Positions 1 to 64,000 of a DNA stretch of 64,000 nt are shown one piece after another. A program made the translations under genes and the position numbers. The notes beneath the pieces are model-generated. The model did no database searches. It worked only from the letters and a program-made list of their open reading frames with translations, and was not told the origin of the DNA. The DNA comes from Nocardioides aquaticus (GTDB taxonomy: Bacteria; Actinomycetota; Actinomycetes; Propionibacteriales; Nocardioidaceae), in contig NZ_CP075371.1 of assembly GCF_018459925.1 (NCBI RefSeq), positions 2,108,001 to 2,172,000 on the forward strand, written 5' to 3'. Within the stretch, counting starts at the first letter, position 1. Each line of letters opens with the position of its first letter.

Positions 1-2393
<2,393 letters not shown>

Positions 2394-2573
2394 ACAAACC
2401 CTCAACCATGACAACAACGACTACGCGTATATGAGAGACCCACGCTGGTAGTGGCCACCCGAACGGTGACCACCCCCAACAACCTGGGTCCTTGCGTCCA
2501 CACAATCCACCCCCCGACACCACCACCAGGTGCAACACCACTGGCGGACACCGTGTCCCGGAGGGGTCATAGA
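2394..2573 (+). other. 23S-5S internal transcribed spacer
   Basis: About 180 nt between the 23S 3' end and the 5S gene. I see no tRNA and no ORF worth calling; the stretch is expected to hold processing stems for the co-transcript. Confidence 0.7.
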
Positions 2574-2574
2574 G

Positions 2575-2692
2575 TTACGGCGGCCATAGCGAGAGGGAAA
2601 CACCCGGTCCCATCCCGAACCCGGAAGTTAAGCCTCTCAGCGCCGATGGTACTGCAACCGCGAGGCTGTGGGAGACTAGGACGCCGCCGGAC
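2575..2692 (+). rRNA. rrf: 5S ribosomal RNA
   Basis: About 118 nt with the typical actinobacterial 5S core (acccggtcccatcccgaacc, gaagttaagcctctcagcgc). The termini pair as a helix: acggcggc near the 5' end with gccgccgg at the 3' end. It follows the 23S gene in the usual order and is followed closely by a terminator. Exact ends are good to a few bases. Confidence 0.95.
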
Positions 2693-2707
2693 AACTTTTG
2701 ATAAGCC

Positions 2708-2746
2708 CCAGGGGTCATGCACTCGTGCATGGCCCCTGGTGGCATT
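2708..2746 (+). terminator. rRNA operon terminator
   Basis: The stem CCAGGGG-CATGCAC pairs with GTGCATG-CCCCTGG around a two-base loop, followed by a short T-containing tract. It lies 15 nt after the 5S gene, where the rrn operon should end. Confidence 0.75.
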
Positions 2747-2860
2747 TCAGCCCCTTTTCCTGCACAGGCCGGCTGTTGCGTCCGGCCCTCCACCGGCCGG
2801 CTGTCGCGGCGCCCACCGGCTGGCCTCCCCCGTCATCCTGATGTCGAGGAGGTGGTGCGG

Positions 2861-3247
2861 ATGGAGCAGGACGGGACCGAGCTCCTCAACGAGGTACGCC
2901 TCGTGGGTCGGGTGTCCGCAGAACCGGAACGTCGCGAGATGCCCAGCGGTGACGAGCTGTGGACGCTGCGGGTCGTCGTACCGCGTCCCGAGGTCGCCGG
3001 CGCCCGTCGCCAGGTCGATGCCCTGGAGTGCGTCGCCTGGGCGGCCCGCCCGCGCCGCAGCGTCGGCGGATGGCACGAGGGCGACCTCGTCGAGGTGGAG
3101 GGGCGGCTCCGACGCCGCTTCTACACCGCAGCCGGCGCGCGGGCGTCGCGGGTCGAGGTCGAGGTGCTGCGTGGTCGCGTCATCCGTCGCGCCAGGACCG
3201 GAAGAGCACCCCGAGCGGTGGCTTCGGCTGGAACGACGTCGCCTTGA
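2861..3247 (+). CDS. single-stranded DNA-binding protein family (OB fold)
   Basis: 128 aa. The N-terminal part (NEVRLVGRVSAEPERREM, then LWTLRVVVPRP) looks like the first OB-fold strands of SSB proteins, and a 'GDLVEVEGRLRRRFY' segment matches the later strands. It lacks the long glycine-rich linker and the acidic C-terminal tip of canonical SSB, so it is probably an accessory SSB-like protein and not the replication SSB. The ATG at 2861 was chosen because GAGGAGG lies 10-16 nt upstream. Its 3' end overlaps the convergent DUF1015 gene by 68 nt. Confidence 0.7.
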   Translation: MEQDGTELLNEVRLVGRVSAEPERREMPSGDELWTLRVVVPRPEVAGARRQVDALECVAWAARPRRSVGGWHEGDLVEVEGRLRRRFYTAAGARASRVEVEVLRGRVIRRARTGRAPRAVASAGTTSP

Positions 3248-4373
3248 CCGGCAGCACCCGGCCCGAGGTGGCGGAAGCGGTGACCTCCGACATCGACGGT
3301 GGCGGGAGCACCAGGGCGACGGCGCTGGTGTCGCGACGTACCTGCCGCAGCGCGGCGCCGATCCGGTGGTGGTACTCGTAGCCGGCCGGCCCCACCACGG
3401 GGTCGAGCGCGGCGTGCAGCTGCTCCACGACGGTGGCCTCGGGGTGGTGGGGCACGACCACCCGGACCCGCCGGCGCGCGTCGGCGACGACGACCTCGTC
3501 GTGGGCCAGGCGCAGCGGCGCCTCCGGTGGTGCCGGCGACCCCACCGAACGGCTGCGTCGGGTGCGGTAGCCCGCCGTCGCGAGGACGTCGAGCACGTGC
3601 TCGGCGCCCAGGCCGGGGACGACCCGGTGCAGCGCGTGGAGCACGGGGGACTGGTCGACGGTGTCCACCAGCATCACCAGGGTCCGGCCGTCGCCGTTGC
3701 GGGGGTCAGGCGAGGTGCCGGAGCCGGCGCGGGCGCGCTCGAGCGCGAGGTGGGCCGCCCAGCGGTGGTGGCCGTCGGCGAGCAGGAAGCGGCGCGGCGC
3801 CACCGCCGCGGTGGTGGCCGCCACCACGTCCGGGTCGCAGACGTGCCACACCCGGTGCTCGTGGTGGCGGGCGTCCTCCCCGGCGACGAGGGGTGCGCCC
3901 TCGACCACTCCCCGCACGAGCGGGTCGAGGGGGTCGGCGGGCGGGATCCCGAGTCCGTGGCCAGGACCGGGGAGCGGGAGGAGCAGGATCGGTGCGGGGT
4001 CGAGGCCCAGGTCGGCCATCCGTGCGGCGAGCCGGTCGACGCGGTCCGGCTCGACCGCCTCGTGCGGGATCACCGCGGCATCCCCCCGGTCGGCGTCGGT
4101 CAGCGACCCCAGGCCGAGGTCGAGCAGGCCCACGAGGCCACGCACGCGCCGCCCGCCGATGCGGTACTCGTGGACGTAGAGGCCGGGCGCGTCGTCGAGG
4201 ACCACGCCGGAGCCGTCGACCAGCCGGCCCGACACCGACTTGTCGGCCTGCCCCGGGGCGCCCGCCACCCGCGCCAGGTCGAGCCGGCGGGCCCGGAAGG
4301 GGGAGAGGACCAGGGGGCCCCGCAACGCGGGGTCGAGCGTTCCTGCCCGACCCCGACCTTCCCCGTGCTGCAT
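3180..4373 (-). CDS. DUF1015 family protein
   Basis: About 397 aa. It matches the DUF1015 family by its length, a central 'LADGHHRWAAHL' motif and the C-terminal hallmark 'KATSFQPKPPLGVLFR'. The molecular function of the family is not established; members are often called HTH or kinase-associated without proof. The start is uncertain: ATG at 4373 is used, with in-frame GTG codons up to 4415. It is divergent from the HAD phosphatase gene (start 4430), so the two share a short promoter region. Confidence 0.8.
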   Translation of the reverse strand: MQHGEGRGRAGTLDPALRGPLVLSPFRARRLDLARVAGAPGQADKSVSGRLVDGSGVVLDDAPGLYVHEYRIGGRRVRGLVGLLDLGLGSLTDADRGDAAVIPHEAVEPDRVDRLAARMADLGLDPAPILLLPLPGPGHGLGIPPADPLDPLVRGVVEGAPLVAGEDARHHEHRVWHVCDPDVVAATTAAVAPRRFLLADGHHRWAAHLALERARAGSGTSPDPRNGDGRTLVMLVDTVDQSPVLHALHRVVPGLGAEHVLDVLATAGYRTRRSRSVGSPAPPEAPLRLAHDEVVVADARRRVRVVVPHHPEATVVEQLHAALDPVVGPAGYEYHHRIGAALRQVRRDTSAVALVLPPPSMSEVTASATSGRVLPVKATSFQPKPPLGVLFRSWRDG

Positions 4374-4429
4374 CACGGCATCGTAGGGTTCCCAGCGCCC
4401 GTACCCGACCACCACTCGCAGGAGCGCCC

Positions 4430-5464
4430 GTGCTCGGCAGCAGCAACGCCCCGCTCTCCGCCGCCTACGACCTGGCGATGCTCGACCTCGACGGCGTGGT
4501 CTACGTCGGCGGGGACGCCGTCCCGGGGGCGCCGGAGCACCTGGCCCGCGCCCGCGAGGCCGGCATGCGGTGCGCCTACGTCACCAACAACGCCTCGCGA
4601 CCGCCGGGTGCCGTGGTCAGCCACCTGCGTGCACTCGGCATCCAGCTGGACGACGCCGACGTCGTGACCTCGGCCCAGGCGGCAGCCTCGGTCCTGCGCG
4701 CCCAGCACGGCGTCGGCGCCGTGGTCCTCGTGCTCGGCGGCGAGGGGCTCTGGCAGGCCGTGGAGGCCGAGGGCCTGGAGGGGCGCGAGGTCGACACGGT
4801 CCAGGACGGCGCCTCCCCGGGCGACGCGGGTGGTCCGGTCGCCCTGGTGACCGGCTACGGCCCCGAGGTGCTGTGGCGCCAGGTGATGCGCGCGGCCGTC
4901 CTGATCCGCGACGGCCTGCCGTGGGTGGCCAGCAACACCGACATGAGCATCCCCACCTCGTACGGGACCGCACCGGGCCACGGGGTGCTGGTCGACACGC
5001 TGCGGCGCTTCGCCGAGGTCGAGCCGACCGTGGCCGGCAAGCCCGCCCGGCCGCTGCTCGACGAGACCGTCGCGCGGGTGGGTGGCGAGCGGCCGCTGAT
5101 GGTGGGCGACCGGCTCGACACCGACATCGAGGGCGGCACCGCCGTCGGCGTCGACACGCTGCTCGTCCTCACCGGGGTCACCGGGCTCGGCGAGCTCGTC
5201 ACCGCCCCGGCCGAGCAGCGGCCGACGTACGTCTCGGCCGACCTCGGCGGCCTGCACGTCGCCCACCAGGAGCCCGAGGCCCCGCGCGACGGCGACGACA
5301 CGTGGCAGCACGCCGGCTGGGCGGCCCGGACGACCGACGGTCGGCTCGTGGTCGAGGGCGACGGCACCGTCGACGCGTGGTGGCAGCTCGTCGCCGCGGC
5401 AGCCTGGGCCCACCTCGACGCCACCGGGGAGCCCGTGGCCACCGACGCGCTCCAGGAGCCGTGA
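4430..5464 (+). CDS. HAD-superfamily hydrolase, subfamily IIA (NagD-like)
   Basis: 344 aa. HAD motif I is 'LDLDGVVYVGG' near residue 18, with the nucleophile and acid/base aspartates. 'YVTNNASRP' is motif II, the later Lys ('VAGKPARPLL') is motif III, and 'MVGDRLDTDIEGG' is motif IV. The cap arrangement is that of the IIA class (NagD, phosphoglycolate and p-nitrophenyl phosphatase-like). About 80 residues follow the HAD core, with a Trp-rich segment of unknown role. The GTG start at 4430 has GGAG 6 nt upstream. Substrate cannot be inferred. It leads the run towards tlyA. Confidence 0.85.
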   Translation: MLGSSNAPLSAAYDLAMLDLDGVVYVGGDAVPGAPEHLARAREAGMRCAYVTNNASRPPGAVVSHLRALGIQLDDADVVTSAQAAASVLRAQHGVGAVVLVLGGEGLWQAVEAEGLEGREVDTVQDGASPGDAGGPVALVTGYGPEVLWRQVMRAAVLIRDGLPWVASNTDMSIPTSYGTAPGHGVLVDTLRRFAEVEPTVAGKPARPLLDETVARVGGERPLMVGDRLDTDIEGGTAVGVDTLLVLTGVTGLGELVTAPAEQRPTYVSADLGGLHVAHQEPEAPRDGDDTWQHAGWAARTTDGRLVVEGDGTVDAWWQLVAAAAWAHLDATGEPVATDALQEP

Positions 5465-5494
5465 GCGCGGTACGCCCGCCGCTAGGCTGAGACC

Positions 5495-5689
5495 ATGACC
5501 CAGCAGGAGGCGACCAGCCCCGCACCGGCCCCACCGGCCCCGCCGACCACCGGCGTCGCCGGCGTCGACGCGGTGCTCGGCGACCTGGCGACGGCCTTCG
5601 ACCTCCCCGTCGCCGAGCAGTCGGCGGCGGTCGAGCAGGCCCACGACCGGCTGCGCCGGGCTCTCGACGAGCCCGACCCGGCCGGCTGA
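5495..5689 (+). CDS. small conserved hypothetical protein upstream of tlyA
   Basis: 64 aa with a Pro/Ala-rich N-terminus (residues 8-18) and a C-terminal helix 'AAVEQAHDRLRRALDEPD'. Small proteins of this type are commonly found between the HAD hydrolase and tlyA in actinobacteria. No signal peptide or membrane segment. No function assigned. Confidence 0.6.
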   Translation: MTQQEATSPAPAPPAPPTTGVAGVDAVLGDLATAFDLPVAEQSAAVEQAHDRLRRALDEPDPAG

Positions 5690-5699
5690 ACGGCACCCG

Positions 5700-6587
5700 G
5701 TGCCCCCACGGCGCCTGCGCCTCGACGCCGAGCTGGTCCGGCGTGGCCTCGCCCGCAGCCGCGAGCACGCCGCCACCCTGGTGGCCGACGGGCGGGTGAA
5801 GGTCGGCGGCATGGTCGCCCGCAAGCCCGCGACCGGGGTGAGCACCGACGTGGCGCTCGTGGTGTCGGTCGACGACGACCGTCCCGACTACGTCTCCCGC
5901 GGCGGGCACAAGCTGGCCGGCGCCCTGGACGACCTCGCCGCCCACGGGCTGCGGGCCGCCGGCCGGCGGGTGCTCGACGCCGGCGCCTCGACGGGAGGCT
6001 TCACCGACGTCCTCCTGCGCGCCGGCGCCGCGGAGGTGGTGGCCGTGGACGTGGGCTACGGGCAGCTGGCCTGGCGCCTGCAGCAGGACGATCGGGTCCG
6101 CGTGCACGACCGCACCAACGTGCGCGACGTGACCCCCGCGCTGGTGGGTGGTCCGGTCGACCTCGTCGTCGGCGACCTCTCCTTCATCTCGCTGCGGCTG
6201 CTGCTCGAGGCCCTGGTCGGCGTCACCGAGCCGGACGGCGACCTCCTGCTCATGGTCAAGCCGCAGTTCGAGGTCGGCAAGGACCGCGTCGGCAAGGGCG
6301 GCGTGGTCCGGGACCCGGACCTGCGCGCCGAGACCGTCGTCGCGGTCTGCGCGGCCGCCGCACGCCTCGGCCGCGGCGTGGTCGGCCTGACCACCAGCAA
6401 GCTGCCCGGCCCGTCGGGCAACGTGGAGTTCTTCGTGTGGCTGCGCCAGGGGCCGCCCCTGCTCGACGACGAGACGCTGGCCGCGGCCGTCGCCGCCCAG
6501 CAGACCCGGGTCGGAACCGCCGGCCCGGCCCTGCCCGACGCGGCGCCCCCCGGGGCGTCGGGACCGGGTGAGAGAGTGGAGGAGTGA
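5700..6587 (+). CDS. tlyA: TlyA-type 16S/23S rRNA 2'-O-methyltransferase
   Basis: 295 aa. It has an N-terminal S4 RNA-binding domain (RLRLDAELVRRGLARSREHA, residues 4-23) followed by an FtsJ-like SAM-dependent fold. 'SRGGHKL' and 'VLDAGASTGGFTDVLL' (motif I) are typical of TlyA, and 'VVGDLSFISL' holds the motif IV region. In Mycobacterium TlyA methylates C1409 of 16S and C1920 of 23S rRNA and its loss gives capreomycin resistance. GTG start at 5700; the stop overlaps the ppnK start (GTGA), so the genes are coupled. Confidence 0.93.
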   Translation: MPPRRLRLDAELVRRGLARSREHAATLVADGRVKVGGMVARKPATGVSTDVALVVSVDDDRPDYVSRGGHKLAGALDDLAAHGLRAAGRRVLDAGASTGGFTDVLLRAGAAEVVAVDVGYGQLAWRLQQDDRVRVHDRTNVRDVTPALVGGPVDLVVGDLSFISLRLLLEALVGVTEPDGDLLLMVKPQFEVGKDRVGKGGVVRDPDLRAETVVAVCAAAARLGRGVVGLTTSKLPGPSGNVEFFVWLRQGPPLLDDETLAAAVAAQQTRVGTAGPALPDAAPPGASGPGERVEE

Positions 6588-7553
6588 GCCAGACCGAGGA
6601 CAGCCCGCCCGCCGCACGCCGGGTGCTGCTGCTCGCGCACACCGGCAGGGAGGCCGCCCGGGAGGTCGCCCTCGAGGCGCTGGAGGCCCTGACCGCCCAG
6701 GGCATCGTGGTCCGCCTGCTCGACGACGAGGCCGCCGACCTCGGTGTCGACGCGTCCCGGCCCGGCGTCGAGCTGACCACCTCCGCCGACGACGCCAGCC
6801 GCGACTGCGAGCTCACCCTGGTCGTCGGCGGGGACGGCACGATCCTGCGCGCGGCCGAGATCACCCGCGCCAGCGGCACCCCGATCCTCGGCATCAACCT
6901 CGGCCACGTCGGGTTCCTCGCCGAGGCCGAGCACGACGACGTGGCCTCGACCATCGCCGCGATCGTGGCGCGCGCCTACACCACCGAGGACCGGATGACC
7001 CTCGACGTGCGCGTGCTGCGCGGTGGCGAGGAGGTCGCCCGCACCTTCGCGGTCAACGAGGCGTCGGTGGAGAAGGCCTCGCGGCAGCGGATGCTCGAGG
7101 TGGTGGTCGAGATCGACGGCCGCCCGCTGTCGCGGTGGGGCTGCGACGGCGTCGTGTGCGCCACGCCGACCGGGTCCACCGCCTACAACTTCAGCGCCGG
7201 GGGCCGGTGGTGTGGCCGTCGGTCGAGGCGCTGCTGATGGTGCCGATCAGCGCCCACGCCCTGTTCGCCCGGCCGCTGGTCGCCGCTCCCGACTCGTTGC
7301 TGGCCGTCGAGGTGCTGGACCGGGCCGAGGGCGCCGGCGTGCTGTGGTGCGACGGCCGGCGTGCCGTCGACCTGCCGCCCGGCGCCCGGATCGAGGTCCG
7401 CCGTGGTGCGTCGCCCCTCCGTCTGGTGCGCCTGACCGACTCCCCGTTCACCGACCGCCTGGTGGCCAAGTTCGGGCTGCCCGTCGCCGGCTGGCGAGGC
7501 GCTGCGGAGCGTCGGTCACGCCACCTCGAGACCGTGCCGACGGGGGAGGGCCC

Positions 7554-7557
<4 letters not shown>
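6584..7557 (+). pseudogene. ppnK: NAD kinase, reading frame interrupted by a one-base deletion (probable sequencing error)
   Basis: NAD kinase makes NADP from NAD and ATP. The first frame (6584 to 7237) carries the GGDGT motif 'LVVGGDGTILRAAE', 'GINLGHVGFLAEAE' and the NE/D motif 'CATPTGSTAYNFSAGG', then fails. The next frame continues with 'WPSVEALLMVPISAHALFARPLV' region residues to the stop at 7555-7557. Adding one G to the five-G run at 7199-7203 restores the normal family sequence (SAGGPVVWPSVEALL). NAD kinase is normally essential and single-copy, so an assembly error is more likely than a true mutation. It overlaps tlyA and recN by 4 nt on each side. Confidence 0.9.
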
Positions 7558-11655
<4,098 letters not shown>

Positions 11656-11714
11656 GGTCGTCGCGCCCCCGGTCCACAGCGTGGTGGACCCGGACCCGTG
11701 AAGGAGAGAGCACG

Positions 11715-12830
11715 ATGAAGGTCGGCGTCCCGAAGGAAGTCAAGAACCACGAGTACCGCGTGGCCATCACGCCGATCGGCGTGCACGAGCTCGTCGCGCA
11801 CGGCCACGACGTGCAGGTCCAGCAGGGCGCGGGGGAGGGGTCCTCGATCCCCGACGCCGAGTACGTCGCCGCCGGCGCCACGATCGTGCCCGACGCCGAC
11901 GAGGTCTGGGGCGCCGCCGACCTGCTGCTCAAGGTCAAGGAGCCGGTCGCCGAGGAGTACCACCGCCTGCGCGAGGGCCTCACGCTCTTCACCTACCTGC
12001 ACCTCGCCGCCGACCGCCCGCTGACCGAGGAGCTCATGTCCAGCCGGGTGACCGCGCTGGCCTACGAGACCGTCCAGCTGCCGTCGGGCTCCCTGCCGCT
12101 GCTCTACCCGATGTCGGAGGTCGCCGGCTGCCTGGCGCCGCAGGTCGGCGCCCACGCGCTGCTCAAGGCACAAGGCGGGCGCGGCGTGCTGATGGGAGGC
12201 GTCGGCGGGGTCGCCAACGCCAAGGTCGTCGTGATCGGTGCCGGTGTGTCCGGCCAGAACGCCGCCAACATCGCGCTCGGCATGGGCGCCGACGTCACCC
12301 TGCTCGACACCGACCTCGACAAGCTGCGGATGTCGTTCTGGCGCTACGACAACCGGGTCCAGGGCCTGGCCTCCTCCCGGCTCACCGTGGCCCAGCAGGT
12401 CATGGACGCCGACCTGGTGATCGGCGCCGTGCTGATCCCGGGCGCCAAGGCCCCCACGCTGGTCAGCAACGACCTGGTGGCGCAGATGAAGCCCGGCTCG
12501 GTGCTGGTCGACATCGCCGTCGACCAGGGCGGGTGCTTCGAGGACACCCGACCGACCACCCACGACGACCCCACCTTCACGGTGCACGGCTCGACGTTCT
12601 ACTGCGTAGCCAACATGCCCGGTGCGGTGCCCAGCACCTCGACCTACGCCCTGACCAACGCCACGCTGCCCTACACCGTGGCGCTGGCCAACAAGGGCTG
12701 GGCCGACGCCTCGCGCACCGACCGCAGCCTGGCCCTGGGCCTCAACACCCACGCCGGCGCGCTCACCAACGGACCCGTCGGCGAGGCGTGGGACATCCTC
12801 GCCGTCTCGCTCGACGAGGTCCTGGCCTGA
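11715..12830 (+). CDS. ald: alanine dehydrogenase
   Basis: 371 aa. NAD-dependent interconversion of alanine with pyruvate and ammonia. It starts with the family N-terminus '[20 protein letters not shown]'. It also shows the catalytic-domain '[10 protein letters not shown]' and 'YPMSEVAG' motifs and a Rossmann segment '[20 protein letters not shown]'. An AAGGAGAG ribosome-binding site is about 8 nt upstream of the ATG. Full length. The 60-nt gap after the NUDIX gene may hold its own promoter. Confidence 0.96.
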
Positions 12831-12837
12831 GCGAGCG

Positions 12838-13830
12838 GTGAGCGCCGTCGCCACCGACCCGGGGACCGGGACCGATCCCGGTCCCGGTCCCGGGCCCGGT
12901 CGGGCCGCGGTGGCCGTGCGCACCTACCTCGACCACCTCGGCGTCGAGAAGGGCTTGGCGGCCAACACCCTGAGCTCCTACCGCCGCGACCTGCGCCGCT
13001 ACCTGGCCCACCTGGACGCCGTCGGGGTCCACGACCTCGACGCCGTCTCGGAGGCCACCGTCACCGAGTTCCTGGCCCGCTTGCGCGAGGGTGACGCCGA
13101 GCACCCGCCGCTCGCGGCGGCCTCGGCCGCCCGCACGGTCGTCGCCGTCCGCGGGTTCCACCGCTTCGCCCTGGCCGACGGGCTGGCCTCGCACGACCCG
13201 GCGGCGGCCGTACGACCCCCGGCGCCGGGCAAGCGGCTGCCCAAGGCGCTGCCGCTGTCCGACGTGGAGGCGATCGTGGAGGCCGCCGGCGCCCCGGGCA
13301 CCCCGCTGGCGCTGCGTGACCGCGCCCTGCTCGAGCTGCTCTACGGCACCGGGGCCCGGATCTCCGAGGCGGTCGGCCTCGACGTCGACGACGTGCAGGA
13401 GGTGGTCGACCTCCCGCCCGGTGAGGGGGCGCTGCTGCTGCGCGGCAAGGGCGGCAAGGAGCGGCTGGTGCCCGTCGGGTCGTACGCCCGCGAGGCCCTG
13501 GCGGCCTACCTCGTGCGCGGGCGGCCGGCGCTCGTGGAGCGGGCCGGGCCGGCGCTGTTCCTCAACGCCCGGGGCGGGAGGCTCTCGCGGCAGTCGGCCT
13601 GGGCGGCGCTGGTGAAGGCCGCCGAGCGGGCCGGGGTCACCCGGGAGGTCTCCCCGCACACCCTCCGGCACTCCTTCGCCACCCACCTGCTCGACGGCGG
13701 CGCCGACGTCCGGGTCGTCCAGGAGCTGCTCGGTCACGCCTCGGTGACCACCACCCAGGTCTACACGCTGGTCACCGTCGACAACCTGCGCGAGGTCTTC
13801 GCCACCGCGCACCCCCGGGCCCGCGGATGA
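12838..13830 (+). CDS. xerD: site-specific tyrosine recombinase XerD
   Basis: 330 aa. XerC/XerD resolves chromosome dimers at dif. An N-terminal SAM-like core-binding domain ('[21 protein letters not shown]') is followed by a catalytic domain. Catalytic residues are visible: Arg in '[12 protein letters not shown]', Lys in '[13 protein letters not shown]', His-x-x-Arg in '[20 protein letters not shown]', His in '[14 protein letters not shown]' and the Tyr of VYT. The extra Gly/Pro-rich N-terminus (about residues 1-24) is unusual, so the true start may lie downstream. ATGA overlap with the next gene. Confidence 0.93.
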
Positions 13831-16424
13831 GCGCCGACGCCGACGAGGTCCTCGAGCAGGTCGTCACCTGGGCCGCCGGACGCGGGCTGGAGCTCTACCC
13901 GCACCAGGAGGAGGCCGTGATCGAGCTGCTCTCGGGCAGCAACGTGGTGCTGGCCACGCCGACCGGCTCGGGCAAGTCCCTGGTGGCCGTCGGGGCGCTG
14001 ATGGCCGCGATGGCCGACGACCGGGTCGGGTTCTACACCGCCCCGATCAAGGCGCTGGTCAGCGAGAAGTTCTTCGAGCTGTGCGAGGTCTTCGGCGCCG
14101 ACGACGTCGGGCTGCTGACCGGCGACGCCGCGGTCAACCCCGACGCCCCCATCATCTGCTGCACCGCCGAGGTGCTGGCCAACATCGCGCTGCGGGAGGG
14201 TGCCTCCGCCGACGTCGGCCTCGTGGTGATGGACGAGTTCCACTTCTACTCCGAGCCCGAGCGGGGGTGGGCCTGGCAGGTGCCGCTGATCGAGCTGCCG
14301 CAGGCCCAGGTGCTGCTGATGTCGGCCACGCTCGGCGACGTCACCGACCTGGCCGCCGACCTCGAGCGGCGCAGCGGACGCCCGACCGCGGTCGTCGACG
14401 ACGCCGAGCGGCCGGTGCCGCTGACCTTCAGCTGGGCCACCACGCACGTCCCCGAGACGCTGGAGGAGCTGGTCGAGACCCACCAGACCCCCGTCTACGT
14501 CGTCCACTTCACCCAGGCGGCCGCCGTCGAGCACGCCAGCAACCTGCTCAACGCCTCCTGGCTCACCGCGCGCAGCGACGAGGCCAAGGCGCAGGCCGCC
14601 ACCCGGGCCGAGCGGCTGGCCGGGTTCCGCTTCGGTGCCGGGTTCGGCAAGACCCTGTCCAAGCTGCTGCGCCGCGGGGTCGGGGTGCACCACGCGGGGA
14701 TGCTGCCGCGCTACCGCCGGCTGGTGGAGCAGCTGGCCCAGGCCGGCCTCCTCGCCGTCATCTGCGGCACCGACACGCTCGGCGTCGGCATCAACGTGCC
14801 GATCCGTACCGTGATGTTCACCGGCCTGGCGAAGTACGACGGTCGCCGCCAGCGGGTGCTGCGCACCCGGGAGTTCCTGCAGATCGCCGGGCGGGCCGGA
14901 CGGGCCGGCTTCGACACCGCCGGCTCCGTGGTCGTCCAGGCGCCCGAGCACGTCATCGACAACGAGAAGGCCAAGGCCAAGGCCGACGCCAAGAACGCCG
15001 CGATGAGCGAGGAGAAGCAGGCCAAGCGCAAGAGCAAGGCCCAGCTGCGCAAGCCCCCCGAGGGCGCCGTGGTGTGGTCGGAGCAGACCTTCGAGAAGCT
15101 CGTCGCCGGGGTGCCGGAGAAGCTCGTCTCGCGGATGAAGGTCGACAACGCGATGCTGGTCAACGTCCTGTCCCGCGAGGAGGACGCGTTCGTCGTGCTG
15201 AGGCGGCTGCTCACCGACAACCACGAGGACCGCCGCAGCCAGCTGCGGCTGTGCCGCCGGGCGCTGCGGCTGGCCCGCAGCCTGGTGGCCTCCGGCGTGC
15301 TGACCCGCCTCGACGAGGTCGACGAGCACGGGCGGCGCTACGTGATGACCGTCGACCTGCCGCTCGACTTCGCCCTCAACCAGCCGCTGGCCCACTTCGC
15401 GCTCGAGGCGATCGCGATGCTCGACCCCGACGCGGAGCACCACGCCCTCGACGTGGTGTCGGTGGCCGAGGCCGTGCTCGAGGTCCCGCGCCAGATCCTC
15501 TTCGCCCAGCAGAACCGCGCCAAGGGCGAGGCCCTGGCGGAGATGAAGGCCGACGGCCTGGAGTACGACGAGCGGATGGCGCTGCTCGACGAGGTCAGCT
15601 GGCCCCAGCCGCTGCGCGAGGGGCTGGAGGCGGCCTACGAGCTGTACCGCGGCGCGCACCCCTGGCTGCCGGAGGACGCACTGTCACCGGCGTCGGTGGT
15701 GCGCGAGATGTGGGAGCAGGGGATGAGCTTCACCGACGTCGTCTCGCGCTACCAGCTGGCGCGCTCCGAGGGGCTGGTGCTGCGCTACCTCACCGACGCC
15801 TACCGGTTCCTGCGCCAGACCGTGCCCGAGGCGGCGCGCAGCCCCGAGCTCGAGGACCTCGAGGCGTGGCTGGGCGAGACCGTGCGTCAGACCGACTCCT
15901 CGCTGCTCGACGAGTGGGAGGCGATGACCGACCCCGACGCGGTCGCGCGGACGGTCACCGACACCTCCGGGGCCCGCCCGCCGCGCCCGCTCTCGGAGCA
16001 GGGACGCGTCTTCGAGGTGATGGTCCGCAACGCCATGTGGCGCCGGGTCGAGCTGGTCGCCCGCGACGACCTGGACGGGCTGATGACCCTGGAGCGGGCG
16101 GCGGCCGACCGGCTGGACCCCGCGCGCGCGGTCGTGATGACGCGCAGCCGGTGGGACGAGGCGATCGAGTCCTACTTCGCCGAGCACGACGAGGTGCGGA
16201 CCGACGGAGATGCCCGCGGGCCCGACCTCCTCCGGGTCACGGAGGAGGTCGGGACGCCCGCAGGCGCCGACGAGGACGTGGAGGCCCGTCTGTGGCGGGT
16301 GACCCAGACGATCCACGACCCCGCCGACCACCACGACTGGGTCGTGGAGGCTGTGGCGGACCTGGACGCCGGCGACGAGGTGGGCGAGCTGGTGCTCGCC
16401 ACCACCTCGATGCGCCGGCTGTAA
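13827..16424 (+). CDS. DEAD/DEAH-box helicase, Ski2/HelY-like
   Basis: 865 aa superfamily 2 helicase. Motif I '[17 protein letters not shown]' is near residue 40, motif II '[12 protein letters not shown]' is a DEFH variant, motif III is '[10 protein letters not shown]' and motif VI is '[15 protein letters not shown]'. After the helicase core comes a Lys-rich segment ('[20 protein letters not shown]') and a long C-terminal region, as in actinobacterial RNA/DNA helicases of the HelY kind. It may act in RNA turnover or repair; the substrate is not shown by sequence. Overlaps xerD by 4 nt and converges on the OYE gene 8 nt away. Confidence 0.88.
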
Positions 16425-16431
16425 CCGGGCC

Positions 16432-17517
16432 TCAGGCCGAGCGGGACTCCCCCAGGAACGGGTAGTCGGTGTAGCCCTCCGCGCCGCCGCCGTAGAAGGT
16501 GTCGCCGTTCGGCTCGTTGAGCTCGGCGCCCTGCTTCCAGCGCTCGGCCAGGTCGGGGTTGGCGATGTACTCGCGACCCACGGCGACCAGGTCGCCGAGG
16601 CCCTCGTCGAGCACGGACTCGACGTCGGCGAGCTGGGTGACGTCGGCGAAGCCCGAGTTCAGGATGGTCGGCCCGCCGAAGCGCTTGCGCAGGTCGGTCA
16701 CCAGCTGGCTGCGCGGGTCGGCCAGGATGCTGAGGTAGGCCAGGCCGAGGTCGGCGATGCCCTCCACGAGCGAGGTGTAGGTGGCCTCGACGTCGGACGG
16801 GTCCTCCTCCAGGCAGCCCTGGATGTTGTGGGCGGGGGAGATCCGGATGCCGACCTTGTCGGCGCCGATGGCCTCGGCGACCGCGCGGGTGACCTCGACG
16901 GTGAGGCGGGCGCGGGCCTCGGGGGAGCCGCCGTACCCGTCGGTGCGGGTGTTGCTGCTCGGGGCGAGGAACTGGTGCAGCAGGTAGCCGTTGGCCGAGT
17001 GCACCTCGACGCCGTCCAGGCCGGCCTCGACGGCGCAGCGCGCGGCGTGCACGAACTCCTCGACGATGCCGGGGATCTCGTCGGTCTCCAGGGCGCGCGG
17101 CTCCACGTGGGGGACCCGGCCCTCGGCGGTGACCATCTCGCCCGGCGCGGTGAGCGCGCTCGGGGCGACGGTCTCGAGGCCCTGCTTGTTGTCCGGGTGC
17201 GCGATGCGGCCGACGTGCATCAGCTGCACGACGATCTTCCCGCCGCCGTCGTGGACGGCCTGGCCGACCTTGCGCCAGCCCTCGACCTGCTCGGGGGAGT
17301 GGATGCCGGGGGTGTTCAGGTAGCCCTGGCCGGTGGCGCTGGGCTGGGTGCCCTCGCTGATGATCAGCCCGGCCCCGGCCCGCTGGCCGTAGTAGGTCAC
17401 CGCCAGGTCGGTGGGCGCCATGCCCTCGCCGGCGCGGTTGCGGGTCAGCGGCGCCATCACGAAGCGCTGCGGGAGGGTCCAGGACCCTACGGAGATGGGC
17501 TCGAACGCACGGGACAC
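16432..17517 (-). CDS. alkene reductase, Old Yellow Enzyme family
   Basis: 361 aa FMN-dependent NADH/NADPH:flavin oxidoreductase. It starts near 'SRAFEPISVGSWTLPQRFVM' with 'APLTRNRA' (FMN-binding region). The paired 'EVHSANGYLLHQFLAPSSN' and 'RTDGYGG' motifs and 'HVGRIAHP' are typical of the NemA/OPR group. The GTG at 17517 is preceded by AAAGGA. Family members reduce electrophilic alkenes, nitro compounds and nitrate esters. It is divergent from the acetyltransferase gene. Confidence 0.92.
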   Translation of the reverse strand: MSRAFEPISVGSWTLPQRFVMAPLTRNRAGEGMAPTDLAVTYYGQRAGAGLIISEGTQPSATGQGYLNTPGIHSPEQVEGWRKVGQAVHDGGGKIVVQLMHVGRIAHPDNKQGLETVAPSALTAPGEMVTAEGRVPHVEPRALETDEIPGIVEEFVHAARCAVEAGLDGVEVHSANGYLLHQFLAPSSNTRTDGYGGSPEARARLTVEVTRAVAEAIGADKVGIRISPAHNIQGCLEEDPSDVEATYTSLVEGIADLGLAYLSILADPRSQLVTDLRKRFGGPTILNSGFADVTQLADVESVLDEGLGDLVAVGREYIANPDLAERWKQGAELNEPNGDTFYGGGAEGYTDYPFLGESRSA

Positions 17518-17607
17518 GAGGTGTCCTTTCGTCGGGGAGATGGGTAAAAGTACGACGACCTCAGCGCTCACCCCCGTCGTCTGATTCCCGCCCGTAGGGT
17601 GAGGAAC

Positions 17608-17934
17608 ATGACGCAGCAGCCCACCGACGGCGCCGGACAGCCCACCACCGAGGCCTTCGAGGTGCGCCACGCACCCGAGGAGAACCGCTACGAGGTGTGG
17701 GCCGCCGGCGAGCGGGCCGGCTTCGCCGCCTACGTGCTCGACGGGGACCGGATCACCTTCACCCACACCGAGGTCGCCGACCGCTTCGAGGGCCAGGGCG
17801 TCGGCTCCGTGCTGGTCCGCGGCGCGCTCGACGACGTCCGTCGCGGCGCCCGGCTGCGCGTGGTCGCGGAGTGCCCGTTCGTCGCGTCGTGGCTCGAGCG
17901 GCACCCCGACCAGCAGGACGTCCTCGCCGACTGA
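17608..17934 (+). CDS. GNAT-family N-acetyltransferase, small YjdJ-like type
   Basis: 108 aa. Short GNAT fold with the acetyl-CoA loop 'FEGQGVGSVLVRGALDDVRR' and a final 'VVAECPFVASWLERHPDQQD', the signature of the small YjdJ-type proteins. The ATG at 17608 has GAGG 5-8 nt upstream. Substrate unknown. It is divergently oriented from the ene-reductase and separated from parA by about 300 nt. Confidence 0.85.
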   Translation: MTQQPTDGAGQPTTEAFEVRHAPEENRYEVWAAGERAGFAAYVLDGDRITFTHTEVADRFEGQGVGSVLVRGALDDVRRGARLRVVAECPFVASWLERHPDQQDVLAD

Positions 17935-18006
17935 CCGTGGACTGACCGCCGAGTGCCCGAGCGGCGGGCGCCGGGCAGGGAAGTCCCCGGTCGGCCGGGG
18001 ACTTCC

Positions 18007-18040
18007 GAACATGTCGGCCTTTGCACAGGCCGACATGTTC
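18007..18040. repeat. 14-bp perfect inverted repeat upstream of parA
   Basis: GAACATGTCGGCCT at 18007-18020 and its exact complement at 18027-18040 are separated by TTGCAC. It sits in the 300-nt gap between the acetyltransferase and parA genes. There is no T-run after it, so a terminator is possible but not typical; a regulator site is the alternative. Apart from this, the gap 17935-18230 shows nothing I can name. Confidence 0.6.
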
Positions 18041-18230
18041 GAAACTCGCCCGTCGAGTCCGGGCGTTTGAACCACACCCGCACCACAGGCACCACGCGTC
18101 ACACGGTCGCCGCCCGCGCTTCCCTCATGTCGCCGACACGCGGCGCGCCTGCGCAATGTCGCCGTGTCGACAAACGATGCTGTCGGGGTACGGCCCACGT
18201 GGGCGGCACGAGACGACAGGGGTGCGGCAG

Positions 18231-19262
18231 ATGACCGACGCAGGAACGTTCCCGGGCGGTGGGTCCTTCGGTGGCTCGGCCGCCGGCGAGATGCCCCCGA
18301 TGGTGCGCACCCCGGCGCCGCCGCGCGCCCCGCAGGCGCCGCTGGGCACCAGCGAGCCGCTGCCCTTCGAGCGCCCGGCGCGCCCCGAGGCGGCTGCCCC
18401 CGCCGAGGCGCCGGCCGAGGTGGAGATCGGTCCGACCGGTCGCCCGATGCCCTTCCTGCCCGAGCCCGGCCCGGTCGCCGAGGGCGCCCGTGCCCGGGTG
18501 ATCTCGATGTGCAACCAGAAGGGCGGGGTGGGCAAGACCACCACGACCATCAACCTGGGCGCCTCGCTGGCCGAGTACGGCCGCCGCGTCCTGCTCGTCG
18601 ACTTCGACCCCCAGGGTTCGCTGTCGGTCGGCCTCGGGCTGAACCCCCAGGGCATGGACCTGACGATCTACAACCTGCTGATGCAGTCCGACGTGACCCT
18701 CGACGAGGTCGTCGTGCCCTCCGGCGTGCCCGGCATGGACCTGCTGCCCTCCAACATCGACCTGTCGGCCGCCGAGGTGCAGCTGGTCCACGAGGTCGGC
18801 CGCGAGCAGACCCTGCAGCGCGTGCTGGGGCCCGCGATGGAGGCCTATGACGTCATCCTCATCGACTGCCAGCCCTCGCTGGGCCTGCTGACGGTCAACG
18901 CGCTCACCGCCTCCGACGGCGTCATCGTGCCGCTCGAGTGCGAGTACTTCGCGCTGCGCGGCGTGGCCCTGCTCAAGACCACGATCGACAAGGTGCGCGA
19001 GCGGCTCAACCCCAAGCTGTCCATCGACGGCGTGCTCGGCACGATGTACGACGGGCGCACCCTGCACGGCCGCGAGGTCATGGAGCGCCTGGTCCAGGCC
19101 TGGGGCGACACGGTCTTCCACACCGTCATCCGCCGCACGGTGAAGTTCTCCGACTCCACCGTGGCCGGCGAGCCGATCACCTCCTACGCCTCGTCCTCGC
19201 CGGGCGCGGCGGCGTACCGTCAGCTGGCCAAGGAGGTGCTGGTCCGGTGCCACGACGCGTGA
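18231..19262 (+). CDS. ParA/Soj-family ATPase of the parA-scpA-scpB cluster
   Basis: 343 aa. A proline-rich N-terminal extension (residues 1-85) precedes the ParA core. Deviant Walker A is 'CNQKGGVGKTTTTINLGASL', Walker A' is 'VLLVDFDPQGSLSVGLGL', and Walker B is 'YDVILIDCQPSLGLLTVNAL'. It ends 'SDSTVAGEPITSYASSSPGA', as in Soj-like proteins. It matches Rv1708, the second ParA of actinobacteria, which sits next to scpA/scpB; there is no ParB partner here. The ATG at 18231 gives a normal start of the Pro-rich leader. Confidence 0.9.
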   Translation: MTDAGTFPGGGSFGGSAAGEMPPMVRTPAPPRAPQAPLGTSEPLPFERPARPEAAAPAEAPAEVEIGPTGRPMPFLPEPGPVAEGARARVISMCNQKGGVGKTTTTINLGASLAEYGRRVLLVDFDPQGSLSVGLGLNPQGMDLTIYNLLMQSDVTLDEVVVPSGVPGMDLLPSNIDLSAAEVQLVHEVGREQTLQRVLGPAMEAYDVILIDCQPSLGLLTVNALTASDGVIVPLECEYFALRGVALLKTTIDKVRERLNPKLSIDGVLGTMYDGRTLHGREVMERLVQAWGDTVFHTVIRRTVKFSDSTVAGEPITSYASSSPGAAAYRQLAKEVLVRCHDA

Positions 19263-19264
19263 GC

Positions 19265-19603
19265 ATGCCCTCGGCCGACGACCTGTTCCGGCCCACCGAG
19301 GACGCCGCCGCGGGCGCCGACGCCAAGCCGCGCTCCGTACGGGCCGTGCCCGACGACGCCACCGAGACCGCGCCCGCGCAACGTCGTCCCAGCGGTCGGG
19401 TCCGCCACGACGAGAAGATGACCGTCTACGTCACCGCCGAGGAGCTGCTCAGCATCGAGCACACCCGGCTGACCCTGCGTGCGAGCCACGGGCTGGCCGT
19501 CGACCGGGGCCGGCTGGTGCGCGAGGCGTTGGCGCTCGTGCTCGCCGAGTACGACGCGAACGGTGCCGACAGCGCGCTGGTGCGACGGCTCGCCGAGGGA
19601 TGA
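19265..19603 (+). CDS. hypothetical protein between parA and scpA, possible ribbon-helix-helix
   Basis: 112 aa. The first 45 residues are disordered (Ala, Arg, Pro-rich). From 'RHDEKMTVYVTAEELLSIEH' on there is a strand followed by two helices ('TRLTLRASHGLAVDRGRLVR', 'EALALVLAEY'), which resembles a ribbon-helix-helix DNA-binding unit. Such a protein between ParA and ScpA is common in actinobacteria; a role as ParA partner is only a guess. A GTG at 19259 overlapping the parA stop is an alternative start. ATGA overlap with scpA. Confidence 0.7.
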   Translation: MPSADDLFRPTEDAAAGADAKPRSVRAVPDDATETAPAQRRPSGRVRHDEKMTVYVTAEELLSIEHTRLTLRASHGLAVDRGRLVREALALVLAEYDANGADSALVRRLAEG

Positions 19604-20448
19604 GCGAGCAGCCGGACCCCACCCCGGCGTTCGCGGTGCACCTCGACAACTTCGAGGGCCCCTTCGACCTGCTGCTGAGCCTGATCTCGAAGCACAAGCT
19701 CGACATCACCGAGGTCTCGCTGTCCCGGGTCACCGACGAGTTCATCGCCCACGTCAAGGCCGGCGGCACCGTCTGGGACCTCGAGCAGACCACGTCGTTC
19801 CTGCTGGTCGCCTCCACCCTGCTCGACCTCAAGGCCGCCCGGCTGCTGCCGCAGGCCGAGGTGGAGGACGAGGAGGACCTGGCGCTGCTCGAGGCCCGTG
19901 ACCTGCTCTTCGCCCGGCTGCTGCAGTACAAGGCCTTCAAGCTGGTCGCGGCCCGGATGGGCGAGCGGCTCGCCGGTGAGTCGCGGCGCCACCCGCGGGC
20001 CGTCGGTCTCGAGGACCGGTACGCCGCACTGCTGCCGGAGGTGCTGATCGGCATCGGGCTGGAGCAGTTCGCGGCGCTGGCGGCGAGGGCGCTGGCGCCC
20101 AAGCCGGTCGTGGAGGTCTCGCTCGAGCACATCCACACCAGCACCGTCAGCGTCCGGGAGCAGGGTGCGCTCGTGGTCTCCCGGCTCCGGGCGCAGGGCA
20201 CGCTCACCTTCCGCACGCTGTGCGGCGACTCCCCGGACACCCTCACCACGGTGGCCCGGTTCCTGTCGCTGCTGGAGCTCTTCCGCGAGGGCGTGGTCGT
20301 CTTCGAGCAGGCCAGCGCCCTGGCCGAGCTCAGCATCCGCTGGACGGGGGCCGAGGACGCCGAGGTCGAGATCACCGACGAGTTCGACGGCGCCCCGCCC
20401 CAGGCGGACCCGCCGGCCCCGCGAGAGGATGACCCCGATGGACACTGA
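19600..20448 (+). CDS. scpA: segregation and condensation protein A
   Basis: 282 aa kleisin subunit of the SMC-ScpAB condensin. The N-terminal SMC-binding helix region shows 'HLDNFEGPFDLLLSLISKHK' and 'LDITEVSLSRVTDEFIAHV'. The middle has 'FLLVASTLLDLKAARLLP', and the C-terminal winged helix holds 'TLTFRTLCGDSPDTLTTVAR' and 'FLSLLELFREGVVVFEQ'. All hallmark segments are present. Overlaps the upstream gene by 4 nt and scpB by about 11 nt. Confidence 0.96.
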   Translation: MSEQPDPTPAFAVHLDNFEGPFDLLLSLISKHKLDITEVSLSRVTDEFIAHVKAGGTVWDLEQTTSFLLVASTLLDLKAARLLPQAEVEDEEDLALLEARDLLFARLLQYKAFKLVAARMGERLAGESRRHPRAVGLEDRYAALLPEVLIGIGLEQFAALAARALAPKPVVEVSLEHIHTSTVSVREQGALVVSRLRAQGTLTFRTLCGDSPDTLTTVARFLSLLELFREGVVVFEQASALAELSIRWTGAEDAEVEITDEFDGAPPQADPPAPREDDPDGH

Positions 20449-21121
20449 CGCCCCCCGTACCGACGACCCGGCCCTCGACGACCCGGCCCTCGACGTGCCC
20501 CTCGCCCCGCTGCGTCCCTCGCTCGAGGCGATGCTGATGATCGCCGACCAGCCGCTCGACGAGCCCACGCTCGCCGCCGCGGTCGGCCACCCGGCCGACG
20601 CCGTGGCCGGGGCGCTGGTCGACCTGGCCCACGAGTACGACGAGCAGCGCCGCGGCTTCGAGCTGCGCAACGTCGCCGGCGGGTGGCGCTACTACACCCG
20701 CGACGAGTACGCCCCCGTCGTCGAGGCCTACGTCCTCGAGGGCCAGCAGGCCCGGCTGACCCAGGCCGCCCTCGAGACCCTCGCCGTGGTGGCCTACCGC
20801 CAGCCGATCGCCCGGGCCCGGGTGTCGGCGATCCGCGGCGTCAACGTCGACGGCGTGATGCGCACCCTGCTGACCCGCGGCCTGGTCGAGGAGGCCGGCG
20901 CCGACCACGAGTCCGGTGCCACGCTGTTCCGTACCACCGGCTACTTCCTCGAGCGGATCGGGGTCACCGGGCTCGACGACCTGCCCGACCTGGCGCCCTA
21001 CCTGCCCGACATGGCCGACATGGAGGACGAGCTGGCCGGCCTCTCCGGCCGCGCGCCGGACCCGGTCGGGCCGGCCTCCACCCCCGACCTGCCCCCCGAC
21101 GCACCCCAGGAGAACCCATGA
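20438..21121 (+). CDS. scpB: segregation and condensation protein B
   Basis: 227 aa. Two winged-helix domains: 'LEAMLMIADQPLDEPTLAAA' begins the first and 'TQAALETLAVVAYRQPIARA' with 'RVSAIRGVNVDGVMRTLLTR' is the family signature of the second. The C-terminal tail is acidic and Pro-rich. The ATG at 20438 is preferred over 20429 because AGAGG lies 9 nt upstream of it. It partners with ScpA and SMC in chromosome condensation. Stop overlaps the rluB start. Confidence 0.95.
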   Translation: MDTDAPRTDDPALDDPALDVPLAPLRPSLEAMLMIADQPLDEPTLAAAVGHPADAVAGALVDLAHEYDEQRRGFELRNVAGGWRYYTRDEYAPVVEAYVLEGQQARLTQAALETLAVVAYRQPIARARVSAIRGVNVDGVMRTLLTRGLVEEAGADHESGATLFRTTGYFLERIGVTGLDDLPDLAPYLPDMADMEDELAGLSGRAPDPVGPASTPDLPPDAPQENP

Positions 21122-21894
21122 GCGACCTGCCCGAGGGCGTGCCCGTCGACGAGGACGGCCGGGTACGCCTGCAGAAGCTGCTGGCCGCCTCCGGCGTCGC
21201 CTCGCGCCGCAAGTGCGAGGAGCTGATGCTCGGCGGCGAGGTCGTCGTCGATGGCGAGGTGGTCACCCGCCTCGGCACCAAGGTCGACCCGACCACCGCG
21301 GTGATCCGGGTCTCCGGGCGGCGGCTGCCGCCGGTCTCGCCGCACGTCTACCTCGTGCTGAACAAGCCGACCGGCGTCGTCTCGACGATGTCGGACCCGC
21401 AGGGCCGCCGCACCCTCTCGGACCTCGTCGAGGACCGCCCCGAGCGGCTCTTCCACGTCGGACGCCTCGACACGGACACCTCCGGCCTGCTGCTGCTGAC
21501 CAACGACGGCGACTTCGCGCAGCGGATGGCGCACCCGTCCTACGAGGTCGACAAGACCTACGTCGCCGAGGTCGAGGGCGAGGTCCACATCCGCACGGTC
21601 CGCCAGCTGATCGCCGGTGTCGAGCTCGACGACGGCCCGGTCACCGTCAGCGCCGCCCGGGTCGTCGGCGGCGACCCGCGGCACGACTCGCAGGGCAAGT
21701 CCATCGTCGAGCTGACCATCCATGAGGGCCGGAACCGGATCGTGCGCCGCCTGCTCGACCACGTGGGGCACCCCGTACGCCGCCTCACCCGCACCGCGAT
21801 CGGACCCGTACGCCTGGGCAAGCAGCCGGTCGGCGCCCTGCGCGACCTCACGCACGACGAGCTCGGCGCGCTGCTCGACCGCGCGGAGATGTGA
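21118..21894 (+). CDS. rluB: pseudouridine synthase RluB/RsuA family
   Basis: 258 aa. N-terminal S4 domain 'RLQKLLAASGVASRRKCEEL' is followed by the catalytic domain. The catalytic aspartate is in 'HVGRLDTDTSGLLLLTNDG', and 'HEGRNRIVRRLLDHVGHPVR' is the C-terminal motif. Expected to make a pseudouridine in 23S rRNA. Locus order matches Rv1711. Overlaps scpB and the next gene by 4 nt each. Confidence 0.94.
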   Translation: MSDLPEGVPVDEDGRVRLQKLLAASGVASRRKCEELMLGGEVVVDGEVVTRLGTKVDPTTAVIRVSGRRLPPVSPHVYLVLNKPTGVVSTMSDPQGRRTLSDLVEDRPERLFHVGRLDTDTSGLLLLTNDGDFAQRMAHPSYEVDKTYVAEVEGEVHIRTVRQLIAGVELDDGPVTVSAARVVGGDPRHDSQGKSIVELTIHEGRNRIVRRLLDHVGHPVRRLTRTAIGPVRLGKQPVGALRDLTHDELGALLDRAEM

Positions 21895-22232
21895 CCGAGC
21901 CCGAGGACCTCGACGAGGTCGAGCAGCAGCGCTGGCTGGTCGTCGGCGGCCGTCGCTGGCGACGCCAGGACCCGGCGCTGCCCGAGGACGTCGCCGCCCG
22001 CCTCAAGTCCCACCTGGGCCGGGGGCGCAGCGGCACCGGCGCCGCCCGCAAGCGGGGCGACGACGAGGCCGTCGCCGCTGCCCGCCACCGCACCGGCCTG
22101 GCCAAGCACGGCCTGGGGGAGCGGGGCGACCCGTGGTGGGATCAGTCCGACGACGAGCGCCGCGAGCGCTGGGAGCAGGCGCTGACCGAGCTGGACGCGC
22201 TCGACGGTGACGGTGGGGGGCGAGGCGACTAG
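21891..22232 (+). CDS. hypothetical charged protein downstream of rluB
   Basis: 113 aa with very many charged residues and no membrane segment. Notable segments are 'RWLVVGGRRWRRQDPALPED' and 'GERGDPWWDQSDDERRERWE'. It starts with GTG overlapping the rluB stop. Homologues that I recognise in actinobacteria are only called hypothetical or 'biopolymer transporter Tol', which this sequence does not support. Likely co-translated with rluB. Confidence 0.65.
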   Translation: MTEPEDLDEVEQQRWLVVGGRRWRRQDPALPEDVAARLKSHLGRGRSGTGAARKRGDDEAVAAARHRTGLAKHGLGERGDPWWDQSDDERRERWEQALTELDALDGDGGGRGD

Positions 22233-22241
22233 CGTCGGAGG

Positions 22242-23054
22242 ATGAGCGCACCGCGCCTGGGATCTCAGCCGCTGCCGGGGCTGCTGCGCCCCTACGTCAC
22301 GGGCCTGGTCGCCTACGACGGCGTCGGCGAGCCGGGGGTGCACCGTGGTCTGCCGTCGACCTCGCTGACCCTCGTCCTGCCGGTGGGCGAGCCGGTCCTC
22401 GTGGGGTGGTCCTTGGCGGACCCCGGGCCGGCGCGCTGGTCAGTGATCTCCGGCCTCCGCGACGTTCCTGCAGCCATCCATCACGGCGGCCGACAGCGCG
22501 GGTTGCAGCTCTCGCTCACCGTGAGCGGGGCCCGTGCCCTGCTCGGCGTGCCGGCGGCCGCGCTCGCCGGTGAGATCCTCACGCTCGAGGAGGTCGGTCG
22601 TCTCCAGCAGCTCCCCGCACTGGTGCACGACGCCGACGACGTGACCACCGCGGCTCCCGCGGTGCTGGCCGCCCTGCTCGACGCTGTCGACGAGGACGCC
22701 GCGGCCACGGTGCGCGCCGAGGTCGGCCGGTCGCTGGCGCTGCTGAGCCGCGGCGCAGGCGTGCAGGAGTCGGCCGACCAGGTCGGCTACGGACGGCGCC
22801 ACCTCGGCGCTCTCGTGCGTTCCGAGACGGGCCTGACCCCGCGCACGATCACGCGGATCGCCCGGTTCGAGCGTGCGCAGGCCGTCCTGCGGGGCGCGTC
22901 GCCGGGCACGCTGGGGGACGTGGCGGCTCGTGCCGGCTACGCCGACCAGTCGCACCTGACCCGGGAGTGGCTCGCCCTCGCGGGGTGCACCCCGTCGGCG
23001 TGGCGGCGCGACGAGCTCCCAAACGTCCAAGACGCGGTGTCCGCCCCCGGGTGA
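22242..23054 (+). CDS. AraC-family transcriptional regulator
   Basis: 270 aa. The C-terminal part has the double helix-turn-helix of AraC proteins, with 'ESADQVGYGRRHLGALVRSE' and 'LGDVAARAGYADQSHLTREW'. The N-terminal half ('LPGLLRPYVTGLVAYDG', 'PSTSLTLVLPVGEP') resembles the AraC-associated DUF6597-type sensor domain. The next gene, 10 nt away, is a VOC-family protein and a probable co-transcribed partner. Confidence 0.88.
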   Translation: MSAPRLGSQPLPGLLRPYVTGLVAYDGVGEPGVHRGLPSTSLTLVLPVGEPVLVGWSLADPGPARWSVISGLRDVPAAIHHGGRQRGLQLSLTVSGARALLGVPAAALAGEILTLEEVGRLQQLPALVHDADDVTTAAPAVLAALLDAVDEDAAATVRAEVGRSLALLSRGAGVQESADQVGYGRRHLGALVRSETGLTPRTITRIARFERAQAVLRGASPGTLGDVAARAGYADQSHLTREWLALAGCTPSAWRRDELPNVQDAVSAPG

Positions 23055-23064
23055 GGGTGGACCC

Positions 23065-23457
23065 ATGACGACCCACGACATCGGCCTCTGGCACTCCCTG
23101 ACCCTGCGCGACGCGGACTCGATGTTCGCGTGGCTGCGCGCCGTGGGGTTCGTCGAGCACGCCACCTACCGCGACGAGGCCGACCCGTCGGTCGTGCAGC
23201 ACTCCGAGTGGACCTGGTCCGGAGGCGACGGCGTCACGGGCGGGCTGATGGTGGGGTCGGCCCGGGACGCCCAGCCGGGCGGCAACGGGTCGGCGTACCT
23301 CGTCTGCACGGACCCGACGGCGGTGATGGCGGCGGCGCTCGCGGCCGGCGGCACCGAAGTGGTGGCCATCGAGGACAAGGGGTACGGCGGCACCGGTGGC
23401 ACGGTGGCCGACCCCGAGGGCAACCACTGGTCGCTCGGGACCTACCGACCCTCCTGA
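23065..23457 (+). CDS. VOC (glyoxalase/bleomycin resistance) family protein
   Basis: 130 aa, a single vicinal-oxygen-chelate domain. Typical features are 'LTLRDADSMFAWLRAVGFVE', 'STYL/AYLVCTDPTAVMAAAL'-like central strands and the closing 'GTVADPEGNHWSLGTY' motif with the metal-binding Glu. Small VOC proteins next to AraC regulators are common; substrate unknown. Confidence 0.85.
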   Translation: MTTHDIGLWHSLTLRDADSMFAWLRAVGFVEHATYRDEADPSVVQHSEWTWSGGDGVTGGLMVGSARDAQPGGNGSAYLVCTDPTAVMAAALAAGGTEVVAIEDKGYGGTGGTVADPEGNHWSLGTYRPS

Positions 23458-23556
23458 GGTGCCGGCCCGAGGTGCCGGCCTGAGACGCCCGCCGCCCCCG
23501 ACCCGTGCCCTCGCTAGCCTGGGTCCGGTCCAGAGGTGGCGAGCGGAGGAGGCACG

Positions 23557-23940
23557 GTGTCGGTCAGGGCGGTCCGAGGGGCCACGCAGCTCGACGAGGA
23601 CGTGCGCGAGCACATGCTCGAGCGGGTCGAGGAGATGGTCCGCGACGTGATGGCCGCCAACGGTCTCGAGGTCGACGACTTCATCTCGATCATCTTCACC
23701 GCCACCTCCGACCTGGTCAGCGAGTTCCCGGCCTACGCGGCCCGCCAGCTCGGCTTCTCCGACGTTCCGCTGCTGTGCGCCCGGGAGCTCGAGATCGAGC
23801 GGTCGATGCCGCGGGTGGTGCGGATGATGGCGCACGTCGAGACCGACCTGCCCCGCGCGGACCTGACCCACGTCTACCTCCACGGCGCGGCAGCCCTGCG
23901 CCGCGACCTGTCCCGGGTGCGCTCCGTCCCCGATGAGTGA
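23557..23940 (+). CDS. aroH: chorismate mutase, AroH type
   Basis: 127 aa, monofunctional trimeric chorismate mutase of the Bacillus AroH fold. Diagnostic residues are the N-terminal 'SVRAVRGATQLDEDVREHML' with the active-site Arg, 'FISIIFTATSDLVSEFPAYA' and 'GFSDVPLLCARELEIE'. It converts chorismate to prephenate, the substrate of the TyrA encoded next. The GTG at 23557 follows GGAGGAGG. Confidence 0.93.
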   Translation: MSVRAVRGATQLDEDVREHMLERVEEMVRDVMAANGLEVDDFISIIFTATSDLVSEFPAYAARQLGFSDVPLLCARELEIERSMPRVVRMMAHVETDLPRADLTHVYLHGAAALRRDLSRVRSVPDE

Positions 23941-23970
23941 GACCGATGAGTGAGACCGATGGGTGAGACC
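23932..23970 (+). repeat. three tandem 13-mers across the aroH stop and tyrA start
   Basis: GATGAGTGAGACC occurs at 23932-23944 and 23945-23957 and, with one change, at 23958-23970. The copies supply the aroH stop codon and two candidate tyrA starts (GTG 23950, ATG 23959). Copy number changes would shift the start context. Confidence 0.85.
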
Positions 23971-25068
23971 GGCGCCGGCGCCCGTACGCCGGTGGTCGCC
24001 GGGGTGCCCGGGCCCGTCGAGGTCGTCGGCGTCGGCCTGCTGGGCGCCTCGATCGGCCTGGCCTGCCGCCGGGCGGGGCTCGAGGTGCTGCTGCGCGACG
24101 TCAACGACGACCACGTCCGGACCGCCTCGGGGCTCGGCGCCGGGCGGGCCGTCCGGCCCGACGACGTGCCTGCCCTGGTGGTCGTGGCGGTCCCGCCGGA
24201 CCACCTCGCCGCCGAGGTCGGACGGGCGCTGGACCGGGTCCGTGACGTCCCGGGCGCGGTGGTGACCGACGTCGGCAGCGTGAAGTCCGGCCCGCTGAAC
24301 GCCCTCGCCGCGCACCCCGGGCTCGGCCGCTACGTCGGCGGCCACCCGATGGCCGGCAGCGAGCGGTCCGGGCCGCTGGCCGCGACCGCGGCCCTCTTCG
24401 ACGGCCGCCCGTGGGCGGTGACTCCGCACCCGTCCTCCGCGCCGGACGCGACCGCGGTCGTCGAGGCGCTGGCGCTGCTCTGCGGCGGGGTGCCGGTCCG
24501 GCTGACGCCCGACGAGCACGACCAGGCCGTCGCCCGCACCTCTCACGTGCCGCACCTGCTCGCCTCGGTGGTCGCCGCCCGGCTGGCCGAGGCGCCGGGC
24601 TCGCACCTGGCGCTGTCCGGCCAGGGGGTGCGCGACGTCACACGGGTCGCGGCCGGCGATCCCGCGCTGTACGGCCAGATCGTCAGCGCCAACGCCGACG
24701 CGGTGGTCGCGCTGCTCGGCGAGGTCCGCGCCGACCTCGACCGGGTGATCGCGGCCGTGGCCGGGGCGGACCGGCCCGCGCTGGAGGAGGTGCTGGGCCG
24801 CGGCGCCGCCGGCACCCGCGCCATCCCGGGCAAGCACGGCGGCCCGGCGCGGCCCGTGCTCACCGTGCACGTCTCGGTGCCCGACCACCCCGGCGAGCTG
24901 GCCCGGTTGTTCGCCGACGCCGGTCGCAGCGGGGTCAACATCGAGGACGTCCGGATCGACCACGACCCCGGCCGCCCGGTCGGGCTGGTCGAGCTGGTCG
25001 TGGAGGAGGTCGGCGCCGAGCACCTGCGGGGGTCGCTCGAATCGAGGGGTTGGCTCACGCACCGGTAG
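23959..25068 (+). CDS. tyrA: prephenate dehydrogenase
   Basis: 369 aa. An NAD-binding Rossmann motif 'VEVVGVGLLGASIGLACRRA' opens the protein. 'GGHPMAGSERSGPLAATAAL' holds the conserved His-Pro-Met-Ala-Gly motif of the active site. A C-terminal ACT domain ('VHVSVPDHPGELARLFADAG', 'VNIEDVRIDHDPG') suggests feedback control by tyrosine. It follows chorismate mutase directly, so the pair runs chorismate to 4-hydroxyphenylpyruvate. The start is in the third 13-mer repeat; GTG 23950 is the alternative. Confidence 0.94.
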   Translation: MGETGAGARTPVVAGVPGPVEVVGVGLLGASIGLACRRAGLEVLLRDVNDDHVRTASGLGAGRAVRPDDVPALVVVAVPPDHLAAEVGRALDRVRDVPGAVVTDVGSVKSGPLNALAAHPGLGRYVGGHPMAGSERSGPLAATAALFDGRPWAVTPHPSSAPDATAVVEALALLCGGVPVRLTPDEHDQAVARTSHVPHLLASVVAARLAEAPGSHLALSGQGVRDVTRVAAGDPALYGQIVSANADAVVALLGEVRADLDRVIAAVAGADRPALEEVLGRGAAGTRAIPGKHGGPARPVLTVHVSVPDHPGELARLFADAGRSGVNIEDVRIDHDPGRPVGLVELVVEEVGAEHLRGSLESRGWLTHR

Positions 25069-25079
25069 GCTGACCTGCC

Positions 25080-25808
25080 GTGAGCAGCACCCCCGGACCC
25101 GCCGCCCCCGCCGACCAGGCAGGGGCCGCCGTACCGTCCCCCGACCTGGTGGTCGCCGTCGACGGCACCTCCGGGTCGGGCAAGTCGAGCACCTCGCGCC
25201 AGGTCGCGCACCGGCTCGGGCTGCGCTACCTCGACACCGGCGCCCAGTTCCGCGCAATCACCTGGTGGATGCTGCACCACGGCGTCGACGTGCACGACGC
25301 CGACGCCGTCGCCGCCCGGGCCGCCGAGCCCGTGGTCGTGTCCGGCACCGACCCGCTGGAGCCCACGATCACCGTCGACGGTGAGGACGTGGCGACCGCC
25401 GTACGCACCCCCGAGGTGACCGGTGCGGTCTCCCCGGTCAGCACCGTCCCCGAGGTGCGCGCCCGGTTGCTGGCGCTGCAGCGCGAGGTCATCGGCGCCG
25501 GCGGGATCGTGGTCGAGGGCCGCGACATCGGCTCGGTGGTGTGGCCGCAGGCCGACCTCAAGCTCTACGTGACCGCCGACCCGTCGGCGCGCGCGACCCG
25601 CCGCAGCGCCGAGGAGGGCGGCAGCGACGCCACCGCCACCGAGCAGGTGCTCCGCGAGCGCGACCGGATCGACTCCGGGCGCGCCACCGCCCCGCTGCGC
25701 CGCGCCGACGGCGCGGTCGAGCTCGACACCACGCCGCACACCCTCGACGAGGTCGTCGACCTCGTCCTGGGCCTGGTCCGCGACCTCCCGTCCCGGACCT
25801 CGCCGTGA
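25080..25808 (+). CDS. cmk: cytidylate kinase
   Basis: 242 aa. Phosphorylates CMP/dCMP with ATP. P-loop '[20 protein letters not shown]' is near residue 22, '[18 protein letters not shown]' binds the nucleotide, '[20 protein letters not shown]' is the LID-proximal motif, and '[20 protein letters not shown]' is the C-terminal signature. The locus order (rluB region, cmk, der) fits Rv1712. GTG start; the stop overlaps the PlsC-like gene. Confidence 0.95.
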
Positions 25809-26578
25809 GGTCCGCCGGCGCCCTCCGCGAGGCGTCCCACCTGCTCCCGCCGCGCTCCGACGCCGCCGCCCACCCCACCCGCTGGCTGATGCGCGGCGGC
25901 CGACCGCCCTCGCGGTGGCTGATGCGTCGCCGATGGGACGTGCGGGTGCACGGTGGCGAGCACGTGCCCGGCCGGGGACCGGTGGTGCTCGCGGGCAACC
26001 ACGTCGGGTACCTCGACGGGCCGCTGGTGGCCGCCTTCGCGCCCCGGCCGCTGCACGTGCTGACCAAGACCGAGATGTTCGCCGGGGGCCTGGGCCGTTT
26101 CCTCGCGGCCGCGGGCCAGATGCCGCTCGACCGCTTCACCGTCGACCCCCGGGCGGTCCGCACCAGCCTGCGGGTGCTCCGCGACGGCGGTGCGGTCGGC
26201 ATCTTCCCCGAGGGCGTGCGCGGCGACGGGTCGCTGGACCGCTTCCACCGCGGCGCGGCGTACCTCGCGCTGGTCACCGATGCCCCCGTGGTGCCCTTCC
26301 TCGTCGTGGGCACCCGCGAGCCCGGCGGCCACACCGACAGCCTGCCCGCCCGCGGGGCCCGGATCGACCTCTCCTTCGGCGAGCCGCTCGACCTGGGCCG
26401 CGTGGACTGGCCGCGCACCCGCGAGCTGGTCGCCGCCTGCTCCACCACGCTGCGGCGACGCATGCTGGACCACCAGACCGACGCACTGGCCCACCTGGGC
26501 CGAACCCTCCCCGGGCCCCTGCCCGCCGGGGAGCTCGAACCCGAGCCGGGCGGCGGAGTCACGGAGCATTCCCGATGA
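25805..26578 (+). CDS. 1-acyl-glycerol-3-phosphate acyltransferase (PlsC family)
   Basis: 257 aa. PlsC motifs: '[20 protein letters not shown]' carries the catalytic NHx4D, '[20 protein letters not shown]' is the glycerol-phosphate-binding FPEG motif, and '[13 protein letters not shown]' follows. It may make phosphatidic acid. Insertion between cmk and der is frequent in actinobacteria. GTG start overlapping cmk; ATGA overlap with der. Confidence 0.9.
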
Positions 26579-27981
26579 GCGAGCACGACCCCCAGGACCA
26601 CGGGGACGGTCAGCCCGAGTACGAGTTCGACACCGAGGGCTTCGACGGCGAGGGCCCGCTGGGCCCGCTGCCGATCCTGGCCGTCGTCGGGCGCCCCAAC
26701 GTGGGCAAGTCGACCCTGGTCAACCGGATCCTCGGCCGACGCGAGGCGGTCGTCGAGGACGTCCCCGGCGTCACCCGGGACCGCGTCTCCTACGACGCCG
26801 ACTGGGCCGGGCGTGCCTTCACCCTGGTCGACACCGGCGGCTGGGACCCCGACGCCCGCGGCCTCGCGCAGCGGATCGCGGCCCAGGCCGAGATCGCGGT
26901 GACCCTCGCCGACGCGGTGATGTTCGTCGTGGACGCCACCATCGGGATCACCGACCACGACGAGGAGGTGGTCAAGGTCCTGCGCCGCTCCGGCAAGCCG
27001 ATCGTCCTGGCCGCCAACAAGGTCGACGACATGCGCGCCGAGGCCGAGGCCGCCGGCCTGTGGAACCTCGGCCTGGGGGAGCCCCACGTCGTCTCCGCGC
27101 TTCACGGTCGCGGATCGGGCGACCTGCTCGACGCCGTCCTGGCAGCGCTGCCCGAGACCCCGCCCGAGCGCGACGCCGAGCCCGGCGGCCCCCGCCGGAT
27201 CGCGATCGTCGGCAAGCCCAACGTCGGCAAGTCCTCGCTGCTGAACCGCCTCGCCCAGGAAGACCGGGTCGTGGTCGACAGCGTCGCCGGCACCACGGTC
27301 GACCCCGTCGACGAGCTGGTCGAGCTCGGCGGGCGCGTCTGGCGCTTCGTCGACACCGCCGGCATCCGCAAGCGGGTCAAGGAGTCCTCGGGCCACGAGT
27401 ACTACGCCTCGCTGCGCACCAGCCAGGCCATCGACCGCGCCGAGGTGGCCGTGCTGGTCGTCGACGCCGAGCAGCCGCTCTCGGAGCAGGACGTCCGGAT
27501 CCTGCAGACCGTGCGGGAGTCCGGCCGGGCCCTGGTCATCGCCTTCAACAAGTGGGACCTCGTCGACGAGGAGCGCCAGCACTTCCTCAAGCGCGAGATC
27601 GAGCGCGACCTGGTGCAGGTGCAGTGGGCGCCGCGGGTCAACATCACCGCGCGCACCGGCTGGCACGTCGACCGGCTGGTCCCGGCCCTCGACAAGGCCA
27701 TCGAGGGCTGGGAGACCCGGATCACCACCGGGCAGCTCAACGCCTTCATCGGCCGCCTGGTCGCCGAGAACCCGCACCCCGTGCGCAGCGGCAAGCAGCC
27801 CAAGATCCTCTTCGGCACCCAGGCCGGCTCGGCCCCGCCGATGTTCGTGCTGTTCACCAGCGGCAAGCTCGACCAGGGCTACGAGCGCTACATCGAGCGC
27901 CGCCTGCGCGAGGAGTTCGGGTTCGTCGGGACCCCGATCATCCTGCAGCAGCGGGTGCGTGAGAAGCGCAAGCGCCGCTGA
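26575..27981 (+). CDS. der: ribosome-associated GTPase Der (EngA)
   Basis: 468 aa with two tandem GTPase domains and a KH-like C-terminus. G1 motifs are '[20 protein letters not shown]' and '[20 protein letters not shown]'. G3 motifs are 'DTGGW' and 'DTAGI', and G4 motifs are 'ANKVD' and 'FNKWD'. The basic C-terminus ends '[11 protein letters not shown]'. It is needed for 50S assembly. An acidic N-terminal extension of about 37 residues is usual in actinobacteria. Confidence 0.97.
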
Positions 27982-28064
27982 CGCGATGACCGGGGTACGG
28001 TGCGGGGGTCCCAGGACGCCCGCTGCCCGACCACCCTTCGGCTGACCTGCACCGCTTGACCCGT

Positions 28065-28080
28065 TCGAACATGTGTTCGA
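28065..28080 (+). promoter_or_regulatory. LexA-binding SOS box
   Basis: TCGAACATGTGTTCGA is a perfect palindrome and an exact match to the Gram-positive/actinobacterial LexA consensus TCGAAC-N4-GTTCGA. It ends 11 nt before the imuA' start, so the imuA'-imuB-dnaE2 operon should be DNA-damage inducible. Confidence 0.93.
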
Positions 28081-28090
28081 TGATCGGGGG

Positions 28091-28791
28091 GTGTCAGCAC
28101 CCGTCGCCCTCGACCCCACGCGCTCGGTCCTGGACCAGCTGCGTGAGCGGGTCTCGGCGCTGGAGGGCGCCCCGGCGCGGCTGCCGCTGCCCACCCACCC
28201 CGCCGTGGCGAGCGTGCTGGGGCTGCGGGCCGGGGGGTCGTACGGCGTCGACTCCGCCTCGCTCGCCCTGGCCCTGGCGGCCGGGGCGTCGCAGGCCGGG
28301 GAGTGGGTCGGCTTCGCGGGGTGGGGCGACTTCGGCGCCGAGGCGGCCGAGGAGCTGGGCGTCGACCTGAGTCGTACGGTCCTGGTTCCCGAGCCCGGCG
28401 AGCACTGGCGCGAGGTGACCGCGGCCCTGGTCGACGTGCTCCGCGTGGTCGTGCTCCGCCCGCCGCTGGCCGTCGACGCGACGTCCGCCGGGCGGATCGA
28501 GGCCCGGCTGCGCACCCGCTCGGCCGCGCTGGTGGTCTGGGGGAATGGCCCCGCTGCGACGCCCGGCTCTCCCTGGAGCAGGTGCGCTGGACCGGTCCTG
28601 AGCAAGGCCGCGGCGTGCTGCGGCAGCGGCGGGCGACCCTGGCCGTACGCCGGGGCACCGCGCCCGCGGTGCGCGCCGACGTGCTGTTCCCCGGGGAGAG
28701 GTCGGCGCTGGAGCTGGTCGCGCCGGAGCACGAGCGACGCGTCACCCGGCCCACCCGCTGGGCGACAGCGCCTGCGGGGGCGGCCGGATGA
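28091..28791 (+). pseudogene. imuA': imuA' (mutasome accessory), interrupted by a one-base deletion, probably a sequencing error
   Basis: The first frame begins GTG at 28091 (SAPVALDPTRSVLDQLRERV) and holds the RecA/SulA-like 'VASVLGLRAGGSYGVDSASL' and 'GAGW'-like segments up to 'ALVVWG'. The continuation (EWPRCDARLSLEQVRWTGPE, then 'GERSALELVAPEHERRVTR') is in another frame and ends at 28789-28791. One extra G in the five-G run at 28539-28543 joins the two. ImuA' is thought to link ImuB and RecA in SOS mutagenesis. The stop overlaps the imuB start (ATGA). Confidence 0.85.
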
Positions 28792-30404
28792 GCGCCCGGG
28801 TCCTGGTCGTGTGGTGCCCCGACTGGCCGGTCGTGGCCGCGCTGGTCGAGGCCGGTCGGCCGACCGCGGCCCCGGCGGCGGTGCTGCACGCCGGTGCGGT
28901 CGAGGTCTGCAACGGCCCGGCCCGCGCCGAGTCGGTGCGCCGCGGCCAGCGCCGCCGCGACGCCCAGGCCCGCTGTCCCGAGCTGGTGCTGCTGGACGCG
29001 AACCCCGACCGCGACGTGCGCACCTTCGAGCCGGTCCTGGCCGCGGTCGAGGCGCTGCGCCCCGGGGTCTCCCCGATGCGGCCGGGCCTGCTGGCCGTCC
29101 GGGCGCCGGGACGCTACTTCGGCGGCGAGGAGTCGGCCGCCGCGGTCGTCGCGGAGTGCCTGGTCGACCAGGGCGTCTGGGACTGCCGGGTCGGCGTGGC
29201 CGACGACCTCTTCACCGCCGAGCAGGCCGCCCGGACCGCGGAGGTCCAGGGCTGCCGGGTGGTGCCCCCGGGCGGGTCCGGGGCCTTCCTGCGCGGGCTG
29301 CCGGTGGCGGTGCTCGAGGGCGACGGCCCGGCCGGTCGCGAGGCTGTCTCCCTGTTGCGCCGCCTCGGCCTGCGCACCCTCGGCGACCTGGCCGACCTGC
29401 CCGGCGAGGCGGTCCGGCAGCGGTTCGGGCGCTACGGCGGCGAGGTGTGGCGCCGCGTGCGCGGCGAGGACCCGAGCCTGGTCGCGGCCCGCACCCCGCC
29501 GCCCGAGCTGGCCACCGAGGTGCCCTTCGAGCCGCCCCTGGACTCCGTCGAGGCCATCTGCTTCAGCGTCCGCACCACCGCCGAGCGGTTCGTGACCGGC
29601 CTGGCCGAGCGCGGCCTGGTGGCCACCGAGGTGCGGGTCGAGGCCGAGCAGGACGGCGTCGTGGCGTCCTCGCGGGCCTGGCTGCACCCGCGCCACTTCT
29701 CCTCCCGCGACCTCGTCGACCGGGTGCACTGGCAGCTGCAGTCCCGCGCGACCAGCGGGCTGCGACCGGGCCGCGACGCCGGGGCGATGACCGCGCCGGT
29801 GGGCCTGGTCCGCTTCCTGCCGGAGACCGTCGAGCCCACCGCCGCCCACGCCGAGGGCCTGTGGGGCGGCAGCGCCGACGACCAGGTCGAGCGGGGCGTG
29901 GCCCGGGTCCAGGCCCTGGTCGGCTTCGACGCCGTACGCCGCCCGGTGCGCCAGGGCGGTCGGTCGCCCGCGGCCCGGCAGGCCACCGTGTCGTGGGGGG
30001 AGCGGGCAGTCGGGCTGCGTCCGGTCGAGCGGCCCTGGCCGGGCCGGGTGCCCGGACCGCCCCCCGTGCGGGTCTTCCCGGCCCCGCTGGGCGCCGAGGT
30101 CGTCGACGAGGGCGGGCGGGCGGTCGCGGTGACCGACCGGGGCGTGGTCACCGCCGAGCCGTCCCGGTTCCGTCTCGCCGCGACCTCGGCCTCCGCGACC
30201 GGCTCCGCCACCGCGAGGCCTGCCCAGCTGCCCTGGCAGCCGGTCGCGGCGTGGGCCGGCCCGTGGCCGGTCGACGAGTCGTGGTGGGACGGCGGCGCGG
30301 CCCCGGGCCCCTCGGCCCGGTTCCAGGTGGTCGGCGTGGACGGCCGCGCCTGGCTGCTGGTCTGCGGGTCGGCCGGCTGGCGGGTCGAGGCGGGTTACGA
30401 CTGA
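28788..30404 (+). CDS. imuB: ImuB, inactive Y-family polymerase of the SOS mutasome
   Basis: 538 aa. It starts 'RVLVVWCPDWPVVAALVEAG', where active Y-family polymerases carry catalytic aspartates; these are missing, as is usual for ImuB. 'SPMRPGLLAVRAPGRYFGGE' and 'LRTLGDLADLPGEAVRQRFG' (helix-hairpin-helix) are typical. The C-terminal part is Pro/Ala-rich and should contain the beta-clamp-binding region. It scaffolds DnaE2 during translesion synthesis. TGATG overlap with dnaE2. Confidence 0.93.
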   Translation: MSARVLVVWCPDWPVVAALVEAGRPTAAPAAVLHAGAVEVCNGPARAESVRRGQRRRDAQARCPELVLLDANPDRDVRTFEPVLAAVEALRPGVSPMRPGLLAVRAPGRYFGGEESAAAVVAECLVDQGVWDCRVGVADDLFTAEQAARTAEVQGCRVVPPGGSGAFLRGLPVAVLEGDGPAGREAVSLLRRLGLRTLGDLADLPGEAVRQRFGRYGGEVWRRVRGEDPSLVAARTPPPELATEVPFEPPLDSVEAICFSVRTTAERFVTGLAERGLVATEVRVEAEQDGVVASSRAWLHPRHFSSRDLVDRVHWQLQSRATSGLRPGRDAGAMTAPVGLVRFLPETVEPTAAHAEGLWGGSADDQVERGVARVQALVGFDAVRRPVRQGGRSPAARQATVSWGERAVGLRPVERPWPGRVPGPPPVRVFPAPLGAEVVDEGGRAVAVTDRGVVTAEPSRFRLAATSASATGSATARPAQLPWQPVAAWAGPWPVDESWWDGGAAPGPSARFQVVGVDGRAWLLVCGSAGWRVEAGYD

Positions 30405-33400
30405 TGGGCTGGAACAACCCCGAGCTGCCCTGGCGCGAGCTCGAGCGACGCCTCTCGGCCCGGCCGGGTGCCGAGGACGCCCCGATCTCGCGGCGCAAGG
30501 CCGCCCGCCCCTCCGAGCAGCCGGTGGCGCGCCCGAGCGGGGGCACGCCGTACGCCGAGCTGCACTGCCACAGCCACTACAGCTTCCTGGACGGCGCGAG
30601 CTCGCCGGCCGACCTGGTCGCCGAGGCCGCGCGGCTGGGCCTGGAGGGGCTGGCGCTGACCGACCACGACGGGTTCCACGGTGCGCCGCTGTTCGCCGAG
30701 GCCGCCGCGGTCCACGGGCTGCGCACGGTCTACGGCGCCGAGCTGTCGCTGGGGCTGAGCGGCCCGCAGAACGGCGTCGCCGACCCCGAGGGCCAGCACC
30801 TGCTCGTCCTGGCCCGCGGGGTCGAGGGCTACCACCGCCTGGCCGCGGCGATGACCGAGGCGCACCTGCGCGGCGACGAGAAGGGCAAGCCGGTCCACGA
30901 CCTCGACGAGCTGGCCGAGCGCGGCCGGGGGCACTGGGCGGTGCTGACCGGGTGCCGCAAGGGCAGCGTGCGCCAGGCCCTGGCCGCCGGTGGGCCCCGG
31001 GCGGCCGCCGAGGCGCTGGACGCGCTGACCGCGCGCTTCGGCCTCGAGCACGTCCTGGTCGAGCTGAGCGCCCGTCCCGTGCCCGGGGCCGACGCCACCG
31101 AGGACCTGCTGGCCGCGCTGGCCGCCGACCACGGGCTCGACGTCGTGGCGACCGGCAACGTGCACCACGCCGCGCCGGCCCAGGCCCGGCTCGCCGCGGC
31201 GATGGCGGCCGTCCGCGCCCGGCGCAGCCTGGCCGACATGGACGGCTGGCTGGACCTGTCCGGCGGGGGACACCTGCGCAGCGGCGACGAGGTCGCCCGG
31301 GCCCTGCCGCGCCACCCCGCAGCGCTGGCCCGCACGGTCACCCTGGCCCGAGAGCTGGCCTTCGACCTGCGGGCGGCCTCGCCCCGGCTGCCCAAGCACC
31401 GGATCCCCGAGGGTCACACCCCGACCAGCTGGCTGCGGGTGATCGCCGAGCGTGGCTTCGCCGAGCGCTACGCCCGCACCCCGCACGCCGCCCAGGCCCG
31501 CGAGCGGATGGAGCACGAGCTGCAGGTGATCGAGGAGAAGGACTTCGCCGGCTACTTCGTGATCGTGCACGACATCGTCGACTTCGCCCGCAGCCAGGGC
31601 ATCCTCTGCCAGGGCCGGGGCTCGGCCGCGAGCTCGGCGGTCTGCTTCGCGCTCGGGATCACCGCCGTCGACGCGGTCTTCTACCGGCTGCCCTTCGAGC
31701 GGTTCATCTCGCGGCACCGCGACGAGGAGCCCGACATCGACGTGGACTTCGACTCCGACCGCCGCGAGGAGGTCATCCAGTGGGTCTACGAGACCTACGG
31801 CCGCCGCAACGCCGCGCAGGTCGCCAACGTGATCACCTACCGCCCCCGGATGGCCGTGCGCGACGCCGCCAAGGCGCTCGGCTACTCCCCGGGCCAGCAG
31901 GACGCGTGGTCCAAGCAGATCGACGGCTGGTCCAGCGTGGTCGAGGGTGCCGGCAGCGGCCCCGACGACCGGGTGCACTCGATCCCGGACCCGGTGGTCT
32001 CGCTGGCCGAGGAGATGCTCGGGGCTCCCCGCCACCTGGGCATCCACTCCGGCGGGATGGTGCTCACCGAGCGCCCGATCGGGGAGGTCTGCCCGATCGA
32101 GCGGGCCTCGATGGAGGCGCGCACGGTCCTGCAGTGGGACAAGGACGGCTGCGAGACAATGGGGCTGGTCAAGTTCGACCTGCTCGGGCTGGGCATGCTC
32201 GGCGCGCTGGACCACATGATGCGGATGGTCGCCGAGCACCTGGGGGAGCGCTGGACGCTGGCCTCGATGCCCAAGGAGGAGCCGGCGGTCTACGACATGC
32301 TCTGCCGGGCGGACTCGATCGGGGTCTTCCAGGTCGAGAGCCGCGCCCAGATCGGCACCCTGCCGCGGCTGCGCCCGCGCGAGTTCTACGACCTGGCCAT
32401 CGACATCGCGCTGATCCGCCCCGGGCCGATTCAGGGCGGCGCGGTCCACCCGTACATCCGGCGGGTCACCGGGCGCGAGGAGGTCGTCTACGACCACCCC
32501 GAGCTGGTGCCGGTCCTGGAGCGGACCAAGGGGGTGCCGCTGTTCCAGGAGCAGCTGATGGCGATGGCGGTGGCCCTGGGCGACTGCACCCGCGACGACG
32601 CCGACCTGCTGCGCCGCGCGATGGGCTCCAAGCGCGGGGTGGAGCGGATCGAGAGCATCAAGGAAAAGCTTTACGCCGGGATGGAGCGCCGTGGGCTGGT
32701 GGGGGACAAGGCCGACGCGATCTACGTCCAGATCCTGTCCTTCGCCAACTTCGGCTTCGCCGAGTCCCACGCGCTGAGCTTCGCGCTGCTGGTCTACGCC
32801 TCGTCGTGGTTCAAGCTGCACTACCCGGCGGCGTTCCTGGCCGGGCTGCTGCGCGCCCAGCCGATGGGCTTCTACTCCCCCCAGTCCCTGGTCGGCGACG
32901 CTCGCCGGCACGGCGTGCAGGTACGCCGGCCCGACCTGCTGCGCTCGGGCGTGCAGGCGGGGCTCGAGGTGGTGGACGGGCCGCTGGGCGGACAGGCGGA
33001 GGTGACCGGGCTGGCGGGGTGCTGCGAGGCGTCGTACCCCCGCGCGGAGTTCCGCGACGACGCCCCCGACCCGACCCGCACCCACCGCCGCGACGGGCGG
33101 CTGGCCTGCCGGATGGGGCTGGACTCCGTGCGCGGGATCGGCCCGGACGTCGCCCAGCGGATCGTCACCGCCCGCGAGCAGGCGCCGTACGCCGACGTCA
33201 CCGACCTGTCGCGCCGCGCGGACCTGACCGCCTCGCAGCTGGAGGCCCTGGCCACCGCGGGCGCCTTCGAGTCCTTCGGCCTGGACCGGCGTCAGGCGCT
33301 GTGGAGCGCTGGCTTCGCCGAGAGCCCGGATCACGTGGCCGGCGTGACGCCCGCGCCGGCCGCGCCCGCGCTGCCGGGGATGGGGGAGGTGGAGGAGACG

Positions 33401-33820
33401 CTGGCCGACCTGTGGGCCACCGGCGTCTCCACCGAGCGACACCCCGTCGAGCACCTGCGCGAGCAGCTGCGCGCCGCCGGCATCCTGGCGGTGTCCGACC
33501 TCGGCCGGGTCGAGCACGGCCGGCGGGTGCACGTGGGCGGCCTGATCACCCACCGCCAGCGCCCAGGCACCGCCGGGGGGATCACCTTCCTCAACGTCGA
33601 GGACGAGACCGGGATGCTCAACGTGGTCTGCTCGGTCGGGGTGATGAAGGCCCACCGCCAGGCCGCCCGGCACCGCGTCGCGGTCGTGGTGCGTGGGATG
33701 CTCGAGCGCAAGGACGGCACGATCAACCTGGTCGCCGACCGGGTCACCGCCCTCGACACCGTGGTCGCCGGCGCCGGCAAGGCGCTCCAGGAGCGTCAGA
33801 CCTCCCGCGACTTCCGCTGA
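30404..33820 (+). CDS. dnaE2: error-prone DNA polymerase DnaE2 (ImuC)
   Basis: 1138 aa C-family polymerase. The PHP domain is 'YAELHCHSHYSFLDGASSPA' at about residue 48. The polymerase palm holds 'QGRGSAASSAVCFALGITAV' and 'DEEPDIDVDFDSDRREEVIQ', with the catalytic Asp residues. The C-terminal OB domain is 'RRVHVGGLITHRQRPGTAGG'. The length is that of DnaE2, shorter than replicative DnaE1. Third gene of the SOS cassette. Followed by about 170 nt without a gene before the tRNA. Confidence 0.96.
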   Translation: MGWNNPELPWRELERRLSARPGAEDAPISRRKAARPSEQPVARPSGGTPYAELHCHSHYSFLDGASSPADLVAEAARLGLEGLALTDHDGFHGAPLFAEAAAVHGLRTVYGAELSLGLSGPQNGVADPEGQHLLVLARGVEGYHRLAAAMTEAHLRGDEKGKPVHDLDELAERGRGHWAVLTGCRKGSVRQALAAGGPRAAAEALDALTARFGLEHVLVELSARPVPGADATEDLLAALAADHGLDVVATGNVHHAAPAQARLAAAMAAVRARRSLADMDGWLDLSGGGHLRSGDEVARALPRHPAALARTVTLARELAFDLRAASPRLPKHRIPEGHTPTSWLRVIAERGFAERYARTPHAAQARERMEHELQVIEEKDFAGYFVIVHDIVDFARSQGILCQGRGSAASSAVCFALGITAVDAVFYRLPFERFISRHRDEEPDIDVDFDSDRREEVIQWVYETYGRRNAAQVANVITYRPRMAVRDAAKALGYSPGQQDAWSKQIDGWSSVVEGAGSGPDDRVHSIPDPVVSLAEEMLGAPRHLGIHSGGMVLTERPIGEVCPIERASMEARTVLQWDKDGCETMGLVKFDLLGLGMLGALDHMMRMVAEHLGERWTLASMPKEEPAVYDMLCRADSIGVFQVESRAQIGTLPRLRPREFYDLAIDIALIRPGPIQGGAVHPYIRRVTGREEVVYDHPELVPVLERTKGVPLFQEQLMAMAVALGDCTRDDADLLRRAMGSKRGVERIESIKEKLYAGMERRGLVGDKADAIYVQILSFANFGFAESHALSFALLVYASSWFKLHYPAAFLAGLLRAQPMGFYSPQSLVGDARRHGVQVRRPDLLRSGVQAGLEVVDGPLGGQAEVTGLAGCCEASYPRAEFRDDAPDPTRTHRRDGRLACRMGLDSVRGIGPDVAQRIVTAREQAPYADVTDLSRRADLTASQLEALATAGAFESFGLDRRQALWSAGFAESPDHVAGVTPAPAAPALPGMGEVEETLADLWATGVSTERHPVEHLREQLRAAGILAVSDLGRVEHGRRVHVGGLITHRQRPGTAGGITFLNVEDETGMLNVVCSVGVMKAHRQAARHRVAVVVRGMLERKDGTINLVADRVTALDTVVAGAGKALQERQTSRDFR

Positions 33821-33989
33821 CCGCCGGACGACGCACGCGGCTCCCAGGACGGTACGTCCGTGTGGGTTCTGGGCCGGTACGACCCCACGAACGTGCCGTT
33901 CTGTCGGGCCCGGGTTCGGTCCATGTCGTCTGCTGGGGTAGTGTCCCGTCCGTTCCGCCAGGCACCTGCGGGTGGCCGTGACGGGGCTT

Positions 33990-34063
<74 letters not shown>

Positions 34064-34067
34064 CAAA

Positions 34068-34111
34068 CGAAAGGCCGGTTCAACTGCGGAAACGCGGTGG
34101 GCCGGCCTTCG
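34068..34111 (+). terminator. terminator after tRNA-Pro
   Basis: A long hairpin: AAAGGCCGG near 34070 pairs with CCGGCCTT at 34102-34109, five bases after the tRNA end. It has no strong T-run but sits where tRNA transcription should stop. Confidence 0.6.
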
Positions 34112-34186
34112 TCATTACTGAACCGAAACGCCTAACCCGACGCTTACTCGACGGTTTGGGTCGAATAGAACTGTCAGACGGCAGCA

Positions 34187-34217
34187 AAAGGCCCCCGCAC
34201 CAGTGTCGGTGCGGGGG
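34187..34217. repeat. 31-nt hairpin repeat, left copy
   Basis: The stem GCCCCCGCAC pairs with GTGCGGGGG around a short loop. An identical 31-nt copy is at 42578-42608 and a few flanking bases also match (gcag before, cttg after). It looks like a terminator. The two copies bracket the giant repeat gene and nothing else. Confidence 0.85.
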
Positions 34218-34322
34218 TCTTGTGGGGACCGGTCATGAGGAGCAGGCGGACGCTGAGGCTGCTGTACGGGTGTTGCGTCGCCGGGCAGCTGTCGGGTTCT
34301 GGGGCCCAACCCTCGGCGGTTG

Positions 34323-34442
34323 ATGAGCGCTACGACTAAGGCCACATCCGCAGCGACTATGCCTGTTGCCACGAAGGTCTCCAAGCTTGCTGCCGAGCTG
34401 GATCTGCCCGCTCGCGGTCATGCGGTGCCGTCGGCGGTCTAG
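34323..34442 (+). CDS. possible 39-aa peptide of unknown function
   Basis: ATG at 34323 to TAG at 34440-34442 gives 39 residues (starts MSATTKATSAATMPVATKVS and goes on with KLAAELDLPARGHAV). The composition is coding-like (Ala, Lys, Leu) and it fills an otherwise empty gap of about 500 nt, but there is no clear ribosome-binding site and no recognised homologue. It could be a remnant of a longer phage gene. Confidence 0.3.
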   Translation: MSATTKATSAATMPVATKVSKLAAELDLPARGHAVPSAV

Positions 34443-34583
34443 TCGGTGCTTAGAAAGACGCAGGGGTCGGATGGCTCCGATTCGTTCACATCGTTCATCT
34501 TGTGGTGGAACGGCGAATTGGCTGCGGGGGAGCGGTTAGGCTGCCGCCGATGGTCACGGGGGTGTGGTCACGATGGGGGAGTT

Positions 34584-37500
34584 ATGCGCATCCAGGGTCT
34601 CACCGTGCAACGTCGTCGCGGAGCCGACCGTTCTACTCATATGGGCGCCCTGGCCCAGGGTGTGATGAGGGTTGGCCTGCTGGCGGGTAGGCCGACGGCG
34701 GTGGCCCGGAAGTGCACTGCAGCAGCCCTCATGGCATGCCTGATGCTCTGCATGGCGACTGTTGTGCCCACGTCTGCTGGAGCCGCTGGGGGAAGCACAC
34801 TGCTGACCTCGACGTCTGCGGGTATCGCCGGCGAGCCCGTGCGGTTCAGTGGGAAGTTGAGCACACGAGGCGCCCGTCCGGTTCAACTGCAGCGGAAGGT
34901 TGGGACACGGTGGGTGAAGGTCGCTGACGCGAAGTCCAACAAGCGTGGCCAATTTGCCTTCAGGTCCACGATCCGGACCGTCAGCACGACCTACCGGGTG
35001 GAGGCGCCCGCCGTACGACTTGGCGGCAGGAAGTTGAAGGTGCTCAGCACTCCAGCGCGAAAGATCACCACTGAATCGCAGTCAGGATCTCTTGATCTGC
35101 CTACGACGGCTGACCAAGCCTCGACTATCTCGGTGGCCACGGTGTTCACCCCGCCACGGCCAGGCCGTCCAGTTGAGCTTCAGATGAAGACGCCGCGAGG
35201 CTGGGAGCAGGTGGCGACTGCGCCGCAGTCCACGGTTGGCGGCGCGAAATTCTTGGTTCCCACCGAAGCAGTCGGGTCCTTCGACTTCCGAGCCATGACG
35301 GCGCCGTTCAACGGCGCCTCGGCCGTCACCACGGCCCCCCGCACGCTGGAAGTAACCGCGACTCCTCCCACCGACATAACTCCCCCTGCCGTTCCGACTG
35401 GGGTGGTCGCGACGCCCGGGAATGGTCACGTCGGCCTGGCATGGAGCCCGGTCACTGCAAGCGACCTCGATGGCTACCTCGTCTACCGTGCGCCCACCGC
35501 CAACGGCCCTTGGGCCAAGCTCACCGCCATCCCGAACACCGCCACCGGCTACGACGCCACGGGCCTGACCAACGGCACGACCTACTGGTTCGCCATTACC
35601 AGCATCGACGACACTGGCAACGAGTCCGCAAAGTCCGCGCCCGGACAAGGGACACCGGCTGCGGTGCTAGACACCACTCCGCCCGCCGTTCCGACTGGGG
35701 TGGTCGCGACGCCCGGGAATGGTCACGTCGGCCTGGCATGGAGCCCGGTCACTGCAAGCGACCTCGATGGCTACCTCGTCTACCGTGCGCCCACCGCCAA
35801 CGGCCCTTGGGCCAAGCTCACCGCCATCCCGAACACCGCCACCGGCTACGACGCCACGGGCCTGACCAACGGCACGACCTACTGGTTCGCCATTACCAGC
35901 ATCGACGACACTGGCAACGAGTCCGCAAGGTCCAACGCCTCTCCCGCGACACCCGCCTCGCCGCCGTCGAGTGTCGTGGACCACTGCGGGACCTTGAGTG
36001 TTGATCAGACGTGGACGCCCGCAACGACCCACCGCTTGACGTGTGACTTGACGGTGCCAGCCGGGCGGACTCTCACGGTTGAGGCCGGGGCCGTCATCAA
36101 AGGAGCCGGGAACTCTTTGGGCCTGGATGTCGAGGGCACCTTGAACGTCAACGGCACCGCCGCCAACCCGGTCGTGTTCACCAGCCTGCGCGACGACACC
36201 GCCGGCGGCGACACCAACGGTGATGGCGACGCCACCACCCCCGCCACCGGCGACTGGGACGGCATCAGCATCCGGCCCGAGGCCCGCGCCACCTTCGACT
36301 ACACCACCGTCGGCTATGGCCGGGTCGACTCCGGCGACGCCGACGTGTTCCGGTTCCGCCACTCCACCTCCCACGACTCCGATGGAACTGGTGTGTCGGT
36401 CCAGGTGGACCGCTCCGGGATCGACGCCGGCAGCGCGATCGTGGAGGTCTCTGACTCCACCGTCACCCGCGCCCGCTACAGCGGGATCGAGGTGGACGCG
36501 ACCGGAAATCCGCAGGGCTCAGGCACCCAGATCCCCGTCCCCACCGTCGCCAACAACACCGTCACCAACTCCGGCGCCGACTCCAACACCTCCGCCGCGA
36601 TCAGCGTCTCCGGTGATGCCCTGGATGGAAGCCTTCTGCGCGACAACTCCGGCACCGGGAACAAGATCAACAGCATCACCCTGGGCGGCACCCTCACCAC
36701 CAATACCAGCGTCCCGCTCGGCGGCCTCCCCCTCGGCCTGGCGAACTCCTCTGTCAGGCCGCTGACCGTGGCCCCCGGCGCCACCATGAACGTCGCCGCC
36801 GGCCAGGTCATCAAGGCCCATCCCGGCAGCTACACCAGCCTGGATGTCGAGGGCACCTTGAACGTCAACGGCACCGCCGCCAACCCGGTCGTGTTCACCA
36901 GCCTGCGCGACGACACCGCCGGCGGCGACACCAACGGTGATGGCGACGCCACCACCCCCGCCACCGGCGACTGGGACGGCATCAGCATCCGGCCCGAGGC
37001 CCGCGCCACCTTCGACTACACCACCGTCGGCTATGGCCGGGTCGACTCCGGCGACGCCGACGTGTTCCGGTTCCGCCACTCCACCTCCCACGACTCCGAT
37101 GGAACTGGTGTGTCGGTCCAGGTGGACCGCTCCGGGATCGACGCCGGCAGCGCGATCGTGGAGGTCTCTGACTCCACCGTCACCCGCGCCCGCTACAGCG
37201 GGATCGAGGTGGACGCGACCGGAAATCCGCAGGGCTCAGGCACCCAGATCCCCGTCCCCACCGTCGCCAACAACACCGTCACCAACTCCGGCGCCGACTC
37301 CAACACCTCCGCCGCGATCAGCGTCTCCGGTGATGCCCTGGATGGAAGCCTTCTGCGCGACAACTCCGGCACCGGGAACAAGATCAACAGCATCACCCTG
37401 GGCGGCACCCTCACCACCAATACCAGCGTCCCGCTCGGCGGCCTCCCCCTCGGCCTGGCGAACTCCTCTGTCAGGCCGCTGACCGTGGCCCCCGGCGCCA

Positions 37501-40500
37501 CCATGAACGTCGCCGCCGGCCAGGTCATCAAGGCCCATCCCGGCAGCTACACCAGCCTGGATGTCGAGGGCACCTTGAACGTCAACGGCACCGCCGCCAA
37601 CCCGGTCGTGTTCACCAGCCTGCGCGACGACACCGCCGGCGGCGACACCAACGGTGATGGCGACGCCACCACCCCCGCCACCGGCGACTGGGACGGCATC
37701 AGCATCCGGCCCGAGGCCCGCGCCACCTTCGACTACACCACCGTCGGCTATGGCCGGGTCGACTCCGGCGACGCCGACGTGTTCCGGTTCCGCCACTCCA
37801 CCTCCCACGACTCCGATGGAACTGGTGTGTCGGTCCAGGTGGACCGCTCCGGGATCGACGCCGGCAGCGCGATCGTGGAGGTCTCTGACTCCACCGTCAC
37901 CCGCGCCCGCTACAGCGGGATCGAGGTGGACGCGACCGGAAATCCGCAGGGCTCAGGCACCCAGATCCCCGTCCCCACCGTCGCCAACAACACCGTCACC
38001 AACTCCGGCGCCGACTCCAACACCTCCGCCGCGATCAGCGTCTCCGGTGATGCCCTGGATGGAAGCCTTCTGCGCGACAACTCCGGCACCGGGAACAAGA
38101 TCAACAGCATCACCCTGGGCGGCACCCTCACCACCAATACCAGCGTCCCGCTCGGCGGCCTCCCCCTCGGCCTGGCGAACTCCTCTGTCAGGCCGCTGAC
38201 CGTGGCCCCCGGCGCCACCATGAACGTCGCCGCCGGCCAGGTCATCAAGGCCCATCCCGGCAGCTACACCAGCCTGGATGTCGAGGGCACCTTGAACGTC
38301 AACGGCACCGCCGCCAACCCGGTCGTGTTCACCAGCCTGCGCGACGACACCGCCGGCGGCGACACCAACGGTGATGGCGACGCCACCACCCCCGCCACCG
38401 GCGACTGGGACGGCATCAGCATCCGGCCCGAGGCCCGCGCCACCTTCGACTACACCACCGTCGGCTATGGCCGGGTCGACTCCGGCGACGCCGACGTGTT
38501 CCGGTTCCGCCACTCCACCTCCCACGACTCCGATGGAACTGGTGTGTCGGTCCAGGTGGACCGCTCCGGGATCGACGCCGGCAGCGCGATCGTGGAGGTC
38601 TCTGACTCCACCGTCACCCGCGCCCGCTACAGCGGGATCGAGGTGGACGCGACCGGAAATCCGCAGGGCTCAGGCACCCAGATCCCCGTCCCCACCGTCG
38701 CCAACAACACCGTCACCAACTCCGGCGCCGACTCCAACACCTCCGCCGCGATCAGCGTCTCCGGTGATGCCCTGGATGGAAGCCTTCTGCGCGACAACTC
38801 CGGCACCGGGAACAAGATCAACAGCATCACCCTGGGCGGCACCCTCACCACCAATACCAGCGTCCCGCTCGGCGGCCTCCCCCTCGGCCTGGCGAACTCC
38901 TCTGTCAGGCCGCTGACCGTGGCCCCCGGCGCCACCATGAACGTCGCCGCCGGCCAGGTCATCAAGGCCCATCCCGGCAGCTACACCAGCCTGGATGTCG
39001 AGGGCACCTTGAACGTCAACGGCACCGCCGCCAACCCGGTCGTGTTCACCAGCCTGCGCGACGACACCGCCGGCGGCGACACCAACGGTGATGGCGACGC
39101 CACCACCCCCGCCACCGGCGACTGGGACGGCATCAGCATCCGGCCCGAGGCCCGCGCCACCTTCGACTACACCACCGTCGGCTATGGCCGGGTCGACTCC
39201 GGCGACGCCGACGTGTTCCGGTTCCGCCACTCCACCTCCCACGACTCCGATGGAACTGGTGTGTCGGTCCAGGTGGACCGCTCCGGGATCGACGCCGGCA
39301 GCGCGATCGTGGAGGTCTCTGACTCCACCGTCACCCGCGCCCGCTACAGCGGGATCGAGGTGGACGCGACCGGAAATCCGCAGGGCTCAGGCACCCAGAT
39401 CCCCGTCCCCACCGTCGCCAACAACACCGTCACCAACTCCGGCGCCGACTCCAACACCTCCGCCGCGATCAGCGTCTCCGGTGATGCCCTGGATGGAAGC
39501 CTTCTGCGCGACAACTCCGGCACCGGGAACAAGATCAACAGCATCACCCTGGGCGGCACCCTCACCACCAATACCAGCGTCCCGCTCGGCGGCCTCCCCC
39601 TCGGCCTGGCGAACTCCTCTGTCAGGCCGCTGACCGTGGCCCCCGGCGCCACCATGAACGTCGCCGCCGGCCAGGTCATCAAGGCCCATCCCGGCAGCTA
39701 CACCAGCCTGGATGTCGAGGGCACCTTGAACGTCAACGGCACCGCCGCCAACCCGGTCGTGTTCACCAGCCTGCGCGACGACACCGCCGGCGGCGACACC
39801 AACGGTGATGGCGACGCCACCACCCCCGCCACCGGCGACTGGGACGGCATCAGCATCCGGCCCGAGGCCCGCGCCACCTTCGACTACACCACCGTCGGCT
39901 ATGGCCGGGTCGACTCCGGCGACGCCGACGTGTTCCGGTTCCGCCACTCCACCTCCCACGACTCCGATGGAACTGGTGTGTCGGTCCAGGTGGACCGCTC
40001 CGGGATCGACGCCGGCAGCGCGATCGTGGAGGTCTCTGACTCCACCGTCACCCGCGCCCGCTACAGCGGGATCGAGGTGGACGCGACCGGAAATCCGCAG
40101 GGCTCAGGCACCCAGATCCCCGTCCCCACCGTCGCCAACAACACCGTCACCAACTCCGGCGCCGACTCCAACACCTCCGCCGCGATCAGCGTCTCCGGTG
40201 ATGCCCTGGATGGAAGCCTTCTGCGCGACAACTCCGGCACCGGGAACAAGATCAACAGCATCACCCTGGGCGGCACCCTCACCACCAATACCAGCGTCCC
40301 GCTCGGCGGCCTCCCCCTCGGCCTGGCGAACTCCTCTGTCAGGCCGCTGACCGTGGCCCCCGGCGCCACCATGAACGTCGCCGCCGGCCAGGTCATCAAG
40401 GCCCATCCCGGCAGCTACACCAGCCTGGATGTCGAGGGCACCTTGAACGTCAACGGCACCGCCGCCAACCCGGTCGTGTTCACCAGCCTGCGCGACGACA

Positions 40501-42467
40501 CCGCCGGCGGCGACACCAACGGTGATGGCGACGCCACCACCCCCGCCACCGGCGACTGGGACGGCATCAGCATCCGGCCCGAGGCCCGCGCCACCTTCGA
40601 CTACACCACCGTCGGCTATGGCCGGGTCGACTCCGGCGACGCCGACGTGTTCCGGTTCCGCCACTCCACCTCCCACGACTCCGATGGAACTGGTGTGTCG
40701 GTCCAGGTGGACCGCTCCGGGATCGACGCCGGCAGCGCGATCGTGGAGGTCTCTGACTCCACCGTCACCCGCGCCCGCTACAGCGGGATCGAGGTGGACG
40801 CGACCGGAAATCCGCAGGGCTCAGGCACCCAGATCCCCGTCCCCACCGTCGCCAACAACACCGTCACCAACTCCGGCGCCGACTCCAACACCTCCGCCGC
40901 GATCAGCGTCTCCGGTGATGCCCTGGATGGAAGCCTTCTGCGCGACAACTCCGGCACCGGGAACAAGATCAACAGCATCACCCTGGGCGGCACCCTCACC
41001 ACCAATACCAGCGTCCCGCTCGGCGGCCTCCCCCTCGGCCTGGCGAACTCCTCTGTCAGGCCGCTGACCGTGGCCCCCGGCGCCACCATGAACGTCGCCG
41101 CCGGCCAGGTCATCAAGGCCCATCCCGGCAGCTACACCAGCCTGGATGTCGAGGGCACCTTGAACGTCAACGGCACCGCCGCCAACCCGGTCGTGTTCAC
41201 CAGCCTGCGCGACGACACCGCCGGCGGCGACACCAACGGTGATGGCGACGCCACCACCCCCGCCACCGGCGACTGGGACGGCATCCACATCCGGACAGGC
41301 GGAGCTGCTTCTCTGCAGCATGCGAGAATTCTGTATGCCTCAGGCCCGCTGATTTCTTCCGGCGCCTTGGACGCGACAAATACTCGTATTGACCGCGCTG
41401 GCTCTACGTGCGTATCGGTGGATTCCGATGGAAGTGGCCGTTTTGCCGGGACCCTGCGCGGCTGCGAGACCGGTGTTTCCGCGTCCTCTTCCACACCTTT
41501 TGATGCTCGTCACATTGACTGGGGCGCGACATCCGGGCCGGGTGTGGACGGGAACCCGCAAGTTTCCGGAAACCTCGTGAGCTACTACCCGTGGGTCGGC
41601 GCGCCGATCCCCAAGCCGATCGCGCAGCCACCAGCCACCGAACCCGTTCGTGTGAACGACCAGTGCGCCGACTACCTCTTCATCGGCCTCCGCGGATCGG
41701 GGGAAACGGGTGGTCTGGGGCCGAAAGTCACTGACATCTACAACGGGCTGACCTCTGACTGGGTGGGTGTCGATGTTCCCGACGATGCGACTTTCGACAA
41801 GGTGGCGATCGCCTACGAGGCCAACCCCGTTCCAATCGTTGGTACCTCCGGTCGCAACGCGTGGCAGCAAGTTGGTGACGTCGCGAACTACACACCCGGC
41901 GCCTGGGACGGCGCAGTGCGGCTGGTCCTTCAGCTCCAGACGGCGGTCGAGGAGTGCGGTGACGCCGGACAGACGATTCTTCTCGGCGGTTACTCACAAG
42001 GCGCGTGGGCGATACACGCCGCGGTCAGCTATCTGGAGGCCACCGACTCTGACCTGCTGGACCGGATCGATGGCGTTGCCCTCTTGGCCGATCCGCTGAG
42101 ATCCAGTTTCATGAGCCGGCAGAACCTGGGAACCGCCGAACCACACGACGGGGTTAGCGCCACCTTCATCGGATTCGCGGCCCTCGAGTTCAACGACTGG
42201 ATCCAGGATTCCGCACTTTCGGGATTCCCGAGCGTGCCGAATTTGAGGATGAATGATTTCAGCTACCCCTCCACCCTGTACTCCAGCACGGTCGAGATGT
42301 GCGATTGGGGCGACGCAGTCTGCGACACAAGCTCATTCCTAAAGTTCCCCGAGGTCCTGAGCATCGAGGACTACTTCGTCGACGGCGCTGAGATCCATAG
42401 CGCCTACAACACGCAGCGACTGCGCGGCCTGGGAGCCGAACTCCAACGCATCGCGCTGAACAACTGA
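34584..42467 (+). CDS. giant secreted repeat protein: FN3 domains, beta-helix repeats, C-terminal cutinase-like hydrolase
   Basis: About 2627 aa from ATG 34584 (GGGGGAG just upstream); in-frame starts at 34446, 34641 and 34665 are alternatives. A signal peptide is seen as a basic segment followed by '[20 protein letters not shown]'. Next comes an Ig-like stalk domain ([20 protein letters not shown]), then two almost identical 99-residue FN3 units. The bulk is seven 239-residue units, each with '[15 protein letters not shown]', a Ca-loop-like '[11 protein letters not shown]' and '[10 protein letters not shown]', which suggest a right-handed beta-helix. The C-terminus is cutinase-like: '[19 protein letters not shown]', then the nucleophile motif GYSQG (Ser codon 41994-41996, about residue 2471), a later 'LLADPLR' Asp and a C-terminal His candidate in 'GAEIHSAYN'. 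No LPXTG anchor. It lies between attL and the integrase. Function is inferred as an extracellular esterase or adhesin, not shown. Confidence 0.85.
35388..35928 (+). repeat. duplicated FN3-coding unit, 297-bp period
   Basis: The stretch 35388-35631 is repeated without any change I can see at 35685-35928. Each copy encodes an FN3 domain with '[20 protein letters not shown]' and '[20 protein letters not shown]'. The copies differ just after the repeat (aag versus agg codon). Confidence 0.9.
36121..41285 (+). repeat. 717-bp perfect tandem repeat, seven full copies plus 146 bp
   Basis: Units start at 36121, 36838, 37555, 38272, 38989, 39706 and 40423, with a partial unit from 41140 to 41285, after which the sequence diverges. 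The bases I compared are identical between copies, including synonymous positions. The period is a multiple of three (239 codons), so gain or loss of units keeps the frame. Long minus-strand ORFs in each unit are by-products. Confidence 0.95.
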
Positions 42468-42577
42468 GCAGGCCAGCTTTTCAAGCAGGACCGTCTCACT
42501 GCGAGCAAGTGTCGAAACTAGGCCCGGGCAAGCCTCCCTGAATCGCTTGGCTGCTCGTTCGGGCCGGCAAGCAGACC

Positions 42578-42608
42578 AAAGGCCCCCGCACCAGTGTCGG
42601 TGCGGGGG
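42578..42608. repeat. 31-nt hairpin repeat, right copy (bidirectional terminator)
   Basis: Identical to 34187-34217. It lies between the stop of the giant gene (42467) and the stop of the convergent integrase gene (42625), the normal place for a two-way terminator. The gap 42468-42577 otherwise shows nothing. Confidence 0.85.
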
Positions 42609-42624
42609 CCTTGAGGATGCCGGT

Positions 42625-43818
42625 TCAGGCGGTCTGCTCGTCCTCCGGCGGTGGAGCGAAGTCATCTAGGGCCGTCCCGAGGTTCGGACCCTTCACGATG
42701 CGTCGCAAGTAGTGCTGGTCGGTGACCTTCGAGCCCGGCACGTGGCCGAGCTGGACCTGCGCCTCGTCCTTCGACGAGGTATCGCGGACCGTCGTGGCCA
42801 CGGTCTTGCGGAAGGTCCGGGGCGTGACCCACTCGAGGTCTGAGCCCTTCCGGGCCGCACGCCACTGCCGGCGCAGGTTGTTCGGGCTGACCCAGGTGTC
42901 GTTCCGGGTCAGGAAGATGCCGTCCAGCTCGGTCTCCCGAGCCTGGTCGCGTCGCAGCCGGAGCACCTCCGCGGCCCAGTCGGGCAGGAGCAGCCGGCGG
43001 AACCCGGTCTCGGTCTTCGGGAGGTCCTGTCGGTAGAGGCTGCCCTTGCGGGGCTGGATGACGGTCCCGGTCACCGTCACCCACATGCCGTCGGCATCCT
43101 CGACAACCTCGGACCACCGCAGAGCCAACACCTCACCGATGCGGCACCCGGTGGCCAGGTGCAGGGCGACGACGTGGGCGAGGTCAGCGTTGGTCTTCGG
43201 TCCGGTTCTCTGACGGTTCGACCAGGCGCCGATGAGCTCGTAGACCTCACGGACGCCGGCGCCGTCGAGAACTTGCACCTCGTTCTTCGGTCGGGACACC
43301 TTCGTCACGGACCGGGCCGGGTTGGCCAAGAGGACGTCGTGGCGGACTGCCAGGTCGAACATCATCCCGAGGACGGTCTTGGTGTGCCGGGCCTCGGTGG
43401 GCTTGCCCAGGTCGTTGCTGATCTTCTTGACGTGGGCGTCCAGACGTCCGACGGACGCCTCACGGAGCCGTAGTGCACCGAGGGGCTTGCGGATGCGGCG
43501 CTCGACGATGGCCTTGTAGCCGTCGTAGGTGGACTCGCGGATGCTGCCGCCGGCCTTGACCTCCTCGAGCCACAGGTCGGCCAGGTTGGCGACGGTGGAC
43601 TCCCTGCTCAGCACACCGTCACCGGCGGGAGCGGCACGCTGGGTGAGCTTCACCTTGAGGGCGTTGCTGGCCTTGTTGGCGGTGGTGCCGTTGGCGGTCA
43701 CGACGCGCGTGACGCCGTCGGTGTCACGGAACCGGGCCGAGGCGATGAAGCCGCCGCGGGCCTGCTTGGTGATGCTGACGTTGCCCCAGGAGCCGATGGG
43801 GAGGGGCGGGCGGGCCAT
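42625..43818 (-). CDS. int: phage/ICE-type tyrosine integrase
   Basis: 397 aa. The start ATG 43818 overlaps the stop of the upstream excisionase-like gene (TGATG). The order is an N-terminal AP2-like arm-binding segment (WGNVSITKQARGGFIASARF), a core-binding SAM-like domain (LWLEEVKAGGSIRESTYDGY), and a catalytic domain with Arg in 'ATGCRIGEVLALRW', 'RTFRKTVATTV', His in 'QLGHVPGSKVTDQHY' and the nucleophile Tyr of QHY. Where the family usually has H-x-x-R, this protein reads R-x-x-R (PRTFRK), so the box II His is replaced. It should integrate the element at tRNA-Pro. Confidence 0.93.
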   Translation of the reverse strand: MARPPLPIGSWGNVSITKQARGGFIASARFRDTDGVTRVVTANGTTANKASNALKVKLTQRAAPAGDGVLSRESTVANLADLWLEEVKAGGSIRESTYDGYKAIVERRIRKPLGALRLREASVGRLDAHVKKISNDLGKPTEARHTKTVLGMMFDLAVRHDVLLANPARSVTKVSRPKNEVQVLDGAGVREVYELIGAWSNRQRTGPKTNADLAHVVALHLATGCRIGEVLALRWSEVVEDADGMWVTVTGTVIQPRKGSLYRQDLPKTETGFRRLLLPDWAAEVLRLRRDQARETELDGIFLTRNDTWVSPNNLRRQWRAARKGSDLEWVTPRTFRKTVATTVRDTSSKDEAQVQLGHVPGSKVTDQHYLRRIVKGPNLGTALDDFAPPPEDEQTA

Positions 43819-44021
43819 CAGGCTGCCTCGGTCTGCGCGTCGAGCCAGGCGTCGACGACGGCGCGGCGGTAGCGGAGGTCGTTTCCGACCTTGATGGCGG
43901 AGGGGCCGTACCCCTGGACTCGCCAGCGGTAGAGGGTCCGCTTGGGCTTGCCGAGCCACTCGGCGAGCTCGTCGATGGTGAGGAGGGGGTCGAAGGGCTT
44001 CTCGGGGGTCGTGGTACTCAC
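43818..44021 (-). CDS. excisionase-like helix-turn-helix protein (AlpA/MerR type)
   Basis: 67 aa. 'DPLLTIDELAEWLGKPKRTL' and 'YRWRVQGYGPSAIKVGNDLR' form the winged HTH of AlpA/Xis-like proteins, followed by 'YRRAVVDAWLDAQ'. The GTG at 44021 has GGAG 6 nt upstream; the ATG further up (44069) lacks this. It is translationally coupled to int, as expected of a directionality factor or repressor of excision. Confidence 0.85.
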   Translation of the reverse strand: MSTTTPEKPFDPLLTIDELAEWLGKPKRTLYRWRVQGYGPSAIKVGNDLRYRRAVVDAWLDAQTEAA

Positions 44022-44175
44022 GGTTGCTCCATGCGTTGTGGGCTCCGGGGGAGCCGTGTGCAGAGGCACCGTGCGCGGCGGTCAGCCCTGGTCAATGGCG
44101 CTCAGGCCCGGATCGTGTGGCTTGCGCCATGCCCACGAGGGGCCCGGGGGTAAGTCTGGGTAACCCTGGGTGAGT

Positions 44176-44231
44176 CGCAAGTAGCGACTACCTACAGAAG
44201 AGAGAAGACGAGAAGAGAAGACAAGAAGAGG
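44176..44231. repeat. polypurine element, copy A
   Basis: CGCAAGTAGCGACTACC is followed by a GAAGAG-rich purine tract of about 35 nt. A diverged copy with the same layout is at 53929-53986. Both are in divergent intergenic gaps of the phage region. Candidate origin iteron or two-way promoter element. Confidence 0.7.
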
Positions 44232-44275
44232 CTTGTACCCGGCGTGACCGCCGCCCGTCACAAGCTCCGGGGATG

Positions 44276-44289
44276 CCGGGTCCCCTTGA
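44276..44289 (+). promoter_or_regulatory. phage-region quasi-palindrome, copy 1 (variant)
   Basis: CCGGGTCCCCTTGA, a 14-nt variant of TCAGG-TCCCC-CCTGA with one C fewer. It lies in the gap between the excisionase-like gene and the first rightward gene. The whole gap 44022-44345 holds regulatory sequence but no clear gene. Confidence 0.5.
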
Positions 44290-44345
44290 GGTTTGGGGCT
44301 TAGAGACACGGGTGGGACCCCGGTACGGCGCGGACGGTCCAGTCC

Positions 44346-44676
44346 ATGACCCCCTCACCGACCGCCAGCCGTTCAACTCCTAGTACTCCGGCGATATCCA
44401 GCCAGCCAAGCCCAGGCGCACCGCGACTACGCCACCAAGACCCTGATCGTCCCCACGGCCCCGGCGAAGCCTGTCGTCGGTGACGACATCGGCCCCGACA
44501 ACTACGACCTCGCCAGCCGACGCATCACCGGAGACGTCGTCTACACGACCGAGTCCCGCAAGATTGCCCGCGCATGGAGCGTCGTCGCCATCGACGGCAA
44601 CCTCCACGGCGTCACCCCGAAGGCCCTGTGCGAGCTCCGAGCCTCCGGCATTCCGTTGACCGAGGTGACCCCGTGA
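44346..44676 (+). pseudogene. frameshifted hypothetical gene
   Basis: ATG at 44346 opens a short frame (MTPSPTASRSTPSTPAISSQ). The well-formed protein sequence downstream (DYATKTLIVPTAPAKPVVGD, then 'GDVVYTTESRKIARAWSVVA') is in a different frame, has no ATG, GTG or TTG of its own, and ends at 44674-44676. Two one-base deletions or one insertion would join them. The stop overlaps the next start (GTGA), which supports real translation of the second part. No family recognised. Confidence 0.5.
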
Positions 44677-44864
44677 ACCCCGTCATCGCACCCAAGCCCG
44701 CGCCCCTGACCGGCCCCATCACGCTGGAGGAGGCCATCGCGGACATCAACTACCGCCACCTCCTCGTCGCCCCCTACGGCAAGGCGACGGCCGACCTCCA
44801 CGAGGAACTGCACCGGGTCTGGTTCACCCTCCACAAGCCTCGCCTCGCCCGCTCAACCCACTGA
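44673..44864 (+). CDS. small hypothetical phage protein
   Basis: 63 aa from GTG 44673, overlapping the upstream stop by 4 nt. It contains 'PITLEEAIADINYRHLLVAP' and 'KATADLHEELHRVWFTLHKP', a soluble, mainly helical protein. No known domain; position just ahead of the restriction-modification gene may be chance. Confidence 0.55.
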   Translation: MNPVIAPKPAPLTGPITLEEAIADINYRHLLVAPYGKATADLHEELHRVWFTLHKPRLARSTH

Positions 44865-44981
44865 CACATTCACCAGTACGGCCACCCTGACACCCCAGGG
44901 TGGGCGTACTTCTTCGCCCAGACCAGGCGACCCGTAGGAGACACTGTGACCTAGCTCGCCCCCGACTCGGAGACTTCACCT

Positions 44982-47825
44982 GTGCCCAGCACCGTCAAGC
45001 GCCCCTCCCTCAACGAGATTCGCACCCGCGTTGCCAAGTTCGTCGTCGCCTACAAGGACGTCAAGGGCGAGAAGCAGCACACGCAGCAGTTCTGGTCCGA
45101 CTTCCTCCGCTGCTACGGCATCGACTCCACCTTCCTCGAGGGGGTCGTCTTCGAGTACCCGGCACGGCGCTCCGACACTGGCGGACAAGGGTTCATCGAC
45201 GCGTTCATGCCCGGCCGCTTCCTCGTCGAGCAGAAGTCCGAAGGCAAGGTCGTCCGACCCAAGGACGGCGCCCCGTCGAACGCCGAACTGCAGGCGTACG
45301 CGTACCTCACCGGAGGTGACATCACCGAAGCACAGCGACCGCGGTGGGTCGTCACCTCCGACTTCGCCACCCTCCAGGTCACCGACACGTCCAAGAAGCG
45401 CGAAGACATCACCCGCACCCTCACCATCGCCACCCGCGACCTCATCGACCACGTCGAGGACTTCCTCTTCCTCACCGGAGAAGACACCGACGGGCTCATC
45501 GCAGCCGACCAGGCGGAGGCATCCGTTGCCGCCGCCAAGCTCATGGGGCAGCTCTACGCGGCCATGACCGGCGACGACGACACCGAAACCGACATCGAAG
45601 ACGCCGAAGCTGAGGACGCCGAGACGATGGAGGCCTCCATCGTCCTGACCCGGCTCCTCTTCCTCCTCTTCGGAGACGACGCCAACTTGTGGGAGCGCGG
45701 ACTGTTCCAGCGGTTCGTCAAGACCCGCACCGCCCCTGACGGGTCCGACCTCGGGCCCATGTTGGCCCTGCTCTTCGACGTCCTCAACACCCCGGTCCGT
45801 CGGCGCGACAAGCGCACCGACGAGGGCGCCCTGGCGTTCCCCTACGTCAACGGCGCGCTCTATGCCGGCCAGACCAAGATGCAGTACTTCGACCGGGCCA
45901 TGCGCGACTCCCTCCTCGCCTGCTGCGACTTCGACTGGTCCCGCATCTCGCCAGCCGTGTTCGGGTCCCTCTTCCAGACCGTCAAGAGCAAGAAGGCCCG
46001 CCGAGGCGACGGCGAGCACTACACCTCAGAGGAGAACATCCTCAAGACGCTGAGGCCCCTGTTCCTTGACGACTTCCGGGCCCGGCTCGACGTTGCCAAC
46101 ACCAAGCCCCAGCTTGAGCAGTTCCACACCGACCTGCTCGGCTACCGGTACGCAGACACCGCGTCTGGGTGCGGGAACTTCCTCGTCGTCGCCTACCGCG
46201 AGATGCGGGCCCTCGAGCTCGACCTGCTGGTCAAGCTGCGCACCAAGCAGGGCACCGACCTCGACACCATGCTCGACCCATCCGACCTGCTCAACGTGCG
46301 CCTCGACCAGTTCTACGGGATCGAACTCAACTGGTGGCCGGCCAAGATCTCCGAGGTCGCCATGTTCCTCGTCGACCACCAGGCCAACCAGCGGATGGCG
46401 AAGACGCTCGGGCTGACCCCGAACCGGTTGCCGATCGACATCGCCGCCAACATCACCCACACCAACGCGCTCACGAAGGACTGGGACGACCTGCTGCCCG
46501 GACGGGGCGTCACGACCTACCTGTTTGGAAATCCACCGTTCTTGGGTCATTACACGCGCACAGCCGCCCAGGGTGCCGAGCTTCAGGCCGCATGGGAGGT
46601 CGCGAACGTGGGCCACCTCGACTTCGTGACCGCCTGGCATGCCAAGGCGATCGCGTACTTCGCCGACAAGCGCGGCGAGTTCGCCTTGGTCACCACCAAC
46701 TCGATCACCCAGGGCGAACCGGTCCCGGAACTGTTCGAGCGCATCCACGCTCAGGGCTGGCGGATCAAGTTCGGCCACCGAACCTTCAAGTGGGCCAACG
46801 AGTCGGCTGCGAAGGAGAAGGCAGCCGTCCACTGCGTCATCATCGGGTTCACCAGGACTCCAGCCACGCGAAACGACAAGGGTCGGCTGTTCGATTACGC
46901 CACCCCAACGTCGCCGCCGGTCGAGCGCAAGGTCACGACCGGAATCAATGGCTACCTCGTGGACGCACCCCCCGCCTACGTGACGTCCCGTTCCAAGCCC
47001 CTGTCGACCGACCTGCCGGTGGTTTCGTTCGGCTCGATGGCCAACGATGGCGGCGGACTACTCATCTCGGCAGCCGACCATGCCACAGTCGTCTCAGACC
47101 AGGTCGCGGCCAAGTACGTACGCAAGTTCGTCGGTGCGAAGGAGCTCATCAACAGTCTCGACCGCTGGTGCCTGTGGTTGGTCGACCTGGAACCGTCCGA
47201 TCTGGCCAAGTCCCCGGTGCTTCGACAGCGGATCGAGGCGGTGCGACAGCGGCGCGCCGCGAGCAACCGTGGAACTACCAAGGCCCTGGCCCAGACTCCG
47301 CACCTGTTCGGCGAGATCAGGCAGCCGACGGTGCCCTACCTGTGCATCCCTCGGCACTTCGCTGAGGACCGGCCCTACGCGACTGTCTCGCGTTTCGACG
47401 CAGACGTCATCGCGGGGGACGCGAACTTCACCTGCCCCGACCCCGATGGTTTCGGTTTCGGGGTCATCTCGTCGGCCATGTTCATCACCTGGCAGAAGAC
47501 CGTGGGTGGTCGTCTGAAGTCAGATCCGAGGTTCGCCGGGACAACGACTTGGAACACGCTCCCGCTGCCACCGGTCAAGGACTCGGTCCGTCAAGAGGTC
47601 ATCGCCGCCGGCGCAGCGGTACTCGCGGAGAGAGCCAAGCACCCCGGGCGAAGCTTGGCGGGCCTGTACAACCCGTTGGCCATGGACCGGGACCTGCTGG
47701 CCGCACACCGAGCCTTGGACAAGGTTGTTGACCGGGCATTCGGTGCCGGCCGTCGCAACTTGGCTGAGGTCGACCGGCAGGAAGTTTTGTTCGGGCGGTA
47801 CGCCGAGCTCACCGCGGCTGTCTGA
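44982..47825 (+). CDS. MmeI-type (Type IIL) fused restriction endonuclease and DNA methyltransferase
   Basis: 947 aa, close to the 919 aa of MmeI. The N-terminal nuclease has D73-x9-E83-Q-K85, the D-x9-ExK arrangement of MmeI. A helical spacer follows. The gamma-class N6-adenine methyltransferase has the upstream 'GEHYTSEENIL' (344-354), SAM motif 'ADTASGCGNF' (391-400) and catalytic 'NPPF' (517-520). The last third should be the target-recognition domain plus C-terminal cap. One protein both methylates one strand of its asymmetric site and cuts about 20 nt away. The GTG at 44982 follows GGAG. It is cargo within the phage-like region and probably excludes other phages. Confidence 0.9.
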   Translation: MPSTVKRPSLNEIRTRVAKFVVAYKDVKGEKQHTQQFWSDFLRCYGIDSTFLEGVVFEYPARRSDTGGQGFIDAFMPGRFLVEQKSEGKVVRPKDGAPSNAELQAYAYLTGGDITEAQRPRWVVTSDFATLQVTDTSKKREDITRTLTIATRDLIDHVEDFLFLTGEDTDGLIAADQAEASVAAAKLMGQLYAAMTGDDDTETDIEDAEAEDAETMEASIVLTRLLFLLFGDDANLWERGLFQRFVKTRTAPDGSDLGPMLALLFDVLNTPVRRRDKRTDEGALAFPYVNGALYAGQTKMQYFDRAMRDSLLACCDFDWSRISPAVFGSLFQTVKSKKARRGDGEHYTSEENILKTLRPLFLDDFRARLDVANTKPQLEQFHTDLLGYRYADTASGCGNFLVVAYREMRALELDLLVKLRTKQGTDLDTMLDPSDLLNVRLDQFYGIELNWWPAKISEVAMFLVDHQANQRMAKTLGLTPNRLPIDIAANITHTNALTKDWDDLLPGRGVTTYLFGNPPFLGHYTRTAAQGAELQAAWEVANVGHLDFVTAWHAKAIAYFADKRGEFALVTTNSITQGEPVPELFERIHAQGWRIKFGHRTFKWANESAAKEKAAVHCVIIGFTRTPATRNDKGRLFDYATPTSPPVERKVTTGINGYLVDAPPAYVTSRSKPLSTDLPVVSFGSMANDGGGLLISAADHATVVSDQVAAKYVRKFVGAKELINSLDRWCLWLVDLEPSDLAKSPVLRQRIEAVRQRRAASNRGTTKALAQTPHLFGEIRQPTVPYLCIPRHFAEDRPYATVSRFDADVIAGDANFTCPDPDGFGFGVISSAMFITWQKTVGGRLKSDPRFAGTTTWNTLPLPPVKDSVRQEVIAAGAAVLAERAKHPGRSLAGLYNPLAMDRDLLAAHRALDKVVDRAFGAGRRNLAEVDRQEVLFGRYAELTAAV

Positions 47826-47876
47826 GCCCCCGCCCGCACCCCTGCGGACCGGGGTGCGGGTCGGACGGTCCGAGGT

Positions 47877-48505
47877 ATGTCCTGCGCCCTCGACCTCCTC
47901 CTCGCCGGCGTTGAGCACGCCCAGAAGCAACTCGACGAGCAGACCCGACCCGAAGTCGCAACCGGTCCAGCTCGGCATCGACGTGGGCGCCTCCGACAAC
48001 GGCAACCAGACCGTCGTCTAGGGATGCGCGGCGGCCGGGTGGGCCGACGCTGGGCCCATCCGGATGCAAGACCACGTCAAGCTCGCAGCGTGGGTCGTGA
48101 ACAAGATCCGGGTCACCGGCGCCCACGTGGTCAACATTGACGCCACCGGTCTCGGGCACGGCCTGGTGAACCTCCTCACCGCCTACGGCAAGAAGGGCCA
48201 CCACCGTTCGGGTATGCGAGGTCAACTTCGGTGCCCGCGCCCAGAACCACAAGCGGTTCCGACCGATGAGTCAGCCGCGTGGGGCACTTGAGGCGCGCCT
48301 GGGGCGGCTCGCTCTTGGGCGCGCGTGAGGCGACCCCTGGGGAGGTGGCGTCCCTGACGCGCCCGTCGAGACACCTCCCGCGCCGGAGACGGCTGAGGAG
48401 CGGATGGCGAAACTGCAGGCGGAGTTCGAGACCTTCCGGGCCGAGATGTTGGCTCTGACGGACGAATTGACCTTGCCCGCAACACCGGCGCCGGCGACCG
48501 CCTGA
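47877..48505 (+). pseudogene. decayed phage terminase large subunit, nuclease domain remnant
   Basis: Pieces of a terminase C-terminal nuclease domain are spread over several frames. 'QLGIDVGASDNGNQTVV' ends in an in-frame TAG at 48019-48021. The same frame continues 'DHVKLAAWVVNKIRVTGAHV' and 'VNIDATGLGHGLVNLL'. Then another frame gives 'VCEVNFGARAQNHKRFR' with a TGA at 48326-48328, and a tail 'AEERMAKLQAEFETFRAEML' ends at 48505. The DxG...TVV, IDATGLG and VNFGARA motifs fit the RNase H-like nuclease of actinophage terminases. Multiple lesions make true decay likely. The 140 nt after it (48506-48644) show nothing. Confidence 0.6.
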
Positions 48506-48644
48506 ACGGGTCCTGTGGGCCGCACCTGCCCGCTCACGGACGGTGGCAACCGGGTCCGGTCCCGGAACCTAACCAAAGACGTACTGCACACTGACGAACA
48601 CCAGACCAGCACCCACTGCTGTTCGGGGGTTCGAGCTTGTGGTG

Positions 48645-48902
48645 TCAGACGCGCGCCCTGAGGAGCCTGTCCTGGGTGTGGGGGTCGAACCCCCGCTCCA
48701 ACGCGCCCTCATCGACGAGGCGCCTGATGTCACGCGCCAGGGTCCTCGTGAAGGTGGTCCCGGTGAGGCGCGTCAGGTCCCGGTTCGTGAGGAACGACCA
48801 GCCCTCCGCGCTGTCGCGTCCGGAGGCGCGCACCGTGTCGAGGAGGAGCGCCTCCCTGGCGAGCCTGGGTCCGCTGTTCACCCGAACGCCTTTGCCAGTC
48901 AT
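48645..48902 (-). CDS. small winged-helix protein
   Basis: 85 aa. ATG at 48902 has GGAG 7 nt upstream. 'GWSFLTNRDLTRLTGTTFTR' followed by 'DIRRLVDEGALERGFDPHTQ' resembles a winged-helix unit with a recognition helix and wing. It is leftward in a mainly rightward stretch and may be a local regulator. No family name can be given. Confidence 0.6.
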   Translation of the reverse strand: MTGKGVRVNSGPRLAREALLLDTVRASGRDSAEGWSFLTNRDLTRLTGTTFTRTLARDIRRLVDEGALERGFDPHTQDRLLRARV

Positions 48903-48973
48903 GGGGTGACTCCGGGGGAGGGGGGTTGCAGTAGCCCGTGTGGCTGCCTGCTTCCTCTCTGGCCGTCCGGGCT

Positions 48974-48988
48974 TGTCAGGGGGTGACA
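48974..48988. repeat. TGTCA-GGGGG-TGACA inverted repeat
   Basis: Perfect 5-bp arms with a five-G spacer, upstream of the winged-helix gene and 22 nt from a copy of the phage-region quasi-palindrome. Same 5+5+5 layout; possibly a related binding site. Confidence 0.4.
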
Positions 48989-49009
48989 GGCAGCGATTTC
49001 CACCAAACA

Positions 49010-49024
49010 TCAGGGGGGACCTGA
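49010..49024 (-). promoter_or_regulatory. phage-region quasi-palindrome, copy 2
   Basis: On the minus strand it reads TCAGGTCCCCCCTGA, the perfect consensus. It lies in the divergent gap between the leftward winged-helix gene and the rightward gene at 49089. Confidence 0.65.
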
Positions 49025-49088
49025 GACGGCCGAAACGGGAGCTCGGGTTGTCCCGAAACCTTCTGTCAGCAGCTGCGAGTCCGGCACC

Positions 49089-49537
49089 ATGTCCGCCGTG
49101 CCCCGCTACACGAGCAAACTCCCCCCTTCCAGGTTCAACTCAACTACGACCCCGACGAAGACCGGTCCCCCTACTCACTCGGCCTCATCGCCGACGCCCA
49201 CCGGGACATCTCCGGTGTCGCCGACTGCTATCGAGGAGTCATTGAGGTCATCTTCGACGACGCCAGGGCCCGCTTCGGCGACCATGACCCCCGCGTCATC
49301 AAGGCGTTCCGGAAGGGCTGCACGCTCGAAGAGGTACTAGCCAACACTGAGAGCGTCGTGAGGTTCGCCGCTCAGTACAAGGACACTGAGCTGTACGCCC
49401 AGAACGCCTACCAGGTGATCGTGCTGAGGGCTCTGTGCCGGCTCGAGGTCGAGGACCGTCACTCCTGGCTGCAGCTCGTACAGCAGGGCGAAGACCCCCT
49501 AGTAGCCGTTGATGTCCTACTGGCCGCGAACACCTGA
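49089..49537 (+). pseudogene. hypothetical phage protein, frameshifted paralogue of the next gene
   Basis: ATG at 49089 gives MSAVPRYTSKLPP and then loses frame; the rest (FQVQLNYDPDEDRSPYSLGL and on to 'DPLVAVDVLLAANT') is one frame back and ends at 49535-49537. Adding one C to the six-C run at 49121-49126 restores a continuous 149-aa protein. Its N-terminus then aligns with the next gene (MAAVQRYTVTVPPF). Both are soluble, acidic, helical proteins of unknown function. Confidence 0.65.
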
Positions 49538-49551
49538 GACAGGAGATCCCA

Positions 49552-49995
49552 ATGGCAGCCGTTCAGCGCTACACCGTGACCGTGCCCCCGTTCGTTGCCC
49601 GAGCCGCATATGACCCCCGCAACGGCGACAAGCCCAACCAGATCCTGATCCACACCGGCGAGGGGGACCCCATCGACCTGTCGGGTCTCGCTGTCGCTTT
49701 CCTCGACGCGGTGGAGGACCGGACGCACAACGCGTTCAGGACCGCAGACGAGGCCATCGCGGACCTCAAGGAGGGCTACACCTTCGAGATGTTCCAGGAC
49801 TTCCTGCTGATGGAGCTCGACAGTGCCGTCGCCGATGACAACTACACCCAGTTCCCGCGGCTGGCCTACCAGGTTGCCCTCATGGCGCACCTAGAACCGT
49901 TGGCTCCGTTCGAGCGGGAGGCGTGGATGGCCCAGGTGCACGCCGGCGTCGACCCCGTGACCGCAGCGAAGGCCCTACACGCTACGAACGCCTGA
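49552..49995 (+). CDS. hypothetical phage protein, paralogue of upstream gene
   Basis: 147 aa, ATG at 49552 with GGAG 9 nt upstream, 15 nt after the preceding gene. It starts MAAVQRYTVTVPPFVARAAY and has an acidic helical body (AFLDAVEDRTHNAFRTADEA, 'YTFEMFQDFLLMELD'). It ends with a helix 'AGVDPVTAAKALHATNA' that also parallels 'GEDPLVAVDVLLAANT' of its neighbour. Intact copy of a tandem pair. No known domain. Confidence 0.7.
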   Translation: MAAVQRYTVTVPPFVARAAYDPRNGDKPNQILIHTGEGDPIDLSGLAVAFLDAVEDRTHNAFRTADEAIADLKEGYTFEMFQDFLLMELDSAVADDNYTQFPRLAYQVALMAHLEPLAPFEREAWMAQVHAGVDPVTAAKALHATNA

Positions 49996-50003
49996 CACAT
50001 AGA

Positions 50004-50038
50004 ACCGCCCCGGACCTCATCACGAGGTCCGGGGCGGT
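50004..50038. terminator. bidirectional terminator
   Basis: The perfect 15-bp stem ACCGCCCCGGACCTC pairs across ATCAC with its complement. It sits between convergent genes ending at 49995 and 50053. Confidence 0.85.
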
Positions 50039-50052
50039 GTGAGTCAGGGGTG

Positions 50053-50373
50053 TCAGCCCTGCGAGCTGGTCAGCTCGGTGATGCGGGCCCGAAGGTCCTC
50101 GTTGCGCCGTCGCAGGGAACGGGCCAGCTCGCGCTCGGAGTCGCGACGTTTCCCGCCCTCCTTCACCAGCTTGACGATCTCGTACACGGTCGCCGGGCTC
50201 ACGCTCAGCGCCTCAGCGATGTACTTGACCCGGTGCCCAGAGGCGGCCAGGTCGGCGATGAGCTCGCGGCGTGCAACACACGCCTGGTGGTACGCCTGCT
50301 CAGCCTCGAGCAGCTGCCTCTCCGCCTCATGGACCCGCTGCATCGCAGCCGGTGGAAGGGCCTGACCGGTCAC
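50053..50373 (-). CDS. helix-turn-helix protein with coiled-coil arms
   Basis: 106 aa. A central HTH 'HRVKYIAEALSVSPATVYEI' (about residues 47-66) is flanked by charged helices: 'MQRVHEAERQLLEAEQAYHQ' before and 'RRDSERELARSLRRRNEDLR' after. That layout fits a small dimeric DNA-binding regulator. A quasi-palindromic site is 120 nt upstream, which makes it one candidate reader of that site. No family assigned. Confidence 0.7.
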   Translation of the reverse strand: MTGQALPPAAMQRVHEAERQLLEAEQAYHQACVARRELIADLAASGHRVKYIAEALSVSPATVYEIVKLVKEGGKRRDSERELARSLRRRNEDLRARITELTSSQG

Positions 50374-50491
50374 TTTGAGACCGGAGGCGGTCGTGTGAAC
50401 GTTGCGGGGGGTGGTGCCTTGACCGGCATGGGGACCTCCTTGGGGAAGGGGTACGAGGCCGGGGATGACCTCTTCTATTTGACCGTCCGCG

Positions 50492-50506
50492 TCGGGTCCC
50501 CCCTGA
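50492..50506 (+). promoter_or_regulatory. phage-region quasi-palindrome, copy 3
   Basis: TCGGGTCCCCCCTGA, one mismatch to consensus. It lies in the gap 50374-50613 between divergent genes; the rest of the gap shows no gene. Confidence 0.6.
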
Positions 50507-50613
50507 CAAGTGGCTGAGCGATCTTTCTCGGAGTATTTTCCGGAGCTCGCCGACGCCCACCGCGGGTACGCTCACGCGGCCATCACGGCACACCGCCGCC
50601 ACCAGGAGGACGC

Positions 50614-50955
50614 ATGAAGCGCACCGCCACCGGAGTCCTCGCAGCACTCACCATCGGACTCGGGGCCCAGGTCATCGCACCCGCACCGGCGTCCGCAGAC
50701 ACCCCCGGCTGTGTGTCCCGGAAGGAGTACCGCAACCTCCCCACAAACGGGACCCTGACCCGAGGCCAGGTCGCGAAGCGCTACGACACCAACGGGGATC
50801 TGCTCAACTTCGAGAAGAAGCGCGGCAAGTCCTACGAGACCCGCGCGTACGCGGTTTGCACTGACGACAATTTCGGCCGTACCGAGGTCCTCTTCGTGAA
50901 GGACTCCGACAAGCCCCGCCGGTTCGCGACGAAGAAGACCGTCTTCTGGGGCTGA
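50614..50955 (+). CDS. small secreted protein
   Basis: 113 aa. The signal peptide is clear: MKRTATG, hydrophobic 'VLAALTIGLGAQVIAPAP', and a cleavage site near ASA-DT. The mature part has two cysteines ('TPGCVSRKEYRNL' and 'YAVCTDDNFGRTEVLF') that could form a disulphide, and a 'GTLTRGQVAKRYDTNGDLLN' core. It resembles small actinobacterial exported proteins of unknown role. ATG with AGGAGG 6 nt upstream. Confidence 0.75.
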   Translation: MKRTATGVLAALTIGLGAQVIAPAPASADTPGCVSRKEYRNLPTNGTLTRGQVAKRYDTNGDLLNFEKKRGKSYETRAYAVCTDDNFGRTEVLFVKDSDKPRRFATKKTVFWG

Positions 50956-51075
50956 CCGGCCACCTGTTGCGCGGCGGAACCAGGCCGGCACAGTGACAGT
51001 CAGGCCGGTACTCCTGGACGCACTGCGTACCCCGGCCCGGGGGGGCAAGAACCCTGGGGAGGGTTCCTGCACACA

Positions 51076-51118
51076 AGCAGCCCCGCCGCTTGACCCGAGA
51101 GGTCGCGGCGGGGCTGCT
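51076..51118. terminator. bidirectional terminator
   Basis: AGCAGCCCCGCCGC pairs with GCGGCGGGGCTGCT, followed on the plus strand by gtt. It lies between convergent genes ending at 50955 and 51130. Confidence 0.85.
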
Positions 51119-51129
51119 GTTCGTCCGGC

Positions 51130-52455
51130 TCAGAACTTGCCGTCCGGCCGGTGCTCCTCGATGAGCTGCGACAGTGGCGCCGAGCTCGCCGGCGACGACA
51201 GGCGCGGCATATCCTTCACCTCGGGGAGCGCGTCGACCTGTCCGCCGTTGGCCACCTGCAAGCGCAACGCGGCCCGCTCAGCCCAACGGGCCCGGTTCTC
51301 GGCCAGCTTGCGCATCCCGTCGATGGCGACCGGGTCGACACCCTGCGGCGCCTCCCACGGCATCCGAGACGACGCTCCCAACGGCAGGAACCGCTGGTGC
51401 TCGCCGTCCCAGGTGACCTCGACCTCGAACGCCCCGACCTGACGGCAGATGGGAGCCAAGATCCAGGTGCGCTGTCCGTCGTTGTCGATGAACTCGGGCT
51501 CACCTTGACCGCGGGCTTCGTTGCGCAGCTTCTCGGGACGGTGGGGGATGAGGAGTGCGTCCATCTCGAACGCTGCCTCCTTCGCATCGCGCAGGTCACG
51601 CTCGGAGGGCTTCTCGTGCTTCGCCTTATGCGACAGGGTCAACTGCATCACGATGATGATGAGCACGTTCAGCCTCTTCGCAACGACGGTCATCAGCTGC
51701 ACCTGCCAGACCATCATGTCCCTCCTCGTGCCGTTTGTGGGCGGCGGCGGGTAGCCGGGGAACCGCTGCCGGAAGATGGCGGCCTGGGAGGGGTGGATGT
51801 GTGACAGCTGGTCGAGGATGACGATGCCGTAGCCGTGCTCCTGTACGCGGGCGTTCGTAGCGACCCAGTCCCGCATCTCGTAGGCCAGCTGCTCGATGGT
51901 CCCGGCACGGTCGATCCACTCGATGCCGAGCGCGGCGAGCTTGTCGGTGGCGTCGTCGAAGTCGGCCGGGATAGCCATCTTCTCGCCGGACCGGGTGCGG
52001 AACCCGTCGCGGATGACGCCCACGTTGGTCGAGGCCAGGGAGGAGGCCCACCGGAACATCGTGTCGGTCGGGTTGTCCTCAAAGGACCCGACGAGCAGGG
52101 GTGCTCCCTGGGCGGCGAAGTTCACCGCCAGGTTGCCGGCGAGGACGGTCTTGCCCATCTTCGTGTCGGCTGCGATGCCGACGACCCGACCGGGCTGCAG
52201 CGTCGCGCCCAGGGCGCCGTCGAGGTCCGGGATGCCGGTGCGGAACCCGACGACGCCGTACTCGTGTCGAACGGCCAGCTCTTCTTTCGCCTGCACCATG
52301 ACGTCCTGGACGGTGCGGCGACCGGTGCGGTACGGGGTCTGGCCTGACTGCTCCTGGGCGAGCTGCTCCTTCGCGGTCTCGGTGGCCCGCATCCGGGTCA
52401 GCTGGCGGTGGGTCTCGTCTGCGAGGTCGAGGGACCGCATGCTCTCGCCGCTCAT
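51130..52455 (-). CDS. DnaB-like replicative helicase (RecA-fold ATPase)
   Basis: 441 aa. ATG at 52455 overlaps the stop of the upstream gene and has GGAGG ahead. It has the C-terminal helicase domain of DnaB proteins: 'YGVVGFRTGIPDLDGALGAT', Walker A 'AADTKMGKT' (about 95-103), 'LLVGSFEDNPTDTMFRWASS', Walker B region 'YGIVILDQLSHIHPSQ' and 'NVLIIIVMQLTLSHKAKHEK'. The long DnaB N-terminal domain is missing. Third gene of a leftward three-gene replication operon with 4-nt overlaps. Confidence 0.85.
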   Translation of the reverse strand: MSGESMRSLDLADETHRQLTRMRATETAKEQLAQEQSGQTPYRTGRRTVQDVMVQAKEELAVRHEYGVVGFRTGIPDLDGALGATLQPGRVVGIAADTKMGKTVLAGNLAVNFAAQGAPLLVGSFEDNPTDTMFRWASSLASTNVGVIRDGFRTRSGEKMAIPADFDDATDKLAALGIEWIDRAGTIEQLAYEMRDWVATNARVQEHGYGIVILDQLSHIHPSQAAIFRQRFPGYPPPPTNGTRRDMMVWQVQLMTVVAKRLNVLIIIVMQLTLSHKAKHEKPSERDLRDAKEAAFEMDALLIPHRPEKLRNEARGQGEPEFIDNDGQRTWILAPICRQVGAFEVEVTWDGEHQRFLPLGASSRMPWEAPQGVDPVAIDGMRKLAENRARWAERAALRLQVANGGQVDALPEVKDMPRLSSPASSAPLSQLIEEHRPDGKF

Positions 52456-53429
52456 GCCGTGCCTCCGGCCCACTCGGCGCGCTTGTTGGACGCGATCGTC
52501 TTGATGTACGCGACGGGCTTGCCGGTGAAGTCAACGGTGGCCGAGGACTGGGCGGCGAGGATGAACCAGTAGTACCCGTCCCTCTCGTTCAGCGCCTTCG
52601 CGCCGGCGTAGCACGCCGCGTAGTCCTTGCCGGTGAGCTTGTCGCCCAAGTAGTGCTCGAGGGCGTCACCGAGGACAGCGTTGAAGAGCTCTCCGCGGAC
52701 CTTCGGGGACAGGTCGGCGTGCTCCTTGGCGAGTGCTTCCGCCTCGCTCAGGAGGGCGCGGTACCCCTCGAGTCGGGTCGTGCTCGCGAACACGGCGGGG
52801 AACTCCTCACGGAACTCTGTGACGAGCTGGCGGGTGCCGAACTTGGCCGCCCCGGCTGCGTGCTGGCTGGACGGGCGGGGGGTGGCCCCAGCGGTCGGGG
52901 CCTCTGTTGCGGGGGCACTGGAACCCTCCACGGGGGCTGCGCTGCCCTGGGGGGCATTCTGTGGCTCCTGGACCCCCTCCTGGGCCTGCTGGTCCCGCTC
53001 GTCGACGAACGGCACACCGGCGTCACACGCCGAGCAGCCGACGGTCTTCTCGAAGTGCCCCTTCGTCGTGTGGTGGTGCCAGCGCACGAGCGCAGCAGCC
53101 TGCTGTCCGGTCAGGTCGGTCTGGTAGCGGGCCCACGACCGAATGAGGAAGTAGCCGGGGTCGGTGGTCGGCACGAGGTAGTCCATGTCGACGAGCTCGC
53201 CCATCGCGGCCTGCACCTCGTCGACCGAACCGAAGCGGGCGTGCAGCTGGACCTTGCGGGGGTTGGTCGGAACGAGTCCGCCGGTCCCCTGGTCGGCTGC
53301 GTACAGCAGGACCACGACGGCGAGGAGGCGGGTCGCCACCGAGCACAGCAGGAGGTCATCGTCGTTGAGCATCGCGGTCTGCAGGGGGACCCAGCCCTGG
53401 CTCTTGCTGATGGTCTTCGAGGTGCTCAC
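52452..53429 (-). CDS. phage replisome organiser / helicase-loader-like protein
   Basis: 325 aa from GTG 53429 (GTGA overlap with the upstream gene). The N-terminus (QGWVPLQTAMLNDDDLLLCS, 'FGSVDEVQAAMGELVDMDYL', 'YFLIRSWARYQTD') resembles the winged-helix region of phage replication initiators that bind the origin. A Cys pair 'VGCSACDAG' follows, then a Pro/Ala/Gln-rich linker of about 60 residues, then a helical C-terminal domain. The place directly before the helicase gene fits a loader. Assignment is by layout, not by clear homology. Confidence 0.6.
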   Translation of the reverse strand: MSTSKTISKSQGWVPLQTAMLNDDDLLLCSVATRLLAVVVLLYAADQGTGGLVPTNPRKVQLHARFGSVDEVQAAMGELVDMDYLVPTTDPGYFLIRSWARYQTDLTGQQAAALVRWHHHTTKGHFEKTVGCSACDAGVPFVDERDQQAQEGVQEPQNAPQGSAAPVEGSSAPATEAPTAGATPRPSSQHAAGAAKFGTRQLVTEFREEFPAVFASTTRLEGYRALLSEAEALAKEHADLSPKVRGELFNAVLGDALEHYLGDKLTGKDYAACYAGAKALNERDGYYWFILAAQSSATVDFTGKPVAYIKTIASNKRAEWAGGTA

Positions 53430-53680
53430 AGGGTCACCGCCGGGGAGGTCTCGATGCGCTGACCTGACGGGCACTCGGCGGTGGGACGGACACGGGTCAC
53501 GACGATGAGCCCGTACGCCTCAAGGTCGCTCAGCGCGTAGTAGACCGAGCGCACGGAGCGGTCGAGGGCGTTGGCGAGCTCCGCCTTCGTGGCGGTGGTG
53601 GGCCCGCCGGCGACGAGGTGCTCGAGGAGCAGGTGCTGCGTGGTGACCGGGGCGGTCTGAGGGGTGTGGGGGGAGGTCAT
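53426..53680 (-). CDS. small winged-helix DNA-binding protein of the replication operon
   Basis: 84 aa from ATG 53680. 'VTTQHLLLEHLVAGGPTTAT', 'KAELANALDRSVRSVYYALS' and 'DLEAYGLIVVTRVRP' form a winged helix in which the recognition helix holds RSVRSVYYAL. First gene of the leftward replication operon; it could be its regulator. Upstream, 53681-54051 has no gene but carries the copy-4 quasi-palindrome and the polypurine element. Confidence 0.7.
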   Translation of the reverse strand: MTSPHTPQTAPVTTQHLLLEHLVAGGPTTATKAELANALDRSVRSVYYALSDLEAYGLIVVTRVRPTAECPSGQRIETSPAVTL

Positions 53681-53793
53681 GGGGGAGGGGTTCCTGGCCC
53701 GTCCGGGCCCCCTGCGGTAGGGGCTGTGCATCTCCGGACGAGGTAGACCGTCCGGGCGCTTGCAGTGTGTGCAAGGGGTTAGATGCGCCAGGC

Positions 53794-53808
53794 TCAGGGG
53801 GGACCTGA
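53794..53808 (-). promoter_or_regulatory. phage-region quasi-palindrome, copy 4
   Basis: Minus strand reads TCAGGTCCCCCCTGA, the perfect consensus, extended to CTCAGG...CCTGAG. It lies about 115 nt upstream of the leftward replication operon. Confidence 0.65.
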
Positions 53809-53928
53809 GAGGTGCCAGGAAACCGGCACCCTGTCACTCAACTGGCGGCCGGCGAGGGGCGTCAGGAGGGCCTGCGGGGGTAGGTCCTACCTAACATTAC
53901 CGAGCACTTACCCAAGCTCTAAGTAAGC

Positions 53929-53986
53929 CGCAAGTAACGAGTACCTACAGAAGAGAACAGAGTAGAAGAGACAAGACCAGAAGAGA
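53929..53986. repeat. polypurine element, copy B
   Basis: CGCAAGTAACGAGTACCTAC plus a GAAGAG-rich purine tract matches copy A at 44176-44231. It sits between the leftward replication operon and the rightward lysis-side genes. Confidence 0.7.
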
Positions 53987-54051
53987 TTTCTTCCGGCCCC
54001 CAGCCGGGACGAACACGCCCCAGGACACCCACCGAATGGCATCGTGCCCAC

Positions 54052-54198
54052 ATGAACCAGTGCATCGACTGCCAACAAGACCTCCGCGGAAGCGTCCTCA
54101 CCGCTGCCTGGGAAGACGGCAACAACGAGTCCGCCTACGTCACCTGCCGCCACTGCGGAGCCGAGAACATCAGGTCCGGGTTCGGCGGCGACGACTAG
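54052..54198 (+). CDS. 48-aa zinc-ribbon mini-protein
   Basis: MNQCIDCQQDLRGS opens the protein, and 'YVTCRHCGAENIRSGFGGDD' closes it. Two CxxC knuckles (CIDC, CRHC) suggest one bound zinc. Such mini-proteins are common in actinophages and have no known role. ATG at 54052, TAG at 54196-54198. Confidence 0.65.
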   Translation: MNQCIDCQQDLRGSVLTAAWEDGNNESAYVTCRHCGAENIRSGFGGDD

Positions 54199-54220
54199 AC
54201 CCAGACGACCCTGACAGGTG

Positions 54221-54235
54221 TCAGGTCCCCCCTGA
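54221..54235 (+). promoter_or_regulatory. phage-region quasi-palindrome, copy 5
   Basis: TCAGGTCCCCCCTGA, perfect consensus, 23 nt after the zinc-ribbon gene. Confidence 0.65.
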
Positions 54236-54310
54236 GGTTTGCCATTGTCCCCACCAACCAGGCCCACACAGTGATGTGCAGGTGCCCCGTTGGAAGGACA
54301 CCACATGCCC

Positions 54311-54328
54311 CTCAGCCGGGGGACTGAG
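54311..54328 (-). promoter_or_regulatory. possible variant of the quasi-palindrome
   Basis: CTCAGCCGGGGGACTGAG keeps the outer CTCAG/CTGAG arms and a G-rich spacer but is longer than the others. It is in the same gap as copy 5. Confidence 0.35.
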
Positions 54329-54393
54329 AGGACCGGCCGTTAGGCCCAGCTCCCCGGGGATGGGGAGTAAGAACCACCACAGCAACACCACCG

Positions 54394-54428
54394 CGAACCC
54401 GTCCTGAGCCAGTCTCAGGACGGGTTCG
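54394..54428 (+). terminator. strong hairpin terminator ahead of the endolysin
   Basis: CGAACCCGTCCTGAG pairs perfectly with CTCAGGACGGGTTCG across CCAGT, followed by ttct. It would insulate the endolysin gene from upstream transcription. Confidence 0.75.
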
Positions 54429-54510
54429 TTCTGTCCCCGAACCCGTGCCCCAGAGCCCCCCGTTCCGGGCCTTCAGGTGTGACCCGCCACCACACACCTG
54501 GGAGCACTCC

Positions 54511-55245
54511 GTGGCCACCAACACCCCCACCGCCAACCGCGTCATCGCCGAAGCCCGCAAGCACGTCGGGTTCCGCGAGACCTACTCCGGAGGCCACTGG
54601 GTCAACGGTAACAAGTTCGCAGCCATCGCCGGCCACGCCAACGGGTACGCCTGGTGCGCGACCTTCGTGTGCGCCATCTACAAGCTCGCCGGCGTCGCAG
54701 GACTCATTACCACGCCCTCCGCCGGAGTCGACCAACTCTCCGTCGGGTTCAAGAAGGCCGGCCGCTGGTCCGAGTCCCCGGCCATCGGCGCGGTCGTCTT
54801 CTACGGCACCCCCGCCGACCTCAACCACACCGGCATCGTGGCCAGCTACATCGGCGACACCATCACCGCCATCGAGGGCAACACGAACGACACGGGCAGC
54901 CGTGAGGGCAACGGGGTCTACGTGAAGACCCGTCCCCGCCGGGGCTCCGGGACCGCCGTCGGGTACGGCTACCCCGCCTACCCCGAGGGCATCGTGTCCG
55001 CTGACCCTGCCTGGGCCGACCGCGGTCCGAAGGGCCCCGGCGCCCCGTCTACCCCTGCCAACGGCGCGACCGTCAACATCACCCGGGCCCTCCGCGCGAA
55101 GACCTGGAAGGGCCAGGCGGCGGCTCTCCGACTCGTCACTAAGTACGGCTCGGAGAAGGCGCAGAAGGCCGCCGAGGCGGCGCTGAAGACCGGTGCCGCC
55201 CACGCCAAGGCCATGGACGCTCCGCGGGCCGAAGAGCGCAAGTGA
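54511..55245 (+). CDS. CHAP-domain endolysin
   Basis: 244 aa from GTG 54511 with GGGAG 7 nt upstream. The CHAP domain covers about residues 10-150: catalytic Cys49 in 'YAWCATFVCAIYK', His106 in 'LNHTGIVASYIGD', and 'AIEGNTND' with the third polar residue. It should cleave peptidoglycan peptide bonds. A short Pro-rich linker and a basic helical C-terminus (ALRAKTWKGQAAALRLVTKY) may bind the wall. No signal peptide, so export would need a holin. GTGA overlap with the next gene. Confidence 0.85.
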   Translation: MATNTPTANRVIAEARKHVGFRETYSGGHWVNGNKFAAIAGHANGYAWCATFVCAIYKLAGVAGLITTPSAGVDQLSVGFKKAGRWSESPAIGAVVFYGTPADLNHTGIVASYIGDTITAIEGNTNDTGSREGNGVYVKTRPRRGSGTAVGYGYPAYPEGIVSADPAWADRGPKGPGAPSTPANGATVNITRALRAKTWKGQAAALRLVTKYGSEKAQKAAEAALKTGAAHAKAMDAPRAEERK

Positions 55246-55961
55246 GCACCTACACGGGCCCCAGCCTCGTCATCTGGCACGGCAACGGGCACAACGAGAT
55301 GAGCCTCGTGCAGTACGTGAAGGACGCCAACGCGGACTCCTTCGCGTGCAACGAGGCCCAGAACCTCCTCACGCCCCTCCGCGACATCGAGGGGCACCGG
55401 CTCACGGTTGCCGGCCGCGGGTGGACCGAGGACATCGGGCGGGCGAAGTCGACCTGCATCGTGACCCGCAACGCCCACGAGAACCTCGGTAAGCTGACCC
55501 GAAAGGTCTCCGAGCGGGTCCCGTCGGTCATCAAGGTCGCCCCCGGCCGGGTCCTGGTCGCGTCGTTCTACGCGCACCCTGTCGCGACTGCCCTCGGCAT
55601 GGAGGGTGTCGCGCACTTCGCACTGCACCCCGACGCCGGCCCGTGGCTGCGTGAGGACGACGCGTCGCATCCCGTCGTGCGGGAGTACAGGGAGGCGCTG
55701 AACTCGACCCGAACCCACATGAAGGCAGCCCGGGACGACGGGTTGCTGCCCATCCTGACCGGCGACCTCCAGGTGGGTGCCGGTCACCGCAAGGCGTGGG
55801 GTCCTCGTCCGCAGCTGGCGAAGCCCCTGGGCCTCGGTGTGCGTGTCGTGGGCATCGACTGGGCGCTGTTCGGGACCCGCGTGGTCCCGGTGGCGTTCTC
55901 GACGCGCCGGCTGTTCGACCACACCGGTTTCGTCATCTCGTTTCGTCCCCGGGAGGGCTGA
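55242..55961 (+). CDS. endonuclease/exonuclease/phosphatase (EEP) fold protein
   Basis: 239 aa, GTG start overlapping the endolysin stop. EEP landmarks are Glu38 in 'FACNEAQNLL', His near 'VASFYAHPVAT', Asp175 in 'ILTGDLQVGAG', Asp206 in 'VGIDWALFGTR', and Asp226-His227 in 'RLFDHTGFVISF', the last matching the S-D-H end motif. The usual Asn after the GD motif is replaced (GDLQ). It could be a phage nuclease or phosphodiesterase. Coupling to a lysin gene is unusual. Confidence 0.7.
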   Translation: MSTYTGPSLVIWHGNGHNEMSLVQYVKDANADSFACNEAQNLLTPLRDIEGHRLTVAGRGWTEDIGRAKSTCIVTRNAHENLGKLTRKVSERVPSVIKVAPGRVLVASFYAHPVATALGMEGVAHFALHPDAGPWLREDDASHPVVREYREALNSTRTHMKAARDDGLLPILTGDLQVGAGHRKAWGPRPQLAKPLGLGVRVVGIDWALFGTRVVPVAFSTRRLFDHTGFVISFRPREG

Positions 55962-55964
55962 GTC

Positions 55965-56150
55965 ATGGGCGACGGCGACATGCTGCTGTCCCGCATCACG
56001 GTGACCCGCCACATCGACGAGGACGGGCAAGACCTCTTCGGCTACGAGGCCGAGGACGGTTCCGGTGACGAGCTGTCCATCGTGGAGATCTTGGGTCTGC
56101 TCGAGCTGGCAAAGGACACCGCCCTGCGGTCTGCGATGGGGGAGGACTGA
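55965..56150 (+). CDS. small acidic hypothetical protein
   Basis: 61 aa, ATG 55965, 3 nt after the preceding stop. It is strongly acidic: 'HIDEDGQDLFGYEAEDGSGD' and a helix 'ELSIVEILGLLELAKD'. No domain known. Confidence 0.55.
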   Translation: MGDGDMLLSRITVTRHIDEDGQDLFGYEAEDGSGDELSIVEILGLLELAKDTALRSAMGED

Positions 56151-56153
56151 CCT

Positions 56154-56730
56154 ATGGCTCGCGAGGTGCCGCTCGTACCTTTGACGGACTGCCCGAAGTG
56201 CGGTGAGACGCACAACAAGTGCCACGGTCACACGTCGGCTGGGAAGCCGTGCAGCAGTCCCGGCCGCCGAACGGTGGGGTCATGTGTGCGCGCCGGCATG
56301 GGGCGTCTGCGAGCAGGTGAAGAAGGCCAACGAGCGTCGGGTGGTGGAGGCCCGGGTGGCTAAGACCCTGGCCGAGTTCTACGACGACGCTGACGCCGAG
56401 GACCTGTCTCCGATGGAGCTGTACGCGCTGGCTCGGCGTGGTGAGTCGGCGAAGTTGCGTGCTGTGCGGCAGATGGTGACTGCGGAGGAGGTGGACCTGT
56501 CGGCTGGGCTGTTGGAGCTGATGGATCGTCTGCACGCGGGCGCTGCTCGGGTCGCGAAGATCGGGATCGACGCGAACGTCGGGGAGAGGCAGCTGGCTTT
56601 CGCTCAGGAGCAGGCGTCACTGCTCGGTGCGGCGTTCGCCGGGGCGCTCACTGACGGTAAGGCGGACCCTGAGGTGGCGACCGCGGTGTTGTCGGCGTTG
56701 GGTGTGCGGTTGCGGGCACTGGGCCTCTGA
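56154..56730 (+). pseudogene. HGG-motif phage protein split by two one-base deletions
   Basis: ATG 56154 opens MAREVPLVPLTDCPKCGETH and 'CHGHTSAGKPC', with a zinc knuckle. The last and longest piece (EQVKKANERRVVEARVAKTL to the stop at 56728-56730) is in another frame. Adding one G to each of the four-G runs at 56276-56279 and 56300-56303 joins them through 'MCARRHGGVCEQVKKANERR', the HGG motif found in many actinophage proteins of this size. The restored protein is about 192 aa, mostly helical after residue 50. Function unknown. Confidence 0.65.
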
Positions 56731-56733
56731 GGT

Positions 56734-57132
56734 TCAGGGCCCCAGCAGGACGGCTACCAGCAGGATGGACGACATGCCTGTGGCGAAGATGCCGAACACG
56801 AGCCGGTTGTAGGTCTTCGCGGCGTGCGTTGAGGGTTCGCCACCGTCGGGTGACTGCCACACACGGAACAGGATCCGCACCTCCGTCCAGTGCCGGATGG
56901 CGTTGGGCAGGACGAGCAGGAGTCTCATGCTGCTGGCGAGGACGATGAGGGCCACGATGAAGATGGCGGGGTCCCGGTTGGCGAGGCCGGCGAAGACGGC
57001 GACGAGGTAGATGACGAATGCCGCGATGAGGGCGGACACGGTTCGGGTGTAGATCTCGCGGTAGAGGGATGCTTCGGTGTGCCAGTTGCGAAAGGTTCCC
57101 CAGGCGTCGGCTTCGTGGGCGTGGCGGGACAC
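56734..57132 (-). CDS. small membrane protein, three predicted TM segments
   Basis: About 132 aa from GTG 57132 (start uncertain). Hydrophobic segments are 'VSALIAAFVIYLVAVFAGLA', 'AIFIVALIVLASSMRLLLVL' and 'LVFGIFATGMSSILLVAVLL'. It is a single leftward gene among rightward ones. Single phage membrane genes of this kind are often involved in superinfection exclusion, but nothing in the sequence proves it. Confidence 0.6.
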   Translation of the reverse strand: MSRHAHEADAWGTFRNWHTEASLYREIYTRTVSALIAAFVIYLVAVFAGLANRDPAIFIVALIVLASSMRLLLVLPNAIRHWTEVRILFRVWQSPDGGEPSTHAAKTYNRLVFGIFATGMSSILLVAVLLGP

Positions 57133-57149
57133 GCGGGGGAGTGTAGGTG

Positions 57150-57164
57150 TCGGGTCCCCCCTGA
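57150..57164 (+). promoter_or_regulatory. phage-region quasi-palindrome, copy 6
   Basis: TCGGGTCCCCCCTGA, identical to copy 3. It lies just upstream of the leftward membrane protein gene. The rest of the gap 57133-57422 shows no gene. Confidence 0.6.
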
Positions 57165-57422
57165 CGCCCTGGTTCCTCGCATGGTGGCGCCTGGGTGCAC
57201 AAACCAGGACCGTCTGTCGGGTGGCGCCAACAGGGGCTGTCCGTCCAAGCAATGACGTCGCTCAGTAGCAAGCGTGTGCTGAGTAGCAGCGGGGTGAGAC
57301 GCCCCGCGCGGCCTATCAGGAGACCGGACGCGGTCACCGCCAGGACCCCCGCACAGAACAGGCGCTTCACGGTGTCGACGGTGCGGGGGTTTCCTGTGTG
57401 CACCCGGCCGGCGGGTGGAACC

Positions 57423-57710
57423 ATGCGCCCCATGCCCCCCAAGACTCACTACCTCTACGCCGTCGGTGTCGACTACCCCGACAGGAACCTGACCGACCAC
57501 AAGGTGAACCGCCTCTGGACCAAACTGTCCACGGCCATCAACGAGAAGCACGACAGGGCACGACGCGGCCCCCACCCGGTGCACGCCTACCGGGCCGAAC
57601 TCGTCTGGGTTGAGATCGACGATGACGGGAACCCCGTCGAGCACCCCGAGGCTCCTGCGAGGCGGGACGACCGGGGCCTGTTGGGCGACGCGCTTGGTTC
57701 CCTCGACTGA
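57423..57710 (+). CDS. hypothetical phage protein
   Basis: 95 aa, ATG at 57423. It has 'THYLYAVGVDYPDRNLTDHK', 'VNRLWTKLSTAINEKHDRAR' and a strand 'YRAELVWVEIDDDGNPVEHP'. An alpha/beta protein without a recognised family. TGATG overlap with the next gene suggests co-translation. Confidence 0.6.
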   Translation: MRPMPPKTHYLYAVGVDYPDRNLTDHKVNRLWTKLSTAINEKHDRARRGPHPVHAYRAELVWVEIDDDGNPVEHPEAPARRDDRGLLGDALGSLD

Positions 57711-58126
57711 TGCCCCGGCCGACCCGGCACGACCGGCCAGTCAGCGTCCCGAACCCCGTCTGGTTCGGTCTCGCCAAGACCGGGATCTACCACGGCGACG
57801 CCGAGTGCCCCGCCATCGAGAGCAAGCTCGCCACACGGCCCAACTACGCCATGGGCTGGGTCTACGAGCTCGACCGTGCCACTGGCGTCGCCTACCTGTG
57901 GGAGTGGGGCATCAACGAGGTCGCCGGCTGGACGCGCCTGGCTGACTTCCCGAAGTTCGTGGGGACGTTCGCACCGAAGTTGAACCTCCGGCTCGAGGAG
58001 TGGCGGCCCTGCATGCGGTGCGGGTCGCTGAGGTCGGACGGCACCTATGCGGCGAAGAAGCGCCAGGAGGTGGCTCCGGTGGTGTGTACCCGGTGCTTCC
58101 TGGTGGGGTGTGACTGCTCCGACTGA
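57710..58126 (+). CDS. zinc-ribbon hypothetical phage protein
   Basis: 138 aa. 'KTGIYHGDAECPAIESKLAT' at the front and 'WRPCMRCGSLRSDGTYAAKK' with 'PVVCTRCFLVGCDCSD' at the end give CxxC pairs for a zinc ribbon. The middle is Trp/Tyr-rich. Function unknown. Confidence 0.6.
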   Translation: MPRPTRHDRPVSVPNPVWFGLAKTGIYHGDAECPAIESKLATRPNYAMGWVYELDRATGVAYLWEWGINEVAGWTRLADFPKFVGTFAPKLNLRLEEWRPCMRCGSLRSDGTYAAKKRQEVAPVVCTRCFLVGCDCSD

Positions 58127-58129
58127 GTG

Positions 58130-58143
58130 CCAGGTCCCCCTGA
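58130..58143 (+). promoter_or_regulatory. phage-region quasi-palindrome, copy 7 (variant)
   Basis: CCAGGTCCCCCTGA, one C shorter than consensus, 3 nt after the preceding stop and about 110 nt before the next start. Confidence 0.55.
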
Positions 58144-58253
58144 GTTTTGGTGTGGGAGAGGGCCCCGGGGCTCGTTGCTGCACAGGGGTAGGGCGCGGAC
58201 GGTCAGTGGTGTCGGCAACCCCCAGCCGGCATCCCCTCACCCCAGGAGCCACC

Positions 58254-58706
58254 ATGCCCAAGCCCTTCCGCGTCTCGTTCGCCACCAGCGAGCTCGTCGA
58301 GTCCGCCGCGCACGCGCTCATCACCCAGGAGCGCGAGACCTGCACCCCCGGGGTCGCCGTCCTGGCCGCCTACATCAGCCAGCTCGAGTCCGAACTGGAC
58401 GAGGAGCGACACGAGCACCGCAGTACCTGCGACCTCCGACGAGCTGAGATCGAGCGGGTCGCGGCCCTCGAGATGGAGCTGCGAGAGCTCCGCGACGACC
58501 GCCGCCGAGAGCTCCTCTCCGCCGCCGACGGGTTCGACCCGGCCAAGCCCGCCGTGGCCTACGCCTACGACACCCGCATCAAGTCGCCCGCGCTCATCCT
58601 GGGCCTGTTCCCCGACGAGGACGCCGCCCGGGAGTGGGCAGAGGAGCACCTCGTGGACGACGAGTACACCAGCTGGGGAGTCGCAGACATTCAGCCGGTG
58701 AGGTAG
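58254..58706 (+). CDS. coiled-coil hypothetical phage protein
   Basis: 150 aa, ATG 58254 with AGGAG 7 nt upstream. A coiled-coil segment spans about residues 38-85 ('ISQLESELDEERHEHRSTCD', 'RRAEIERVAALEMELRELRD'). The C-terminal 'GLFPDEDAAREWAEEHLVDD' resembles a small alpha/beta unit. No known family. Confidence 0.6.
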   Translation: MPKPFRVSFATSELVESAAHALITQERETCTPGVAVLAAYISQLESELDEERHEHRSTCDLRRAEIERVAALEMELRELRDDRRRELLSAADGFDPAKPAVAYAYDTRIKSPALILGLFPDEDAAREWAEEHLVDDEYTSWGVADIQPVR

Positions 58707-58721
58707 CACGGGACAAACGCA

Positions 58722-58748
58722 CGCCCCTCCGCACTCCGTGGAGGGGCG
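58722..58748. terminator. bidirectional terminator
   Basis: CGCCCCTCC pairs with GGAGGGGCG, between convergent genes ending at 58706 and 58769. A hairpin with the same arms recurs at 59561-59592. Confidence 0.75.
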
Positions 58749-58768
58749 CTGTCGTGCACTCCAGAAGC

Positions 58769-59338
58769 TCACTCGATGAAATAGGCCTCGTCGTCGAACT
58801 CGTTGAGTGTGTAAGACGGCACGTCGCCGGCATACTCGTCCCAGTCGTTCTGGAGGTTGACCCTCATCTCAGGACCTGTCGTCCAGGCGTCTGCGTCCAT
58901 GCCCATGCCGGCCATGCCTTCAGCCGCGGACGATTCCAAGCGCTCGACGGGCAACTCGGCGGCGGCGATCCAGAATTCGCCACCGGGTTCAGCGAAGTTG
59001 ACTCCGAGCTCGGCCTCGTTCTGCTCGAAGTACTCAAGACACACTGAGGTGTGTTCGGCGTCGGTCACTGCGGGGACCCGCTCTACCCCTTCGCGGTCCT
59101 CGGCGCCGTTGAGAGGGACGCTGCGGAAGGCGCAGGTCGCCTCTGGGTCGCCCGCCGCCATCGCCTGGATGTAGCCGTAGACGGTCTCGGAGGGGTCTGC
59201 GGAGGCCTAAGTGGGGGCATCAGCAGCAGGGACGAAGTCTTCGGAACCACCACCTGACTCGTCGTCGCCACCGCACCCGGTCAGGGCCAGTGCTGCGGTG
59301 CATGCCAGGACGGCAAGGGTGGTTCGGGTGGAGCGCAT
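58769..59338 (-). pseudogene. lipoprotein gene with an in-frame amber stop
   Basis: ATG 59338 opens a lipoprotein signal: MRSTRTTLAVLACTAALALT followed by the lipobox Cys (LALTGC) and a Gly/Ser/Asp-rich tether. TAG at 59207-59209 stops it after 43 residues. The same frame then runs on with 'ASADPSETVYGYIQAMAAGD' and 'EATCAFRSVPLNGAEDREGV' to 58769, a normal-looking extracellular domain of about 145 residues. A single C-to-T type change would make the stop. No frameshift is needed, so this is not a homopolymer error. Confidence 0.7.
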
Positions 59339-59676
59339 TCGGGCGGTTCCTTCGTGGGGGTTTGGGAGGTGGCCGACCCAGGTGTGCCTGGGGTGACAGG
59401 CGGGACAGTAGGTACTCACCGGCGTGCGCGCTGGGAGACCGCCAGTTGCCATCACGACTGTCCAGACCGGTTCCTGCGGACCGCCCGGGGTCGGGTAACT
59501 TCCTGCCTCGTCACTTCGGTGACCGCGCTGCCGGACCCTATGCCGGCCTGGCGCCAGCAACGCCCCTCCACGGCCCTATCCGCGGAGGGGCGTTGTGCTT
59601 CCCCGGCGTGCTTCCCAGGTGCACACTGACCCACGACCGCGGCAACCTTGTCCGGCACACACCCGTGGGGGAAGCA
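59339..59676. other. gap with one hairpin and no gene
   Basis: 338 nt. Only a hairpin at 59561-59592 (CGCCCCTCC...GGAGGGGCG) stands out. It uses the same arms as the terminator at 58722-58748 but no gene ends just before it. Confidence 0.5.
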
Positions 59677-59964
59677 ATGTCGTTCCTGTCCAAGCTGCTC
59701 GGCGCCGTCAGCTCCACCACCGACACAGCCCCGTCAGCCGGGTACGACATGTGGGCCCGGGAAGAGCTCGCCCCCGGCGAGTACGTCTTCACCTGCGGCG
59801 AATGTGACGGGAAGGGCGAGGTCGAGGTCGGTGACCGCGACTACGGCGACTTCGACGTCATCCAGTGCGAGGACTGCCACGGCGACGGCGAGTACGGCGT
59901 CGATGAGGAAAAGGCCGACGAGCTCATCAACGACCTGGGGTTCGACCCCCTGCGTAGGCCGTGA
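59677..59964 (+). CDS. DnaJ-type zinc-finger mini-protein
   Basis: 95 aa, ATG 59677. Two CxxCxGxG-like motifs, 'FTCGECDGKGEVEVG' and 'IQCEDCHGDGEYGVD', match the cysteine-rich zinc repeats of DnaJ, without a J domain. The end 'EKADELINDLGFDP' is acidic and helical. Could bind unfolded protein or nucleic acid. Confidence 0.65.
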   Translation: MSFLSKLLGAVSSTTDTAPSAGYDMWAREELAPGEYVFTCGECDGKGEVEVGDRDYGDFDVIQCEDCHGDGEYGVDEEKADELINDLGFDPLRRP

Positions 59965-59975
59965 GCCCTGGGGTG

Positions 59976-59990
59976 TCTGGTCCCCCCGGA
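59976..59990 (+). promoter_or_regulatory. phage-region quasi-palindrome, copy 8 (variant)
   Basis: TCTGGTCCCCCCGGA, changed at two positions but with the same TCCCC core, 12 nt after the preceding stop. Confidence 0.45.
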
Positions 59991-60120
59991 GTGGACGGGT
60001 GGTTGGACCACTGCGCCCCCAGTCCCCGGTCGCTACTGCGGCTGGGTCGGGCACACGCACCCGACTGCGGTGGCATCGTGGTCGCAACACGCGGCACGCA
60101 CTGACCAGCCGGAGCGAAGG

Positions 60121-60456
60121 ATGACCGATGAGGACAAGCCCGTGGTGGCCGCCAACGGTCTAAGACAGTGGTTTGTCGACGGCCAACGGCATCGCGAGGG
60201 CGGGCCAGCCCGCGTGTATCGGGACGGCGCCAGCGAATGGTGGTTGGAGGGCGAAAAGCACCGCATCAACGGCCCTGCCGTCGACGACCCGCTCTGCGGC
60301 GACCCCGAGTTCTGGGTGCACGGCGATCGGGTGCCGGATGCCGAGTGCCTCGTGGGTGTGCCGGAGCGCCTGGTCAAGCAGGTTCTTCGGTTGTGGACCC
60401 GGGACGGTGTCTCGGTCGCTGAGCTACTTGCAGGTGTCACCGACGCGGACACCTGA
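60121..60456 (+). CDS. MORN-like repeat hypothetical protein
   Basis: 111 aa, ATG 60121. Repeated short units 'NGLRQWFVDGQRHREGGPAR' and 'GASEWWLEGEKHRINGPAV' and 'EFWVHGDRVPD' resemble the W/F-x-x-G-x-x-H-R-x-x-G-P-A repeats of phage MORN-like proteins. Function unknown. Confidence 0.65.
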   Translation: MTDEDKPVVAANGLRQWFVDGQRHREGGPARVYRDGASEWWLEGEKHRINGPAVDDPLCGDPEFWVHGDRVPDAECLVGVPERLVKQVLRLWTRDGVSVAELLAGVTDADT

Positions 60457-60511
60457 GCGTTCGTATCCTCCGGGCCAAAGATACGGAAGGCTTCGGGTGC
60501 ACCCTGGGGCC

Positions 60512-60805
60512 ATGAACCCGCCAGCCGAGGCCCGTGACCCCCTCAGTGCACGGGACCGGTTGAGCCTCGCCCGCGTCCCAGACGCCGACCTCGACGCCAC
60601 CGTCGAAGCGTGGCTGCCCCGGTGGATCTCGACGGCCCGCACCATCCTCGAGTACGGCGAGGAGGGCCTGGTGGACGGTCTCGTGGAGGAGCAGGCCGTC
60701 GCGGTACTCCTCCTCGCCCGGCAGGTGCGCCGGCTCAGCCAGACAACAGTCCGACCCGCCGGACAACTTCCGCAACCGCCTGCGGACACCACCGGGACCG
60801 TGTGA
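60512..60805 (+). CDS. hypothetical phage protein
   Basis: 97 aa, ATG 60512. Helical with 'DLDATVEAWLPRWISTARTI' and 'EQAVAVLLLARQVRRLSQTT', then a Pro-rich tail. No membrane segment long enough to call. No known family. Confidence 0.5.
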   Translation: MNPPAEARDPLSARDRLSLARVPDADLDATVEAWLPRWISTARTILEYGEEGLVDGLVEEQAVAVLLLARQVRRLSQTTVRPAGQLPQPPADTTGTV

Positions 60806-60814
60806 CCGTGACCC

Positions 60815-61255
60815 GTGCGCACGACCCCAGCCCTCATCACCCTCGCCCTCGCAGCGACCCTCACCGCCTGCGGTCAGGACGACGGCACCGTGACAGTGTC
60901 CCCACCGCCGGCGACCGTCACGGTCACCGAGGAACCCATCCTCACGGACCTGCCGCCGCCGGAACCTCGTCTGCTGACACTGGATGAGGTGTGCGAGGAG
61001 TACAGCGACTTCTCGCACCTGGTCGACGTGGAGTACTCCGACTCGCTTCTCAACCACGTCGACCGCATTGACGAACTGATAGCCAACGCCGACAGCTCAG
61101 TCCGGCAGACCTTCGTGCCGGTCCGGGACGCCTACTTTGACGTGTTCGCAACTCAGCACACGACAACCAAGTGGTCGCGGGCGCTGGGGCGCACGATCAT
61201 GGTCGAGGACAGGGTTCTGAAGGCCTGCTACGGGGTTTCCAACTTTGACAAGTAG
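60815..61255 (+). CDS. putative phage-encoded lipoprotein
   Basis: 146 aa from GTG 60815. Signal 'RTTPALITLALAATLTAC' with lipobox LTAC near residue 19, then a Pro/Val/Thr-rich tether and a domain with 'LTLDEVCEEYSDFSHLVDVE'. Cell-surface lipoproteins of prophages can block superinfection; this is a possibility only. Confidence 0.6.
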   Translation: MRTTPALITLALAATLTACGQDDGTVTVSPPPATVTVTEEPILTDLPPPEPRLLTLDEVCEEYSDFSHLVDVEYSDSLLNHVDRIDELIANADSSVRQTFVPVRDAYFDVFATQHTTTKWSRALGRTIMVEDRVLKACYGVSNFDK

Positions 61256-61290
61256 CCGGCGTGTCCTGACAGGACCGGACCGTCCCAGGT

Positions 61291-61539
61291 ATGAACCCCA
61301 CCGTCGTCACCGCGTTCCTCCGCGGCCTCATCCCGCCCCGCGACCGCAACCTCATCTACGCGGCCTTGCTGGCCTTCGCGTTCGCCGTGTGGCTTGCCGG
61401 AGAGCTCGGTGTCACCGGCGTCGGGTCCGTCGACCTGGCAGCCCTCGAGGGTGTCGTAGCCAAGCTCGCGGTGCCCGTCTCCGCGCTCGCCGTCATCAAC
61501 CCGGCCCGAGAGACCTACGAGCCCAAGCACGCCGCCTGA
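61291..61539 (+). CDS. holin candidate
   Basis: 82 aa with two hydrophobic segments, 'LIYAALLAFAFAVWLAGELG' and 'VVAKLAVPVSALAVINPARE', and a charged tail ending KHAA. Size and layout fit a small class II holin that would release the CHAP endolysin. It is about 6 kb from the lysin, so the assignment is tentative. TGATG overlap with the next gene. Confidence 0.5.
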   Translation: MNPTVVTAFLRGLIPPRDRNLIYAALLAFAFAVWLAGELGVTGVGSVDLAALEGVVAKLAVPVSALAVINPARETYEPKHAA

Positions 61540-61694
61540 TGGTGACCCCTCGCATCAGCGTCGAACCTCGTTACGCACCGACCGCCGTCGTCTCGCGGGG
61601 GACACTGCCGCCCGGCATGGCTAAGGCAGTCCGCGAGCGGGCCCGGAAGAACCACGAAGGCAAGCACCCGAGCTGGCTTTCACCCGTTCTTTGA
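61539..61694 (+). CDS. 51-aa basic hypothetical protein
   Basis: ATG 61539 overlaps the holin candidate stop. 'RYAPTAVVSRGTLPPGMAKA' and 'VRERARKNHEGKHPSWL' give a basic protein. Unknown function; the overlap supports real translation. Confidence 0.45.
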   Translation: MVTPRISVEPRYAPTAVVSRGTLPPGMAKAVRERARKNHEGKHPSWLSPVL

Positions 61695-61742
61695 TGCCCG
61701 CGGCCATCCCGGCCGCCCCGCAACCACATAACGGTCGTGGTC

Positions 61743-62093
61743 TCAAAGGTCGAAGAGCGACCCGCCGGTAGCGCGGTTGAACTGCTGCTCGGTCCGCACC
61801 TCGGGGCTCGGCTCGACGTGGGGCGCCTCGTCGAGTGCGGCCTCCCGCGCGGCCAGCTCGGCTCGGCGCCTGCGTCGATACAGCTTCAGGTCAAGCTCGA
61901 CCGCCGCCGAGACCACCATCCCGGCCGCTAACACTGCGGGAAAGAACCACACGACAAGGGTGAAGAGCAGTGCCTGAGAGTCCGTGGCGTTGATGGTGTT
62001 GGAGGTCCAGTCGGTGTGCGCGAAGGCGAACCAGTAGACCGCAATGAACGCGACGGTGCCACCGATGGCTCCGAGGACGCCTGACCAGGTCAT
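61743..62093 (-). CDS. small membrane protein, two TM segments
   Basis: 116 aa from ATG 62093. TM segments 'SGVLGAIGGTVAFIAVYWFA' and 'LLFTLVVWFFPAVLAAGMVV' are followed by a cytoplasmic Arg/Glu-rich tail (LYRRRRRAELAAREAALDEA). Start could also be ATG 62123. Function unknown. Confidence 0.6.
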   Translation of the reverse strand: MTWSGVLGAIGGTVAFIAVYWFAFAHTDWTSNTINATDSQALLFTLVVWFFPAVLAAGMVVSAAVELDLKLYRRRRRAELAAREAALDEAPHVEPSPEVRTEQQFNRATGGSLFDL

Positions 62094-62140
62094 GCCGCCG
62101 ATGGTGGCACCGGTGGCTGGCATTGTCTTAGGAACGGACG

Positions 62141-62170
62141 AAGCCCCCACCCGGTCTCGGGTGGGGGCTT
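62141..62170 (-). terminator. hairpin terminator
   Basis: AAGCCCCCACCCG pairs with CGGGTGGGGGCTT. It lies after the leftward gene that ends at 62186 and before the leftward membrane gene. Confidence 0.8.
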
Positions 62171-62185
62171 CGTGGTGTCTGGGGG

Positions 62186-62428
62186 TCAGCTGGTCGCGGC
62201 GTAGAGGGCACGCAGTGCGGGCTCGCGCTCCTCGCGGGTGCCGGCGTTCGCAATGCGCTTGCGGAGCTCGTCTGCCACGAGGGGAGCCCAGGTGGTGTCG
62301 CCGCGGTAGTGCTCGGCGCACTCGATGACCGCGTCGAGGCTGAGGAACGCGAGGCACTGGCGGGCGTACTCGACGGTCATCGTCATCGGGACGGTGGTCG
62401 GGGCGGTGGGGCTGGGGGCGAGGGTCAT
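62186..62428 (-). CDS. small hypothetical protein
   Basis: 80 aa from ATG 62428 with AAGGA 8 nt upstream. A Thr/Pro-rich start is followed by 'VEYARQCLAFLSLDAVIECA' and 'WAPLVADELRKRIANAGTRE'. Helical, soluble. No family known. Confidence 0.55.
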   Translation of the reverse strand: MTLAPSPTAPTTVPMTMTVEYARQCLAFLSLDAVIECAEHYRGDTTWAPLVADELRKRIANAGTREEREPALRALYAATS

Positions 62429-62533
62429 GGGGTGTCCTTGGGGGAGGGGTCGGCTGGCGGTGTTCCGTCTGCCTGTACCGGGGACCGTCCGGGCGGACGC
62501 ACCCCCTGCCAAGTATCCGCAGGGGAGTCAGTC

Positions 62534-62722
62534 TCAGAACCCCGGCAGACGCGCGTCCCCTCCACCCTCGAGCTCAGCCAGCTCAGCCTCGATGAGGTCC
62601 CGCGCCTGCTCCAACCCGAGCACCAGGTCTTGGCCCAGCTCCCACCGCTTCAGCAGCGCCTCCTCGGTCATCGCCAGAGTCATGCGGAGCAGTCGGGTGT
62701 GGTCGTTGGGGGAGTCGTCCAT
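62534..62722 (-). CDS. small helical protein downstream of the HEPN gene
   Basis: 62 aa from ATG 62722. It is one long charged helix pair: 'RLLRMTLAMTEEALLKRWEL' and 'LVLGLEQARDLIEAELAELE'. It is in the same direction as, and 40 nt after, the HEPN-domain gene, so the two may form an operon. Antitoxin role is a guess. Confidence 0.5.
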   Translation of the reverse strand: MDDSPNDHTRLLRMTLAMTEEALLKRWELGQDLVLGLEQARDLIEAELAELEGGGDARLPGF

Positions 62723-62762
62723 GACCGCCACCGTGCCCGGACCTCGGCTCCCATCAGAGGCC

Positions 62763-63293
62763 TCAGTTCTCGTGCCACGCCTCGTCCGTCGGGACTACCG
62801 CAGCCCACACCGCCGCTAGGTCCGCCTGCGCCTGGTCCGCAGCAGCCAACAACCACCCCAAGCTCTTCACCGGGAACGACTGCACCTGGTGCTTGCCCCG
62901 CTTCACCGTCGACACATGCACCACCTGCTCGTCCAACCGGACCCGGTCGACGAACCCGTGCGCCAGGTCGTTCCGCAGCCGGTAGAACCGCCTCAGCACC
63001 TCAACCAGGAGCGGCCACCGACCGTCCAGGTCCCTCTCCTTGAGGAGATGGTCCAGGTGACGCAGACGGTCGTTGACCGACAGTCGCGACACCACCTCAG
63101 AGCTCAACCACAACCCTGCCGAGGCGTCCCGGGCGTGTGCGTCCGCCAAGACCTCGTCCAGGGCCATCTCGATCCTGGTGGCCCGCTCGAGGACCCGGGC
63201 CCGCATCCGGTGTGCCGTCGTGGTCGCCGGCGCCGGTCCCAGCAGCTCCTCGAGGACCGCCTCAGCGTTCGGCTCTTGGTCGTCTGTGCTCAC
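62763..63293 (-). CDS. HEPN-domain-like protein
   Basis: 176 aa from GTG 63293. An all-helical protein with 'RRFYRLRNDLAHGFVDRVRL': R107-N-D-L-A-H112 is the Rx4H signature of HEPN ribonucleases. The N-terminal part 'RVLERATRIEMALDEVLADA' also fits HEPN helix 1. HEPN proteins often act as RNases in toxin-antitoxin or abortive-infection systems. Whether this one is catalytic cannot be told. Confidence 0.6.
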   Translation of the reverse strand: MSTDDQEPNAEAVLEELLGPAPATTTAHRMRARVLERATRIEMALDEVLADAHARDASAGLWLSSEVVSRLSVNDRLRHLDHLLKERDLDGRWPLLVEVLRRFYRLRNDLAHGFVDRVRLDEQVVHVSTVKRGKHQVQSFPVKSLGWLLAAADQAQADLAAVWAAVVPTDEAWHEN

Positions 63294-63423
63294 GCCGGGA
63301 CCATACGGGCGCCCGGGCGCACCTAGCTGCCCTCAGCAGCCCCCGCCCGGACGGTAGGGAGCAGGAATTAGCCCCTGAAGCCCTGCCGTGCGCAACCCCG
63401 GCCACCTGCCGACACCCCGAACC

Positions 63424-63633
63424 ATGGACCGCATCGCTGCGGTCATCATCTGCGTCGCCCTGTGCACCCCGGCAGCCATCGGAGGGGCATGGGTCATCAC
63501 ACGACTCGAACGAGGCGATGACCAGGTCGGGTGCGCCGTCACCCTCGCCCCCGATGGGACACTGACCGGGTACGGGTGCCCGGGCCAGCCGACAACGCCG
63601 GCGCCCCTCCCGGTCGGGACCGTCCTCGCGTGA
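63424..63633 (+). CDS. small single-TM protein
   Basis: 69 aa from ATG 63424. 'RIAAVIICVALCTPAAIGGA' is a TM or signal anchor, followed by 'DQVGCAVTLAPDGTLTGYGC', with two Cys. The stop overlaps the next gene (GTGA). Confidence 0.55.
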   Translation: MDRIAAVIICVALCTPAAIGGAWVITRLERGDDQVGCAVTLAPDGTLTGYGCPGQPTTPAPLPVGTVLA

Positions 63634-64000
63634 TCGAGTCCAGGAAGGTCTCCGGGCGCGCGCTCATCGCCCGCCTTCACATCCTCGAGATGCGACAGCA
63701 CCGTGCCCAGCCCTGGGTGCCTCAGATGGTCGAGGTCGTCCGCCGGGACCTCCTCGGCAGCTACCACGACCACGAGCTCGACGCCGCCTACGACAACGGC
63801 ACACAGCTCCTCGACCCGCTCTCCCCGGAGGACTTGGAGTTCGTGTTCGACGAGGGGTGCCACTACTCGATGACCGGGCAGACCTCCGAGGAGCTCCTGA
63901 CAGCTGCACTGGACGACCAGGACAAGCGCCGGCAGGCAAGGTCCCTTCTCACGGTCCCGGAGCCCGGTGAGGTGGACGAAGACGAGTTCTGGACCCTGTT
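63630..64000 (+). CDS. hypothetical protein, truncated by window end
   Basis: GTG 63630 opens a frame that stays open to the last base (123 codons seen). It shows 'RALIARLHILEMRQHRAQPW' and an acidic part 'LLDPLSPEDLEFVFDEGCHY'. The GTGA overlap with the preceding gene supports it. No family recognised. Confidence 0.55.
   Translation, partial: MIESRKVSGRALIARLHILEMRQHRAQPWVPQMVEVVRRDLLGSYHDHELDAAYDNGTQLLDPLSPEDLEFVFDEGCHYSMTGQTSEELLTAALDDQDKRRQARSLLTVPEPGEVDEDEFWTL

Follow-up and report, generated by a model that had tools for sequence, protein, structure and literature searches.

A giant gene in a tRNA-Pro integrative element of Nocardioides aquaticus joins a stalk of exact, predicted beta-helix repeats to a predicted cutinase tip, and relatives suggest that stalk and tip are exchanged

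The window, a 64,000-nucleotide stretch of the Nocardioides aquaticus genome (contig NZ_CP075371.1, positions 2,108,001 to 2,172,000), carries on its forward strand a giant gene between a tRNA-Pro gene and a tyrosine integrase gene. Positions below are those of the window.

33990-34064, + strand: tRNA-Pro (GGG), the integration target (ARAGORN)
34030-34065, + strand: attL core, 36 bp (26-bp exact match, lengthened to 36 bp by reading both sites)
34187-34233, no strand: terminator-like hairpin, copy 1 (47-nt direct repeat, 89%; folds as a hairpin)
34584-42467, + strand: giant gene for a predicted stalked cutinase, 2,627 aa (ORF and translation)
34584-34784, + strand: signal peptide region, residues 1-67, AXA-type site (by eye from the sequence)
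34791-35363, + strand: putative N-terminal Ig-like modules (by-eye likeness to the N-termini of L038 and P0013, without a Pfam match)
35373-35956, + strand: two FN3 domains, near-identical 297-bp repeat (Pfam and repeat search)
36123-41141, + strand: seven identical 717-bp (239-aa) units, predicted beta-helix (self-comparison, Pfam, models)
41142-41285, + strand: core of unit 8, 48 aa shared exactly with units 1-7 and ending in GDWDGI; proposed site of recombination (self-comparison)
41286-41660, + strand: terminal beta-helix cap and linker, as predicted (sequence comparison, model)
41661-42464, + strand: predicted cutinase domain (Pfam, alignment, model)
41994-41996, 42312-42314 and 42396-42398, + strand: codons of the predicted catalytic Ser2471, Asp2577 and His2605 (alignment)
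42578-42624, no strand: terminator-like hairpin, copy 2, just past the integrase stop (47-nt direct repeat; folds as a hairpin)
42625-43959, - strand: tyrosine integrase of the element (profile match)
43818-44069, - strand: excisionase-like ORF (HTH_17 profile)

The giant gene is a single frame from ATG 34584, with an in-frame GTG at 34446 as an alternative start. In the database copy of the protein (P0002, 2,427 aa) the start is placed 200 residues further in, so that the signal peptide is lost. We favour ATG 34584 as the probable start on two grounds: a by-eye likeness between the Ig-like N-terminal stretch and the corresponding parts of L038 and P0013, and a purine-rich GGGGGAG close upstream, at a spacing shorter than usual. 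Pfam matched fn3 over two stretches (48.3 bits) and Beta_helix (PF13229) over seven (65.3 bits), both over the curated cut-offs, and Cutinase (PF01083) over residues 2360-2584 (41.4 bits against a cut-off of 25.9; 46.6 bits in a second scan). Together with the exact 717-bp self-match described below, this confirmed the original prediction of one frame holding two FN3 domains, seven identical 239-residue units and a C-terminal GYSQG domain; the signal peptide it had named also reads right by eye. A match to Hydant_A_N passed its cut-off at 33.8 bits, yet no single stretch passed alone, and it was taken as spurious. In the NCBIfam scan all matches of the protein fell under the curated cut-offs. 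No surface anchor was recognised in the window protein, which may therefore be fully secreted; CWB2 was found in the relatives P0003 and P0004.

Shifted by 717 against itself, the gene matches at every position between 36121 and 40568 (4,448 bp). The perfect tandem array thus spans 5,165 bp, and its seven full units are 100% identical. Unit 8 follows exactly for its first 48 residues, from LDVEG to GDWDGI, and then diverges into the cap and linker, with a protein identity of 62% over the matched part. Such exactness is far beyond chance, and the copy number comes from one assembly. Residues 1-407 of a 704-aa model matched structure entries that we take to be beta-helix proteins. With the Pfam match, this upholds the earlier reading of the units, which are predicted to form a right-handed beta-helix. 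No sequence relative of the unit was found among solved structures at E 1, and the 704-aa model had no match in a viral structure library at E 0.001, with several Lysin B entries at E 0.02-0.07. The model is poor in its tip half (10-residue pLDDT means of 23-77 from residue 441). A beta-helix rises about 4.8 A per turn of about 22 residues, and on these values seven units would span roughly 35-40 nm.

The tip was likewise foreseen as a cutinase-like serine hydrolase, and this held. GYSQG starts at residue 2469, and the Ser, Asp and His are conserved in 21/21 aligned tips, including tips only 27-32% identical to that of the window. Three of the cutinase cysteines are present in all 21 tips and one in 16; the window protein has two Cys pairs, presumably at the cutinase disulfide sites. 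Modelling gives the tip a cutinase fold, and a low-confidence segment of a 307-aa model (approximately residues 191-240), between Ser and Asp, is possibly a lid. In 18 of 20 proteins, those with the motif, 124-166 residues follow GYSQG, which places the cutinase at the C-terminal end; P0023 has GYSLG instead, and P0026 has neither motif and bears a different tip on related units. The predicted fold, GYSQG, GD.VC, the His and the two Cys pairs are shared with PF01083, which includes fungal cutinases, cutinase-like enzymes and mycobacterial Culp such as Rv3802c. Unlike those enzymes, the window cutinase sits on a giant stalk and has the low-confidence segment between Ser and Asp. Mycobacteriophage LysB, a lysis-cassette enzyme, has a related alpha/beta-hydrolase fold, and its profile (phrog_102) matched in part, over residues 106-188 only. 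Unlike LysB, the window protein has an apparent signal peptide, a stalk and relatives outside phages.

The 3' end of tRNA-Pro recurs as a second 36-bp copy, attR, past the window end at the equivalent of 71262-71297, giving an element of 37,232 bp from att to att. It encodes the integrase, excisionase-like ORFs, an MmeI-like restriction-modification gene, a DnaB-like helicase, an endolysin and a nuclease, with a weak replication-initiation match. We scanned 39 script-picked ORFs of the element, the giant gene and the MmeI-like gene excepted. None matched a family of capsid, portal, large terminase or tail proteins at E 1e-4; two of the 39 matched an excisionase family (phrog_66). A small-terminase match fell on a 152-aa ORF that scores as an excisionase too, and the endolysin also matched a tail-lysozyme family at E 4e-4. 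The original prediction had placed the gene in a phage-like element between tRNA and integrase and called it lysogeny-conferred. Its position as cargo of a tRNA-Pro integrative element stands, whereas the phage character and the lysogeny were not borne out by these ORFs.

Relatives of the integrase were matched in 56/215 genomes of the genus, and 24 of their loci were read, the window's own excluded. The neighbouring tRNA was tRNA-Pro(GGG) in 17 and tRNA-Met in four, and none was within reach in three. The distance from the tRNA to the end of the integrase match was 97-257 bp in the 21 relatives with a tRNA, against 8,560 bp in the window, indicating that the giant gene is extra cargo at the junction of att and integrase. 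With up to 3 mismatches allowed, the 30-nt hairpin core is found at just two genomic sites, one on each side of the giant gene; since the two near-copies bracket the gene, it may have been inserted together with its terminator. We found nothing closely related to the element, the best integrase identity being 43% among the matches of the 215 genomes. In a search for an empty site, the gene about 1.5 kb past attR (L029:10764-12278) was sought in 20 genomes; no tRNA lay in the ten best other loci (L070-L079), which reach only 1,500 bases past the match, hardly the expected distance.

The tip is rare. Counting the window's own genome, it was matched in 2/215 genomes of the genus at E <= 1e-8, in 3/394 of the class at E <= 1e-15 and in 8/58 relatives at E <= 1e-3. 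The second genus genome encodes an 815-aa protein with an N-terminal cutinase-like part and no visible stalk. Among the eight relatives, G023 carries a frame-broken gene, with transposase-like genes on its flanks, in which a cutinase accompanies two FN3-like parts and two units that are near-identical (574 bp exact at offset 750). One class-search match (G531) lies at a contig end. Protein searches gave 8, 12 and 220 matches, own included; among 120 stalk matches listed, of 220 overall, nine had a cutinase domain in precomputed Pfam, again counting the window's own. Hosts include Knoellia, Microbacterium, Pseudarthrobacter, Paenarthrobacter, Aeromicrobium and Cellulomonas, and the annotations, where named, are mostly 'cutinase family protein' or hypothetical. 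Exact arrays of different unit sequence are also present in P0022, P0023, P0009 and G376. In G376 the gene is followed immediately by trpC and preceded, at about 1 kb, by hisG, and the five flanking ORFs scanned there had no match to mobile-element families. The tip had no match in 50,697 phage and 72,556 plasmid records, nor in viral contigs by pattern scan. When genome contigs were searched for array and tip together, a single Cloacimonadota locus matched, at 30%. Judged by these relatives, the architecture is a small actinobacterial family; with members in other actinobacteria, one of them between hisG and trpC, it is not peculiar to prophages. We found no paper joining cutinase, beta-helix and fibronectin type III, and none joining cutinase and polymorphic toxin.

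Identities were compared among 15 proteins that have both a complete unit and a tip (105 pairs). Unit identity and tip identity gave a rho of -0.04, in a sample drawn mostly from tip or stalk searches, which can itself weaken a stalk-tip correlation. The controls gave 0.41 (unit half versus half) and 0.63 (tip half versus half), each with 0/1000 permutations. The cap followed the C-terminal tip half (0.39, 0/1000) and, less closely, the N-terminal tip half (0.21, 49/1000); against the unit halves it gave 0.09 and 0.11 (233 and 212 of 1000), and the unit against the tip halves gave -0.14 to 0.03. With the window protein removed, unit-tip rho was 0.05 (327/1000). It was 0.02 (357/1000) for tip-found and 0.22 (124/1000) for stalk-found proteins alone, both small subsets with one weak control each (unit halves 0.15, 284/1000; tip halves 0.25, 116/1000). 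P0005 and P0094 are 82% identical in the unit and 28% in the tip, a pair less exposed to the search bias, but chosen after the matrix had been seen. Their identity is 77% over residues 51-1250 and 33% over 1301-1650, with the change within the terminal half-unit; both come from metagenome contigs under 6 kb, so that a chimera is possible. The unit tree pairs them (100/99), and the tip data reject that pairing (p 3.7e-7).

The window protein itself is similarly discordant. Its unit is nearest to that of G376 (58%; tips 32%) and its tip to that of P0010 (59%; units 35%), and the tip clusters with P0003, P0004 and P0010 (100/96). The stalk group was rejected by the tip data (p 2e-120) and the tip group by the unit data (p 2e-46), for groups named after the identities had been seen and with a unit tree that is long-branched and poorly resolved (stalk group 33/73). 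The exact match between last unit and cap ends at [DN]W.G[IL] or within 3 residues past it in 5/15 proteins (P0001, P0022, P0003, P0009 and G376). P0010 has one mismatch just before the motif, P0023 ends earlier, and the other 8/15, mostly diverged arrays, have no unit/cap edge at the motif. In the window gene, fourfold-site GC stands at 0.93 for the unit, 0.70 for cap and tip and 0.73 for the N-terminus; in G376 it is 0.82, 0.74 (tip) and 0.83, respectively. There the unit is like its own N-terminus and only somewhat above the tip, and we rejected the idea that the break is a mere effect of beta-helix residues. The codon-composition break at the stalk-tip junction serves as supporting evidence only. 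These comparisons suggest that in the window gene a stalk akin to that of G376 has been joined to a Knoellia-like tip and that stalk and tip have been exchanged independently across relatives, which is apparently the new point.

Among known systems, fibrillar adhesins follow a stalk-plus-tip plan (PMC8201768, PMC9210967), and the nearest concept is that of the periscope proteins (SasG, Rib/alpha-C, Sgo_0707, CdrA), in which long, near-identical tandem repeats form a rod projecting a functional tip (PMC8201768). The window protein, known from the sequence of one strain, shares with them the long, highly identical repeats. It differs from the periscope proteins described there, whose tips, where discussed, are ligand-binding (PMC8201768): its repeat is a 239-aa predicted beta-helix block, its far tip is a predicted C-terminal enzyme, and stalk and tip appear to reassort in its family.

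The explanation that we consider probable is a periscope-like, Sec-secreted esterase on a stalk with exchangeable parts, now carried as cargo by the tRNA-Pro element. The N-terminal Ig-like and FN3 modules would hold the near end, and about 7.4 beta-helix units would form a long rod. At its far C-terminal tip, a cutinase-fold Ser-Asp-His hydrolase would cut an extracellular ester, be it a polyester, a lipid or an acylated polymer. Recombination between identical units would alter stalk length, and the conserved core ending in GDWxGI would allow whole stalks and cap-plus-tip modules to be swapped between genes, so that reach and substrate could vary independently. The stalked gene would then have been taken up by the integrative element.

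Other readings were weighed against this one. A long conserved body with exchanged C-terminal tips is also seen in polymorphic toxins such as CdiA and Rhs, and the protein might be an interbacterial weapon of this kind, a stalked effector with exchangeable toxic tips resembling contact-dependent or Rhs systems. Like stalks do carry differing tips, the change falling at the terminal half-unit; proteins annotated RHS repeat-associated contain related units; and P0026 joins related units to a tip without the cutinase motif. However, the RHS proteins have just the stalk in common, cutinases are known for acting on extracellular esters, and, unlike in polymorphic toxins, no translocation, pre-toxin or immunity part was identified. 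The gap from stop to downstream hairpin is about 110 bp and holds no immunity gene, so that none lies directly downstream. We therefore regard a weapon as unlikely. A phage factor for lysogenic conversion or lysis, with a LysB-like esterase on a stalk serving attack or exclusion by the element, seems to us still harder to credit, given that the phage, plasmid and viral records searched gave no match to the tip, that the 39 ORFs lacked virion genes at E 1e-4 bar the ambiguous 152-aa small-terminase/excisionase ORF, and that the gene of G376 adjoins trpC.

An adhesin in which the cutinase fold binds and does not cut would agree with the stalk-plus-tip plan of fibrillar adhesins (PMC8201768, PMC9210967), but the triad is complete in all 21 tips, however diverged, which makes this equally improbable. 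We consider it very improbable that a shorter gene was expanded into the exact array by faulty assembly. Although the count comes from a single assembly, and three database relatives (P0010, P0012 and P0014) are labelled partial, the assembly is a single 4.58-Mb contig, the reading frame is intact across the units and four relatives have exact arrays of other unit sequences.

More tentatively, and with rather less confidence than in the stalked, exchangeable esterase itself, we propose that this reflects a combinatorial display system of actinobacteria. In such a system, beta-helix stalks of adjustable length, built of identical units, would recombine at the GDWxGI core, and anchors, stalks and enzymatic tips would reassort freely into new combinations of reach and substrate, spread in part by integrative elements. 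If true, bacteria would use recombination inside one gene to adjust how far a secreted or surface-held esterase reaches as well as its chemistry, and the periscope idea would be widened from binding tips to enzymes. The family would also provide a natural module by which enzymes that cut esters could be mounted on a rod, and it would be a clear case for testing the upkeep of identical repeats and the exchange of stalks.

The tRNA-Pro integrative element that carries the giant gene also encodes a single-chain, MmeI-like restriction-modification gene at 44982-47825, the product of which contains five MmeI Pfam domains. An endolysin-like gene is located at 54445-55245 (phrog_9589 match, E 1.6e-53), and no virion genes were recognised in the element. 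A direct repeat was also observed inside the element:

two 49-nt copies (44170-44218 and 53923-53971), 84% identical, 9.75 kb apart and purine-rich at one end

A 1,469-aa giant protein from another genome of the same genus (locus L038, 7148-11557) resembles the window giant protein at its N-terminus and shows matches to the beta-helix unit; no match to a cutinase was found in it. P0026, a database protein retrieved with the stalk, carries related beta-helix units but a C-terminal tip of another kind, from which the cutinase motif is absent. In locus L035 (6977-9178, minus strand), RCC1-like repeats are fused to a cutinase-like domain (both identified by eye), with GYAHG where the window tip has GYSQG.

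The window-type beta-helix unit is also shared by P0029, P0031 and other large database proteins, in which it occurs together with domains of RHS/YD type. Some of these proteins are named RHS repeat-associated by their sources.
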